IMG/VR virus record: IMGVR_UViG_3300017714_000041
Coordinates: 1 to 38,839 of that record
DNA from: a virus
DNA length: 38,839 nucleotides
Direction: 5' to 3' (one strand)
In this document: piece by piece, positions 1-38,839 of the stretch
How positions within the stretch are numbered: position 1 is the first letter of the stretch
Layout of the letters: the number at the start of each line of letters is the position of its first letter
The notes under the pieces: model-generated
Told to the model about the DNA's origin: nothing
What the model saw: the letters and a program-made list of their open reading frames with translations, nothing else
Database searches by the model: none
Program-made: the position numbers and the translations under genes

Positions 1-22
1 CCACCGATAAAATAACACCTCC

Positions 23-223
23 TTATAATTCCATATGCATTTTAATATCTTCAATAGTTTCACCAAATAAACGTATGGTAAAAAGACCCTCCTTTGTTTT
101 TATTTCCAAGTATCTTACACTCCACTTTGTGTCTTCTTCTCCAACCTTTGATAAATCTGTTGTTTTTGCTTCTGGTAAAGTAACTTTAATGTTTGTTATA
201 TCGTGAATGTTTAACTGGTTCAT
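23..223 (-). CDS. Small conserved phage protein, unknown function
   Basis: A 66-residue protein starting MNQLNIHDITNIKV. It has no membrane segment or cysteines and alternates charged and hydrophobic residues, as in a small beta-rich fold (EIKTKEGLFTIRLFGE). The start is well supported: reading leftward, AGGAG lies about 8 bases before the ATG. The next leftward gene is outside the window, but its likely ribosome site GGAGGTG sits at 16-22, just after this stop, so this is the first gene of an operon leaving the left edge. It resembles short proteins at the head of early operons in marine podoviruses. I cannot assign a function. Confidence 0.75.
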   Translation of the reverse strand: MNQLNIHDITNIKVTLPEAKTTDLSKVGEEDTKWSVRYLEIKTKEGLFTIRLFGETIEDIKMHMEL

Positions 224-446
224 GTGAAAATCTCCTATTGAGTTGATGCAATCATCTTACAACCCGAACATTGAGAATGTAAACAGTTAATTTTTTGACG
301 GCTATTTTTGCATAATTGCTATATAAACAAGGCGTATCGATGTGTGGCATAATTGCAACACCTCCAGGCAATGCTGCACTTGCATAACAAATGCTGCACT
401 GCACTGATTCGTTTTGCTGCATGTGCACAATATGCTTGTCTATATT

Positions 447-532
447 TGTGATCACAACGTGATGTGTGTATGTGCATCGTATAGGTGTATTTCGTGATCA
501 CATCCATAGGGGTATGCTTTTTTGTGATCACA
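447..532. repeat. Three GTGATCAC palindromes, candidate operators
   Basis: TGTGATCACA occurs at 447-456 and 523-532, and CGTGATCACA at 493-502. Centres are 46 and 30 bases apart. Each is a perfect 8-bp palindrome (GTGATCAC), and the outer two are perfect over 10 bp. They lie upstream of the leftward gene at 223, in the right place for operators of the leftward operon. The binding protein is unknown. The half-sites TGTGA/TCACA resemble CRP-type half-sites but abut without the usual six-base spacer. Confidence 0.55.
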
Positions 533-828
533 TACTATCCATTGAAAGTATATCAGTAGCAAAATGTAGCAATAACAATGCCTTACTAGTGTTTTATATG
601 GCTAAAAGTAGAATAAAATATTTCTTTTGACCTAACCATTAATAAATATGTAGTAATTTCAATGACTTAACAAGATTGTCAAAGGGGAGGGGCATGGGCC
701 ACCCCACCAACCTACGTTATACGTATATGTACAGTTACACACACGAGGTTTTTTGCACCTAATTAACCACTATCCTTAGTTAAGGACACTATATGTAAAA
801 CATATTTAATGTGACGTAACGTAACTTA

Positions 829-856
829 TTGACAGACGCTTGACAATAACTATAAC
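829..856 (+). promoter_or_regulatory. Candidate sigma70-like promoter, TTGACA-16-TATAAC
   Basis: TTGACA at 829-834, a 16-base spacer, then TATAAC at 851-856 within the motif TATAACTATG (851-860). The same layout (TTGACA, 16 bases, TAAAACTATG) precedes the capsid gene at 11807-11838, which supports both. It would drive the rightward operon starting at 1223 and is followed by the ACATTAATGT palindrome at 881-890. Confidence 0.5.
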
Positions 857-879
857 TATGGGGGTAAGGGGGTATGTTA

Positions 880-1037
880 AACATTAATGTTAAAACAATA
901 TAAGAGTAGTTAAACAAAGATAGTTAAACATAATAAGAATAGTTGAACATAAGTCATTTAAACATTAATGTATAACATAGAGAAAGTAGTTAAATAATTA
1001 TCTGTATTTCTATTGACACTGTTAAAACATTAATGTT
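880..1037. repeat. Iteron-like array: TAGTTAAACA repeats and ACATTAATGT palindromes
   Basis: TAGTTAAACA occurs at 907-916 and 921-930, with variants TAGTTGAACA at 940-949 and TAGTTAAATA at 987-996. The palindrome ACATTAATGT occurs at 881-890, 962-971 and 1027-1036, and the first and last extend to AACATTAATGTT. The third copy overlaps the promoter at 1013-1042. Such arrays serve either as initiator-binding iterons or as operators. The sequence does not say which. Confidence 0.55.
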
Positions 1038-1042
1038 ACACT
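1013..1042 (+). promoter_or_regulatory. Candidate promoter TTGACA-18-TACACT with extended -10
   Basis: TTGACA at 1013-1018 and TACACT at 1037-1042, 18 bases apart, with TG at 1034-1035 one base before the -10 (extended -10). The palindrome AACATTAATGTT (1026-1037) covers the spacer and the first -10 base, so a protein bound there would block it. Predicted transcription start is near 1049, giving a leader of about 170 bases before the ATG at 1223. Confidence 0.4.
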
Positions 1043-1048
1043 TACATC

Positions 1049-1222
1049 AGTTACAAACAATATAATAACTATACAACTTTTTGTAACTACGTGTGTAGAC
1101 TATCTGTGTAGCTAATATAAACCACAGCGTGTCTCCTCCTCCCTCCTCTATGTAGTTTGTACTTAGACTTGGTAGTCTACACACGTTGTTTTGTTGTAAC
1201 TTATGTAAAGTTTTCCTTGACA
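1049..1222 (+). ncRNA. Structured leader or small RNA with nested inverted repeats
   Basis: GTTACAAA (1050-1057) pairs with TTTGTAAC (1080-1087). ACGTGTGTAGACTA (1089-1102) is the exact reverse complement of TAGTCTACACACGT (1173-1186), a 14-bp stem enclosing 70 bases. Inside it CTGTG (1104-1108) can pair with CACAG (1123-1127), next to an 18-base all-pyrimidine run (1132-1149) with repeated CCTCC. A second copy of TTGTAAC (1194-1200) could compete for the strand at 1050-1056. It could be a 5' leader of the operon or a separate RNA. Expression is not shown by the sequence. Confidence 0.4.
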
Positions 1223-1480
1223 ATGCCAAACAAACCAGTAAAACTATATGCATCCGAAGATGTACTACACGACTTCTACGATGCATTAGCTAACAATGAT
1301 GCTCGTGCTATAAGGAAGGTACACATTCCTAAGTCGGATGTGTTTTACGTTAGAGAAGCAATACATAATCGTACTGGTGAGTGGTACACCTTAGACCATG
1401 TAGAACGTGCCATGTATCTTGAAGGTATGTTAACCAGGTATGAAGTACTAGATCCAGACAGGGAACGTGAGTATGGATAA
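1223..1480 (+). CDS. Conserved small phage protein, unknown function
   Basis: An 85-residue protein starting MPNKPVKLYASEDV. I chose the internal ATG because the 22 upstream codons lie inside the structured leader and look non-coding, and because the protein from MPNKP resembles known marine phage homologues. No strong ribosome site precedes it. The sequence is charged and apparently helical (LYASEDVLHDFYDALANNDARAIRKV), with no membrane segment. It is the first gene of the rightward operon, so it is probably made early in that transcript. Its last 8 bases overlap the next gene. Function is unknown. Confidence 0.7.
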   Translation: MPNKPVKLYASEDVLHDFYDALANNDARAIRKVHIPKSDVFYVREAIHNRTGEWYTLDHVERAMYLEGMLTRYEVLDPDREREYG

Positions 1481-1826
1481 TTTAAAACTACCTATAGCAC
1501 TTGTAGCTGCAATGGGTATGCAACTAGCAGGTGGTGTGTGGTGGGTATCACAGCAAGCTGCTACTATATCTAGCTTAGAAGAATCTGTACAGCAGTTCGC
1601 TAGTAAGATGGCTGTAGAGGATAACGTTAATCTTAAGCGTGATGTCCTAGACAACATGGATTACATCGATGGTGCATTCGCTGAGATAGAAGAGCTATGG
1701 GAAGAACAAGAAAGCTTGGCTCTCACGATAAACAAGATCACTGCCCTACAGCAAAGACTAGCTTTGTTAGAGAACACTATGAAGTTTATGAATCGTGACC
1801 ACATGAACATGATGGACCCTATGTAA
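1473..1826 (+). CDS. Membrane-anchored coiled-coil protein
   Basis: A 117-residue protein. Residues about 6-27 form a single hydrophobic helix (PIALVAAMGMQLAGGVWW), followed by a soluble stretch with heptad-like leucines and acidic residues (AEIEELWEEQESLALTINK). This is the plan of a one-pass inner-membrane protein with a cytoplasmic or periplasmic coiled coil. A GTG six bases upstream is possible, but AGGGA is better spaced (about 8 bases) for the ATG at 1473. Spanin and virion-membrane roles are both conceivable and neither is shown. Confidence 0.7.
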   Translation: MDNLKLPIALVAAMGMQLAGGVWWVSQQAATISSLEESVQQFASKMAVEDNVNLKRDVLDNMDYIDGAFAEIEELWEEQESLALTINKITALQQRLALLENTMKFMNRDHMNMMDPM

Positions 1827-1827
1827 C

Positions 1828-2112
1828 ATGGCAACAACTAAAGATGTAGAGCGACTACCCAGTGGTAAGTTAAAGTATCGTGGTGAAACTTACCCAGGGT
1901 ACAACAAACCTAAGAAGACACCAGGTGCAGCTAAGAAGAGTGCTGTACTAGCTAAGAAGGATGACCAAGTAAAGGTAGTTCGTTTCGGTGATCCTAATAT
2001 GAGTATCAAGAAAGATCAGCCTGGAAGACGTAAGAGCTTCAGGGCTAGACATAATTGTGATACAGCTACAGATAAGTTCACTGCAAGATATTGGAGTTGT
2101 AAGGCATGGTAG
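1828..2112 (+). CDS. Small basic phage protein with RKSFRARHNC motif
   Basis: A 94-residue, strongly basic protein. The N-terminal half is a lysine-rich low-complexity linker. The C-terminal half carries a conserved block, VVRFGDPNMSIKKDQPGRRK then SFRARHNC and ARYWSCKAW, with two cysteines that could bind metal. I recognise this block from small proteins very widespread in marine podo- and myophages. Their function is unknown, and a nucleic-acid or capsid-associated role is only a guess from the charge. Its 3' end overlaps the next small gene by 7 bases. Confidence 0.8.
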   Translation: MATTKDVERLPSGKLKYRGETYPGYNKPKKTPGAAKKSAVLAKKDDQVKVVRFGDPNMSIKKDQPGRRKSFRARHNCDTATDKFTARYWSCKAW

Positions 2113-2273
2113 TAAATGCATCTAATAATTACACCAAACCAGGTATGCGTAAGAAGCTTGTATCAAAAGTCAAAGCAGGTAGTAAAGGTGGGAAGCCTGG
2201 ACAATGGTCAGCACGTAAAGCGCAGATGGTTGCCAAGCAATATAAAGCAAAAGGTGGAGGATACAAATCGTGA
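2106..2273 (+). CDS. 55-residue basic protein, N-half of a DUF5872-type protein
   Basis: A 55-residue protein that begins inside the previous gene and ends TGA at 2271-2273. Translation gives a core of YTKPGMRKKL, KAGSKGGKPGQWSARKAQM and AKQYKAKGGGYKS. The motif GSKGGKPGQWSARKAQ is one I associate with bacterial DUF5872-type proteins and with short phage proteins. The protein is basic and has no membrane segment. Its stop overlaps the GTG start of the next peptide (GTGA), implying coupled translation. Function is unknown. The strongly conserved core argues that it is a real gene. Confidence 0.75.
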   Translation: MVVNASNNYTKPGMRKKLVSKVKAGSKGGKPGQWSARKAQMVAKQYKAKGGGYKS

Positions 2274-2344
2274 GAAGATACATAAAAAGATTGTGGTGTG
2301 CGATTATCAATCGTAAGTGTCACCCAGAATGTGACTGCTGTTAA
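2270..2344 (+). CDS. 24-residue cysteine-rich mini-protein
   Basis: GTG at 2270 overlaps the previous stop codon (GTGA), and GGAGG at 2256-2260 lies 9 bases upstream, an ideal ribosome site. The reading frame encodes a basic N-terminus (MRRYIKRLWCAIINRK) followed by CHPECDCC and TAA at 2342-2344. It has five cysteines and a histidine in 24 residues, and the C-terminal CHPECDCC is a plausible zinc site. The strong ribosome site and coupling are the main evidence that it is translated. Very short proteins of this kind sit in similar places in other marine phages, to my recollection. Confidence 0.55.
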   Translation: MRRYIKRLWCAIINRKCHPECDCC

Positions 2345-2348
2345 CTAG

Positions 2349-2675
2349 ATGAAAGCGCCACAGAAGTCATTAAAGAAGTGGGGTGACCAGAAATGGCGTA
2401 CCAAGAGTGGTAAGCCTAGTGCTAAGACTGGGGAGCGTTATCTCCCTGATAAGGCTATTAAGTCTCTTAGCAGCAGTGAGTATGCCGCTACAACCAGAGC
2501 TAAACGAAAAGGCACGAAGGCAGGTAAGCAGCATGTACCTCAACCTAAGAAAGTCGCAGAGAAGACTAGACAATTTAGAGCCAACAAAGGGGGTGCTACT
2601 GTTAAAAGCCCTAGACAACAAGCTGCAATAGCTGTTAGTATGAAGAAGCGAGGTGTTAAACCGAAAGGGAAGTAA
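2349..2675 (+). CDS. Basic protein, C-half of a DUF5872-type protein
   Basis: A 108-residue basic protein. Residues 1-80 carry the pattern QKSLKKWGDQKWRTKSGKPS, then TGERYLPDKAIKSLSSSEYA and GTKAGKQHVPQPKK, which I recognise as the second half of bacterial DUF5872-type proteins. The last 30 residues have SPRQQAAIAVSMKKRGVKPK, like the C-terminal motif of another small basic family (DUF6496-like). No cysteines and no membrane segment. It follows the 24-residue peptide by four bases and overlaps the next start by one base (TAATG). The biochemical role is unknown. Confidence 0.75.
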   Translation: MKAPQKSLKKWGDQKWRTKSGKPSAKTGERYLPDKAIKSLSSSEYAATTRAKRKGTKAGKQHVPQPKKVAEKTRQFRANKGGATVKSPRQQAAIAVSMKKRGVKPKGK

Positions 2676-3352
2676 TGTCGTTTCTTACTAGCAGCATACC
2701 GTACTTCAAAGCGTGGGTACGTAGAGAATACACGAAGAACTTAGAAGAGTACCACGGAGAGTTTTTACATTGTATGGTCATAGGTGTAACCACCATGCCA
2801 AACAGAACGTTAAGCTTTCAAGTTATGTTCACTGGATGTGAGTCAGACTTCGATGACTCAGCTAATGTACACGGTGGTGCAATGTGGGCTAGGATGCCCT
2901 TAACTGCACTTGTAGCTGATACGCCATTAGATGAATGGCCTAAAGAGTTACCACCATATATGGCACAGCCTTGGGATTGTATGTCTCATACGCATTCAGT
3001 TTACAAATTAGAGAGGGCAAGTCCTGCTCCTTGGATAGCTAAAGTAGATGGTGAGTTCTACCCTGCCAAGTATTACTTCACGGTAGACTACACAGACAAC
3101 GAAGTAGCTGATGATCCTGCACAACACAAACAGTCACATGTACTGGAGTTGTTAGATGCAGGTGAGTATACAGGTAACATGGTTGCGTTGCCCAATAATA
3201 GAGTGAGAGTAACTCACCCTGCATGGTTTGAAACAGGAGAAGGTGCACCAGACTTTAAACCAAACCAACATACTTATAATTCAAAAGAAGACGTAGACTA
3301 TGTATGGGATACGCAACGAGTGTTTAACAACTTATACAGTGAGGAAGAATAA
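2675..3352 (+). CDS. Conserved phage protein, unknown function
   Basis: A 225-residue soluble protein. It is rich in aromatic residues and beta-forming stretches (HCMVIGVTTMPNRTLSFQVM), with acidic loops and an acidic end (YSEEE). It has no signal peptide or membrane segment, and I see no catalytic motif. The start overlaps the previous stop (TAATG) and is preceded by GGGAAG, so it is translated in line with its neighbours. Similar proteins occur at this place, just upstream of lysine-glycine repeat genes, in other marine phages. This could be a minor virion component, but nothing in the sequence proves it. Confidence 0.7.
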   Translation: MSFLTSSIPYFKAWVRREYTKNLEEYHGEFLHCMVIGVTTMPNRTLSFQVMFTGCESDFDDSANVHGGAMWARMPLTALVADTPLDEWPKELPPYMAQPWDCMSHTHSVYKLERASPAPWIAKVDGEFYPAKYYFTVDYTDNEVADDPAQHKQSHVLELLDAGEYTGNMVALPNNRVRVTHPAWFETGEGAPDFKPNQHTYNSKEDVDYVWDTQRVFNNLYSEEE

Positions 3353-3615
3353 TGAAGATGAAGAAAAAAGGTTACGCAATGGGCGGCATGAAAAAGAAAG
3401 GCTATGCAGCAGGTGGCTTGAAGATGGTCAAAGGTAAAGATGGAAGTATGGTTCCGTTCTATGCTGCTGACGGTAAAGGCAAGATGAACAAGGGTGGTAT
3501 GCCTAAGAAAAAGAAAAAGGGCATGGCTAATGGCGGTGCTATGATGAAAAAGAAGGGCTACTCAAGAGGTGGTTTCTTAGCACCTGCAGCACGTCCAATT
3601 AAAAAGAGTAAGTAA
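3352..3615 (+). CDS. Lysine/glycine/methionine-rich repeat protein
   Basis: An 87-residue protein made largely of the unit KKKGYA(M/A)GG, present at residues 4-12 and 14-22, with degenerate copies NKGGMPKKKKKGMANGG and MKKKGYSRGG. About a third of the residues are lysine, and methionine and glycine make up much of the rest. It has no hydrophobic core, so it is probably disordered until it binds a partner. It overlaps both neighbours by one base (TAATG at each end) and has GAGGAAG as ribosome site. DNA or capsid binding would fit the charge but is inference. Confidence 0.75.
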   Translation: MKMKKKGYAMGGMKKKGYAAGGLKMVKGKDGSMVPFYAADGKGKMNKGGMPKKKKKGMANGGAMMKKKGYSRGGFLAPAARPIKKSK

Positions 3616-3968
3616 TGGCAAAATTTTATGAACAATACAGAGAAGTACTAGAAGCTAACGGATACACTGTCGAAGAAAGTGGATGTGTCCGTGACTCTAT
3701 GGGAAACCAAGCAGCAGCAGAAGATGCCTACGGCAACGTGCAATGCAAAGATCCTAACGTAACTGAGTTGTGCAGACAGCAAGAAGCTAAACCTGCTAAA
3801 GCAAAGAAGAAAGCTGCTCCTGTTGTACAAGATGAAGAGATGGAAGAAGTAGCGGTACGTGCTCGTAACGATAAAGGACACTACATCAAAGACGATCCTG
3901 ATACACCAGAGAACGAAGCTTGGACAACTAAGATGGTCAAGAAAGTTAAGAGTACAAAAAAGTCATAA
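3615..3968 (+). CDS. Conserved phage protein with RARNDKGHYIKDD motif
   Basis: A 117-residue protein. Residues 1-55 have a small domain with three cysteines (SGCVRDSMG, VQCKDP and ELCRQQ). Residues 56-80 are a lysine/alanine then acidic linker. Residues 81-117 hold RARNDKGHYIKDDPDTPENE and a lysine-rich tail. The RARN-KGHY-DDP-TP-NEAW pattern recurs in proteins of T7-like and T4-like marine phages. Its function is unknown to me. It is the last gene before a short non-coding stretch (3969-4059), so it probably ends this transcript segment. Confidence 0.7.
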   Translation: MAKFYEQYREVLEANGYTVEESGCVRDSMGNQAAAEDAYGNVQCKDPNVTELCRQQEAKPAKAKKKAAPVVQDEEMEEVAVRARNDKGHYIKDDPDTPENEAWTTKMVKKVKSTKKS

Positions 3969-4010
3969 CGGATATTCCGTATTGTCTCTACTAACCTGAC
4001 ATTATTTATG

Positions 4011-4041
4011 TATAACTATGTATGCCCAAAAAGAAAATGGG
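4011..4041 (+). promoter_or_regulatory. TATAACTATG motif plus small hairpin before the DUF1127 gene
   Basis: TATAACTATG at 4011-4020 is an exact match to the motif at 851-860. CCCA (4025-4028) can pair with TGGG (4038-4041) around nine bases, directly after the likely transcription start. The hexamer CTGACA (3996-4001) is only 9 bases upstream of the -10, which is too short for a standard sigma70 promoter. Confidence 0.4.
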
Positions 4042-4059
4042 TTAACATAGGAGCATAAA

Positions 4060-4224
4060 ATGTTTAAACGATTATTTAACAGAATAATAGAAGCAAGGAC
4101 AGAATCAGCTAGACGTAAGATTGCACGTTTGCAACTTTACAATATGACTGACAGAGAACTACGAGACTTAGGTATTGGTAGATGTGATATAGAAAGGGCT
4201 ATACTATCAGGTAAGGCTCTTTGA
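4060..4224 (+). CDS. DUF1127-family small protein
   Basis: A 54-residue protein starting MFKRLFNRIIEARTESARRK. The segment LYNMTDRELRDLGIGRCDIE is the DUF1127 signature (L-x2-L-D-R-x-L-x-D-I/L-G-x2-R-x-D-I). ATG at 4060 has AGGAG at 4049-4053, a perfect ribosome site with 6-base spacing. Members of the family are short arginine-rich proteins, abundant in Alphaproteobacteria; some bind RNA and affect RNA turnover or nutrient responses (for example CcaF1 of Rhodobacter). Here it stands alone behind its own promoter-like motif, between two gene clusters. Host takeover through RNA metabolism is inference. Confidence 0.8.
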   Translation: MFKRLFNRIIEARTESARRKIARLQLYNMTDRELRDLGIGRCDIERAILSGKAL

Positions 4225-4275
4225 AAAACACAATCAGTTCTTTAATGATACTAGGAGTACTTTTGGAGGAGGCTC

Positions 4276-4734
4276 GTGGATCCAGTAACAATTATCGGTG
4301 GTGCAACCGTAGCTTTCAATGCGTTGAAGAAAGGCTTTCAGGTAGGTAAAGACCTACAAGATATGTCAGGACAGTTGACTCAATGGGCAGGTTGCATGAG
4401 TGATCTGTCCTACGCTGAACAGAAAAACAAAAACCCTCCTTGGTGGAAAGCACTCAATGGTGGGTCTGTTGAAGCAGAAGCTCTAGAGATATTCACAGCT
4501 AAACGAAAAGCTGAAGCAATGAGAAAAGAGCTAAAAGACTGGATTAGTTTCAGTATGGGGCCATCTGCTTGGGATGAGCTTGTAGCTACTGAAGGTAAGA
4601 TACGTAAACAAAAGAAAGAACAAGAATACCGTAAAGCTGAAATGCAAGAAGCTATTATAACTTGGGGCGTAACAGGTTTGCTTTTAACTGCAGGGTTTGG
4701 TATATTTGGATTTGTAATTTACATGGTGGCATAA
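4276..4734 (+). CDS. Conserved phage protein with C-terminal membrane helix
   Basis: A 152-residue protein with a GTG start at 4276. GGAGGAGG at 4265-4272 is an outstanding ribosome site and decides this start. The N-terminus has a hydrophobic glycine-rich stretch (VTIIGGATVAFNAL), the middle is helical and charged (RKAEAMRKELKDW), and the last 25 residues form a clear membrane helix (WGVTGLLLTAGFGIFGFVIYMVA). I know similar proteins from pelagic phages without a function. A role in lysis (holin-like) or as a virion membrane protein is possible. Its stop is followed directly by the small terminase gene. Confidence 0.75.
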   Translation: MDPVTIIGGATVAFNALKKGFQVGKDLQDMSGQLTQWAGCMSDLSYAEQKNKNPPWWKALNGGSVEAEALEIFTAKRKAEAMRKELKDWISFSMGPSAWDELVATEGKIRKQKKEQEYRKAEMQEAIITWGVTGLLLTAGFGIFGFVIYMVA

Positions 4735-5106
4735 ATGGCTAGAAACCTAACAGAAAAACAACAGAAGTTCCTTGATGTCTTGTTTGAAGAAGCAGGGGGA
4801 GATGTTGTACAAGCTAAGAGGCTATCAGGCTATGGTGAACAGTCTAGTACTACCGCCATTGTTGAGTCGTTGAAAGATGAGATAGGTGATCGTACTCGTA
4901 GTTACTTTGCACGTACAGCGCCTAAAGCTGCAATGGCTATGGTGGGTGCGCTAAGTGACCCAACAGAGCTAGGCATACGAGATAAGATGTCTGCAGCAAA
5001 AGACTTGCTTGACAGAGCAGGACTTGGTAAGGTAGATAGAGTAGACGTATCGTCATCTAGCGGTGGCGTATTTATACTACCATCTAAAGAAGGAACAAAC
5101 GAATAA
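4735..5106 (+). CDS. Terminase small subunit
   Basis: A 123-residue protein. The N-terminus NLTEKQQKFLDVLFEEAGGD followed by VVQAKRLSGYG is the helix-turn-helix pattern of small terminases, which recognise the packaging site. The middle is helical (oligomerisation), and the C-terminus carries AAKDLLDRAGLGKVD and GGVFILPSK, a tail I recall from marine phage TerS proteins. It sits immediately upstream of the large subunit, the usual order. The ribosome site is weak, so translation may depend on the preceding gene, whose stop is adjacent. Confidence 0.85.
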   Translation: MARNLTEKQQKFLDVLFEEAGGDVVQAKRLSGYGEQSSTTAIVESLKDEIGDRTRSYFARTAPKAAMAMVGALSDPTELGIRDKMSAAKDLLDRAGLGKVDRVDVSSSSGGVFILPSKEGTNE

Positions 5107-5528
5107 GTGTAAACCGTGAATCCCTTGGATATTGGGAACTACCTAGACCTCACAAGGGTGCAGAAAGAGACTGGCACGTAATAGCTAGAGTAACTAGAAC
5201 AATACCGTTTGGTTACGAAGTTGACCCAGATAATGACAAGATACTTCAGCCTATCATTACAGAGCTAGAAGCCTTAGAACTTGCAAAGAAACATCTCATG
5301 CAGTACTCTTACAGAGAAGTAGCACTGTGGCTAACAAAACAAACAGGTAGATACATATCTGACGCAGGGCTAAAGAAAAGGGTAGACATTGAGCGAAAAC
5401 GTAAGAAAGCAGCTACAATTAAACGCAAGCTTGCCAAAAGGCTCCAAGAAACGCTACAAGAGATCCAGAAGCTCGAAGAAGAATGTATTGGAGCCTACAC
5501 AAACAAGTCAAGCGAAGCCAGAGCCTGA
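5103..5528 (+). CDS. Helix-turn-helix protein, N-terminal part of the terminase, likely ATA start
   Basis: The frame is open from about 5088 to the stop at 5526-5528. Translation from 5103 gives MSVNRESLGYWELPRPHKGA if ATA is read as a start, then a helix-turn-helix-like stretch (YSYREVALWLTKQTGRYISD) and a basic coiled coil. The first ordinary start in frame is ATG 5298, which would delete the conserved N-terminus. AAGGA lies about 8 bases before ATA, and ATA overlaps the small-terminase stop (ATAA), where homologues would be expected to have ATGA. I recall this domain fused to the N-terminus of related large terminases, but here it is in another frame. If ATA is not used, only 5298-5528 is translated. 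Confidence 0.6.
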   Translation: MSVNRESLGYWELPRPHKGAERDWHVIARVTRTIPFGYEVDPDNDKILQPIITELEALELAKKHLMQYSYREVALWLTKQTGRYISDAGLKKRVDIERKRKKAATIKRKLAKRLQETLQEIQKLEEECIGAYTNKSSEARA

Positions 5529-6978
5529 AGTACAAGTTGTAGCAGCCGAAGTAAAAGCGCCTGAGTTTGACGTTGACATTGCTCAAGAGGTAGTGTTTAA
5601 ACCAAACCCAGGACCACAGACAAGCTTCTTATCCGCATCTGAAAGAGAAGTCTTGTATGGTGGGGCAGCAGGTGGTGGTAAGAGTTTTGCGATGCTTGCT
5701 GACCCACTTCACGGTTTGAACGATCCAAACTTTAGTGGTCTACTTGTCCGACATACTACAGAAGAACTTAGGGAACTCATACAGAAGAGCCAAGAACTTT
5801 ACCCTAAAGCTATACCTGGTATCAAGTGGAGTGAACGTAAGTCACAGTGGATTGCACCTAGAGGTGGTAGACTGTGGATGTCTTACTTAGATAAAGACAT
5901 GGATGTTACACGCTACCAAGGACAAGCGTTTAACTGGATTGGCTTTGACGAACTTACACAGTGGCCTACTCCTTACGCTTGGGATTACATGAGGTCACGA
6001 CTTCGTTCAGCGTTTAGCTCTCAGCTAGGTTTGTATATGCGAGGCACTACTAACCCTGGAGGTAACGGACACCAGTGGGTCAAGAAAATGTTTATTGATC
6101 CTGCCCCTGCCAATGATCCTTTCTGGGCAACAAACATTGAAACTGGTGACACTATAAGATTTCCTAAAGGGCATAGCCGTGAAGGTGAACCCTTATTTAG
6201 GCGTAGGTTTATACCTGCTAGTTTGTTTGACAATCCATACCTAGCAGACAGTGGTGACTACGAAGCAATGCTACTATCATTGCCTGAGCACCAAAGAAAG
6301 CAGTTACTAGAAGGTAACTGGGATATTAACGAAGGGGCAGCATTTCCTGAATTTAACAGAAACATACACGTTGTGGAACCTATCGACATACCTAGTGGAT
6401 GGGCTAAGTTTAGAGCTTGCGACTATGGTTACGGTTCCTACACTGGAGTACTCTGGTTCGCTGTATCACCAAGTGAACAACTGGTTGTTTACAGAGAGCT
6501 ATATTGTTCTAAAGTTACAGCTACTGATCTAGCGGATATGATACTAGAGGCAGAGGCTGAAGATGGTACTATAAGATACGGTGTACTAGATTCATCCCTC
6601 TGGCATAAAAGAGGTGATACTGGCCCATCACTTGCAGAGCAAATGAACATGAAGGGTTGCCGTTGGCGTCCATCAGATCGCTCTCGTGGCTCTAGGGTTG
6701 CAGGTAAGAACGAGATACACCGTAGGTTGCAGGTGGACGAGTTCACTGAAGAGCCAAGGCTTGTGTTCTTTTCCACCTGCACGAATACAATAGCGCAAAT
6801 CCCTGCGATTCCGCTAGACAAGAAAAACCCTGAAGACGTAGACACACACGCTGAGGATCACTTGTATGACGCTCTACGTTATGGTATAATGACCAGACCA
6901 AGAAGTTCTATATGGGATTACAACCCTGCAACACAACGCTCTGGCTTTCAGATGTCAGACTCTACCTTTGGGTACTAA
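5389..6978 (+). CDS. terL: Terminase large subunit (ATPase and nuclease)
   Basis: The packaging motor. Numbered from the TTG at 5389: Walker A GGAAGGGKS at 91-99, Walker B FNWIGFDEL at 181-189 (D187, E188), coupling motif GTTNPGG at 219-225, and an RNase-H-like nuclease with acidic residues D345 (RACDYGY), D401 (GVLDSS) and D494 (LYDALRYG). All catalytic parts are intact. The start is uncertain: there is no ATG upstream of Walker A, only TTG at 5389, 5431 and 5488 and GTG at 5593, none with a good ribosome site. The first 46 residues overlap the upstream helix-turn-helix frame and look like out-of-frame translation, so the protein may be made by frameshift from 5103. Confidence 0.95.
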   Translation: MSENVRKQLQLNASLPKGSKKRYKRSRSSKKNVLEPTQTSQAKPEPEVQVVAAEVKAPEFDVDIAQEVVFKPNPGPQTSFLSASEREVLYGGAAGGGKSFAMLADPLHGLNDPNFSGLLVRHTTEELRELIQKSQELYPKAIPGIKWSERKSQWIAPRGGRLWMSYLDKDMDVTRYQGQAFNWIGFDELTQWPTPYAWDYMRSRLRSAFSSQLGLYMRGTTNPGGNGHQWVKKMFIDPAPANDPFWATNIETGDTIRFPKGHSREGEPLFRRRFIPASLFDNPYLADSGDYEAMLLSLPEHQRKQLLEGNWDINEGAAFPEFNRNIHVVEPIDIPSGWAKFRACDYGYGSYTGVLWFAVSPSEQLVVYRELYCSKVTATDLADMILEAEAEDGTIRYGVLDSSLWHKRGDTGPSLAEQMNMKGCRWRPSDRSRGSRVAGKNEIHRRLQVDEFTEEPRLVFFSTCTNTIAQIPAIPLDKKNPEDVDTHAEDHLYDALRYGIMTRPRSSIWDYNPATQRSGFQMSDSTFGY

Positions 6979-6980
6979 GA

Positions 6981-7181
6981 ATGAAAACATTTGTAGTTGT
7001 AATAAGCATGTGGGGTAACACTGGAAAAGAGTGGCTATACACAGGTAATCAATATGTTATGCAAGAACTATTTACTAAAGAACAATGCGAACAGATTGTA
7101 AAAAACTCTAACTGGGAAAAATTTGAAACTAATGAGTACTATGGCTTACAATTTGATTGCTTTAATAAGGATGACCGATAA
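6981..7181 (+). CDS. Conserved small phage protein
   Basis: A 66-residue protein starting MKTFVVVISMWGNTGKEW, which begins two bases after the large terminase stop. A longer frame from 6912 lies inside the terminase gene and is not needed. The protein has conserved aromatic residues (WLYTGNQYVMQELF and NEYYGLQFDC) and a helical middle (TKEQCEQIVKNSNWEKFE). It overlaps the portal gene start by one base (TAATG). I recall equivalents between terminase and portal genes of other marine phages, function unknown. It may act in packaging or head assembly, judging only from position. Confidence 0.7.
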   Translation: MKTFVVVISMWGNTGKEWLYTGNQYVMQELFTKEQCEQIVKNSNWEKFETNEYYGLQFDCFNKDDR

Positions 7182-9301
7182 TGGCTGAAATAGATGATCT
7201 AGCATTTGAGACAGATGATGTAGTAGCAGCAGAGGGGCAAGAAGATACTCTCTTTGAAAATGTAAGCAATGTAGTTACATTTGTAAATGATCGTTTCAAA
7301 CGTGCAGAGGATGCTCGTAACGCTGATGAAGAACGGTGGCTAAGAGCTTACAGAAACTATCGTGGTGTGTATGGTCCAGATGTACAGTTTACTTCTACTG
7401 AAAAGTCAAAAGTTTTTGTTAAGGTTACTAAGACTAAAACACTAGCAGCATATGGACAGATTGTAGACGTACTCTTTGGTAATAACAAGTTCCCTCTTAC
7501 AATCAACCCATCTGTTCTACCTGACGGTGTAGCTGATGCTGTCCACATTAATATTGATCCAAATGCTGAAAAAGCTACGGATGTACTTCGTGAATCGTTC
7601 ACAAAAGAAACGACAAAGCCGTACCTCATAGGACCAGACACTGAGTTAAAGCCAGGTGAAACTATGGCTGATCTTAGGCGTAAGCTAGGGCCAGTAGAAG
7701 ATAAAGTAGGTCCAGTATCTGAAAAGATAATAGAAGGTGACGGTAGTACACCTACAAGTGTAACATTCCATCCTGCTATGATAGCAGCTAAGAAGATGGA
7801 AAAGAAGATACACGATCAGTTGAACGAGTCTGGTGCATCTAAATACTTACGAAGCATGGCATTCGAGATGGCGTTGCTAGGTACAGGTGTAATGAAAGGC
7901 CCATTCGCTGTAGATAAAGAGTATCCTAACTGGAATGATGAAGGTGAGTATGATCCTCTTATTAAGACTGTGCCATCTACTAATCATGTAAGTGTGTGGA
8001 ACTTCTACCCTGACCCTGTAGCTTCTTCTATGGATGATGCTGAATACGTAATTGAAAGGCACAAGATGTCTCGCAATCAGTTACGTGCATTGAAAGGTAG
8101 ACCATACTTTATTGATGAAGCTATTGAGGCTGCTATAGACTTAGGACCAGACTATGTGCGTAAGCACTGGGAAATGAAGATGGAGGATGATGATACTGCT
8201 CCTTCAGATACTGAGCGTTGGCAAGTCCTAGAGTTCTGGGGCTACGTAGATACAGACATCCTACAAGAGAACGGCATTAAGATACCTGCTGATATGAAGG
8301 ACTTAGATGAAGTAAGTGCTAACATATGGGTAGTAAACGGTAAAGTAGTTCGTTGTGTGCTTAACCCATTCAAACCTGCACGTATTCCTTACTATGCTGT
8401 GCCTTATGAACATAACCCATACAGCTTCTTTGGTGTAGGTATTGCTGAAAATATGGATGATACACAAACATTGATGAACGGTTTCATGAGAATGGCTGTT
8501 GACAATGCTGTATTATCTGGTAATCTACTTATTGAGATAGACGAAACTAACCTTGTACCTGGTCAGGACATGAGCGTGTATCCTGGCAAAGTCTTTCGCA
8601 GACAAGGCGGTGCACCTGGTCAAGCTATCTTTGGCACTAAGTTTCCAAACGTTGCAGGTGAAAACATGCAGCTATTTGATAAGGCAAGGGTATTAGCAGA
8701 TGAATCAACTGGTTTCCCATCTTTCGCTCATGGTCAAACAGGCGTTTCGGGTGTGGGTCGTACTGCTTCTGGTATTAGTATGCTTATGTCTGCTGCCAAC
8801 GGTAGTATCAGGACTGTTGTAAAGAACGTAGACGATTATCTTCTAGCACCTATAGGTAGAGCATTCTTTGCATTCAACATGCAGTTTGACTTTGATGAAG
8901 GTATACGTGGTGACTTAGAAGTAAAAGCTAATGGTACGGAAAGCCTCATGGCTAACGAAGTACGTAGCCAACGCTTGATGCAATTCTTACAGGTAGCTTC
9001 TAACCCAATGTTAGCACCTTTTGCTAAGATGGATTACATTGTACGAGAGATTGCTAAGAGCATGGACTTAGACCCTGATAAAGTTACAAACTCTATGGCA
9101 GACGCAGCAATACAAGCTGAGATAATGAAAGCTTTCCAACAACCTATGCCAACCCCTGAACAACAACAAGCTCCTCCTGAAGAAGGTGCACCACCTGCAG
9201 GTGCAGACGTACAAGACCCTACAGGCGCAGGAGGTGGAAACATAGGTACAGGAACAGCCCCAGTTCCAGGTGAACAAGGATTTAGTGGTAATGTCGCTTA
9301 A
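7181..9301 (+). CDS. Portal protein (head-tail connector)
   Basis: A 706-residue protein that should form the dodecameric ring through which DNA enters and leaves the head. The length fits large podovirus portals. Recognisable parts include the N-terminal stem region with a charged helix (DRFKRAEDARNADEERWLRA), the core block MAFEMALLGTGVMKGPFAVD, WNFYPDPVASSMDDAEYVIE and the helical crown. The last 60 residues are proline-, glutamine- and glycine-rich (PTPEQQQAPPEEGAPPAG), a flexible tail. The gene lies between terminase and scaffold, as expected. AAGGATGA precedes the ATG. The next gene starts within its last 11 bases. Confidence 0.9.
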   Translation: MAEIDDLAFETDDVVAAEGQEDTLFENVSNVVTFVNDRFKRAEDARNADEERWLRAYRNYRGVYGPDVQFTSTEKSKVFVKVTKTKTLAAYGQIVDVLFGNNKFPLTINPSVLPDGVADAVHINIDPNAEKATDVLRESFTKETTKPYLIGPDTELKPGETMADLRRKLGPVEDKVGPVSEKIIEGDGSTPTSVTFHPAMIAAKKMEKKIHDQLNESGASKYLRSMAFEMALLGTGVMKGPFAVDKEYPNWNDEGEYDPLIKTVPSTNHVSVWNFYPDPVASSMDDAEYVIERHKMSRNQLRALKGRPYFIDEAIEAAIDLGPDYVRKHWEMKMEDDDTAPSDTERWQVLEFWGYVDTDILQENGIKIPADMKDLDEVSANIWVVNGKVVRCVLNPFKPARIPYYAVPYEHNPYSFFGVGIAENMDDTQTLMNGFMRMAVDNAVLSGNLLIEIDETNLVPGQDMSVYPGKVFRRQGGAPGQAIFGTKFPNVAGENMQLFDKARVLADESTGFPSFAHGQTGVSGVGRTASGISMLMSAANGSIRTVVKNVDDYLLAPIGRAFFAFNMQFDFDEGIRGDLEVKANGTESLMANEVRSQRLMQFLQVASNPMLAPFAKMDYIVREIAKSMDLDPDKVTNSMADAAIQAEIMKAFQQPMPTPEQQQAPPEEGAPPAGADVQDPTGAGGGNIGTGTAPVPGEQGFSGNVA

Positions 9302-9485
9302 GGCTTTTGTAAACAATAAAGCAGAGTGGGATGCATTCTGTGAAGAACTAGATATATGGATTGATGAACAACAAAGACGATTAGAGCAAGGTGAAATGAC
9401 TATAGACTTGCATCGTTGTCAAGGTGCGATAGGTATTCTTAGAAGACTAAAATATTTGAGGGATAAAGTTAATGGCAACAAATGA
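9291..9485 (+). CDS. Small helical phage protein
   Basis: A 64-residue protein from ATG 9291 (MSLKAFVNNKAEWDAFCEEL). A start at 9270 is open, but this one is closer to AAGGA (9276-9280) and matches my memory of homologues. The protein is nearly all helix with amphipathic character (DEQQRRLEQGEMTIDLHRCQ and RRLKYLRDKV). It overlaps the portal stop and the start of the next gene by 14 bases, so the three are translationally linked. Such proteins are common next to portal genes in marine podoviruses. A chaperone or assembly factor would fit but is inference. Confidence 0.7.
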   Translation: MSLKAFVNNKAEWDAFCEELDIWIDEQQRRLEQGEMTIDLHRCQGAIGILRRLKYLRDKVNGNK

Positions 9486-10791
9486 AGACAAACAGATGGT
9501 ACTGGCATTCATGGCTGATGAAGTTGATGTAGACCCAGTATCAGGCAATGAAGTACCTCCAGGTTCACTACCTGAAGAAGTACGAGATGACATTCCTGCA
9601 CAGCTAAGTGAAGGTGAGTATGTAGTACCTGCTGATGTTCTTCGTTTTTATGGCATGAAGTTCTTTGAAGACCTAAGAGAAAACGCTAAAATAGAGTTAG
9701 CTCGTATGGATAGAGAAGGACGTATAGGTGGTCAACCTGTACCTGCTAACGACAATGAACTTACACCTGAAGAGATGGCAGAGCTAGACTCAATCGGTGC
9801 AGCAGTAGGTGGCTTCATTACAGGTCAAGCTTCTCAGTCTACAATGTCAGATCCGTATCAACAACAGCAGATGATGTATAGACAAGGTGCACCTGTTGCT
9901 ATGGGTAATGCAGGTTATGATAAAGGCGGTGTAGTTAGAGAGAATGATCCTACGCAAGCTGAGTTTGACTTTAGTAAATACATGGCAGGTTTTTCTTTTG
10001 CTATGCCTAGTGGATTCACTCCTGTATTGATGTACAAAGAAGGTGAGAATCCTAAGTATGCTACTACCCAAGAAATGTATGACACAATGTTAAGTGATGG
10101 GTGGACTACTAACCTTATACAAACTACAACAGAAACTACAGTAGGTGAAGAGCCAGAGGTTAGTGACAATAGCTCTAGTGATCCACTCTCTACTAGTGTA
10201 TCTTCTGCTGCTGAGTCAATGGAAGACAAAGACTTAGATAAAACAACTAAAGGTCTAGGCTTACTAGCTAACCTATCTACTGCACTAGCAGGTACATTAG
10301 GAATACCTGTAACTGCTCTTATAAACGCTAAGGCTGTAGCTGCTTACAATGATAAACTGCAAGATCAAAGTAAACGTAAGGGAAGCATCTTCGGTGGTGA
10401 AGGTAGTTTGTATGAAGGATTAGAAGGCGGTAAAGATTTTGGTAATACGTGGTTAGGCGATTTATTAGGTTTTGACGATGAAGGCTTTGGTGTACAGGGA
10501 GACAATTTAAGAGATTCTTTTATGGGTACACGTAGAGATGGTAAAACTACACAATTAGATAAATCAACTAGCTCAACAATTAAACCTAAACCAAGACCTG
10601 TAGAAACACCTGCAGTTAAAAATATAGTTAGAGAAGGTAATAGGGATAACTCAATTATAGGTAAAGATGCAGGACCAGGAATGACTTGGGTAAAAGACCC
10701 AACAGGAAATAGTAATGCAATAGTAAGAGTAAGAAGTGACAGTGTAGCAGCTAAAGGACAAAAAGCTGCTATGGAAGGCTTTGACGAATAA
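9472..10791 (+). CDS. Virion-associated protein with SEGEYVVPADVLRFYG motif
   Basis: A 439-residue acidic protein. The N-terminal 110 residues hold the conserved block DDIPAQLSEGEYVVPADVLR then FYGMKFFEDLR, found in many marine phage proteins next to the portal. The middle has a Tyr/Gln/Met-rich stretch and GYDKGGVV. Later come serine- and threonine-rich linkers, a hydrophobic helix (GLLANLSTALAGTLGIPVTALINA, about residues 262-285) and a charged tail. GAGGGA precedes the ATG. Position suggests a head-related structural role. The hydrophobic helix could instead mean membrane contact during ejection. Confidence 0.7.
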   Translation: MATNEDKQMVLAFMADEVDVDPVSGNEVPPGSLPEEVRDDIPAQLSEGEYVVPADVLRFYGMKFFEDLRENAKIELARMDREGRIGGQPVPANDNELTPEEMAELDSIGAAVGGFITGQASQSTMSDPYQQQQMMYRQGAPVAMGNAGYDKGGVVRENDPTQAEFDFSKYMAGFSFAMPSGFTPVLMYKEGENPKYATTQEMYDTMLSDGWTTNLIQTTTETTVGEEPEVSDNSSSDPLSTSVSSAAESMEDKDLDKTTKGLGLLANLSTALAGTLGIPVTALINAKAVAAYNDKLQDQSKRKGSIFGGEGSLYEGLEGGKDFGNTWLGDLLGFDDEGFGVQGDNLRDSFMGTRRDGKTTQLDKSTSSTIKPKPRPVETPAVKNIVREGNRDNSIIGKDAGPGMTWVKDPTGNSNAIVRVRSDSVAAKGQKAAMEGFDE

Positions 10792-10832
10792 TAATTCCAT
10801 ATAACTATAAGGCTACCCAGTTTAATTACTGG
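10781..10832 (+). promoter_or_regulatory. Promoter-like motif and 5' hairpin before the scaffold gene
   Basis: TATAACTATA at 10800-10809 differs by one base from the motif at 851-860. TTGACG (10781-10786) lies 13 bases upstream, too close for a classic -35. CCAGT (10817-10821), loop TTAATT and ACTGG (10828-10832) form a perfect 5-bp hairpin starting a few bases after the likely transcription start. AAGGAG then precedes the scaffold ATG. Confidence 0.45.
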
Positions 10833-10855
10833 CCCCAACATAAGGAGAAAACAAA

Positions 10856-11806
10856 ATGGCTGAAGTAGAACAAGTAGAGGTGCATTCCGCATCTCATATG
10901 CGTAACCAAGCAAGAATCGACAAGGATGAAGCAGAGCTACGTGAAATACTAAAAGAAGCAGGGTATACACAGGAAGATGAAACCCAAGAAGAAACTGCTG
11001 AAGCTAAACCCGATAGCAAAGAGCCTGAAGCTAAACCAGTACAGGCAGAAGGTGATTCCAAACAAAAAGAAGAACCAAAAGCAGAAGCACAAGAAGCAGA
11101 TGATGACGATGTAGACCTAAGTGCTGAAGAGAAGACTTTCAAGCAACGCTACGGTGACATCAGGCGGCACATGAAAGATAAAGAACAAGAGTGGAAACTC
11201 AGGTTCGAGAAGCTAGAGTCACAACTAGAGTCTGCAACTAAGAATGAGCTTGTACTACCTAAGTCAGAGAAAGAGATAGAAGCTTGGTCTAAGAAGTACC
11301 CTGATGTAGCAGGTATAGTAGAAGCTATAGCTGACAAGAAAGCACAAGAGCGTTCATCAGATATAGATAAGCGACTAAAAGAAGTTGAAGAGCTAAGAGT
11401 TACAGCTAAACGTGAAAAAGCTGAAGCTGAACTATCTGTAATGCATCCTGACTTCAACACTATTCGTGCTGATGATACATTCCATGAGTGGGCTAAGGAA
11501 CAGCCTAAGTGGGTACAAGATGCTTTGTATGAGAATGTAGATGATGCTAAGTCTGTATCTCGTGTAATAGATTTGTACAAAGCAGACAAAGGTATAACAA
11601 CTAAGAAGAAGCCTACTGAAGATAAAGGTGCAGCTTCTTCTGTAACAACAAAACGTACTACCATACCTAGCGACAATGAAGAGTCCAAGTATATTAGAGA
11701 ATCTCAAGTTGCTAATATGTCTATCAAGGAATACGAAAAGCGTCAGGACGAAATAATGGATGCCCAACGCTCAGGAAAGTTTATTTATGATATGTCAAGA
11801 AAATAG
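10856..11806 (+). CDS. Capsid assembly scaffolding protein
   Basis: A 316-residue, very acidic and almost wholly helical protein. Residues 25-90 are a Glu/Lys/Ala/Gln-rich low-complexity region (AEAKPDSKEPEAKPVQAE). Residues 95-190 are coiled coil (HMKDKEQEWKLRFEKLESQL). The C-terminus is basic and short-helical (YDMSRK), as needed to contact the coat protein. The position directly upstream of the major capsid gene and the composition are those of podovirus scaffolds, which template the procapsid and then leave. AAGGAG is 8 bases before the ATG. The expression unit has its own promoter-like motif at 10800. Confidence 0.85.
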   Translation: MAEVEQVEVHSASHMRNQARIDKDEAELREILKEAGYTQEDETQEETAEAKPDSKEPEAKPVQAEGDSKQKEEPKAEAQEADDDDVDLSAEEKTFKQRYGDIRRHMKDKEQEWKLRFEKLESQLESATKNELVLPKSEKEIEAWSKKYPDVAGIVEAIADKKAQERSSDIDKRLKEVEELRVTAKREKAEAELSVMHPDFNTIRADDTFHEWAKEQPKWVQDALYENVDDAKSVSRVIDLYKADKGITTKKKPTEDKGAASSVTTKRTTIPSDNEESKYIRESQVANMSIKEYEKRQDEIMDAQRSGKFIYDMSRK

Positions 11807-11838
11807 TTGACAAAACAGATTTCATAAGTAAAACTATG
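11807..11838 (+). promoter_or_regulatory. Capsid gene promoter, TTGACA-16-TAAAACTATG
   Basis: TTGACA at 11807-11812, 16 bases, then TAAAAC at 11829-11834 inside TAAAACTATG. The architecture is the same as at 829-860. It lies 190 bases before the major capsid gene, giving that gene a private promoter, as expected for the most abundant protein. Predicted transcription start is near 11841. Confidence 0.55.
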
Positions 11839-11839
11839 G

Positions 11840-12027
11840 CATATACACCATAACTGTGTGTATGCTTTAACAAGCACTAGCCACAAAAAGACTTACCTCA
11901 AAGTATAGGCCCAGATCAGACTAGTAGGCCAATTAGTCTGTAAACTGACTACCCTAACACCAAGAGCCTCTTTATAGTGGGTATGTAGTGTAAATTTTCA
12001 CGCCATATCTATAAAGGAGATTTAACT
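11840..12027 (+). ncRNA. Structured leader of the capsid mRNA
   Basis: CATATACAC (11840-11848) pairs with GTGTGTATG (11856-11864), a 9-bp stem with one G-U pair and a 7-base loop at the very 5' end of the predicted transcript. CAGACTA (11917-11923) pairs with TAGTCTG (11934-11940), but TAGTC (11934-11938) can alternatively pair with GACTA (11947-11951), so the two are mutually exclusive. AAGGAG follows, 8 bases before the ATG. 5'-terminal hairpins are known to protect phage capsid and ompA mRNAs. The switching function is inference. Confidence 0.45.
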
Positions 12028-13092
12028 ATGGCTATAGCAGTTGCCTCTGGCAAAAGCGGATTTGACGGCAATTTCAGCCCGATTATCTATTCCAAACAAG
12101 CACAGATTGCTCTAAGAAAAGCATCTGTTGCAAACGCAATCACTAACAACTCCTACTTCGGAGACATTGCAAACCAAGGTGATGTAGTTCGTATCCAGAA
12201 AGAGCCTGATGTAACAGTCAACGCTTTGGAGCGTAAAACTGCAATCTCCGTAGAAGACTTAGATGACTCTGAGTTTTCACTAACCATTGATAAAGCTAAC
12301 TACTTTGCTTTTAAGATGGATGACATTGAAGATCAATTCTCATCAGTTGATTTCGTAAGCCTAGCTGCAGACAGAGCAGCATACAAAATGGCTGACGCAA
12401 TGGATGCAGATTTGCTTCAGTATATGTCAGGTCACTCTGCTGCAGGTGCTATCACTACCACAGTTTCAGGTACAGCACAGCACCCAACATCTGGTGAAAT
12501 AAACGGTGAATTTTTAAAGGTTAACCGTTTAGATGCGTCTGACATTGGACACATCACAACATCAGCTTCATCAGGTACAACTGGTGACTCCATTCCTCTA
12601 GCTGCACGTCTTCCAGGTGCAACAGCGTTGTCAACATCTGTGACATCTCCGTTGACTGTGATTGCACGTATGGCTCGTCAGATGGATACAGCAAATGTTG
12701 ACTCACGAGGTAGATGGTTAGTTGTGGACCCTGTGTTCATGGAAATCTTAAAAGACGAAGATTCACGTCTATTAAATGCTGACTACGGTGGAGCAGGTCT
12801 ACAAAACGGACTAGCTGTAAACAACTTACACGGCTTCCGACTTTATGTATCTAACAACTTACCTGCTAAAGGTACAGGTGCAGGTACATCAGGTGCGACT
12901 GCCCAAGACGATCATTACGGTGTTATCTTGGCAGGTCAGGAAGATGCGGTTGCTTCTGCAGAGCAGATCAACAAAGTTGAAAACTACCGTGATCCAGACT
13001 CATTTGCAGACATTGTACGTGGTATGCACCTATACGGTCGCAAAATCTTGCGCCCACAAGCATTGGTGTCAGCCGTTTACAACGCTGCTTAA
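12028..13092 (+). CDS. Major capsid protein
   Basis: A 354-residue protein, the usual size for a podovirus HK97-fold coat. Features include the N-terminal arm (FSPIIYSKQAQIALRKASVA), the extended-loop region with NQGDVVRIQKEPDVTVNALE, the spine helix AADRAAYKMADAMDADLLQY, and the block VDSRGRWLVVDPVFMEILKD that is typical of phage coat proteins. It follows the scaffold gene and has its own promoter, long structured leader and AAGGAG ribosome site, consistent with very high expression. A hairpin after its stop may limit read-through. Assignment by order and motifs is firm; the exact structural subclass is not determined. Confidence 0.92.
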   Translation: MAIAVASGKSGFDGNFSPIIYSKQAQIALRKASVANAITNNSYFGDIANQGDVVRIQKEPDVTVNALERKTAISVEDLDDSEFSLTIDKANYFAFKMDDIEDQFSSVDFVSLAADRAAYKMADAMDADLLQYMSGHSAAGAITTTVSGTAQHPTSGEINGEFLKVNRLDASDIGHITTSASSGTTGDSIPLAARLPGATALSTSVTSPLTVIARMARQMDTANVDSRGRWLVVDPVFMEILKDEDSRLLNADYGGAGLQNGLAVNNLHGFRLYVSNNLPAKGTGAGTSGATAQDDHYGVILAGQEDAVASAEQINKVENYRDPDSFADIVRGMHLYGRKILRPQALVSAVYNAA

Positions 13093-13108
13093 TACTAAAT
13101 ATACTGTT

Positions 13109-13132
13109 GGGCGAGCTATGTCAAGCTTGCCC
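13109..13132 (+). terminator. Hairpin after the capsid gene, attenuator or processing site
   Basis: GGGCGAGCT (13109-13117), loop ATGTCA, AGCTTGCCC (13124-13132): a 9-bp stem with one G-T wobble. No U-run follows, so full termination is unlikely. Partial termination or 3' mRNA protection would raise capsid output relative to the genes downstream. Confidence 0.5.
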
Positions 13133-13161
13133 TTCAGCTTATATAACAGTAGGATAACTCT

Positions 13162-13887
13162 ATGGCTACTTATGTCACACTAGTAAATGAATTGCTAAGA
13201 CGTATGAACGAGGTCACACTTGACATTGCAGGTGATGGCTTTGATTCTGTAAGAAACGTACAAGCTTTAGCTAAAGACGCAGTAAATAGTAGCATTAGAC
13301 TTATTCTACAGGATGGCCAGGAGTGGCCTTTCCTCAAAACAACTTTCACACAGACTCTTACTGTAGGCACAAGACAGTATGATTTTCCTGCAGACTATTC
13401 TAGCACAGACTGGGATACATTCTATCTTAAGAAACTAAGCTCCGAAAACAACAGTCCTATGCCATTAAGTGTAATATCTTATGAGCAGTATATACAGAAT
13501 GTACGTCCATCAGATGATACAGGTGATCAAGTAAATGGAGATGGACCTCCTGCACTAGTGTATCAAACATTAGGTACAGCTTTTGGTGTTAGCCCCATAC
13601 CTAATGCAGCATATGAAATAGAGTATGTGTATTGGAAATTTCCTACAGACTTAACTGCATTTAATGATGTATCAATTATACCAGATAGGTTTAAGCACGT
13701 AGTTATAGACGGTGCTATGATGTTTATGATGCGTTTCCGTAGCAATGAACAAAGTGCTGCCATGCATCAGAATAACTTTGAAGACGGCATCAAGACAATG
13801 CGTAGAGTTTTAATTGATGATACTTTATTTGTACGCTCTACTGTTGTAGGTGATTCAAGGACAAGTTCATTTACTAGTGGTGTATAA
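13162..13887 (+). CDS. Head-tail adaptor (tail tubular protein A-like)
   Basis: A 241-residue protein. The helical N-terminus (VTLVNELLRRMNEVTLDIAG) and the block LILQDGQEWPFLKTTFTQTL then VGTRQYDFPADYSSTDWDTF are typical of podovirus adaptors (T7 gp11 and P22 gp4 class). These form the ring between portal and nozzle. The second half includes beta strands and a C-terminal helix ending in a flexible tail (SRTSSFTSGV). The gene lies directly after the capsid gene and overlaps the nozzle gene by one base (TAATG). AGGATAACTCT provides the ribosome site. A firm call on class, less so on which adaptor layer. Confidence 0.85.
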   Translation: MATYVTLVNELLRRMNEVTLDIAGDGFDSVRNVQALAKDAVNSSIRLILQDGQEWPFLKTTFTQTLTVGTRQYDFPADYSSTDWDTFYLKKLSSENNSPMPLSVISYEQYIQNVRPSDDTGDQVNGDGPPALVYQTLGTAFGVSPIPNAAYEIEYVYWKFPTDLTAFNDVSIIPDRFKHVVIDGAMMFMMRFRSNEQSAAMHQNNFEDGIKTMRRVLIDDTLFVRSTVVGDSRTSSFTSGV

Positions 13888-15431
13888 TGGCTGATAATCT
13901 AGCTTCCTTCAAAGTCTTCTGCCAAGGAGGTCTTAACACTAGTAGGGATGTGCTTTCTCAAGGTGAGACACAGCCAGGATCAGCTATATCTTTGATCAAT
14001 TACGAACCTGCTGTTACTGGTGGCTACAGAAAGATAAGCGGCTTTGCTAATAATTATGGTTCTGTAACAGGCCAGGCTAACACACCAGTTCTAGGTGTTT
14101 GTGTAGCAGATGGTATTAATGACGGTATACTAGCTTGTAGAAAACCATCAACAGGTAATAATTATCTACACTACTGGAGCAACTCTGGTTCAGCATGGAA
14201 TGCTGTAACTACTTCAGGCTCACCTACTATGACAGGTGTAACTAAGGTTAGATTCTCTAGACTTAACTTTGGTACACAAAAGGTAGTTTTAACAGATGGT
14301 ATAAACCCTGCAGCTACATATGATGGTACAACTTACACGCAGATCACTCACGCTAACGCTCCAACAGATCCTAAGTACTCTGCAATATTTCAAAATCATT
14401 TATTCTTAGCAGGTGACCCTGCTCATCCAACAAAGCTATTCTTTAGTGCACCGCTAGATGAAACAGACTTTGCACCAGGTCAAGGGGCAGGTGTAATAAA
14501 TGTAGGATTTCCTATAGTTGCAATTAAATCGTTTAGGAACGAACTATTTATATTTGGTAGTACAAACATTAAAAAGCTAGGTGGTACTGCCCTAGCTAAC
14601 TTTGTACTACAAACTGTTACTGATGACTTAGGATGCCTAGCTACAGATAGTGTTATAGAAATTGGTGGTGACTTACTATTCTTATCTCAGGATGGTCTAC
14701 GCCCTATCTCAGGTACAGCAAAGATTGGTGATGTTAATCTAGAGACAGTATCAAAAGACATTCAGTCTATTTTTACAGACATAGTTTTTGACATTGACCT
14801 TAACAGCTTGAATGCTGTAACTATAAAACAGAAGACACAGTTTAGATACTTCTTTGGTGCAGCAGATTCACAAGGTGTTATAGGTGGATTTAGACAAACA
14901 CCAAATGGATTACAGTTTGAGTATGGGCAGCTACTAGGTATAACAGCTACTTGTGCTGACAGTGGTTATATAGGACAGAATGAATTTGTAATACATGGCA
15001 CTCAAGATGGTAAAGTACACAGGCAAGAACAAGGAAATAGCTTTGATGGTACAGACATCTTTAGTTTATTCCAGACTCCGTTTTTTCATATGCAAGACCC
15101 AGAACAACGCAAAGTATTTTACACTGTAGCTACATACTTAAGATCCGAAGGTGATAACTCTATAGTTATGTCGGCTGTGTATGACTACGAAGACGTAGAT
15201 ACATTAAACCCAACTAACTTTAATTTGACAACAACAGGCGCTGCAGCATATTATAATGAAGCTATATATAATAGTACTGCAATCTTTGATGGTAATCCAT
15301 CACCAGTGCAACGCACAAATATATCAGGATCAGGTAAATCCGCATCTTTAAAATTCGTAACTAATGATTCCAGTGCATCACACAGTGTCCAAGGTTTAGT
15401 GATTACATTTGGAGTAGGAGACAGGTTATAA
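13887..15431 (+). CDS. Tail nozzle (tail tubular protein B-like)
   Basis: A 514-residue, almost all-beta protein. The N-terminus FCQGGLNTSRDVLSQGETQP and the block LINYEPAVTGGYRKISGF are typical of nozzle-type tail hub proteins in marine podoviruses. Repeated aromatic and glycine-rich strands (LHYWSNSGSAWNAVTTSGSP, LFFSAPLDETDFAPG and LGCLATDSVIEIGGDLLFLS) fit a beta-propeller like T7 gp12 or P22 gp10. It should continue the DNA channel below the adaptor and anchor the fibres. It is followed at one base by the first fibre gene. Confidence 0.82.
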   Translation: MADNLASFKVFCQGGLNTSRDVLSQGETQPGSAISLINYEPAVTGGYRKISGFANNYGSVTGQANTPVLGVCVADGINDGILACRKPSTGNNYLHYWSNSGSAWNAVTTSGSPTMTGVTKVRFSRLNFGTQKVVLTDGINPAATYDGTTYTQITHANAPTDPKYSAIFQNHLFLAGDPAHPTKLFFSAPLDETDFAPGQGAGVINVGFPIVAIKSFRNELFIFGSTNIKKLGGTALANFVLQTVTDDLGCLATDSVIEIGGDLLFLSQDGLRPISGTAKIGDVNLETVSKDIQSIFTDIVFDIDLNSLNAVTIKQKTQFRYFFGAADSQGVIGGFRQTPNGLQFEYGQLLGITATCADSGYIGQNEFVIHGTQDGKVHRQEQGNSFDGTDIFSLFQTPFFHMQDPEQRKVFYTVATYLRSEGDNSIVMSAVYDYEDVDTLNPTNFNLTTTGAAAYYNEAIYNSTAIFDGNPSPVQRTNISGSGKSASLKFVTNDSSASHSVQGLVITFGVGDRL

Positions 15432-15432
15432 T

Positions 15433-17742
15433 ATGGCAGGTTATACAAGACAATCAGTAGCTGACATTATCGCTAATGCGGTTATTAAAGCTGCACCAGT
15501 AAACGCAGAGTATAACGCAATACGAGATGCTTTTGCTTTATCAGGCGGTCACAGACATGATGGTAGTTCTACAGAGGGTGCGTATGTACCCCTTATTGCT
15601 GACACGGATGCCTTAAACAAAGTTGTAATAGATACTAGTAATAACCGTATAGGTTTCTTCAGTGAAGTAGGTGGGGCTGCAGTAGAACAAGTACGTATAC
15701 AAGATGGTGCTATTGTTCCTGTAACTGACGATGATATAGACATTGGTACTACATTATTAAAATTTAAAGATATACACATAGATGGCGTAGGATATTTTGA
15801 CTCTATATCTGTATCGGGTACTGCTGCTTTTTCAAACATAGACGTTAATGGAGGTACTATTGATGGTGCAAGTATTGGTGCTTCTAGTGCTGATGCAGGT
15901 AGCTTTACAACTGTATCGTCATCTGGACAAGCCACACTTGCAAGTGTTGATATTAATGGCGGTGCAGTGGATGGTACTGTTATTGGTGCAACAACTCCAT
16001 CATCTGTAGCCGCTACAACAGTATCAGCCTCATCAGGTTTTACAGGAGCATTGCAAGGGCAGGTTACAGGTAATGTGACAGGTAATGTTAGTGGTGATTT
16101 AACAGGAGATGTGACAGGGAATGTCACAGCAGGTTCTGGCCTATCTACATTTAACAATGTAACAGTCAACGGCACACTGGACGTTACAGGTACAACAATT
16201 GCTAACGTTACTGATCCCAGTTCTGCACAGGATGCTGCGACTAAAAATTATGTCGATACACAGGTATCAGGACTTGTAGACTCAGCACCTGGAGCACTAA
16301 ACACACTCAACGAACTAGCTGCAGCTATTAACGATGATGCAAGTTTTAGTACAACTATTACAAATAGTATAGCTACTAAGCTACCCCTTGCAGGTGGTAC
16401 AATGTCGGGTGCTATAGCTATGGGTACTGCTAAGATTACAGGCTTAGGTGATCCAACAGCTAACCAAGATGCAGCAACTAAAAAGTATACAACCGATACA
16501 TTCTTACCGTTAGCAGGTGGCACATTAACAGGTGCTATAGACATGGGTAGTCAAAAGATTACGACTACTTATACACCTACTAATAATCCTGACATCACAA
16601 CCAAAGCTTATGTTGATGGCTTGTTTGGTAGCAGCCAAAATGCCTCTACTTCAGCTACCAATGCACAAGCTTCTGCAACTGCTGCTGCAACTAGCGAAAC
16701 AAATGCAGGTAACTCAGCTACGGCTGCTGCATCAAGTGCTACATCTGCAGCTTCAAGTGCAACATCTGCTGCTGCTTCTTTTGATGATTTTGATGATAGA
16801 TACCTTGGACCTAAGTCTTCAGCTCCCACAGTTGACAATGACGGTGACGCCTTAGTTGCAGGTGCTCTCTATTTTAATACAGCAGTAAATATTCTTTATG
16901 TATACTCTACTGGTGGTGCATGGCAAGCTGCAGGTTCTTCAGTAAATGGAACATCTGGTAGAGAAGACTATGTTGTTGGAACTTCATCAGGGTCTTACAG
17001 TGGGTCAACTACAACCTTTCCTGCTACATATGATCCAGGCTTTGTAGATGTCTATATGAACGGTATAAAATTAGCACCTACAGACTTTACATCTACAAGT
17101 GGAACAACTATAGTTTTAGGAACGGCTGCATCTACTAACGATGTCATTTCTATTGTAGGGTACGGTACATTTTCGTTAGGAAATATGTATACGCAAGCAC
17201 AGTCTGATGCAAGGTACGCCCAACTAAGTGGTGCTACATTTACAGGAGATGTAGATTTTGGTAGTAACAAAATTACTTACTCTAATGTCTACTCAAATGA
17301 AAATGATTTACCAAGTGCTAGTACGTATCACGGAATGTTTGCACACGTACACGGTACAGGGAAAGCATATTTTGCACATGCAGGTAATTGGATAAAATTA
17401 GTTAGCCCAGAGACTTCTGGTGATTATGACTTTGGCAGTAATAAAATTACTTACTCTAATGTTTATTCAAATGAATCAGACCTCCCATCAGCAAGCACGT
17501 ACCACGGCATGTTTGCACACGTACATGGTACTGGCAAGGGGTACTACGCACACGGTGGAAACTGGATAAAGCTTGTAAATGAAAATAGCTCTGGTGGTGT
17601 AGTACTTGGAAGTAATTGGACAGTAACTGAAAGTGGTGGGTCATTGTACTTTGCTACTGGAGGTGTTAATAAAATGAAACTTGATGCTAATGGCAACTTA
17701 GATGTTGTTGGCGCAGTCAACTCAAACGCAACAATAAGCTAA
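15433..17742 (+). CDS. Tail fibre/spike protein with repeats
   Basis: A 769-residue protein. Residues 1-100 form a likely attachment domain (GGHRHDGSSTEGAYVPL and RIQDGAIVPVTDDDIDIG). Residues about 120-250 are short beta repeats (DINGGAVDGTVIGATTPSSV and QGQVTGNVTGNVSGDLTGDV) typical of trimeric beta-helical shafts. Residues 250-400 repeat DAATKNYVDTQVS-type and LPLAGGT(M/L)(S/T)GAI-type units. An Ala/Ser/Thr-rich coiled region follows (SATAAATSETNAGNSATAAA). Two nearly identical 50-residue domains lie at 608-657 and 666-715 (YHGMFAHVHGTGKAYFAHAG). It is the first of three adhesin genes. AGGAG precedes the ATG. No enzyme motif is visible. Confidence 0.85.
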   Translation: MAGYTRQSVADIIANAVIKAAPVNAEYNAIRDAFALSGGHRHDGSSTEGAYVPLIADTDALNKVVIDTSNNRIGFFSEVGGAAVEQVRIQDGAIVPVTDDDIDIGTTLLKFKDIHIDGVGYFDSISVSGTAAFSNIDVNGGTIDGASIGASSADAGSFTTVSSSGQATLASVDINGGAVDGTVIGATTPSSVAATTVSASSGFTGALQGQVTGNVTGNVSGDLTGDVTGNVTAGSGLSTFNNVTVNGTLDVTGTTIANVTDPSSAQDAATKNYVDTQVSGLVDSAPGALNTLNELAAAINDDASFSTTITNSIATKLPLAGGTMSGAIAMGTAKITGLGDPTANQDAATKKYTTDTFLPLAGGTLTGAIDMGSQKITTTYTPTNNPDITTKAYVDGLFGSSQNASTSATNAQASATAAATSETNAGNSATAAASSATSAASSATSAAASFDDFDDRYLGPKSSAPTVDNDGDALVAGALYFNTAVNILYVYSTGGAWQAAGSSVNGTSGREDYVVGTSSGSYSGSTTTFPATYDPGFVDVYMNGIKLAPTDFTSTSGTTIVLGTAASTNDVISIVGYGTFSLGNMYTQAQSDARYAQLSGATFTGDVDFGSNKITYSNVYSNENDLPSASTYHGMFAHVHGTGKAYFAHAGNWIKLVSPETSGDYDFGSNKITYSNVYSNESDLPSASTYHGMFAHVHGTGKGYYAHGGNWIKLVNENSSGGVVLGSNWTVTESGGSLYFATGGVNKMKLDANGNLDVVGAVNSNATIS
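17254..17577 (+). repeat. Tandem 174-base duplication inside the fibre gene
   Basis: Copies at 17254-17403 and 17428-17577 encode 50 residues each, nearly identical in protein (both contain DLPSASTYHGMFAHVHGTGK). At DNA level they differ at many third codon positions, so the duplication is old and both copies are under selection for the protein. Confidence 0.9.
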
Positions 17743-17757
17743 TAGGGGATTCCGAAG

Positions 17758-20700
17758 ATGGCTTTAAAAGTAGGCGGCACAGAAGTTGTAGATAACAACC
17801 GACAGCTAAAAAACATTGCAACCATAGACAGTGGAACAGTCACCGCATTTAACTCTGCGCTTAATACTGACCCAACTAAAGGCACACTTACAAAGACGTT
17901 TGCCCAAAACGAAACCGCTGAGATAACACTAAGCTCTAATGTTTCTGTAGGGCCAGTAGTTGGTGTTACAAAAGAAGTACCACAGCAAGGCATATCCTCT
18001 AAGGGTGCTTGGGATGTAAACTCTACAGCAAGTAACTACGACTTCCACAATACCGCTGCTAATGTGACGCTTACGCCTAGCAATACATTTTCTATTACAT
18101 CAGGTGCTTATACTTCTAGAAGTCTTGATGTTCCAAACGCAGCTACTGGTTCAGATGGAGGTTTCTTTTTTAAGCCAGATGGAACAAAACTTTATGTTCT
18201 AGAAGGCACAAGTAACGGTTCTGTAAGAGAGTATAACCTATCAACGGCTTTTGATATTACATCAGCAACACACAGCCAAGTAGCAACTTTAAGTCAGTAT
18301 ACTAAGTCTTTGCACTTTAGTCCTGATGGTACAAAGCTTTTTACTCAGTATACTTATTATTCTAGCAGAGAAATACGTCAGTATGCGTTAAGCACAGCTT
18401 GGGATATAAGCACTATTGGTGGTAGTGCGGCTACAACGCTAGATATAAATGGCGCTACATCAAATGCTCCAGGCGGTTTTACATTTAATGGTGATGGTAC
18501 TAGGATTTATATAACTAGATACGATAACGAGACCATACATCAATATAACTTAAGCACTGCTTTTGATTTAACAAGTGCAACCCTTACAAGCAACGTTACT
18601 CTTTCTTCAGTTAATAATATATCAGATACTTCACCATTTATATCTTCTGATGGAACAAAGTTACTTATTGCAGATCATGGTGCTGGCAGTATTTTGCAAT
18701 ATAATTTAAGCACTGCTTATGACATCACTAGTATATCATCATTAGTTGGTTCTTTTTCTGTGCAAGCTGAAACTACAAATTATGTACGGCAAATATATCT
18801 AATAGAATCTAGCAATCTTTTGTTAGTCTATCGCCCTTCAACAAATCCATTTTTCCATGAGTATAGTGTGGGTGCAGCAGCCCTAGTCTTAGGCTCTGGC
18901 TCATTCGCAAGTACAGACGTAGGCAAACGCATAGTCGGCAATGGCGGTGATGTAATCCTAACAGCTACGTCAGGCACATACAGCACAACAGGCGGCTCTG
19001 CGTTCACTGATAACTCTACGATAGCCGCAGGTAGTTGGTCTATGTTTGGGCTGAAATCAGCAGGGGATGCTGATGGTATTACTATGTCGGGTATATCTAC
19101 TATAACCCCTATGGATTTAGCAAATGGTTCTTATGATAACAAATCAGTAAGCACCAGTTCTCAAGCAGGTTCTAATGATGGTGTGTTTTTTAAACCTGAT
19201 GGAACAAGAATGTATGTCATTGCGGCAGGAGGAGGCACAGAAAAAGTTTGGCAATATGACTTATCTACCGCTTGGGATTTAAGTACAGGCTCATATAATG
19301 GCGTTAGTAAAGATTTTTCATCATATAGTGGTAATTCAGGTGGCTTATTCTTTAAGCCTGATGGTACTAAAATGTATATTGCTGATAGGCAAAATAATCA
19401 GATTGATGAATGGACACTCTCTACTGCTTGGGATTTAAGTAGTGCAGGTTATACTACAAACGCAAATATAGGTACTCATACTGGTAATATTATGGGTTTG
19501 TTTTGGAAACCTGATGGTACTAAATTTTACACAGCAGATACCCAAAATAACAGGATTGTTCAGTACAATGTTAATTCTGGATATACTTGGAATATTAATA
19601 ATTGGACTCATTATGATTATTTTGTCATCCATAGTCAGGAGCAAGATATACATGATGTAGAGTTTACATCTGATGGTACTAAAATGTTTATTGTTGGTAG
19701 GGATAGCGATAAAGTTCATCAGTATACTTTATCTACAGCTTGGGATATAAGCACTGCTTCCTATAATAATGTGTTTTTAGATGTATCTGCTCAAGGTTCG
19801 CAACCAAATGGTATGCACTTAAAAGCAGATGACGAGACTAAATTGTATGTTGTTGACTCAAGTTCTCAAGGAGTTTTTCAGTATTCTACTGGTGCAAGTC
19901 AAAACTTTACCCAACCCACAGCCCAATACAACGTTGGCGTAACCAACTCTGTTGGCCGCATAGACAGTTCATCATTTGTAGACATCAACAGCATGACAGC
20001 AGCCGAAAGCGCAGGGACAGGTACAGCCCACTATGCAGTCTCAACTGATGGTCGAACTACTTGGTCGGTGGCAAAAGGTACTGATGGTGTTCGTCCGATT
20101 GTCAGAAATAATAGTGGTACATGGCAGTATAACAGTCAGAACACTGTAACTACAACAGGCTACGATTTTTCTACATTTGCTTATGCCAACAGTTCTTTTG
20201 ATGCATCTAGTTTAGGTCTTAGTGGAGGCTTGAATGGTATTTCAATAAGCAGCGATGGAACAAAAATATATTATGTTGATAACAACGGTAGAATACGGCA
20301 ACATATTTTATCTACAGCTTATGATTTGAGTACAGCTGGGTCTATCGCACAATATGCAACAGATAGTATAGATAATGACCCTAGAGATATAGTTTTTAAA
20401 CCTGATGGTACTTCGTTTTGGTTATTAGGTGACCAATTTAATCAGGTTGCTCAATTTAATATGAGTACTGCTTGGGATATAACTACAGCAGGTTATGCTA
20501 GTAAATATTATCAAGTAAGTAGTCAAATGTCAGCGCCTATGAGTGTTCAGTTTAAATCTGATGGTACAATAATGTACGTTAAGGAAAACACTAATATAAT
20601 GCAGTATACTCTTTCAACTGCTTGGGATGTAAGTACAGCATCATATGCAAATAAATCTTTTAACAATCAGAGCCAAGATAGTAGTGTGCTTGGTATGTTT

Positions 20701-21291
20701 TTGAAACCAGATGGTACTAAAATGTACACAGTCGGTACACAAAACGACAAAATATATGAGTACAACTTTGGTACTGCTTGGGATTTAGCAACATTAAGTT
20801 ACAGCAATAATTCTTATTCATTAGATTCTGCTAATGGTGGTGCAAGAGGTCTAGTGTTTAGTTCTGATGGAACAAAAATATATACAGCAGATTATGATGA
20901 CACAGCAATATACCAATATAATTTAGGGTTAAGTGTTCCTAATTTTGTAACAACGCCAACATGGTCTAACGGCACAGTCAATGATGAACTCTACACATTG
21001 CAACAAGCTCTTTCTATTGGAGCTAACCGCATGGACAAAACACAACTAGACGCTGTTGCAGATGCCAACCATTTCGCCACTGGCACAAGCCTAGACCTAA
21101 TGATTGCGCTGCGTATGGATGCGGCTGCAAGTACACTGCCAACATCTGATGGTGTGACGTTAAATTATGACGCTGCTGCGTTGAATGAGGGTGCTGTGCT
21201 TGGTACGGACTATGACTTCTTCCACCCTGCTGCCAATAAGGTGCAGATTAAATCGTTGGCCGCACAGAATTTAAAAGTAAGAGTTGTATAG
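17758..21291 (+). CDS. Tail fibre/adhesin with three five-bladed beta-propellers
   Basis: An 1177-residue protein. The N-terminus MALKVGGTEVVDNNRQLKNI matches an internal module of the next fibre gene. The body holds fifteen copies of a roughly 50-residue unit with the pattern (F)KPDGTKMY then QY-LSTAWD(I/L)STA. They fall into three groups of five: residues about 118-372, 455-712 and 803-1058, separated by linkers of about 80-90 residues. The pattern is that of NHL/YVTN-like propeller blades. The fifth unit of the first group is degenerate. A C-terminal 110-residue domain (LYTLQQALSIGANRMDKTQL) follows. This most likely forms the receptor-binding head of a fibre. A GGGG-type ribosome site lies ahead of the ATG. 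Confidence 0.82.
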   Translation: MALKVGGTEVVDNNRQLKNIATIDSGTVTAFNSALNTDPTKGTLTKTFAQNETAEITLSSNVSVGPVVGVTKEVPQQGISSKGAWDVNSTASNYDFHNTAANVTLTPSNTFSITSGAYTSRSLDVPNAATGSDGGFFFKPDGTKLYVLEGTSNGSVREYNLSTAFDITSATHSQVATLSQYTKSLHFSPDGTKLFTQYTYYSSREIRQYALSTAWDISTIGGSAATTLDINGATSNAPGGFTFNGDGTRIYITRYDNETIHQYNLSTAFDLTSATLTSNVTLSSVNNISDTSPFISSDGTKLLIADHGAGSILQYNLSTAYDITSISSLVGSFSVQAETTNYVRQIYLIESSNLLLVYRPSTNPFFHEYSVGAAALVLGSGSFASTDVGKRIVGNGGDVILTATSGTYSTTGGSAFTDNSTIAAGSWSMFGLKSAGDADGITMSGISTITPMDLANGSYDNKSVSTSSQAGSNDGVFFKPDGTRMYVIAAGGGTEKVWQYDLSTAWDLSTGSYNGVSKDFSSYSGNSGGLFFKPDGTKMYIADRQNNQIDEWTLSTAWDLSSAGYTTNANIGTHTGNIMGLFWKPDGTKFYTADTQNNRIVQYNVNSGYTWNINNWTHYDYFVIHSQEQDIHDVEFTSDGTKMFIVGRDSDKVHQYTLSTAWDISTASYNNVFLDVSAQGSQPNGMHLKADDETKLYVVDSSSQGVFQYSTGASQNFTQPTAQYNVGVTNSVGRIDSSSFVDINSMTAAESAGTGTAHYAVSTDGRTTWSVAKGTDGVRPIVRNNSGTWQYNSQNTVTTTGYDFSTFAYANSSFDASSLGLSGGLNGISISSDGTKIYYVDNNGRIRQHILSTAYDLSTAGSIAQYATDSIDNDPRDIVFKPDGTSFWLLGDQFNQVAQFNMSTAWDITTAGYASKYYQVSSQMSAPMSVQFKSDGTIMYVKENTNIMQYTLSTAWDVSTASYANKSFNNQSQDSSVLGMFLKPDGTKMYTVGTQNDKIYEYNFGTAWDLATLSYSNNSYSLDSANGGARGLVFSSDGTKIYTADYDDTAIYQYNLGLSVPNFVTTPTWSNGTVNDELYTLQQALSIGANRMDKTQLDAVADANHFATGTSLDLMIALRMDAAASTLPTSDGVTLNYDAAALNEGAVLGTDYDFFHPAANKVQIKSLAAQNLKVRVV

Positions 21292-21300
21292 GAGATATAA

Positions 21301-23313
21301 ATGTCTAGAGCTAGGGATTTAGCAAGTTTAATGTCGCAGGGAAACCTGCTGCAAGATGGTGTTATAAGCACTACTGAAGTAGATGGCGTTACTGCTACAT
21401 CTGCAGAGTTAAATAAGTTAGATGGTGTAACTGCAAACACAACAGAGCTAAACAAATTAGCAGGTGTTACCGCAAGTACAGCAGAAATAAATAAACTAAC
21501 AGGTGTTACTGCTAGTACTACAGAGCTAAATAAACTAACAGGTTTGACAGCTAGTACTACAGATTTAAATAATGTAGCAGGTATAAACTCTTCTGTACAA
21601 ACTCAGATAGACACAAAAGCACCAACAGCTAATCCTACATTTACAGGTACTGCAACTGCACCTACCATTAACGCTTCTACAGCTTTAAAAATTGGTGGAA
21701 CAGAGATTGTTGATAACAACCGACAGCTAAAGAACATAGCGAGTGTAGATGCTACAACGGTGGCTGCGTTGTCTAATGCAGGAGTTGGCAGTGGTGGCGG
21801 TAAATTTTCTGCTACTGCTGACGGTGCAATTGCAATAGGTAAACCAGTAGCATTACAATCAAATGGTACAGTAAAACAGGTTTTAGAACAAATAACAGAG
21901 AACAATCCTATTAGTTCTCTTGGTTCTAGTGGAATTTCTCCCTCTCCTGCTAATGCTGATTACGGTTATGGAGGACTTTATTATTGGCCTGATACAAGTT
22001 ATGACACTCAATCAGGGTCAGGCATTCATGTTTGGGGTACTGGTGCAGATGTTTATCTAACAACAAGTAATTTTACTCCATCTTCTAATGCTTTTTCAAC
22101 ATGGCATGGCAATGTATTTTTAGGTGATACTCACGATGGTTCTGGCATTGCTTCTGCATTTGATCCATCAACTGGTCGTTTGCTTGTAGTTTGGAGAGGA
22201 AGCAATGGTTATTTGAGAAATGGATTTCTTCGTGTTTATGCAGACTCAAATGGTCAGCTTCAATATAATTTAGACAGTAACAATCAAACATCCAAACAAG
22301 TAAGAGCCAGTAGTGGAAGACCAATATCAGCAAGTTTCTCACCAACTGATGGTCATTTTCGTGTTGGTTATATTGATAACAATAGTGCTGTGAGAGTTAT
22401 TACTTATGAAATAACTGGTAATGCAGGTTCATCTCCAACTCTAACTGAAAAAGGGTCTCCAATTATTCAGAGCAATCAAGGAAACTCTGAAGACCACTGG
22501 ATGGCTCATGACAGCATCAACAACAGATTTATGTTAACTTACCAGAATGGCGCTGCAAGCGGTTATGGGACGTACCGTTATTTTTCTACTAGCACTTCTA
22601 ACGGTGCTGTAACAAATCATGCAGGTGGTAATTTTTATAATGGTTATATCTATTATACTCGTACTGAATTTAATCCTCAAGATAGCTGTTTTTTAACTGT
22701 TTTTTATTACAGTGGTAACATTGGAATGAAACAAATTGATGTTGCTTCTGACGGAACAGTAAGCGTTGTTGGTGGGGCATCAACAGTTTTCCAAGAAAAT
22801 ACTGCCCATCAAGGCCAAAGAATGCATTTAAAGTATGATGCTGACAGTAAAAAAATAGTATTTGTAAGGCGTTCAAGTTTAGACAGTACTAAATTAACAA
22901 TAATGAAAATTAATACTAGCGGTTCGTCTATTTCTAAAGAAGCCGAAACTGAATTAGCTTCACATGGCGTAAACAATATGACTGCTGTTGCTGCTATTGA
23001 AGAACACAAACTGTTTGTAACGGCTCAAGCTCAAAATAATGGTGCTTTTAGATATTTAACTGTAGCAATTGCATCTGCAACATCAAACAACACAAGTTGG
23101 ATTGGTTTTGCAGAGAGTGCAATATCCGATACCGCTAGTGGTGACATACTTGTTATGGGTTCAACAGCAGAGAACCAAAGTGGCTTAACAATAGGCTCAA
23201 CATATTATGTTCAATTAGACGGAACTATAGCAACTACATCAACTGGTGCAATAAAAGCAGGGCGAGCTATTGCCGCTAACAAACTTCTTATTACCGAAGG
23301 GAATGCCGCATGA
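21301..23313 (+). CDS. Second tail fibre with 13-residue repeats and a propeller-like head
   Basis: A 670-residue protein. MSRARDLASLMSQGN is the classic start of marine phage fibres. Residues 29-93 are five copies of a 13-residue unit (GVTASTTELNKLT), a trimeric shaft. Residues 128-150 repeat the KIGGTEIVDNNRQLKNI module that begins the previous fibre. Residues about 275-592 hold six blade-like units (AFDPSTGRLLVVWRG, SFSPTDGHFRVGYIDN, NPQDSCFLTVFYY and others), suggesting a six-bladed propeller. The C-terminus (SGLTIGSTYYVQLDGTIATT then GAIKAGRAIAANKLLI) is a common fibre end. AGGAG precedes the ATG. Its stop overlaps a fibre-start remnant at 23310. Confidence 0.85.
   Translation: MSRARDLASLMSQGNLLQDGVISTTEVDGVTATSAELNKLDGVTANTTELNKLAGVTASTAEINKLTGVTASTTELNKLTGLTASTTDLNNVAGINSSVQTQIDTKAPTANPTFTGTATAPTINASTALKIGGTEIVDNNRQLKNIASVDATTVAALSNAGVGSGGGKFSATADGAIAIGKPVALQSNGTVKQVLEQITENNPISSLGSSGISPSPANADYGYGGLYYWPDTSYDTQSGSGIHVWGTGADVYLTTSNFTPSSNAFSTWHGNVFLGDTHDGSGIASAFDPSTGRLLVVWRGSNGYLRNGFLRVYADSNGQLQYNLDSNNQTSKQVRASSGRPISASFSPTDGHFRVGYIDNNSAVRVITYEITGNAGSSPTLTEKGSPIIQSNQGNSEDHWMAHDSINNRFMLTYQNGAASGYGTYRYFSTSTSNGAVTNHAGGNFYNGYIYYTRTEFNPQDSCFLTVFYYSGNIGMKQIDVASDGTVSVVGGASTVFQENTAHQGQRMHLKYDADSKKIVFVRRSSLDSTKLTIMKINTSGSSISKEAETELASHGVNNMTAVAAIEEHKLFVTAQAQNNGAFRYLTVAIASATSNNTSWIGFAESAISDTASGDILVMGSTAENQSGLTIGSTYYVQLDGTIATTSTGAIKAGRAIAANKLLITEGNAA
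21385..21579 (+). repeat. Five tandem 39-base repeats in the fibre gene
   Basis: They encode GVTATSAELNKLD, GVTANTTELNKLA, GVTASTAEINKLT, GVTASTTELNKLT and GLTASTTDLNNVA. This is a length-variable fibre shaft repeat, and the DNA copies differ at several silent sites. Confidence 0.9.
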
Positions 23314-23342
23314 CAAAAGCAAGAGACTTAGCACGTGAGTGA
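23310..23342 (+). pseudogene. Remnant of a further fibre gene start (MTKARDLARE, stop)
   Basis: ATG at 23310 overlaps the fibre stop (ATGA), and AAGGG at 23297-23301 gives a good ribosome site. The frame encodes MTKARDLARE and then stops. MTKARDLA matches the canonical beginning of phage fibres, including MSRARDLA of the gene just upstream, so this looks like the 5' end of a lost third fibre gene. The next gene starts inside it (GTG 23335). It may now serve only to couple translation. Confidence 0.6.
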
Positions 23343-23589
23343 CATCAAGCTTACCCCAGAAGAGATAGAGACAATGCTAGACAACGCAGCTAGGCGTGGT
23401 GCTAAAGAGGCACTACGTTCTATTGGGCTACTTGATAATGATGCACAAAAAGATATACTAGAGATGCGTAACTTAATAGAAGCGTGGAGAGATACACGCA
23501 GATCTATATGGTCAACATTAGTAAAAGTATCTACCGTTGGAGTCCTGACATTTATTGCAGGTGCGGTATGGATGACAATGGGTAAATAA
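23335..23589 (+). CDS. DUF6127-like small membrane protein, holin candidate
   Basis: An 84-residue protein with a GTG start. The first 55 residues are helical and charged (EEIETMLDNAARRGAKEALR then LEAWRDTRRSIWSTLVK). Residues about 58-81 form one membrane helix (LVKVSTVGVLTFIAGAVWMTM). The pattern RGAKEAL-x-S/D-IGL and EMR-LIEAWRDTRR resembles DUF6127, a family of small phage membrane proteins. One-helix proteins of this size and place can act as holins, but the family function is not proved. It begins within the ten-codon fibre remnant, so translation is coupled to the fibre gene. Confidence 0.7.
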   Translation: MSDIKLTPEEIETMLDNAARRGAKEALRSIGLLDNDAQKDILEMRNLIEAWRDTRRSIWSTLVKVSTVGVLTFIAGAVWMTMGK

Positions 23590-23599
23590 GGAATATAGT

Positions 23600-26509
23600 A
23601 TGGCAGTAAATGAAAATTATTTATTAGACAAAGGGCAGGTTGTTGATTCTTTTACTGCTGCTGATGGTTCAGTGTATGAAGCCATTATTACTACTTATAG
23701 TACTGGTATAGTAAAGAAAAGCACTAACGAAGATGGTAGTGTTACAACAACTTTGATAAATTCAAATGACGGTGTAAAAAAAGGTAAAAAAGGAAGTCAG
23801 CGTCAAAAAGAAAATACTAGAAATGTAGGATCAGAGTTTGCTAAATTTAAAACGGCTGCTGAAGCTGCTGCAAATACTACAGAAACTTTAGGGTACGATG
23901 ATTCTAACTTAACTGTAGGTGGTAGTGGGTTTCTTAAAAGAGATAAAGAAACTAACTTAAACATAGTTGATAGCTCAGGAAATGTAATAGGAAGTCTTGG
24001 AGGTAGAATAGGTACAGATGCACAAGAGGCAGCAAATGCTAAAGCGTTAGCAGATGAAATATTAAAAATAAATACTTTTGTTAATCCTATTGTAGATGAC
24101 GATGATGATATAACAGATGGTAAAGACGGTACAGATGGTAGTGACGGTACAGATGGCACAACAGGTACAGGTACAACAGGATTAACAGCAGGTGACTACA
24201 TGCAGACTGTAGACTCCAGTGTAGCAGGAGGTGACTTTACATCTGTGACACCTCCGACAACAGTACAACAAGTAAAAGCAGGTGATGTAGCTACAATTGA
24301 CCCTAATGTATCTCAAACAGTAATGCAGCAAGTATCACCAGTGACATATCAGGATGTAGTACCAACAGCAGGATCTGGTCCAGGCACAGTAGCAACAACA
24401 ACACAAACAGGCGGCATGTCTGCTGTACCATCCCAAGTATCTTACAAGACACAGTATGCAGGTACACAAGGTGCAGTACCACAAACACTTGTAACTACTC
24501 AGCCAGGAACAGGCGCTGCATATCCTGCAGTATTTCAAGGCTATCAGACTGTGCCATATGGTAATGACTTAGGTCAACAAATAATGATCACTGAGTTCAA
24601 TGGTCAGCCTACTACATATGTACCACCAGGTTTTTCTAAAGTAAAGGCTGAAGTAGCTGCTGCAGAAGGTGGCTTAATGGATACCATGTCACTAGAAGGT
24701 AAAGACCGTATCTTCCGCAAGATGGGTTACAATGGTCCTAAGACACGAGAAGGTCACGCCAAGTTTGAAGAAGCTAATCCTGCTGCTAAAGCTAAAGGTC
24801 TTGCCATAGGCGGCTACATACAGAAGTTTAATCAAGGTGGCGCAGTAAGAGGTTTTGAAACAGGTGGTCTTACTACAGATCAACTAGCTCAAATGCAAGC
24901 TAGTGCTGTAAGACAAACAATGCAGCCAATGCAACCTACAACAGCTATGATACAACCTACTGCAGGTGAGTTTATTCCAGTAGATGCAGGTATGACTGTA
25001 CCGATAGCTCCCTTTGCTGAAGCTGCTACAGTAGGTACTGTACAACAAGCTGTAAAACCTACAGCTTCTAAACCTGTAGAGGCAGATGTTACTACTGTTA
25101 CACCACAGGTAAAATTACAAACAGGAGCATTAAAAGCATCTACAGGCACACCTACAAAAGATGTTGTCGCACAACAGCAATTTGACACTTCCATAAAAGG
25201 CATGGAAGCAGCACTAGGAGATGCTATAAAAGTTGATGCACCTGATCCTAGAGAAATAAAAGACGGTGAGATAATATCTGGTGAAGCAGATGCTACCAAA
25301 GCTGCTACATTTACTGAAGCAATACAAGCTGCAGAAGCTACACCAACTAAACAGGCAACAGTTGCAGGTCAGCTAGAAACATTGATGGCTGACTTTGAGG
25401 GTGGTGAGACACCTGCTTGGGCTGCAGGATCTATGCGTACCGCAATGGCTACACTCTCTGCTCGTGGTCTTGGTGCGTCTAGTCTTGCAGGTCAAGCTGT
25501 CATACAAGCTGCAATGGAAGCTGCACTACCTATCGCTCAGATGGATGCGGCTACTATAGCACAGTTTGAAGCACAGAACTTGTCTAACAGACAGCAAAGA
25601 CAAATTCTTGCTGCACAGCAACGTGCTACATTTATGGGCATGGAGTTTGACCAAGCATTCCAAGCTCGTGTAGCTAACTCTGCACGTATAGGTGACATTG
25701 CTAACATGAACTTCACGGCTGAACAACAAATAGCCTTAGAAGATTCTCGTGCAGCTAACACTATGGAGCTATCCAATCTGTCTAACAGACAAGCTATGGT
25801 TATGGCTGAGGCTGCTGCATTATCACAACTCGATATGGCTAACTTATCTAATAGACAACAGGCTGCTGTACAGCAAGCTTCTAACTTCTTACAGATGGAC
25901 ATGGCTAACTTGTCTAACGAACAACAGACATCTATGTTCAAGACACAGCAAAACATACAGGCTTTGTTTACAGACCAAGCTGCTGAGAATGCTAATGAGC
26001 AGTTTAATGCTTCTAGTGAGAACCAAGTAAATCAATTCTTTGCTAACTTAGCTAACCAAACCTCACAGTTTAATTCTACACAACAGAATGCTATGGACCA
26101 GTTTAACGTCAACAGTGTGAATGCATTGCGTGAGTTTAACTCTCAGATACAACAACAGCGTGACTTGTTCAATGCACAAAATGGTTTAGTAATAGCACAG
26201 TCTAATGCTGCATGGAGACAAAGTATAGCTACAATCAATACAGCTACACAGAACGAAAGCAACATGGACTTTGCTAAAATTATAAATGGACTTACTGCAT
26301 CTAACATGGATCAGATATGGCAACGTGAGCGTGACCTTATGAGCTTTGCATTCCAGTTAGAAAACAATAATGCTGATCGTGCTACAACTATTGCAGTACA
26401 AGAACTAGCTAACGAAGCAGCAGCAAGTACTGCAGCAGCAAGTAGAAGTGGGTCATTTGCTAACGCTATAGGCTCTGTCGTAGGAGCAATAATAACAGGT
26501 CCAAAATAA
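23600..26509 (+). CDS. Large virion protein with collagen-like stretch and glutamine-rich helical repeats
   Basis: A 969-residue protein. Residues 174-193 are collagen-like G-X-Y triplets (GKDGTDGSDGTDGTTGTG), preceded by five aspartates. Residues about 195-380 are threonine-, glutamine- and proline-rich. GKDRIFRKMGYNGPKTREGH then AKGLAIGGYIQKFNQGGAVR forms a glycine-rich segment. The C-terminal 330 residues are long amphipathic helices with repeats of LSNRQQ (AQNLSNRQQRQIL, SNLSNRQAMVMA, MANLSNRQQAAVQ and MANLSNEQQ) and a hydrophobic end (ANAIGSVVGAIITG). It is probably an ejected internal virion protein. AAGGA precedes the ATG. It overlaps the lysozyme gene by one base. Confidence 0.75.
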   Translation: MAVNENYLLDKGQVVDSFTAADGSVYEAIITTYSTGIVKKSTNEDGSVTTTLINSNDGVKKGKKGSQRQKENTRNVGSEFAKFKTAAEAAANTTETLGYDDSNLTVGGSGFLKRDKETNLNIVDSSGNVIGSLGGRIGTDAQEAANAKALADEILKINTFVNPIVDDDDDITDGKDGTDGSDGTDGTTGTGTTGLTAGDYMQTVDSSVAGGDFTSVTPPTTVQQVKAGDVATIDPNVSQTVMQQVSPVTYQDVVPTAGSGPGTVATTTQTGGMSAVPSQVSYKTQYAGTQGAVPQTLVTTQPGTGAAYPAVFQGYQTVPYGNDLGQQIMITEFNGQPTTYVPPGFSKVKAEVAAAEGGLMDTMSLEGKDRIFRKMGYNGPKTREGHAKFEEANPAAKAKGLAIGGYIQKFNQGGAVRGFETGGLTTDQLAQMQASAVRQTMQPMQPTTAMIQPTAGEFIPVDAGMTVPIAPFAEAATVGTVQQAVKPTASKPVEADVTTVTPQVKLQTGALKASTGTPTKDVVAQQQFDTSIKGMEAALGDAIKVDAPDPREIKDGEIISGEADATKAATFTEAIQAAEATPTKQATVAGQLETLMADFEGGETPAWAAGSMRTAMATLSARGLGASSLAGQAVIQAAMEAALPIAQMDAATIAQFEAQNLSNRQQRQILAAQQRATFMGMEFDQAFQARVANSARIGDIANMNFTAEQQIALEDSRAANTMELSNLSNRQAMVMAEAAALSQLDMANLSNRQQAAVQQASNFLQMDMANLSNEQQTSMFKTQQNIQALFTDQAAENANEQFNASSENQVNQFFANLANQTSQFNSTQQNAMDQFNVNSVNALREFNSQIQQQRDLFNAQNGLVIAQSNAAWRQSIATINTATQNESNMDFAKIINGLTASNMDQIWQRERDLMSFAFQLENNNADRATTIAVQELANEAAASTAAASRSGSFANAIGSVVGAIITGPK

Positions 26510-28179
26510 TGGCAAACTATAAAACATTAGATGGTTTAGACTTAGACATTGGTGGGTTTACTGACTCTGTTACTAGGAGTAAACAAACTCTAGAGGATGT
26601 AGCTAGAAAGAATCGTGGTATAGGTACAAAACCTGAAACAGAAGAGACAGAGTTAGACTCTAATTTTCTAAAAGGTATAGCTCAGTTATTCAGAGACAAT
26701 GGATACGAACCAGAACAACCTAGCGAAGACAATACAACTACAATCAAAGACAAAGTTCTAGATGAATATGTTGAGCTAATAAAGAGTGACTCTATTCAAG
26801 ATGCCATGAAGAAAGTTTCTACGTTAGGTGAGTCTCCTAATAAAGTAGAAGATATATATACAGCAATGGACACAGACTTTGTAACACTAGAGAATCAACC
26901 TAGTGTAGACAGTGAAAGTGAAACGCTTGAGATTGAACAGACAGAATCAAAAGGCTTGATGGGTAGACCATCTGGAGAGACACAAGTAGACAGAACTGAG
27001 CCACCATCAATGGCAGACGAAGCTGTACCAACAGAAGATGTAACCGTAGATAGTAAAGTACTTAGTCCTGCATTTCTCAACGCCATTGGCATTACAGGAA
27101 GCTTGACTGAAGAGGGTGTACAGAGCGAGGTTAAGAAAGTACTAAAAGAGCAGGGGATGTCAGATGAAGAAATTACTAGTCTTGTTGATAAGTCTCTTGG
27201 TGCTGTTGAGGTGCAGCAGCCTACAGATATACCCGAAAACTTTGAGTTTGGAGAAGAAGAATTAAGGATTAGTTTTACTGGATACCCTTCATCTAAAGAA
27301 AAAGCAATAGCATACGCTAATGATATATACCCTAATAATAAAAAGGCTGCTGCAGTTTTGGCTGCAACAATTAAATTTGAAGGTATGAAAAGTTCTGTAG
27401 AAGAAATAGGAGAAAATGAAAATTATAGACTTAAAAAAGTTTTGTTTGCTAACACAAAAAAAGCTCCTTTAAAAAGAAACGATCAGAAAATATATGAAAT
27501 ATTAGGTTTTCCAAAACAGAAAGATGATGACGGTAATATTGTTTATCTAGAAAAACCAAAAATTGTTATAAATAAAGAGGTTCAGGAAGCTTTAAATACT
27601 AGAGGAATTGATGTAGGTAAGGTAGATGGAATAGTAGGTAAAAATACAATCTCTGGAATTAAAAGATTTCAAAAAATAAAAGGACTAGAAATAACAGGAG
27701 AGTTAAACCCTGAAACCTATAAAAAATTAAATATAGAATATAGAGAGTTAGATCATGTAAAACAGCCAATAGCTATGCATGTTGTTACTAATCCTCCTAA
27801 ATTTATACCTTCAGATAAAGCAGAAGAAATATTTAATATTAGATATAATGATCATTATAGGAGTGAAGGATACAAACTAGGTAATGTGGGTGATAAAAAG
27901 TTTGCAAGATATAGAGGTAGAGGCCCAATACAAATCACAGGAGAAGATACATATAAAAAAGTAGGTGACGCTATAGGTGTTGATCTAATCAAGAACCCTG
28001 ATCTCTTATCAACAAATGATGCCGTATCAAAAGCTGCAGTAAAAGCTTACTTAAAAATGAAAGGCTTTTCAAATTACAGTACACCAGAAGATATGATAAG
28101 AAGTATAAATCCTGGTGAAAAAGATATTGTTGAAAAAAGATTTTCAACTTATGAACAATATTTGAAAGAAATAAAATAA
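26509..28179 (+). CDS. Virion-associated lysozyme: GH19-like domain interrupted by a peptidoglycan-binding domain
   Basis: A 556-residue protein. Residues 1-245 are acidic and low-complexity, with helical stretches. Residues about 262-310 carry the front of a GH19/chitinase-like fold (AAVLAATIKFEGMKSSVEEI), with E291 as likely catalytic acid. Residues 350-407 are a peptidoglycan-binding repeat (NKEVQEALNTRGIDVGKVDG then GKNTISGIKRFQKIKGL). Residues 440-500 complete the GH19 core (FNIRYNDHY, YRGRGPIQITGEDTYKKVG and GVDLIKNPDL). It should cut peptidoglycan during entry or lysis. The catalytic part is far more AT-rich than its surroundings, suggesting recent acquisition. It overlaps both neighbours by one base. 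Confidence 0.8.
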   Translation: MANYKTLDGLDLDIGGFTDSVTRSKQTLEDVARKNRGIGTKPETEETELDSNFLKGIAQLFRDNGYEPEQPSEDNTTTIKDKVLDEYVELIKSDSIQDAMKKVSTLGESPNKVEDIYTAMDTDFVTLENQPSVDSESETLEIEQTESKGLMGRPSGETQVDRTEPPSMADEAVPTEDVTVDSKVLSPAFLNAIGITGSLTEEGVQSEVKKVLKEQGMSDEEITSLVDKSLGAVEVQQPTDIPENFEFGEEELRISFTGYPSSKEKAIAYANDIYPNNKKAAAVLAATIKFEGMKSSVEEIGENENYRLKKVLFANTKKAPLKRNDQKIYEILGFPKQKDDDGNIVYLEKPKIVINKEVQEALNTRGIDVGKVDGIVGKNTISGIKRFQKIKGLEITGELNPETYKKLNIEYRELDHVKQPIAMHVVTNPPKFIPSDKAEEIFNIRYNDHYRSEGYKLGNVGDKKFARYRGRGPIQITGEDTYKKVGDAIGVDLIKNPDLLSTNDAVSKAAVKAYLKMKGFSNYSTPEDMIRSINPGEKDIVEKRFSTYEQYLKEIK

Positions 28180-28622
28180 TGTTTGGATTACCACTAGAAC
28201 TAATCACCATGCTTTTCTCTACCATACTAGGTGGGGTAATGTCTATATGGGGTCAATCAATAAAGTCTAAGCAAGCACAGAATGAGATGCTCATGGAACG
28301 TGCTAACTTCAGGAAGTCTGCAGTTAAGGATGCTCGTGACGCAGGTAAGAATGATTCACACTTTGCATGGACACGTAGGCTTATAGCTTTATCTGCTGTG
28401 TTCTCTATAATTGTATTGCCAAAGCTAGTAGCTGTGTGGTATCCTGAAGTAAGTGTATATGTAGGATATACTGAAGCAACTGGTGGTTTTATGAACTGGT
28501 TGTTTGGACCAGACGAAGCTATACAGTGGAAGATGGCACAAGGTTTTGTAATCACACCACTAGACACACACATTGTATCAGCCATAGTAGGACTATACTT
28601 TGGCGCAGGATTTACTAAATAG
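28179..28622 (+). CDS. Conserved phage membrane protein, holin candidate
   Basis: A 147-residue protein. Residues 3-23 form a membrane helix (GLPLELITMLFSTILGGVMS), followed by a basic helical loop (QSIKSKQAQNEMLMERANFR). A second hydrophobic segment lies near 68-88 (RLIALSAVFSIIVLPKLVAV), and a third near the C-terminus (DTHIVSAIVGLYFGAGF). Three helices and a position right after a lysozyme gene fit a holin, and I know similar proteins in marine phages annotated only as hypothetical. Packing into the virion for membrane penetration is an alternative. Its ATG overlaps the lysozyme stop. Confidence 0.75.
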   Translation: MFGLPLELITMLFSTILGGVMSIWGQSIKSKQAQNEMLMERANFRKSAVKDARDAGKNDSHFAWTRRLIALSAVFSIIVLPKLVAVWYPEVSVYVGYTEATGGFMNWLFGPDEAIQWKMAQGFVITPLDTHIVSAIVGLYFGAGFTK

Positions 28623-28633
28623 GATATTATAAC

Positions 28634-29188
28634 ATGGCATCATTTCTTGAAGCACCAATACCAGGTCAGTCATTAACTGATCAACCTAAGAACTGGCCTT
28701 GGGAGAATCCACCTGAGATGGCTGACCCTGATGAGGTAACTAAATATTACATCAACAGGTTAGCTGATGAAGAAGTAATGGATGACCTGTCCGTACTATT
28801 TGGTGGTGATATGCCTGTAGCTCCGTTTGTTAAGACGCTGTTGACTACAGGTGTTATGAATGGGTTACATAGTGTAGATGTAAGTCTGATTGTGTCTCCT
28901 GTAATACATGAGTTCATCAAGGCATCGATGACTACGTATGGCATAGAAGTAAGAGATGACATAGAAGACCCTGAAGAGAAACTCAAAGAGCGTGAGAGAA
29001 AGCGTTTATCACTAGCTATAGAGTTAGCTGTAGCAGATGCTAAAGGTAAAGAGGGTGATCCAGGTTTAGACTTATTGAAAACAGTACAAGGTACTCTGGA
29101 AGAAGAGACAGATGAAGTACCTCAAGAAGATGAAATGGAAGTAAGCGAAATGGCTGAACCCCAAGGCTTGATGGCAAGAGGAGCTTAG
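28634..29188 (+). CDS. Conserved structural protein (IPGQSLTDQPKNWPWENPP family)
   Basis: A 184-residue acidic protein. The start IPGQSLTDQPKNWPWENPPE followed by ADPDEVTKYYINRL, and the middle block SVDVSLIVSPVIHEFIKASM, are strongly conserved in podo- and myophages of marine bacteria. The C-terminal third is charged and glutamate-rich, and ends with a disordered tail (EEETDEVPQEDEMEVSEMAE). No membrane helix or enzyme motif is visible. It sits among internal virion genes, so a capsid-inside or ejection-related role is probable but not shown. AGGAT precedes the ATG. Confidence 0.75.
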   Translation: MASFLEAPIPGQSLTDQPKNWPWENPPEMADPDEVTKYYINRLADEEVMDDLSVLFGGDMPVAPFVKTLLTTGVMNGLHSVDVSLIVSPVIHEFIKASMTTYGIEVRDDIEDPEEKLKERERKRLSLAIELAVADAKGKEGDPGLDLLKTVQGTLEEETDEVPQEDEMEVSEMAEPQGLMARGA

Positions 29189-29191
29189 AAT

Positions 29192-31093
29192 ATGGGATTT
29201 GATTGGAGAGCCTTCGCTGAAGGGTTTGCTACAACAGCAGCAGCGAACATAAAAGAAAAAGGTAAAGAAGCTCGTAAGTACAGATTAGAGCAAGAGCAGT
29301 TAGCTAAAGATAACATTATGAAGATCTCTAGACGTAACTCTGTAGTCAATGAGGTGCTAGGTCTTACTAACTATTTAGAGGATCAGGGTGTAAGTACCGC
29401 ACAGATGCAAGCTGCAATAGCAAGTGGACCTCAAGCTATACAAGACTTGTCTACTAAAGTTAAAACAGCAGTTGAGGCTAATGGCGGTAGAAAGCTCAGT
29501 GATACTGAAGTAGACATGATCATAAAATTACCAGAGGGTTTTAAGGCTCTTGACATGGACATGGATCAGTACGTAAGAAATACGTATGGGCTTGGCTTAG
29601 AAACAAAAGGTGCTACTGCAGAAAAACCAGATATAGGTTTCTTTGATAGACTTACTGGTGAAGCAGCTATGATGAGATCTAAATACAAACTTGGTAGTGA
29701 TGTTATCTATGATGGCTATACTGCTGAAGATATAAACATGTTAGCTAGACAGCAAGAGTATGAAGCTATACAGCCATCTACTTACGCAGTGATAGCAGAC
29801 ATGAAACGCTATGATTTAGCAGCTAAAGCATTTGTAAGCGATAGTATAGATAAACTTCTTGCAGAAAAAGTAAGAATTAATGATGGTTATAAAAGAGCTA
29901 GACAAACTATCCAAGACTTTGAAGAAAGAGGTGGATTAGCACAACTTAAAAGTGATTTAAAAACAAGCCCAGATAACGCAAATATAAAACAGCAAATAAA
30001 TGAATATGAAGCAGCGCAGAATATAGTAAGATCTGTAGAAATGCCTATCTATAAAGCAGTCTATGATGAAACTATAGATACATATGGTATATCAGCATTT
30101 GAAGATTTAGAGACTAGTATGTTAGCCAATGTAGGTGAGGAGTATGTAGAAGACCTACGTGAATTGCTATCTCCTACAATAAAACAAAGTAGTGAATCTT
30201 TTGGTACAGGTAGTGCTGTTGACGCTGCAACAATTGAGGCACTAGGAGAAGTACCTACAGAGCCTAAGAAATTGTTTAAAGATATTAACTTTACTGTGAC
30301 AAAAACAGGAGATGATGGTAAACCTACTGAGGTGAAAACAGATGGCGGTAATACTTACACACCAGAGAGTGCAGGGTGGGATGTACTAGTACAACACCTA
30401 GAAAGTAAAGAAACACCTGTAGGTCCAGTAGAAGAACAAGCTCTCAAAAGACTAAACTTAGAAGAGATAGACACTACAGAGAATGTAGTAATTAGTGAAC
30501 CTAAAACAAAAGATCCTGTAGAGAAAAAGGTAGAGCTAGAGCCTCCTAAGACTACTAGGAAAGTAGAGGAAGTACCAGAAACTGCAGAAGAAATGGGTAT
30601 CCGTAAAGCTGCTAACTTTATGGACAGAGATAGAGTTACCTTTGAAGAGTGGGATGAGATGGGGCCAAACGCTAGGAAGCTACTTGGCCTACCTACAACT
30701 AAGGTTGGTGCACAGAATGCTGTAGAGAATGGCTTCATAGAGTTACCTCAAGGTAAAGTAAAGCGTGAAACTATTGCTGCACGTATGGCAGAGCTAGAGC
30801 CTGGAGATGAAATAAGAAGCTTACGAGATAAGACTAAGCAACTATTTGGTGCTACTGATGAAGAGATACAAGAAGGTATGGACACAGGATCTATTACAGA
30901 ACTAGATCTTTCTGTACTAAGTGACTCTGGTGAAGATATATTTAAGTACATGCAAGAGCAAGGTCTAGATGAAAACTCAGAAGCCTTTGATATTATGAGA
31001 TCACTAAGTGAGTGGGCAGATGCAAACAACAAGAGACTACCATACAACATGGGCTTCTTAACTTTACAATTTCAAAAAGCATTTAGAAGGTAG
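29192..31093 (+). CDS. Internal virion protein
   Basis: A 633-residue, highly helical acidic protein. The N-terminus FDWRAFAEGFATTAAANIKE then KGKEARKYRLEQEQLAKDNI is a helical stretch typical of podovirus ejection proteins. Residues about 300-480 include a disordered Pro/Lys/Glu/Thr linker (PKTKDPVEKKVELEPPKTTR), and the C-terminus has helices (SEDIFKYM-like and MRSLSEWADANNKR). I see no enzymatic motif. Placed between a conserved structural gene and the largest virion gene, it is probably one of two or three proteins ejected to form the trans-envelope channel. GAGGAG lies about 9 bases before the ATG. Confidence 0.7.
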   Translation: MGFDWRAFAEGFATTAAANIKEKGKEARKYRLEQEQLAKDNIMKISRRNSVVNEVLGLTNYLEDQGVSTAQMQAAIASGPQAIQDLSTKVKTAVEANGGRKLSDTEVDMIIKLPEGFKALDMDMDQYVRNTYGLGLETKGATAEKPDIGFFDRLTGEAAMMRSKYKLGSDVIYDGYTAEDINMLARQQEYEAIQPSTYAVIADMKRYDLAAKAFVSDSIDKLLAEKVRINDGYKRARQTIQDFEERGGLAQLKSDLKTSPDNANIKQQINEYEAAQNIVRSVEMPIYKAVYDETIDTYGISAFEDLETSMLANVGEEYVEDLRELLSPTIKQSSESFGTGSAVDAATIEALGEVPTEPKKLFKDINFTVTKTGDDGKPTEVKTDGGNTYTPESAGWDVLVQHLESKETPVGPVEEQALKRLNLEEIDTTENVVISEPKTKDPVEKKVELEPPKTTRKVEEVPETAEEMGIRKAANFMDRDRVTFEEWDEMGPNARKLLGLPTTKVGAQNAVENGFIELPQGKVKRETIAARMAELEPGDEIRSLRDKTKQLFGATDEEIQEGMDTGSITELDLSVLSDSGEDIFKYMQEQGLDENSEAFDIMRSLSEWADANNKRLPYNMGFLTLQFQKAFRR

Positions 31094-31102
31094 AGTATTA
31101 AT

Positions 31103-34100
31103 ATGAGTGATTCCTTCCTAGACTTAATGGATCAGTATAGCGTTACAAAGGATGACATTCTTGCACCTAAACGTATTGAGCCGCCAAGCGTAGAGCAGAT
31201 AGATCCTACTCCTGTAAGTAGTGAGAGTGAGCTTGTTGATAAAGGTGGTAAGCTAAAGAAGAAAGACTTGTACGAAGCATCTAACTTACGCACTATTCGT
31301 AGGTACATGGTGTCTCGAAGAGGCATACAGTACAATGATAAGACTGAAGAAGATGTTGTAGAAGATTTCATGGATCACATGCGTAGCTTTAACACCAACA
31401 TCATAAACACAGGTGGCGAAGTAAGACACATAACAAATGCTAGTCAGCAAGACAAAGCAGTAGCAGGAGATGCATACAAGCTCTATGATCAGCTAGGTAG
31501 TGTGTTTGTAAACGATGGTTTCTACGGTGCAGTAGACGGTGTGTTTGATTACATTCAAGCTGCAGCTACAGATCCTTCTAACTATATTGGTCTACTTACT
31601 GGCGGTTTAGGTAAAGCTGCATCTCTAGGTATAACAAAAGGTGGTAAAGAATTAGTTAAACGTGCCGCTATAGAAGCAGGACAAAGAGCAGCGAAGTCTG
31701 GTGCAACAACACAGGGTGCTAAGAAAGCTGCAGATGAAGCAGCAGAACGAGTAGCCCAACGCATAGTAGAAAAAGGTATAAAAGGCCCTGCAGCTAAGAA
31801 GTTACAAGAACGTGTAGCCCTGCAAGAGCAGCGTAACTTTATATATAACGCCAAGAAGAAAGCACAGAAAGAGTTCTTAGATGAAAGAGCTAAGAAAGGT
31901 GTGCGTGGTTCACTGTTAGCTACCACAGGTATCGATGGATCATTAGCTATGCTGCACGACAACATGATACAGAATGTCATGCTAGATGCAGGTGCACAGG
32001 AAGAGTACAGCTTGTTACAGACAGGATTTAGTTCTGCACTAGGTCTTGTTGGCGGTGGTGCTCAACTTGTAGGTGGTAAACTAAAAGGTGTAAGTGGACT
32101 CAAAGACACTAAAGGTAAGCTTGTTGCAGGTAAACGTAAGGCAGAGCTAGAGGCTGATATTGAAGGTAAACTATTAGTACCCTTATCAAAAGAAAGAGTT
32201 AAGAAGTACACCAATGAGTTAAACGATGCGCTAGATTCTTGGGAGAAAAAACGTAATCGTGGTAACAATATGTTTCAAACAGGTGTAATGCCATCAGATT
32301 TCCTAAAGACTATTATGGTAGGAGAAGATGGTAAGGGTGGTGTTGCAAAACTATATCGTGATGAGGTAGGAAAACCTATACCTAAGAATGTACGTGTTAC
32401 AGATGTAATGACTAACACCCTAAGACAAATGCCTGAAGATGATTTACAAGCGATAGCTAAACGTATGCAGCCTTTAGTTGGATATACTCTTGGAGATACT
32501 ACAGAGATAGCACAGGAAATAGGTGACTACATAGCATCCAATGTTAGTAGAGGTATGACTTACGGTGCAGTGATGTCTCAAGTAAGAAGCACAATTGATT
32601 CAGGTCTTATTGCAGGACATAATGCAATGACTAATTTAGTGCGTAACCCACAGCTTAAAGAACAGATGGAAGAAGAGGTACTCAAGGCTACTGGGCAAAT
32701 CAAACGTCCTAAGCTAGGAGCATATACTCAAAGTGTGTGGCGTAGATTGCTTATCTCCTCACCTGCTACAACAGGTTTAAACATTGCAGGTTTCTCACAG
32801 TTTTATGTAGGTTCTACATTAGCTGATGTAGTTACAGGTAGTACCTATATGCTTGGTGGTTTAGCTACAGGTGGTAAATTTACTAAGACAGGTTCAGAAC
32901 TAATACGTAAAGGTAAAGTGTTTCATCAGATACAAGCACAGAAGATGCGTAACTTGATGGACCCATACACTACACATGATTCTTACATGGAATTTCTATC
33001 TCAGCATAAAGACATAGAGAAAGTTTTATTTGAAAGTGTTACTGGTGGTATTGAAAGATCAGGTAAACGTTTTGATATTAACCCTGATGCTAAGTGGTTC
33101 AAAGGTGTAGAAGCTGTAGCTAATGGTGCTAATCGTCTGACAGGTGTACGTGTACAAGATACGTTTACTAAGTCTCAGATGTTTATGACTGAGCTAGACA
33201 AACGGTTACGACTAAAGCATAAAGATAGAACCTTAACAGACGTGCTTAACTCAGGAGACATTGATCTAATAGATGACAGTGTAGTCGGTGGTGCTATAGA
33301 TACTACACTCAAGTCTGTATTCTCAAAAGATTACACAACAGATGATCAGCTTCTAAGAGGTGCAGCTAAGTTAACTGAAAGTATATCTAACATACCGTTG
33401 TTTGGTACAATACTTCCTTTCGGTAGATTCTTTAACAACGTTGTAGCTACATCTTACCAATGGTCTGTAGGTGGTGGTGTACAACTTATGTCTGCCATAG
33501 CTAAGTCAGAGAAGCGTAATGTAGAAACTTTAGAAGCTGCAGCACGTAGCGTAGTAGGTGTAACAGCAATTAGTCTAGCAATTAATTATGACAGAGAAAG
33601 AAGTGAAAAAGGTTTAGATGTATTTGAGATTGAGGGTACTGGTGGTGCTATCATAGATGCTCGTAACACATTCCCATTCTCTCTATGGTTAGCTGCAGGA
33701 CGTATAGGTAGACTCAGAGCAGATGGTGAAACTGTACCAAAAGAAATGATGATTAAGTTTGGTGAGCAGGTAGCTGTAGGACAACTTGCTACAGACTTAC
33801 AGTTTGGTAATGATGTAACTAGAATAATGGATACATTGATAAACCAGGATGCAGACTTAGCACAAGCTTCTTTCAAAGAGATAAGTAAGTTTACTGGTAA
33901 CTATGCTGCAGGTTTTACTAGACCACTTGATGCAGTAAACAAACTCACTGGCTATGTCACAGGAACAGATGCAGCTAGGGATATAAGGCAAGCTGAGACA
34001 GGTGGTCAGATGTTTACACAGGGTGCAACAAGATACTTTGATAACGTCATAGAAGCTATCACAGATAAAGCAGAAACAGTTTCGGGTGAAGAACTAAGGG

Positions 34101-34612
34101 TTGCATCTAGAAAAGGTAAGATACAGGATGCAAATCCTATGGCTAGGATCTTTGGTATAACAGTTAAACCTGCACGTACATCTACAGAACAAGCCTACTC
34201 TATGGCTAACATGCAAGATTGGACAGCTAGTGAACGAACAAGCATGGCAGCTTACGACACAATATTCAATGAGACTGTAGCTCCTGAGCTAGAAAGAGCT
34301 ACGGATAACTTACTAAGAGATAAGAAGTTTATAAACGCTGACCTTGTAGGTAAACGTGCTATGCTCAAGTCTGTTGTATCTGATGTAAAGAAAGACTTAC
34401 GTAAGGTACTAAAGAAGTATGGCACTAGTGAGACTAAGCTAGGTGCAATGAGAGCTAAAGCTACAGAGCATGGCAACAAAGAGTTACGTAGCAAGGCTAT
34501 GAAATCAATGAAAGAAAGATATGGGTTTGAAGGAGGTATACGTGATATGACAATCACAGAATTACATTACTTCATGGACTACGTAGATTATCTAAGAGAG
34601 TATTACAAATAA
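31103..34612 (+). CDS. Large internal virion (ejection) protein
   Basis: An 1169-residue protein, the last gene of the late operon. It is mostly helical, with a segment DPSNYIGLLTGGLGKAASLG (residues about 156-175) I recognise from the largest structural proteins of marine podoviruses. An Ala/Lys-rich coiled stretch (AAIEAGQRAAKSGATTQGAK) follows. Hydrophobic segments near residues 555-600 (ISSPATTGLNIAGFSQFYVG) and 765-785 (SNIPLFGTILPFGRFFNNVV) could enter membranes. No lysozyme motif is visible. By size, composition and position it matches ejection proteins such as T7 gp16 in role, not in sequence. The gene ends just before the terminator at 34615. Confidence 0.75.
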   Translation: MSDSFLDLMDQYSVTKDDILAPKRIEPPSVEQIDPTPVSSESELVDKGGKLKKKDLYEASNLRTIRRYMVSRRGIQYNDKTEEDVVEDFMDHMRSFNTNIINTGGEVRHITNASQQDKAVAGDAYKLYDQLGSVFVNDGFYGAVDGVFDYIQAAATDPSNYIGLLTGGLGKAASLGITKGGKELVKRAAIEAGQRAAKSGATTQGAKKAADEAAERVAQRIVEKGIKGPAAKKLQERVALQEQRNFIYNAKKKAQKEFLDERAKKGVRGSLLATTGIDGSLAMLHDNMIQNVMLDAGAQEEYSLLQTGFSSALGLVGGGAQLVGGKLKGVSGLKDTKGKLVAGKRKAELEADIEGKLLVPLSKERVKKYTNELNDALDSWEKKRNRGNNMFQTGVMPSDFLKTIMVGEDGKGGVAKLYRDEVGKPIPKNVRVTDVMTNTLRQMPEDDLQAIAKRMQPLVGYTLGDTTEIAQEIGDYIASNVSRGMTYGAVMSQVRSTIDSGLIAGHNAMTNLVRNPQLKEQMEEEVLKATGQIKRPKLGAYTQSVWRRLLISSPATTGLNIAGFSQFYVGSTLADVVTGSTYMLGGLATGGKFTKTGSELIRKGKVFHQIQAQKMRNLMDPYTTHDSYMEFLSQHKDIEKVLFESVTGGIERSGKRFDINPDAKWFKGVEAVANGANRLTGVRVQDTFTKSQMFMTELDKRLRLKHKDRTLTDVLNSGDIDLIDDSVVGGAIDTTLKSVFSKDYTTDDQLLRGAAKLTESISNIPLFGTILPFGRFFNNVVATSYQWSVGGGVQLMSAIAKSEKRNVETLEAAARSVVGVTAISLAINYDRERSEKGLDVFEIEGTGGAIIDARNTFPFSLWLAAGRIGRLRADGETVPKEMMIKFGEQVAVGQLATDLQFGNDVTRIMDTLINQDADLAQASFKEISKFTGNYAAGFTRPLDAVNKLTGYVTGTDAARDIRQAETGGQMFTQGATRYFDNVIEAITDKAETVSGEELRVASRKGKIQDANPMARIFGITVKPARTSTEQAYSMANMQDWTASERTSMAAYDTIFNETVAPELERATDNLLRDKKFINADLVGKRAMLKSVVSDVKKDLRKVLKKYGTSETKLGAMRAKATEHGNKELRSKAMKSMKERYGFEGGIRDMTITELHYFMDYVDYLREYYK

Positions 34613-34614
34613 GA

Positions 34615-34643
34615 AGGGGCGCATTTAGCGCCCTTACTTTTTT
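34615..34643. terminator. Strong hairpin terminator between convergent operons
   Basis: GGGCGC (34617-34622), loop ATTTA, GCGCCC (34628-34633), extended to 8 bp by an A-T and a G-T pair, followed by TTACTTTTTT on the plus strand. It ends the late operon. It also lies just after the leftward gene's stop (34634), where the minus-strand transcript has a weaker T-rich tail, so it may work in both directions. Confidence 0.85.
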
Positions 34644-34840
34644 ATACCATACATTTTTGATGCACGTTCTGCCCACATCTGTACTGCAATTAAATTCTTT
34701 AATGCTTCATGTGTTTCCGTACTGTAATACAAGTTATCTGAAATAAACTTTTCCAGTGCTTCACTACGTTTTTGCACACCCTCTCTGAAATGATCCTGTC
34801 TCCTAGATACAAAGTCATGCGCTTCTTTTTCTAGGCTCAT
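34634..34840 (-). CDS. Small helical-hairpin protein, possible Acb2-like cyclic nucleotide sponge
   Basis: A 68-residue, all-helical protein. The N-terminal half is charged (MSLEKEAHDFVSRRQDHFRE). The C-terminal helix STETHEALKNLIAVQMWAERA has the spacing S-x-E-x3-AL-x2-L-x2-A-x-MWA-x2-A that I associate with the Acb2/Tad1 hairpin domain (DUF7681), whose members sequester cyclic nucleotide signals of CBASS and Thoeris defence. The resemblance is short and from memory; it could equally be an unrelated helical protein. AAGGA is 5 bases before the ATG. It overlaps the upstream nuclease gene by 26 bases and is the last gene of the leftward operon. Confidence 0.6.
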   Translation of the reverse strand: MSLEKEAHDFVSRRQDHFREGVQKRSEALEKFISDNLYYSTETHEALKNLIAVQMWAERASKMYGIKK

Positions 34841-35360
34841 CTTGTTCCTTTAAGTTGTTAAGTATTTCTATTGCTGTTTCAACATCAAGCTTAGACCACT
34901 CACCTTTAGTCTTACTTGCTACCTTCCTAGCTTCTTTATGAGCAGCTTGCTCTAGTGTCCTTCTATTATCTGTCTCAACAGTATACTCTAACACAAAGTC
35001 ACGATGTGGGCTACTAGTTTGATAGCTATTACATCTATCATCAGCATCAATAGCCATGCCTATCTTTACCCAATCAGGCCAAGCAGGATTAGTTATAACA
35101 TAGACATAACCTTCTTTGATATTACCTAACTTATACGTACCCTCAAAGGCTGCATCATTAAAAGTTTTGTATCTGCCAGGTTTATACAAAGGGTGATTTC
35201 TGGATATATGTCTTCCATTTACATACATCCTCTTATCATTGTCTGCTTTCTTACAGATATTACACCAATACTTTTTTTGTTTAGCTTGTGATTCTAACCA
35301 GTTAACATTTAAAGTTAGTTTAACTCCGCAGGTATTACAACTTATACAATGTGTTTTCAT
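34815..35360 (-). CDS. GIY-YIG nuclease of the T5orf172 type with zinc ribbon
   Basis: A 181-residue protein. The N-terminus has C5, C8, C11 and C33-x2-C36, a likely zinc ribbon. Residues 84-130 are the GIY-YIG-like core: GYVYVIT (84-90), WVKIGMA with the second motif, R109 as likely catalytic arginine, and the strand DFVLEYTVE. E137 and E143 in the helix TLEQAAHKEARK are candidate metal ligands. The T5orf172 class occurs in phages as free-standing homing-type or host-degrading nucleases. No RBS of note precedes the ATG, but the next gene downstream overlaps it. DNA cleavage is expected; the target is unknown. Confidence 0.8.
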   Translation of the reverse strand: MKTHCISCNTCGVKLTLNVNWLESQAKQKKYWCNICKKADNDKRMYVNGRHISRNHPLYKPGRYKTFNDAAFEGTYKLGNIKEGYVYVITNPAWPDWVKIGMAIDADDRCNSYQTSSPHRDFVLEYTVETDNRRTLEQAAHKEARKVASKTKGEWSKLDVETAIEILNNLKEQDEPRKRSA

Positions 35361-35371
35361 ATTAATTAAAA

Positions 35372-35563
35372 TTAAACCTCCACTGGTATTTCTGTGCAGT
35401 ATGCTTGTACTGTAGATTTATCTGAAGGTCTACTTAGCATAAGGTTTTCTCTAATAGTAACTGCATTATCTTTACACTCCTTCATTGTAGGGTAAACATA
35501 ATTCATAGCTTGCACCTGAACATATCCATTACCTAAAGAAAGTATAAATACTAATACAAACAT
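35372..35563 (-). CDS. Small secreted or membrane-anchored protein
   Basis: A 63-residue protein with a hydrophobic start (MFVLVFILSLGNGYVQVQA) that looks like a signal peptide, with a possible cleavage after VQA. The mature part has two cysteines (C34 in MKECKD and C56 in AYCTEI) that could form a disulfide in the periplasm. Its ATG overlaps the stop of the preceding 56-residue gene (TAATG), so the two are coupled. Unknown function. Position in a nucleotide-metabolism and host-modification operon suggests an early envelope-directed role, for example superinfection exclusion, but that is only a guess. Confidence 0.65.
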   Translation of the reverse strand: MFVLVFILSLGNGYVQVQAMNYVYPTMKECKDNAVTIRENLMLSRPSDKSTVQAYCTEIPVEV

Positions 35564-35733
35564 TATTCAACAGGATCGTCAGTGGTTACATCTTTGATAA
35601 TGTCTACACTCTTTTCATATACTACAACTCCTGTATCCCACGATGCCTTAGCTGCAGGTTTAACTACATCATTGTAAGAACCATAGGCTGTTAAAAGAAA
35701 AACTACAGGGACTAAGATATTAAATAACAACAT
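35563..35733 (-). CDS. 56-residue membrane protein
   Basis: Reading leftward from ATG 35733, preceded by AAAGGAG with good spacing, the frame encodes MLLFNILVPVVFLLTAYGSY, a single membrane helix or signal anchor. A soluble stretch follows (VVKPAAKASWDTGVVVYEKS), with an acidic end (DVTTDDPVE). The stop overlaps the next ATG by one base. The strong ribosome site and coupling make it a real gene. I recall proteins of this type in marine phages without a known role. It is separated from the ribonucleotide reductase stop by about 60 bases. Confidence 0.7.
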   Translation of the reverse strand: MLLFNILVPVVFLLTAYGSYNDVVKPAAKASWDTGVVVYEKSVDIIKDVTTDDPVE

Positions 35734-35792
35734 GATTAACTCCTTTTATTGTTGTTGTAATAGTAACACAGTATTTAAACTATGTCTAGTAA

Positions 35793-37691
35793 TTATGCTC
35801 CTATATCTACCATTTCACAGACATCACCAGTACAAGCCATAGTTTGCATAGCAACTGTATTGTCTTCTTGTTCATACTCACTAAGTTTAGACCAGTCAAT
35901 ACTCTTTGGCATTATTGCTGAAAGTTTTTTGTAGTCATCCTTAGTGCAATCCTGATAGGGTGCTTGCTGATAAGTATGATCAGAGTGTGGCAGAAAAGAC
36001 ACACCACTCATTTCATCAAAGTGTTTATAAACAAATGCACCTACTTCCATCCATTCATCAGAACGAACTGTCACTGTTACAGAGGGTTTATGCTCACACC
36101 AGTGTCTTTGATAAGTTAACCATGTCTCCAGTTGCTCAATGGCTGACAAGTCGTTACGAGTTACAGCTTTATTGGGTGACTTCTGTGGGAAGCTAAACAC
36201 TGTAGTAGTATCAGGCTTCATCACACAAGGTGCATTAGGTATGCGCTGATCCTTCATCATTTGTGTAAGTGGATCTTTGTTGTCACCTCTCACAGTCCTG
36301 ATATAATGAAGTGCATGTCTAGCATGTATACCAGATGCAGAGTCAACTAGTTGTGATACTGTTCCACTTGGTTTGACGCAGGTAATTGCTGCTGAGTGTG
36401 GAATGCCAAGGCGGTCAGCCCAATCAGCGTTAGTATGAACAGCAGTTTCTCGTAAATGTTCAAGGGTCTTCTCCAATCCTTTGTTTGCGGATGTCATAAG
36501 AGGGTTATCCATAATACCAGTTAAGCTACAACCTAAGAGTCTTTCTTCTTCTGTGTTTGTTGTCCAGACTTTTCTGAGGTATGGGAACTTTGTGTACGTG
36601 CTTTGGATCGTGCCAAGTATTGTGGCGAGTCTGACTTTTCTATCCAAATCATCCACCGTGTCCGTGGCTCGTACCACAACTTCTGTAAGATTGCAGAACT
36701 GGTATGGGCGTAAGATAATCTCACTACAAGGATTAGTTCCGAACTCAAAGTTAGGATCACGTCTGCCATATTTAGCAGCTTGTTTCTTAGATGCTTCACG
36801 ATTGAATACTCCTCTCTCGCCTGATTTACTTTCTACTAAAGATAGCCACTCACGCATGAACGTTTCTGAGTCAGGCTTCTCTGTGTAAGATACACTGTTG
36901 TTAGCTAAAGCACGATGCCCTGCATTGTCGTACCACTGTCCTGACTTAGCATAACGCATACGATCATCACTAAGGTTAGACAAACTAATCATAGCACTAC
37001 GTCTAACACCACCAACTACAACTATCTGCCCAATGAAACACATTAGGTCATGGCACTCTAAGCTAGATAAACTACGTCCTTGTGCATCCTTGAATGTCTT
37101 AACTGCAAAGTTGAATAGGTCAATCAAAGGAGCAGGACCAGAGGCTCTACCACCAAATGTTTTAAGTCTTGCACCTGCAGGTCTTACTCTGCTAACATCC
37201 CACTTAGGAATCTCACCTGCCCACAAGAGAGCTAACACTTGTCTAAACGCCTTAGCCCACCCCTCCTTGCTGTCCTTTACCACAACGGTAGTATCACTCT
37301 CGAACAATTCAGGTACTTCGGGAAGCTTGCTAATGAACTGTCTCTCAACACTGAAGCCGACACCAGTACCACAGAGGAGGATGTACATAGCCTCATCGAA
37401 GGACTTTGGGTCATCTACAGGTAGATAGCTACAGTTATATCCTGCAGTATTATCTCTCTCAAGTGCTGCACCTGCAGTCATCATAGCTCTCATGCTAGGC
37501 ATGATCTCTAAGTTAAGTATAGCAAACATTATTTCATCTTTAGTATCTGCATCTACTTTATTTCCTACAACGTTTTCTATGTAGCGATCAACTGTCTCAG
37601 ACCAAGACTCTCTGCCTTTGCCATCAATGTACTTAGCGTAACGTGACTTGTGTATAAAACTTTGGTAGTCTGTTGGTAAGTAGTTATTCAT
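35793..37691 (-). CDS. nrdJ: Adenosylcobalamin-dependent ribonucleoside-triphosphate reductase (class II)
   Basis: A 632-residue enzyme that reduces ribonucleotides to deoxynucleotides for phage DNA. Landmarks fit the monomeric class II enzyme: C87 in NCSY and C333 (the redox pair), radical cysteine C322 with N320 and E324 in NPCSEIIL (the 11-residue gap between C322 and C333 matches C408 and C419 of the Lactobacillus enzyme), and a C-terminal C620-x4-C625 pair (ACTGDVC) that re-reduces the site. Shorter than the Lactobacillus enzyme (739). It needs B12 from the host. Its ATG lies 8 bases inside the end of the upstream 54-residue gene. Confidence 0.93.
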   Translation of the reverse strand: MNNYLPTDYQSFIHKSRYAKYIDGKGRESWSETVDRYIENVVGNKVDADTKDEIMFAILNLEIMPSMRAMMTAGAALERDNTAGYNCSYLPVDDPKSFDEAMYILLCGTGVGFSVERQFISKLPEVPELFESDTTVVVKDSKEGWAKAFRQVLALLWAGEIPKWDVSRVRPAGARLKTFGGRASGPAPLIDLFNFAVKTFKDAQGRSLSSLECHDLMCFIGQIVVVGGVRRSAMISLSNLSDDRMRYAKSGQWYDNAGHRALANNSVSYTEKPDSETFMREWLSLVESKSGERGVFNREASKKQAAKYGRRDPNFEFGTNPCSEIILRPYQFCNLTEVVVRATDTVDDLDRKVRLATILGTIQSTYTKFPYLRKVWTTNTEEERLLGCSLTGIMDNPLMTSANKGLEKTLEHLRETAVHTNADWADRLGIPHSAAITCVKPSGTVSQLVDSASGIHARHALHYIRTVRGDNKDPLTQMMKDQRIPNAPCVMKPDTTTVFSFPQKSPNKAVTRNDLSAIEQLETWLTYQRHWCEHKPSVTVTVRSDEWMEVGAFVYKHFDEMSGVSFLPHSDHTYQQAPYQDCTKDDYKKLSAIMPKSIDWSKLSEYEQEDNTVAMQTMACTGDVCEMVDIGA

Positions 37692-37848
37692 ATTTTTTAA
37701 CCTCTATCTTTCTAATTACTGCACCATCAATATCATAAATAATATCTTGGAATAACTCAGTAACTGCCTCCTCGTGCATGTCTGCTACTATAGGTAGTAT
37801 TCGTTCTTCCTCGTCTATCTCAATTGTTAGTTTAATGTTGAACTTCAT
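37684..37848 (-). CDS. 54-residue conserved phage protein next to nrdJ
   Basis: Reading leftward from ATG 37848, the protein starts MKFNIKLTIEIDEEERILPI and continues with VADMHEEAVTELFQDIIYDI and DGAVIRKIEVKKYE. The pattern of a strand with alternating hydrophobics, an acidic helix and a final strand is shared with small proteins beside nucleotide-metabolism genes in cyanophages and pelagic phages. The start overlaps the MazG stop (ATGA), and its end overlaps the nrdJ start by 8 bases, so it is translated as a link between the two. Function unknown; no cysteines or membrane segment. Confidence 0.75.
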   Translation of the reverse strand: MKFNIKLTIEIDEEERILPIVADMHEEAVTELFQDIIYDIDGAVIRKIEVKKYE

Positions 37849-38201
37849 CTCTTATCGCCACTGCCTTTAATGGTTCCTCTCTCCATACGACTGTGAAGCT
37901 TATCTAAATTACACCTAGCTATATATCCCATGTCAAAGTTTAAGTCACGACACAAAGCTGATATGTACCACAGGCAGTCACCTATTTCTGCAGCTACATC
38001 TTCTCTGTCAAACTTCCCATCCCTTAACATCTTCTTTACTTTGTTGGCTACTTCACCTGCTTCACCTGCGAGTCCTAACGCAGGGTAAACTATCTTGTGT
38101 TCTTCAGGATAGATAGCAGTCTTTCTTGCTTCTATCTGATAGTCACCGAATGTCATTTCATACATGTCTTTCCATGCATTTATATCTTCTGCTGTTATCA
38201 T
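37845..38201 (-). CDS. MazG-like nucleotide pyrophosphohydrolase
   Basis: A 118-residue all-alpha NTP pyrophosphatase. The signature E-x2-E then E-x2-D is present: E47 and E50 in GLAGEAGEV, and E72 and D75 in AAEIGDCLWYI. These bind the magnesium ions that activate the nucleotide. Phage MazG proteins hydrolyse dNTPs or (d)NDP-type substrates, and have been proposed to lower ppGpp or recycle host nucleotides; the substrate here is not determined. ATG overlaps the DUF3310 stop (ATGA). It is part of the nucleotide-supply operon with nrdJ. Confidence 0.88.
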   Translation of the reverse strand: MITAEDINAWKDMYEMTFGDYQIEARKTAIYPEEHKIVYPALGLAGEAGEVANKVKKMLRDGKFDREDVAAEIGDCLWYISALCRDLNFDMGYIARCNLDKLHSRMERGTIKGSGDKR

Positions 38202-38464
38202 TTATGTAGCTCCTTGTAACGATCCTTTAACCTATTGAGATACCAAATAGCTTTGTTAATATCTTCTAGGCCATTCTTGTATTCATGTCTCCACAAATAC
38301 TTAAGTACGTTAGCAGCGTGTGGCGCTGTAGATCCTGCCATGTTTTCTGTCATTGCTTCTATAGCTTCAATACATTCTATACCGCTATGATTGTAGTGTA
38401 CTGGATTGTTTACTTGATCGTGATTAAAAGTTGTATCACCAGTTAATGTTATTGTAGGTTCCAT
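38198..38464 (-). CDS. DUF3310 protein (T7 gp1.7-like nucleotide kinase family)
   Basis: An 88-residue protein. The motif NNPVHYNHSGIECIEAIEAM followed by NVLKYLWRHEYKNGLEDINK and AIWYLNRL is the DUF3310 signature (P-x-HY then EC-I then K-Y-x-R and DL-KA-WYL). T7 gp1.7 of this family has nucleotide kinase activity toward dTMP and dGMP and makes the phage sensitive to dideoxythymidine. The residues H23, Y24, E30 and R49 typical of the family are present. It overlaps MazG by four bases (ATGA) and is preceded by GGGAG. A role in dNTP synthesis is consistent with the neighbours. Confidence 0.88.
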   Translation of the reverse strand: MEPTITLTGDTTFNHDQVNNPVHYNHSGIECIEAIEAMTENMAGSTAPHAANVLKYLWRHEYKNGLEDINKAIWYLNRLKDRYKELHK

Positions 38465-38803
38465 TCATGCACTCCCTTTTGTTTTTGACCACTTGTTAAG
38501 TGTATACACATTACCGTCTTTAGTTACAACAGGTTTGTCTTCTTCATCATCTTCCAAAGTCATTAAATAGTTTCTGTGATCTCTTACTAATTCATATATG
38601 TCAGGGTGTTCATTTGCTATATCTAAGAACGCTGACATCATAGTTGCTACATCTACTATCCCATTAATAATAGGTTCAGGTAAGTTGTGCTCAGGTGATA
38701 TTGCTATTGACACATTTGTATCCCCATCCCAATTACCATCGTCTGTGTAGTCTACTGGACTTATAACTATTGCTATTTCATCATTATCTAAACTATGACC
38801 CAT
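38465..38803 (-). CDS. Conserved phage protein, unknown function
   Basis: A 112-residue protein from ATG 38803 (MGHSLDNDEIAIVISPVDYT). ATG 38809 is two codons upstream, but AAGGA lies only one base from it and seven from 38803, so the latter is preferred. It is acidic and probably alpha/beta, with a helix MMSAFLDIANEHPDIYELVR and an acidic linker DDEEDKP before VVTKDGNVYTLNKWSK. It lies upstream of DUF3310 and MazG in one leftward operon, whose earlier genes lie outside the window. Similar proteins occur near DNA-metabolism genes in marine phages, but I cannot name a function. Confidence 0.7.
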   Translation of the reverse strand: MGHSLDNDEIAIVISPVDYTDDGNWDGDTNVSIAISPEHNLPEPIINGIVDVATMMSAFLDIANEHPDIYELVRDHRNYLMTLEDDEEDKPVVTKDGNVYTLNKWSKTKGSA

Positions 38804-38839
38804 CAGCATTTCCTTTTTGTTTTTAATTCTATCTTCTTA

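Follow-up and report, generated by a model that had tools for sequence, protein, structure and literature searches.

Gene, operon and neighbouring features

The window, meaning the whole stretch of DNA that was analysed, is a whole virus record of 38,839 bases. On its minus strand it carries a short gene at positions 34634-34840 (stop codon included), referred to here, together with its 68-residue product, as P0001. The ORF has 68 codons, with the ATG at 34840 and the stop at 34634-34636, and it is the one ORF at the coordinates that the initial annotation had given without a strand; on the plus strand of the same interval, stops interrupt the frame read. A ribosome-binding-like AAGGA on the minus strand (34846-34850) ends 5 bases ahead of the ATG. 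Because dN/dS is low against four relatives (0.156/0.72, 0.18/1.20, 0.24/1.32 and 0.19/1.20, with dS not computable for two more distant relatives), P0001 is counted as a real gene, and it is under purifying selection.

P0001 is the last gene of its operon, as the initial annotation had said, and the operon lies on the minus strand. The order of the operon is an unknown 114-aa protein, DUF3310, MazG, a 54-aa ORF, class II ribonucleotide reductase (NrdJ), two small ORFs, a T5orf172-domain protein and P0001, and we infer early expression from this gene content. The B12-dependent (class II) reductase gene was placed at 35793-37691 (minus) by domain and homologue searches. The two small ORFs, at 35563-35733 and 35372-35563 (both minus), have hydrophobic N-termini and match no Pfam family at E≤0.01; by eye they are similar to gp39 and gp40, respectively, of Roseobacter phage CRP-2. 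Directly upstream of P0001, and overlapping it by 26 nt, a domain search found the gene of the T5orf172/MUG113-domain protein (34815-35360, minus). By eye this protein is similar to CRP-2 gp41, which lies two genes upstream of the CRP-2 hairpin gene, and in phage CRP-207 the place directly upstream of the hairpin gene is taken by an endonuclease VII.

Downstream, P0001 faces a convergent gene of 1169 codons on the plus strand (31103-34612), with named-phage matches in CRP-603, CRP-207 and, more weakly, CRP-9. Between the stops of the two convergent genes, a terminator-like stem-loop at 34615-34635, to which no strand is given, folds at -14.3 kcal/mol (z -3.5, none of 200 shuffles as stable) and has T-rich flanks. 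It should be mentioned that the region has 2 terminator-like sites compared with a shuffle average of 2.0.

Distribution of the family and its position in the genome

Scans of viral contigs for relatives of P0001 gave 17, 72, 80 (kept of 88) and 24 loci, in overlapping sets. Translation of 66 loci yielded 46 distinct family proteins of 67-68 aa, one of which is cut by the contig end, and 72 of the 5608 distinct stop-to-stop segments of the fetched loci and the window belong to the family at E<1e-10. Among 50,697 named phage records, clear homologues are present in three, all from Roseobacter phages: CRP-603 (59%), CRP-2 (54%) and CRP-207 (37%). Three further named phages have weak matches only (E 0.2-0.5). 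The plasmids searched gave no relative, and a pattern-limited scan of bacterial and archaeal genomes returned 75 candidate stretches with zero relatives among them; all relatives found come from viral contigs and these three phages. For residue-level comparison we used an alignment, A4, of 40 rows hand-picked for diversity, from which truncated relatives (e.g. L012, L089, L199-L201) were excluded.

The reductase of the window is most similar to those of the isolates CRP-2 (86.2% identity), CRP-603 (84.8%), CRP-13 (82.5%) and CRP-207 (82.1%). Because of the named-phage matches of the reductase and of the 1169-codon gene, we infer that the window phage belongs to the HMO-2011-type group, its nearest isolates being roseophages studied as that type. 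Phages of this type are described as a dominant and broadly distributed ocean group (PMC9038755). Among the matches listed in a literature search on CBASS and Thoeris in the hosts, there was no roseobacter paper by title.

The position of the gene is conserved. Of the 63 distinct family segments that are followed by sufficient sequence, 62 have the end of a long convergent ORF no more than 200 nt downstream, and the hairpin gene is the last of its operon, behind PhoH in CRP-603 and CRP-2, endonuclease VII in CRP-207 and the T5orf172 protein in the window, facing a very long convergent gene. When the operon ends of CRP-2, CRP-603, CRP-207, CRP-13, CRP-345, CRP-1, CRP-9 and HMO-2011 were examined, three of the eight had the hairpin gene; the last annotated gene of the remaining five operons codes for a different protein.

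Homology to the Acb2/Tad1 hairpin

The initial annotation had suggested an Acb2-like sponge against CBASS or Thoeris, and had named a profile match as the check, one that the P0001 sequence by itself would have failed. Searched alone, P0001 has no match to PF24729 (Acb2_Tad1_hairpin) at E≤10; a six-frame search of the virus record with this profile found no match either, and 14 control genomes were equally silent. Single-sequence searches of Pfam, PHROGs, NCBIfam and the PDB assigned P0001 to no significant family, and the name DUF7681, under which the check had been proposed, was not mentioned in the literature search. The best sub-significant matches were PF25605 (Phage_80a_gp11) in Pfam at E 0.0031, and phrog_2222 (0.0041) and phrog_1454 (0.037) in PHROGs; the last of these matches both the CRP-603 protein (4.4e-6) and Acb2 of phage T4, Vs.4 (9.7e-4).

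The profile match asked for appears at the level of the family. At E≤10, PF24729 matches 21 of the 40 family members, the best at E 0.0012 and below the curated cut-off, with single-sequence values of 0.0058 for the CRP-207 protein and 0.024 for the CRP-603 protein. Six members with tabulated matches score 13.6-17.2 bits compared with a curated cut-off of 27 bits, which places them outside curated membership; the six matches run from residues 25-32 to 59-62 on profile positions 18-25 to 54-57 of 58. When the family was compared with known hairpins by hhalign, it reached 93% against nine of them and 90% (score 35.3, 27 columns) against the eight that remain without the bridge protein described below. 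The corresponding controls were 300 column shuffles with a mean of 10.6, sd 2.2 and maximum 19.0, and a reversed alignment at 13.6. The first 19 rows of A4, mostly of the window clade, gave 35% (score 23.9) and P0001 alone 15% (score 20.6). Since P0001 itself lacks a PF24729 match and its own clade reaches 35% in hhalign, the link to Acb2/Tad1 rests on divergent relatives.

Reciprocal HMM searches gave a consistent picture, with decoys that came from related phage loci and hence are not independent. When an HMM of 12 known hairpins was run against the 5608 segments, the first decoy came at E 0.84 and 69 of the 72 family segments ranked better than that, the window segment scoring 13.5 bits at E 0.023. 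In the reverse direction, hairpin proteins made up 10 of the 11 top non-family hits of the family HMM, the bridge protein among them. The odd one was gp11 of Staphylococcus phage L-m44, in third place, which had been fetched for its resemblance to P0001. T4 Vs.4 fell just under the first decoy, and the Vibrio D60 and Rhizobium hairpins were absent from the best 13 non-family hits listed. Similarity by profile thus exceeds decoys or shuffles whichever way the search is run, which indicates membership of the superfamily by homology, though some known hairpins fail the reverse search. Against PDB sequences, family profile A1 found neither Acb2 nor Tad1, and profile A5 had Tad1 (8kbb) as its top hit at a non-significant E of 0.22.

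The bridge protein is SUFG_00048 of Sulfitobacter phage phiCB2047-B (L093:2075-2641), annotated as hypothetical and encoded next to thymidylate synthase. It has an RyR domain (E 3.3e-10) followed at the C-terminus by a hairpin that passes the PF24729 cut-off (5.4e-8), and it aligns with the family gap-free over 48 residues, to the MWA and beyond (hhalign 90%). As judged from these alignments, SUFG_00048 bridges the P0001 family and the known Acb2/Tad1 hairpins. Phage RyR-domain proteins are described in a preprint as degrading or sequestering cADPR signals and evading Thoeris (PMC13232231), and SUFG_00048 is itself a candidate anti-Thoeris protein.

By profile, then, P0001 is homologous to the hairpins of Acb2, of Tad1-type proteins and of RyR-fusion phage proteins. 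A very improbable alternative is that P0001 is a helical phage protein of some other family, for example Phage_80a_gp11, and that its hairpin likeness is convergent. PF25605 is the sole Pfam hit of P0001, at 18.2 bits below a cut-off of 27, and four of the 40 members match it; the L-m44 member (L020:1956-2201) reaches 73% in hhalign over family residues 2-34 and ranks third as noted above. The L-m44 match is limited to the N-terminal helix, however, and that protein shows no relation to the Acb2 set, whereas the hairpin is favoured by the HMM searches in both directions, by the shuffles and by the viral structure library.

Predicted structure

The AlphaFold2 model of P0001 consists of two helices, residues 3-36 and 41-64, with a mean pLDDT of 95.1 and a pTM of 0.73; a second family member is predicted likewise, with helices 3-37 and 42-65 (pLDDT 93.9). 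The helical nature claimed at the outset is borne out in the model. Predicted helix 1 is encoded at 34733-34834 and predicted helix 2 at 34649-34720 (both minus). Helix 2 carries the Acb2/Tad1-hairpin pattern of A46, L50, V53, M55-W56-A57 and R59, and the spacing that the initial annotation had noticed in the C-terminal helix does match that of the Acb2/Tad1 hairpin helix in the alignment. No strand is present in the 68-aa model, and the beta-sheet domain of Tad1 is absent.

In a viral structure library, rank 1 of the P0001 model is a 68-aa protein, 54% identical (an orthologue), and 12 of the 13 proteins at ranks 2-14 are named as Acb2/Tad1 hairpin, some of them 61-72 aa long. For the second member, this name is carried by nine of the 11 entries at ranks 2-12, and one entry is the phiCB2047-B protein. 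For both models E≤0.001 is reached at rank 1 only. In a Foldseek search against solved structures, P0001 had no hit at E≤0.001, the hairpin not being distinctive, and a PDB structure search placed Tad1 chains at ranks 13 and 41 (E 4.0 and 7.4). T4 Vs.4 can be superimposed with Z 6.9 and an rmsd of 3.8 over 65 aligned residues at 3% identity; it stands among generic hairpins, and its structural register differs from the sequence register. The two antiparallel helices, with the MWA pattern on helix 2, agree with the superfamily fold in the model, while the comparison with solved structures is non-discriminating.

Hexamer face and ligand contacts

In T4 Acb2, Y8, H11, K23, R79 and F82 contact cGAMP, and changes at L29, A66, A73 and A77 abolish both the oligomer and binding (PMC10097602). 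We transferred these residues to the family by the M-W anchor for helix 2 and by the T4/phiCB2047-B alignment for helix 1, the helix-1 register being set without coordinates and uncertain by several residues, with a shift of about 7 preferred by hhalign.

The positions that correspond to the Acb2 hexamer interface (T4 L29, A66, A73 and A77) are kept by sequence, with conservative changes counted as kept: A46 is found in 38 of the 40 A4 rows, L29 in 37, V or A at 53 in 36, and A57 in 35, with S in four more. The ligand contacts are different. Only the R79 position (R59) is kept among the published cGAMP contacts, with R in 32/40 and a basic residue at 58 or 59 in 39/40. H is absent at the H11 position (0/40), K or R occurs at 23 in 4/40, and no row has an aromatic residue at 62, so the K23 and F82 contacts are not kept. 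At the Y8 position, in a register set without coordinates, Y is found once and H seven times in the 40 rows, and nearby F10 is present in 39. A [GS][YF] pair precedes helix 1 in 11 of 12 aligned known hairpins as read by eye; SF at 9-10 occurs in two family rows (L065 and L154), most having another residue ahead of F10. The oligomer face of the family looks like that of Acb2; the known dinucleotide pocket does not. R/K14, F18, W56, G65 and K67 are found in all 40 rows, and much of the family's own conservation appears to sit towards both termini, which in Acb2 is the pocket end.

These residues bear directly on the reading of P0001 as a true Acb2 or Tad1, one that would sequester gcADPR or cyclic dinucleotides of the cGAMP type. 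The hairpin homology and the frequent R at the R79 position agree with it, and near-invariant F10, two residues off the Y8 register, could replace Y8. The loss of K23 and F82, the out-of-register Y8, the scores under the Pfam cut-off and 68 predicted all-helical residues with no place for a Tad1 beta domain make this reading quite improbable.

N-terminal motif found in several last genes

Helix 1 starts with a motif, [LI]E.EA..F, at residues 3-10 of the hairpin protein (A4; residues 1-10 are encoded at 34811-34840, minus). E6 and A7 are invariant in A4, and F10 is found in 39/40. A related motif also starts the MazG proteins of HMO-2011 (gp21) and CRP-345 (gp39), with Y or W replacing F, and it occurs within CRP-13 gp34 and the similar CRP-9 gp35, a pair of 82-83 aa that is unrelated to the hairpin protein. 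These four non-family carriers of [LI]E.EA..[FWY] are all last genes of the same operon in related phages (L211:1387-1770, L208:1094-1456, L207:1075-1326 and L210:3827-4075). The last gene of CRP-1, a MazG, is without the motif.

The motif search marked 82 of 3979 segments: 67 of the family, one truncated family member, the four unrelated last genes and ten from CRP-207-like contigs. These ten were set aside, their CRP-207 counterpart being an endonuclease I; the endonuclease I family itself has a stretch similar to the motif, and the ten were discounted for that reason. In 662 segments (67,738 residues) of related phages, the looser motif occurs seven times, compared with a mean of 0.3 and a maximum of 3 in 200 shuffles, an enrichment that is descriptive since the motif was chosen after the sequences had been inspected. 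The seven are two family members, four operon-last genes and one endonuclease I. The motif could serve as a docking tag, or be a stretch retained through swaps of the last gene. A likeness to the leader of T4 internal proteins was dropped, as the start of ipII shares just an EA pair.

Proposed function

The fold and homology behind the initial sponge call are supported by the profiles, the bridge protein and the viral structure library; identity with Acb2 or Tad1 is not established, and most cGAMP contacts are lost. We propose, with somewhat better than even confidence, that P0001 is a minimal, divergent, hairpin-only Acb2/Tad1 relative that forms a hexamer via helix 2 and sequesters an alarm nucleotide of the host defence, its ligand having changed. 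Judged by its sequence, a sponge function is plausible; P0001 probably counteracts defence as a nucleotide sponge whose ligand has changed, and would be distinct from Acb2 and Tad1 in the strict sense. In the proposed mechanism, the small-residue face of helix 2 (A46, V53 and A57) together with L29 would assemble P0001 into a hexamer, which would be a trimer of dimers of the Acb2/Tad1 type, and binding of the alarm nucleotide would keep the effector off.

The ligand would differ from the cyclic dinucleotides of Acb2 because the pocket residues are mostly changed. It could be a cyclic trinucleotide, bound at the three-fold channel common to Acb2 and Tad1, whose hexamers are described as holding cyclic trinucleotides in a similar central channel (PMC12043709). 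A hairpin-only protein could retain this channel, and trinucleotide binding is for that reason our simplest functional guess. The next guess would be a pocket rebuilt for a different nucleotide signal, at the place where conserved N-terminal residues (E4, E6, A7, F10, R14 and F18) may meet those of the conserved C-terminal tail (R59, G65 and K67).

Mere oligomerisation would be the main rival to both. Here the hairpin would be an oligomerisation module only, an assembly or adaptor factor docked to a partner via the N-terminal motif and binding no nucleotide. The family keeps the hexamer-face residues while losing most published cGAMP contacts. Its N-terminal motif is found again on unrelated proteins encoded at the same place in the operon, which is what one would expect of a docking helix. 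We nevertheless regard this as rather unlikely, as the characterised hairpin proteins, Acb2 and Tad1, are described as nucleotide sponges (PMC10097602, PMC12043709), and most of the invariant residues lie near both termini, the dinucleotide-pocket end in Acb2.

A bolder version of the hairpin-only sponge reading would combine the two ideas. Pelagic phages of the CRP-2 kind would carry a minimal sponge of 8 kDa. A helical tag that docks to a partner would have taken the place of the ligand element at the Acb2 N-terminus. In sister phages the corresponding operon slot encodes unrelated proteins bearing the tag (MazG, CRP-13 gp34), and the partner would be a common phage or host protein. With its N-terminal ligand element exchanged, the sponge would have a new ligand, e.g. 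a cyclic trinucleotide or an ADP-ribose signal. This version is speculative, and we hold it to be unlikely in full.

If P0001 binds an alarm nucleotide, it would be the smallest case of such a sponge, a hairpin working with neither an Acb2 N-terminus nor a Tad1 beta domain nor an RyR domain. If it binds no nucleotide, it would warn against calling every hairpin protein a nucleotide sponge.

Comparison with known systems

P0001 shares with Acb2 (T4 Vs.4; p26 of PDB 8h2j) the helical hairpin, the A...L..(A/V).MWA.R helix and the hexamer-face positions. The T4 protein has 88 aa, whereas P0001 has 68 with a short interhelix loop, and P0001 is without the in-register N-terminal [GS][YF] pair, K23 and F82; the start of its helix 1 is longer and bears the LEKEA motif. 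The likeness to Tad1 lies in the hairpin, 8kbb being the top PDB hit of profile A5 at the non-significant value given above; unlike Tad1, P0001 has no beta-sheet domain and hence lacks the gcADPR pocket described for it. Phage_80a_gp11 (PF25605) has a weak likeness in the N-terminal helix and no link to the Acb2 set.

Among the titles listed in literature searches there was no paper on hairpin-only proteins, and the announcement of Microbacterium phage Statler, in the part available, names a putative Acb2 without giving its domain make-up. In gp61 of Curtobacterium phage JoyLin (L205:517-1014), a 165-aa protein with the annotation cyclic nucleotide sequestering, the hairpin comes first (residues 27-78), with more sequence behind it, and the gp61 gene is followed by that of a nicotinate ribosyltransferase. 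Actinophage proteins of 80-99 aa (Arthrobacter Jasmine gp9, Gordonia Remus gp51 and Streptomyces Bing gp31) comprise little beyond the hairpin and align gap-free with the P0001 family from helix 1 onward. Unlike P0001, these proteins score above the PF24729 cut-off, and a [GS][YF]H motif precedes their helix 1. The hairpin of SUFG_00048 shares 23% identity over 48 residues with P0001 and 35% over 43 residues with the CRP-603 protein, in both cases with no gaps, within a protein of 188 aa that carries an RyR domain in addition, compared with the 68 aa of P0001.
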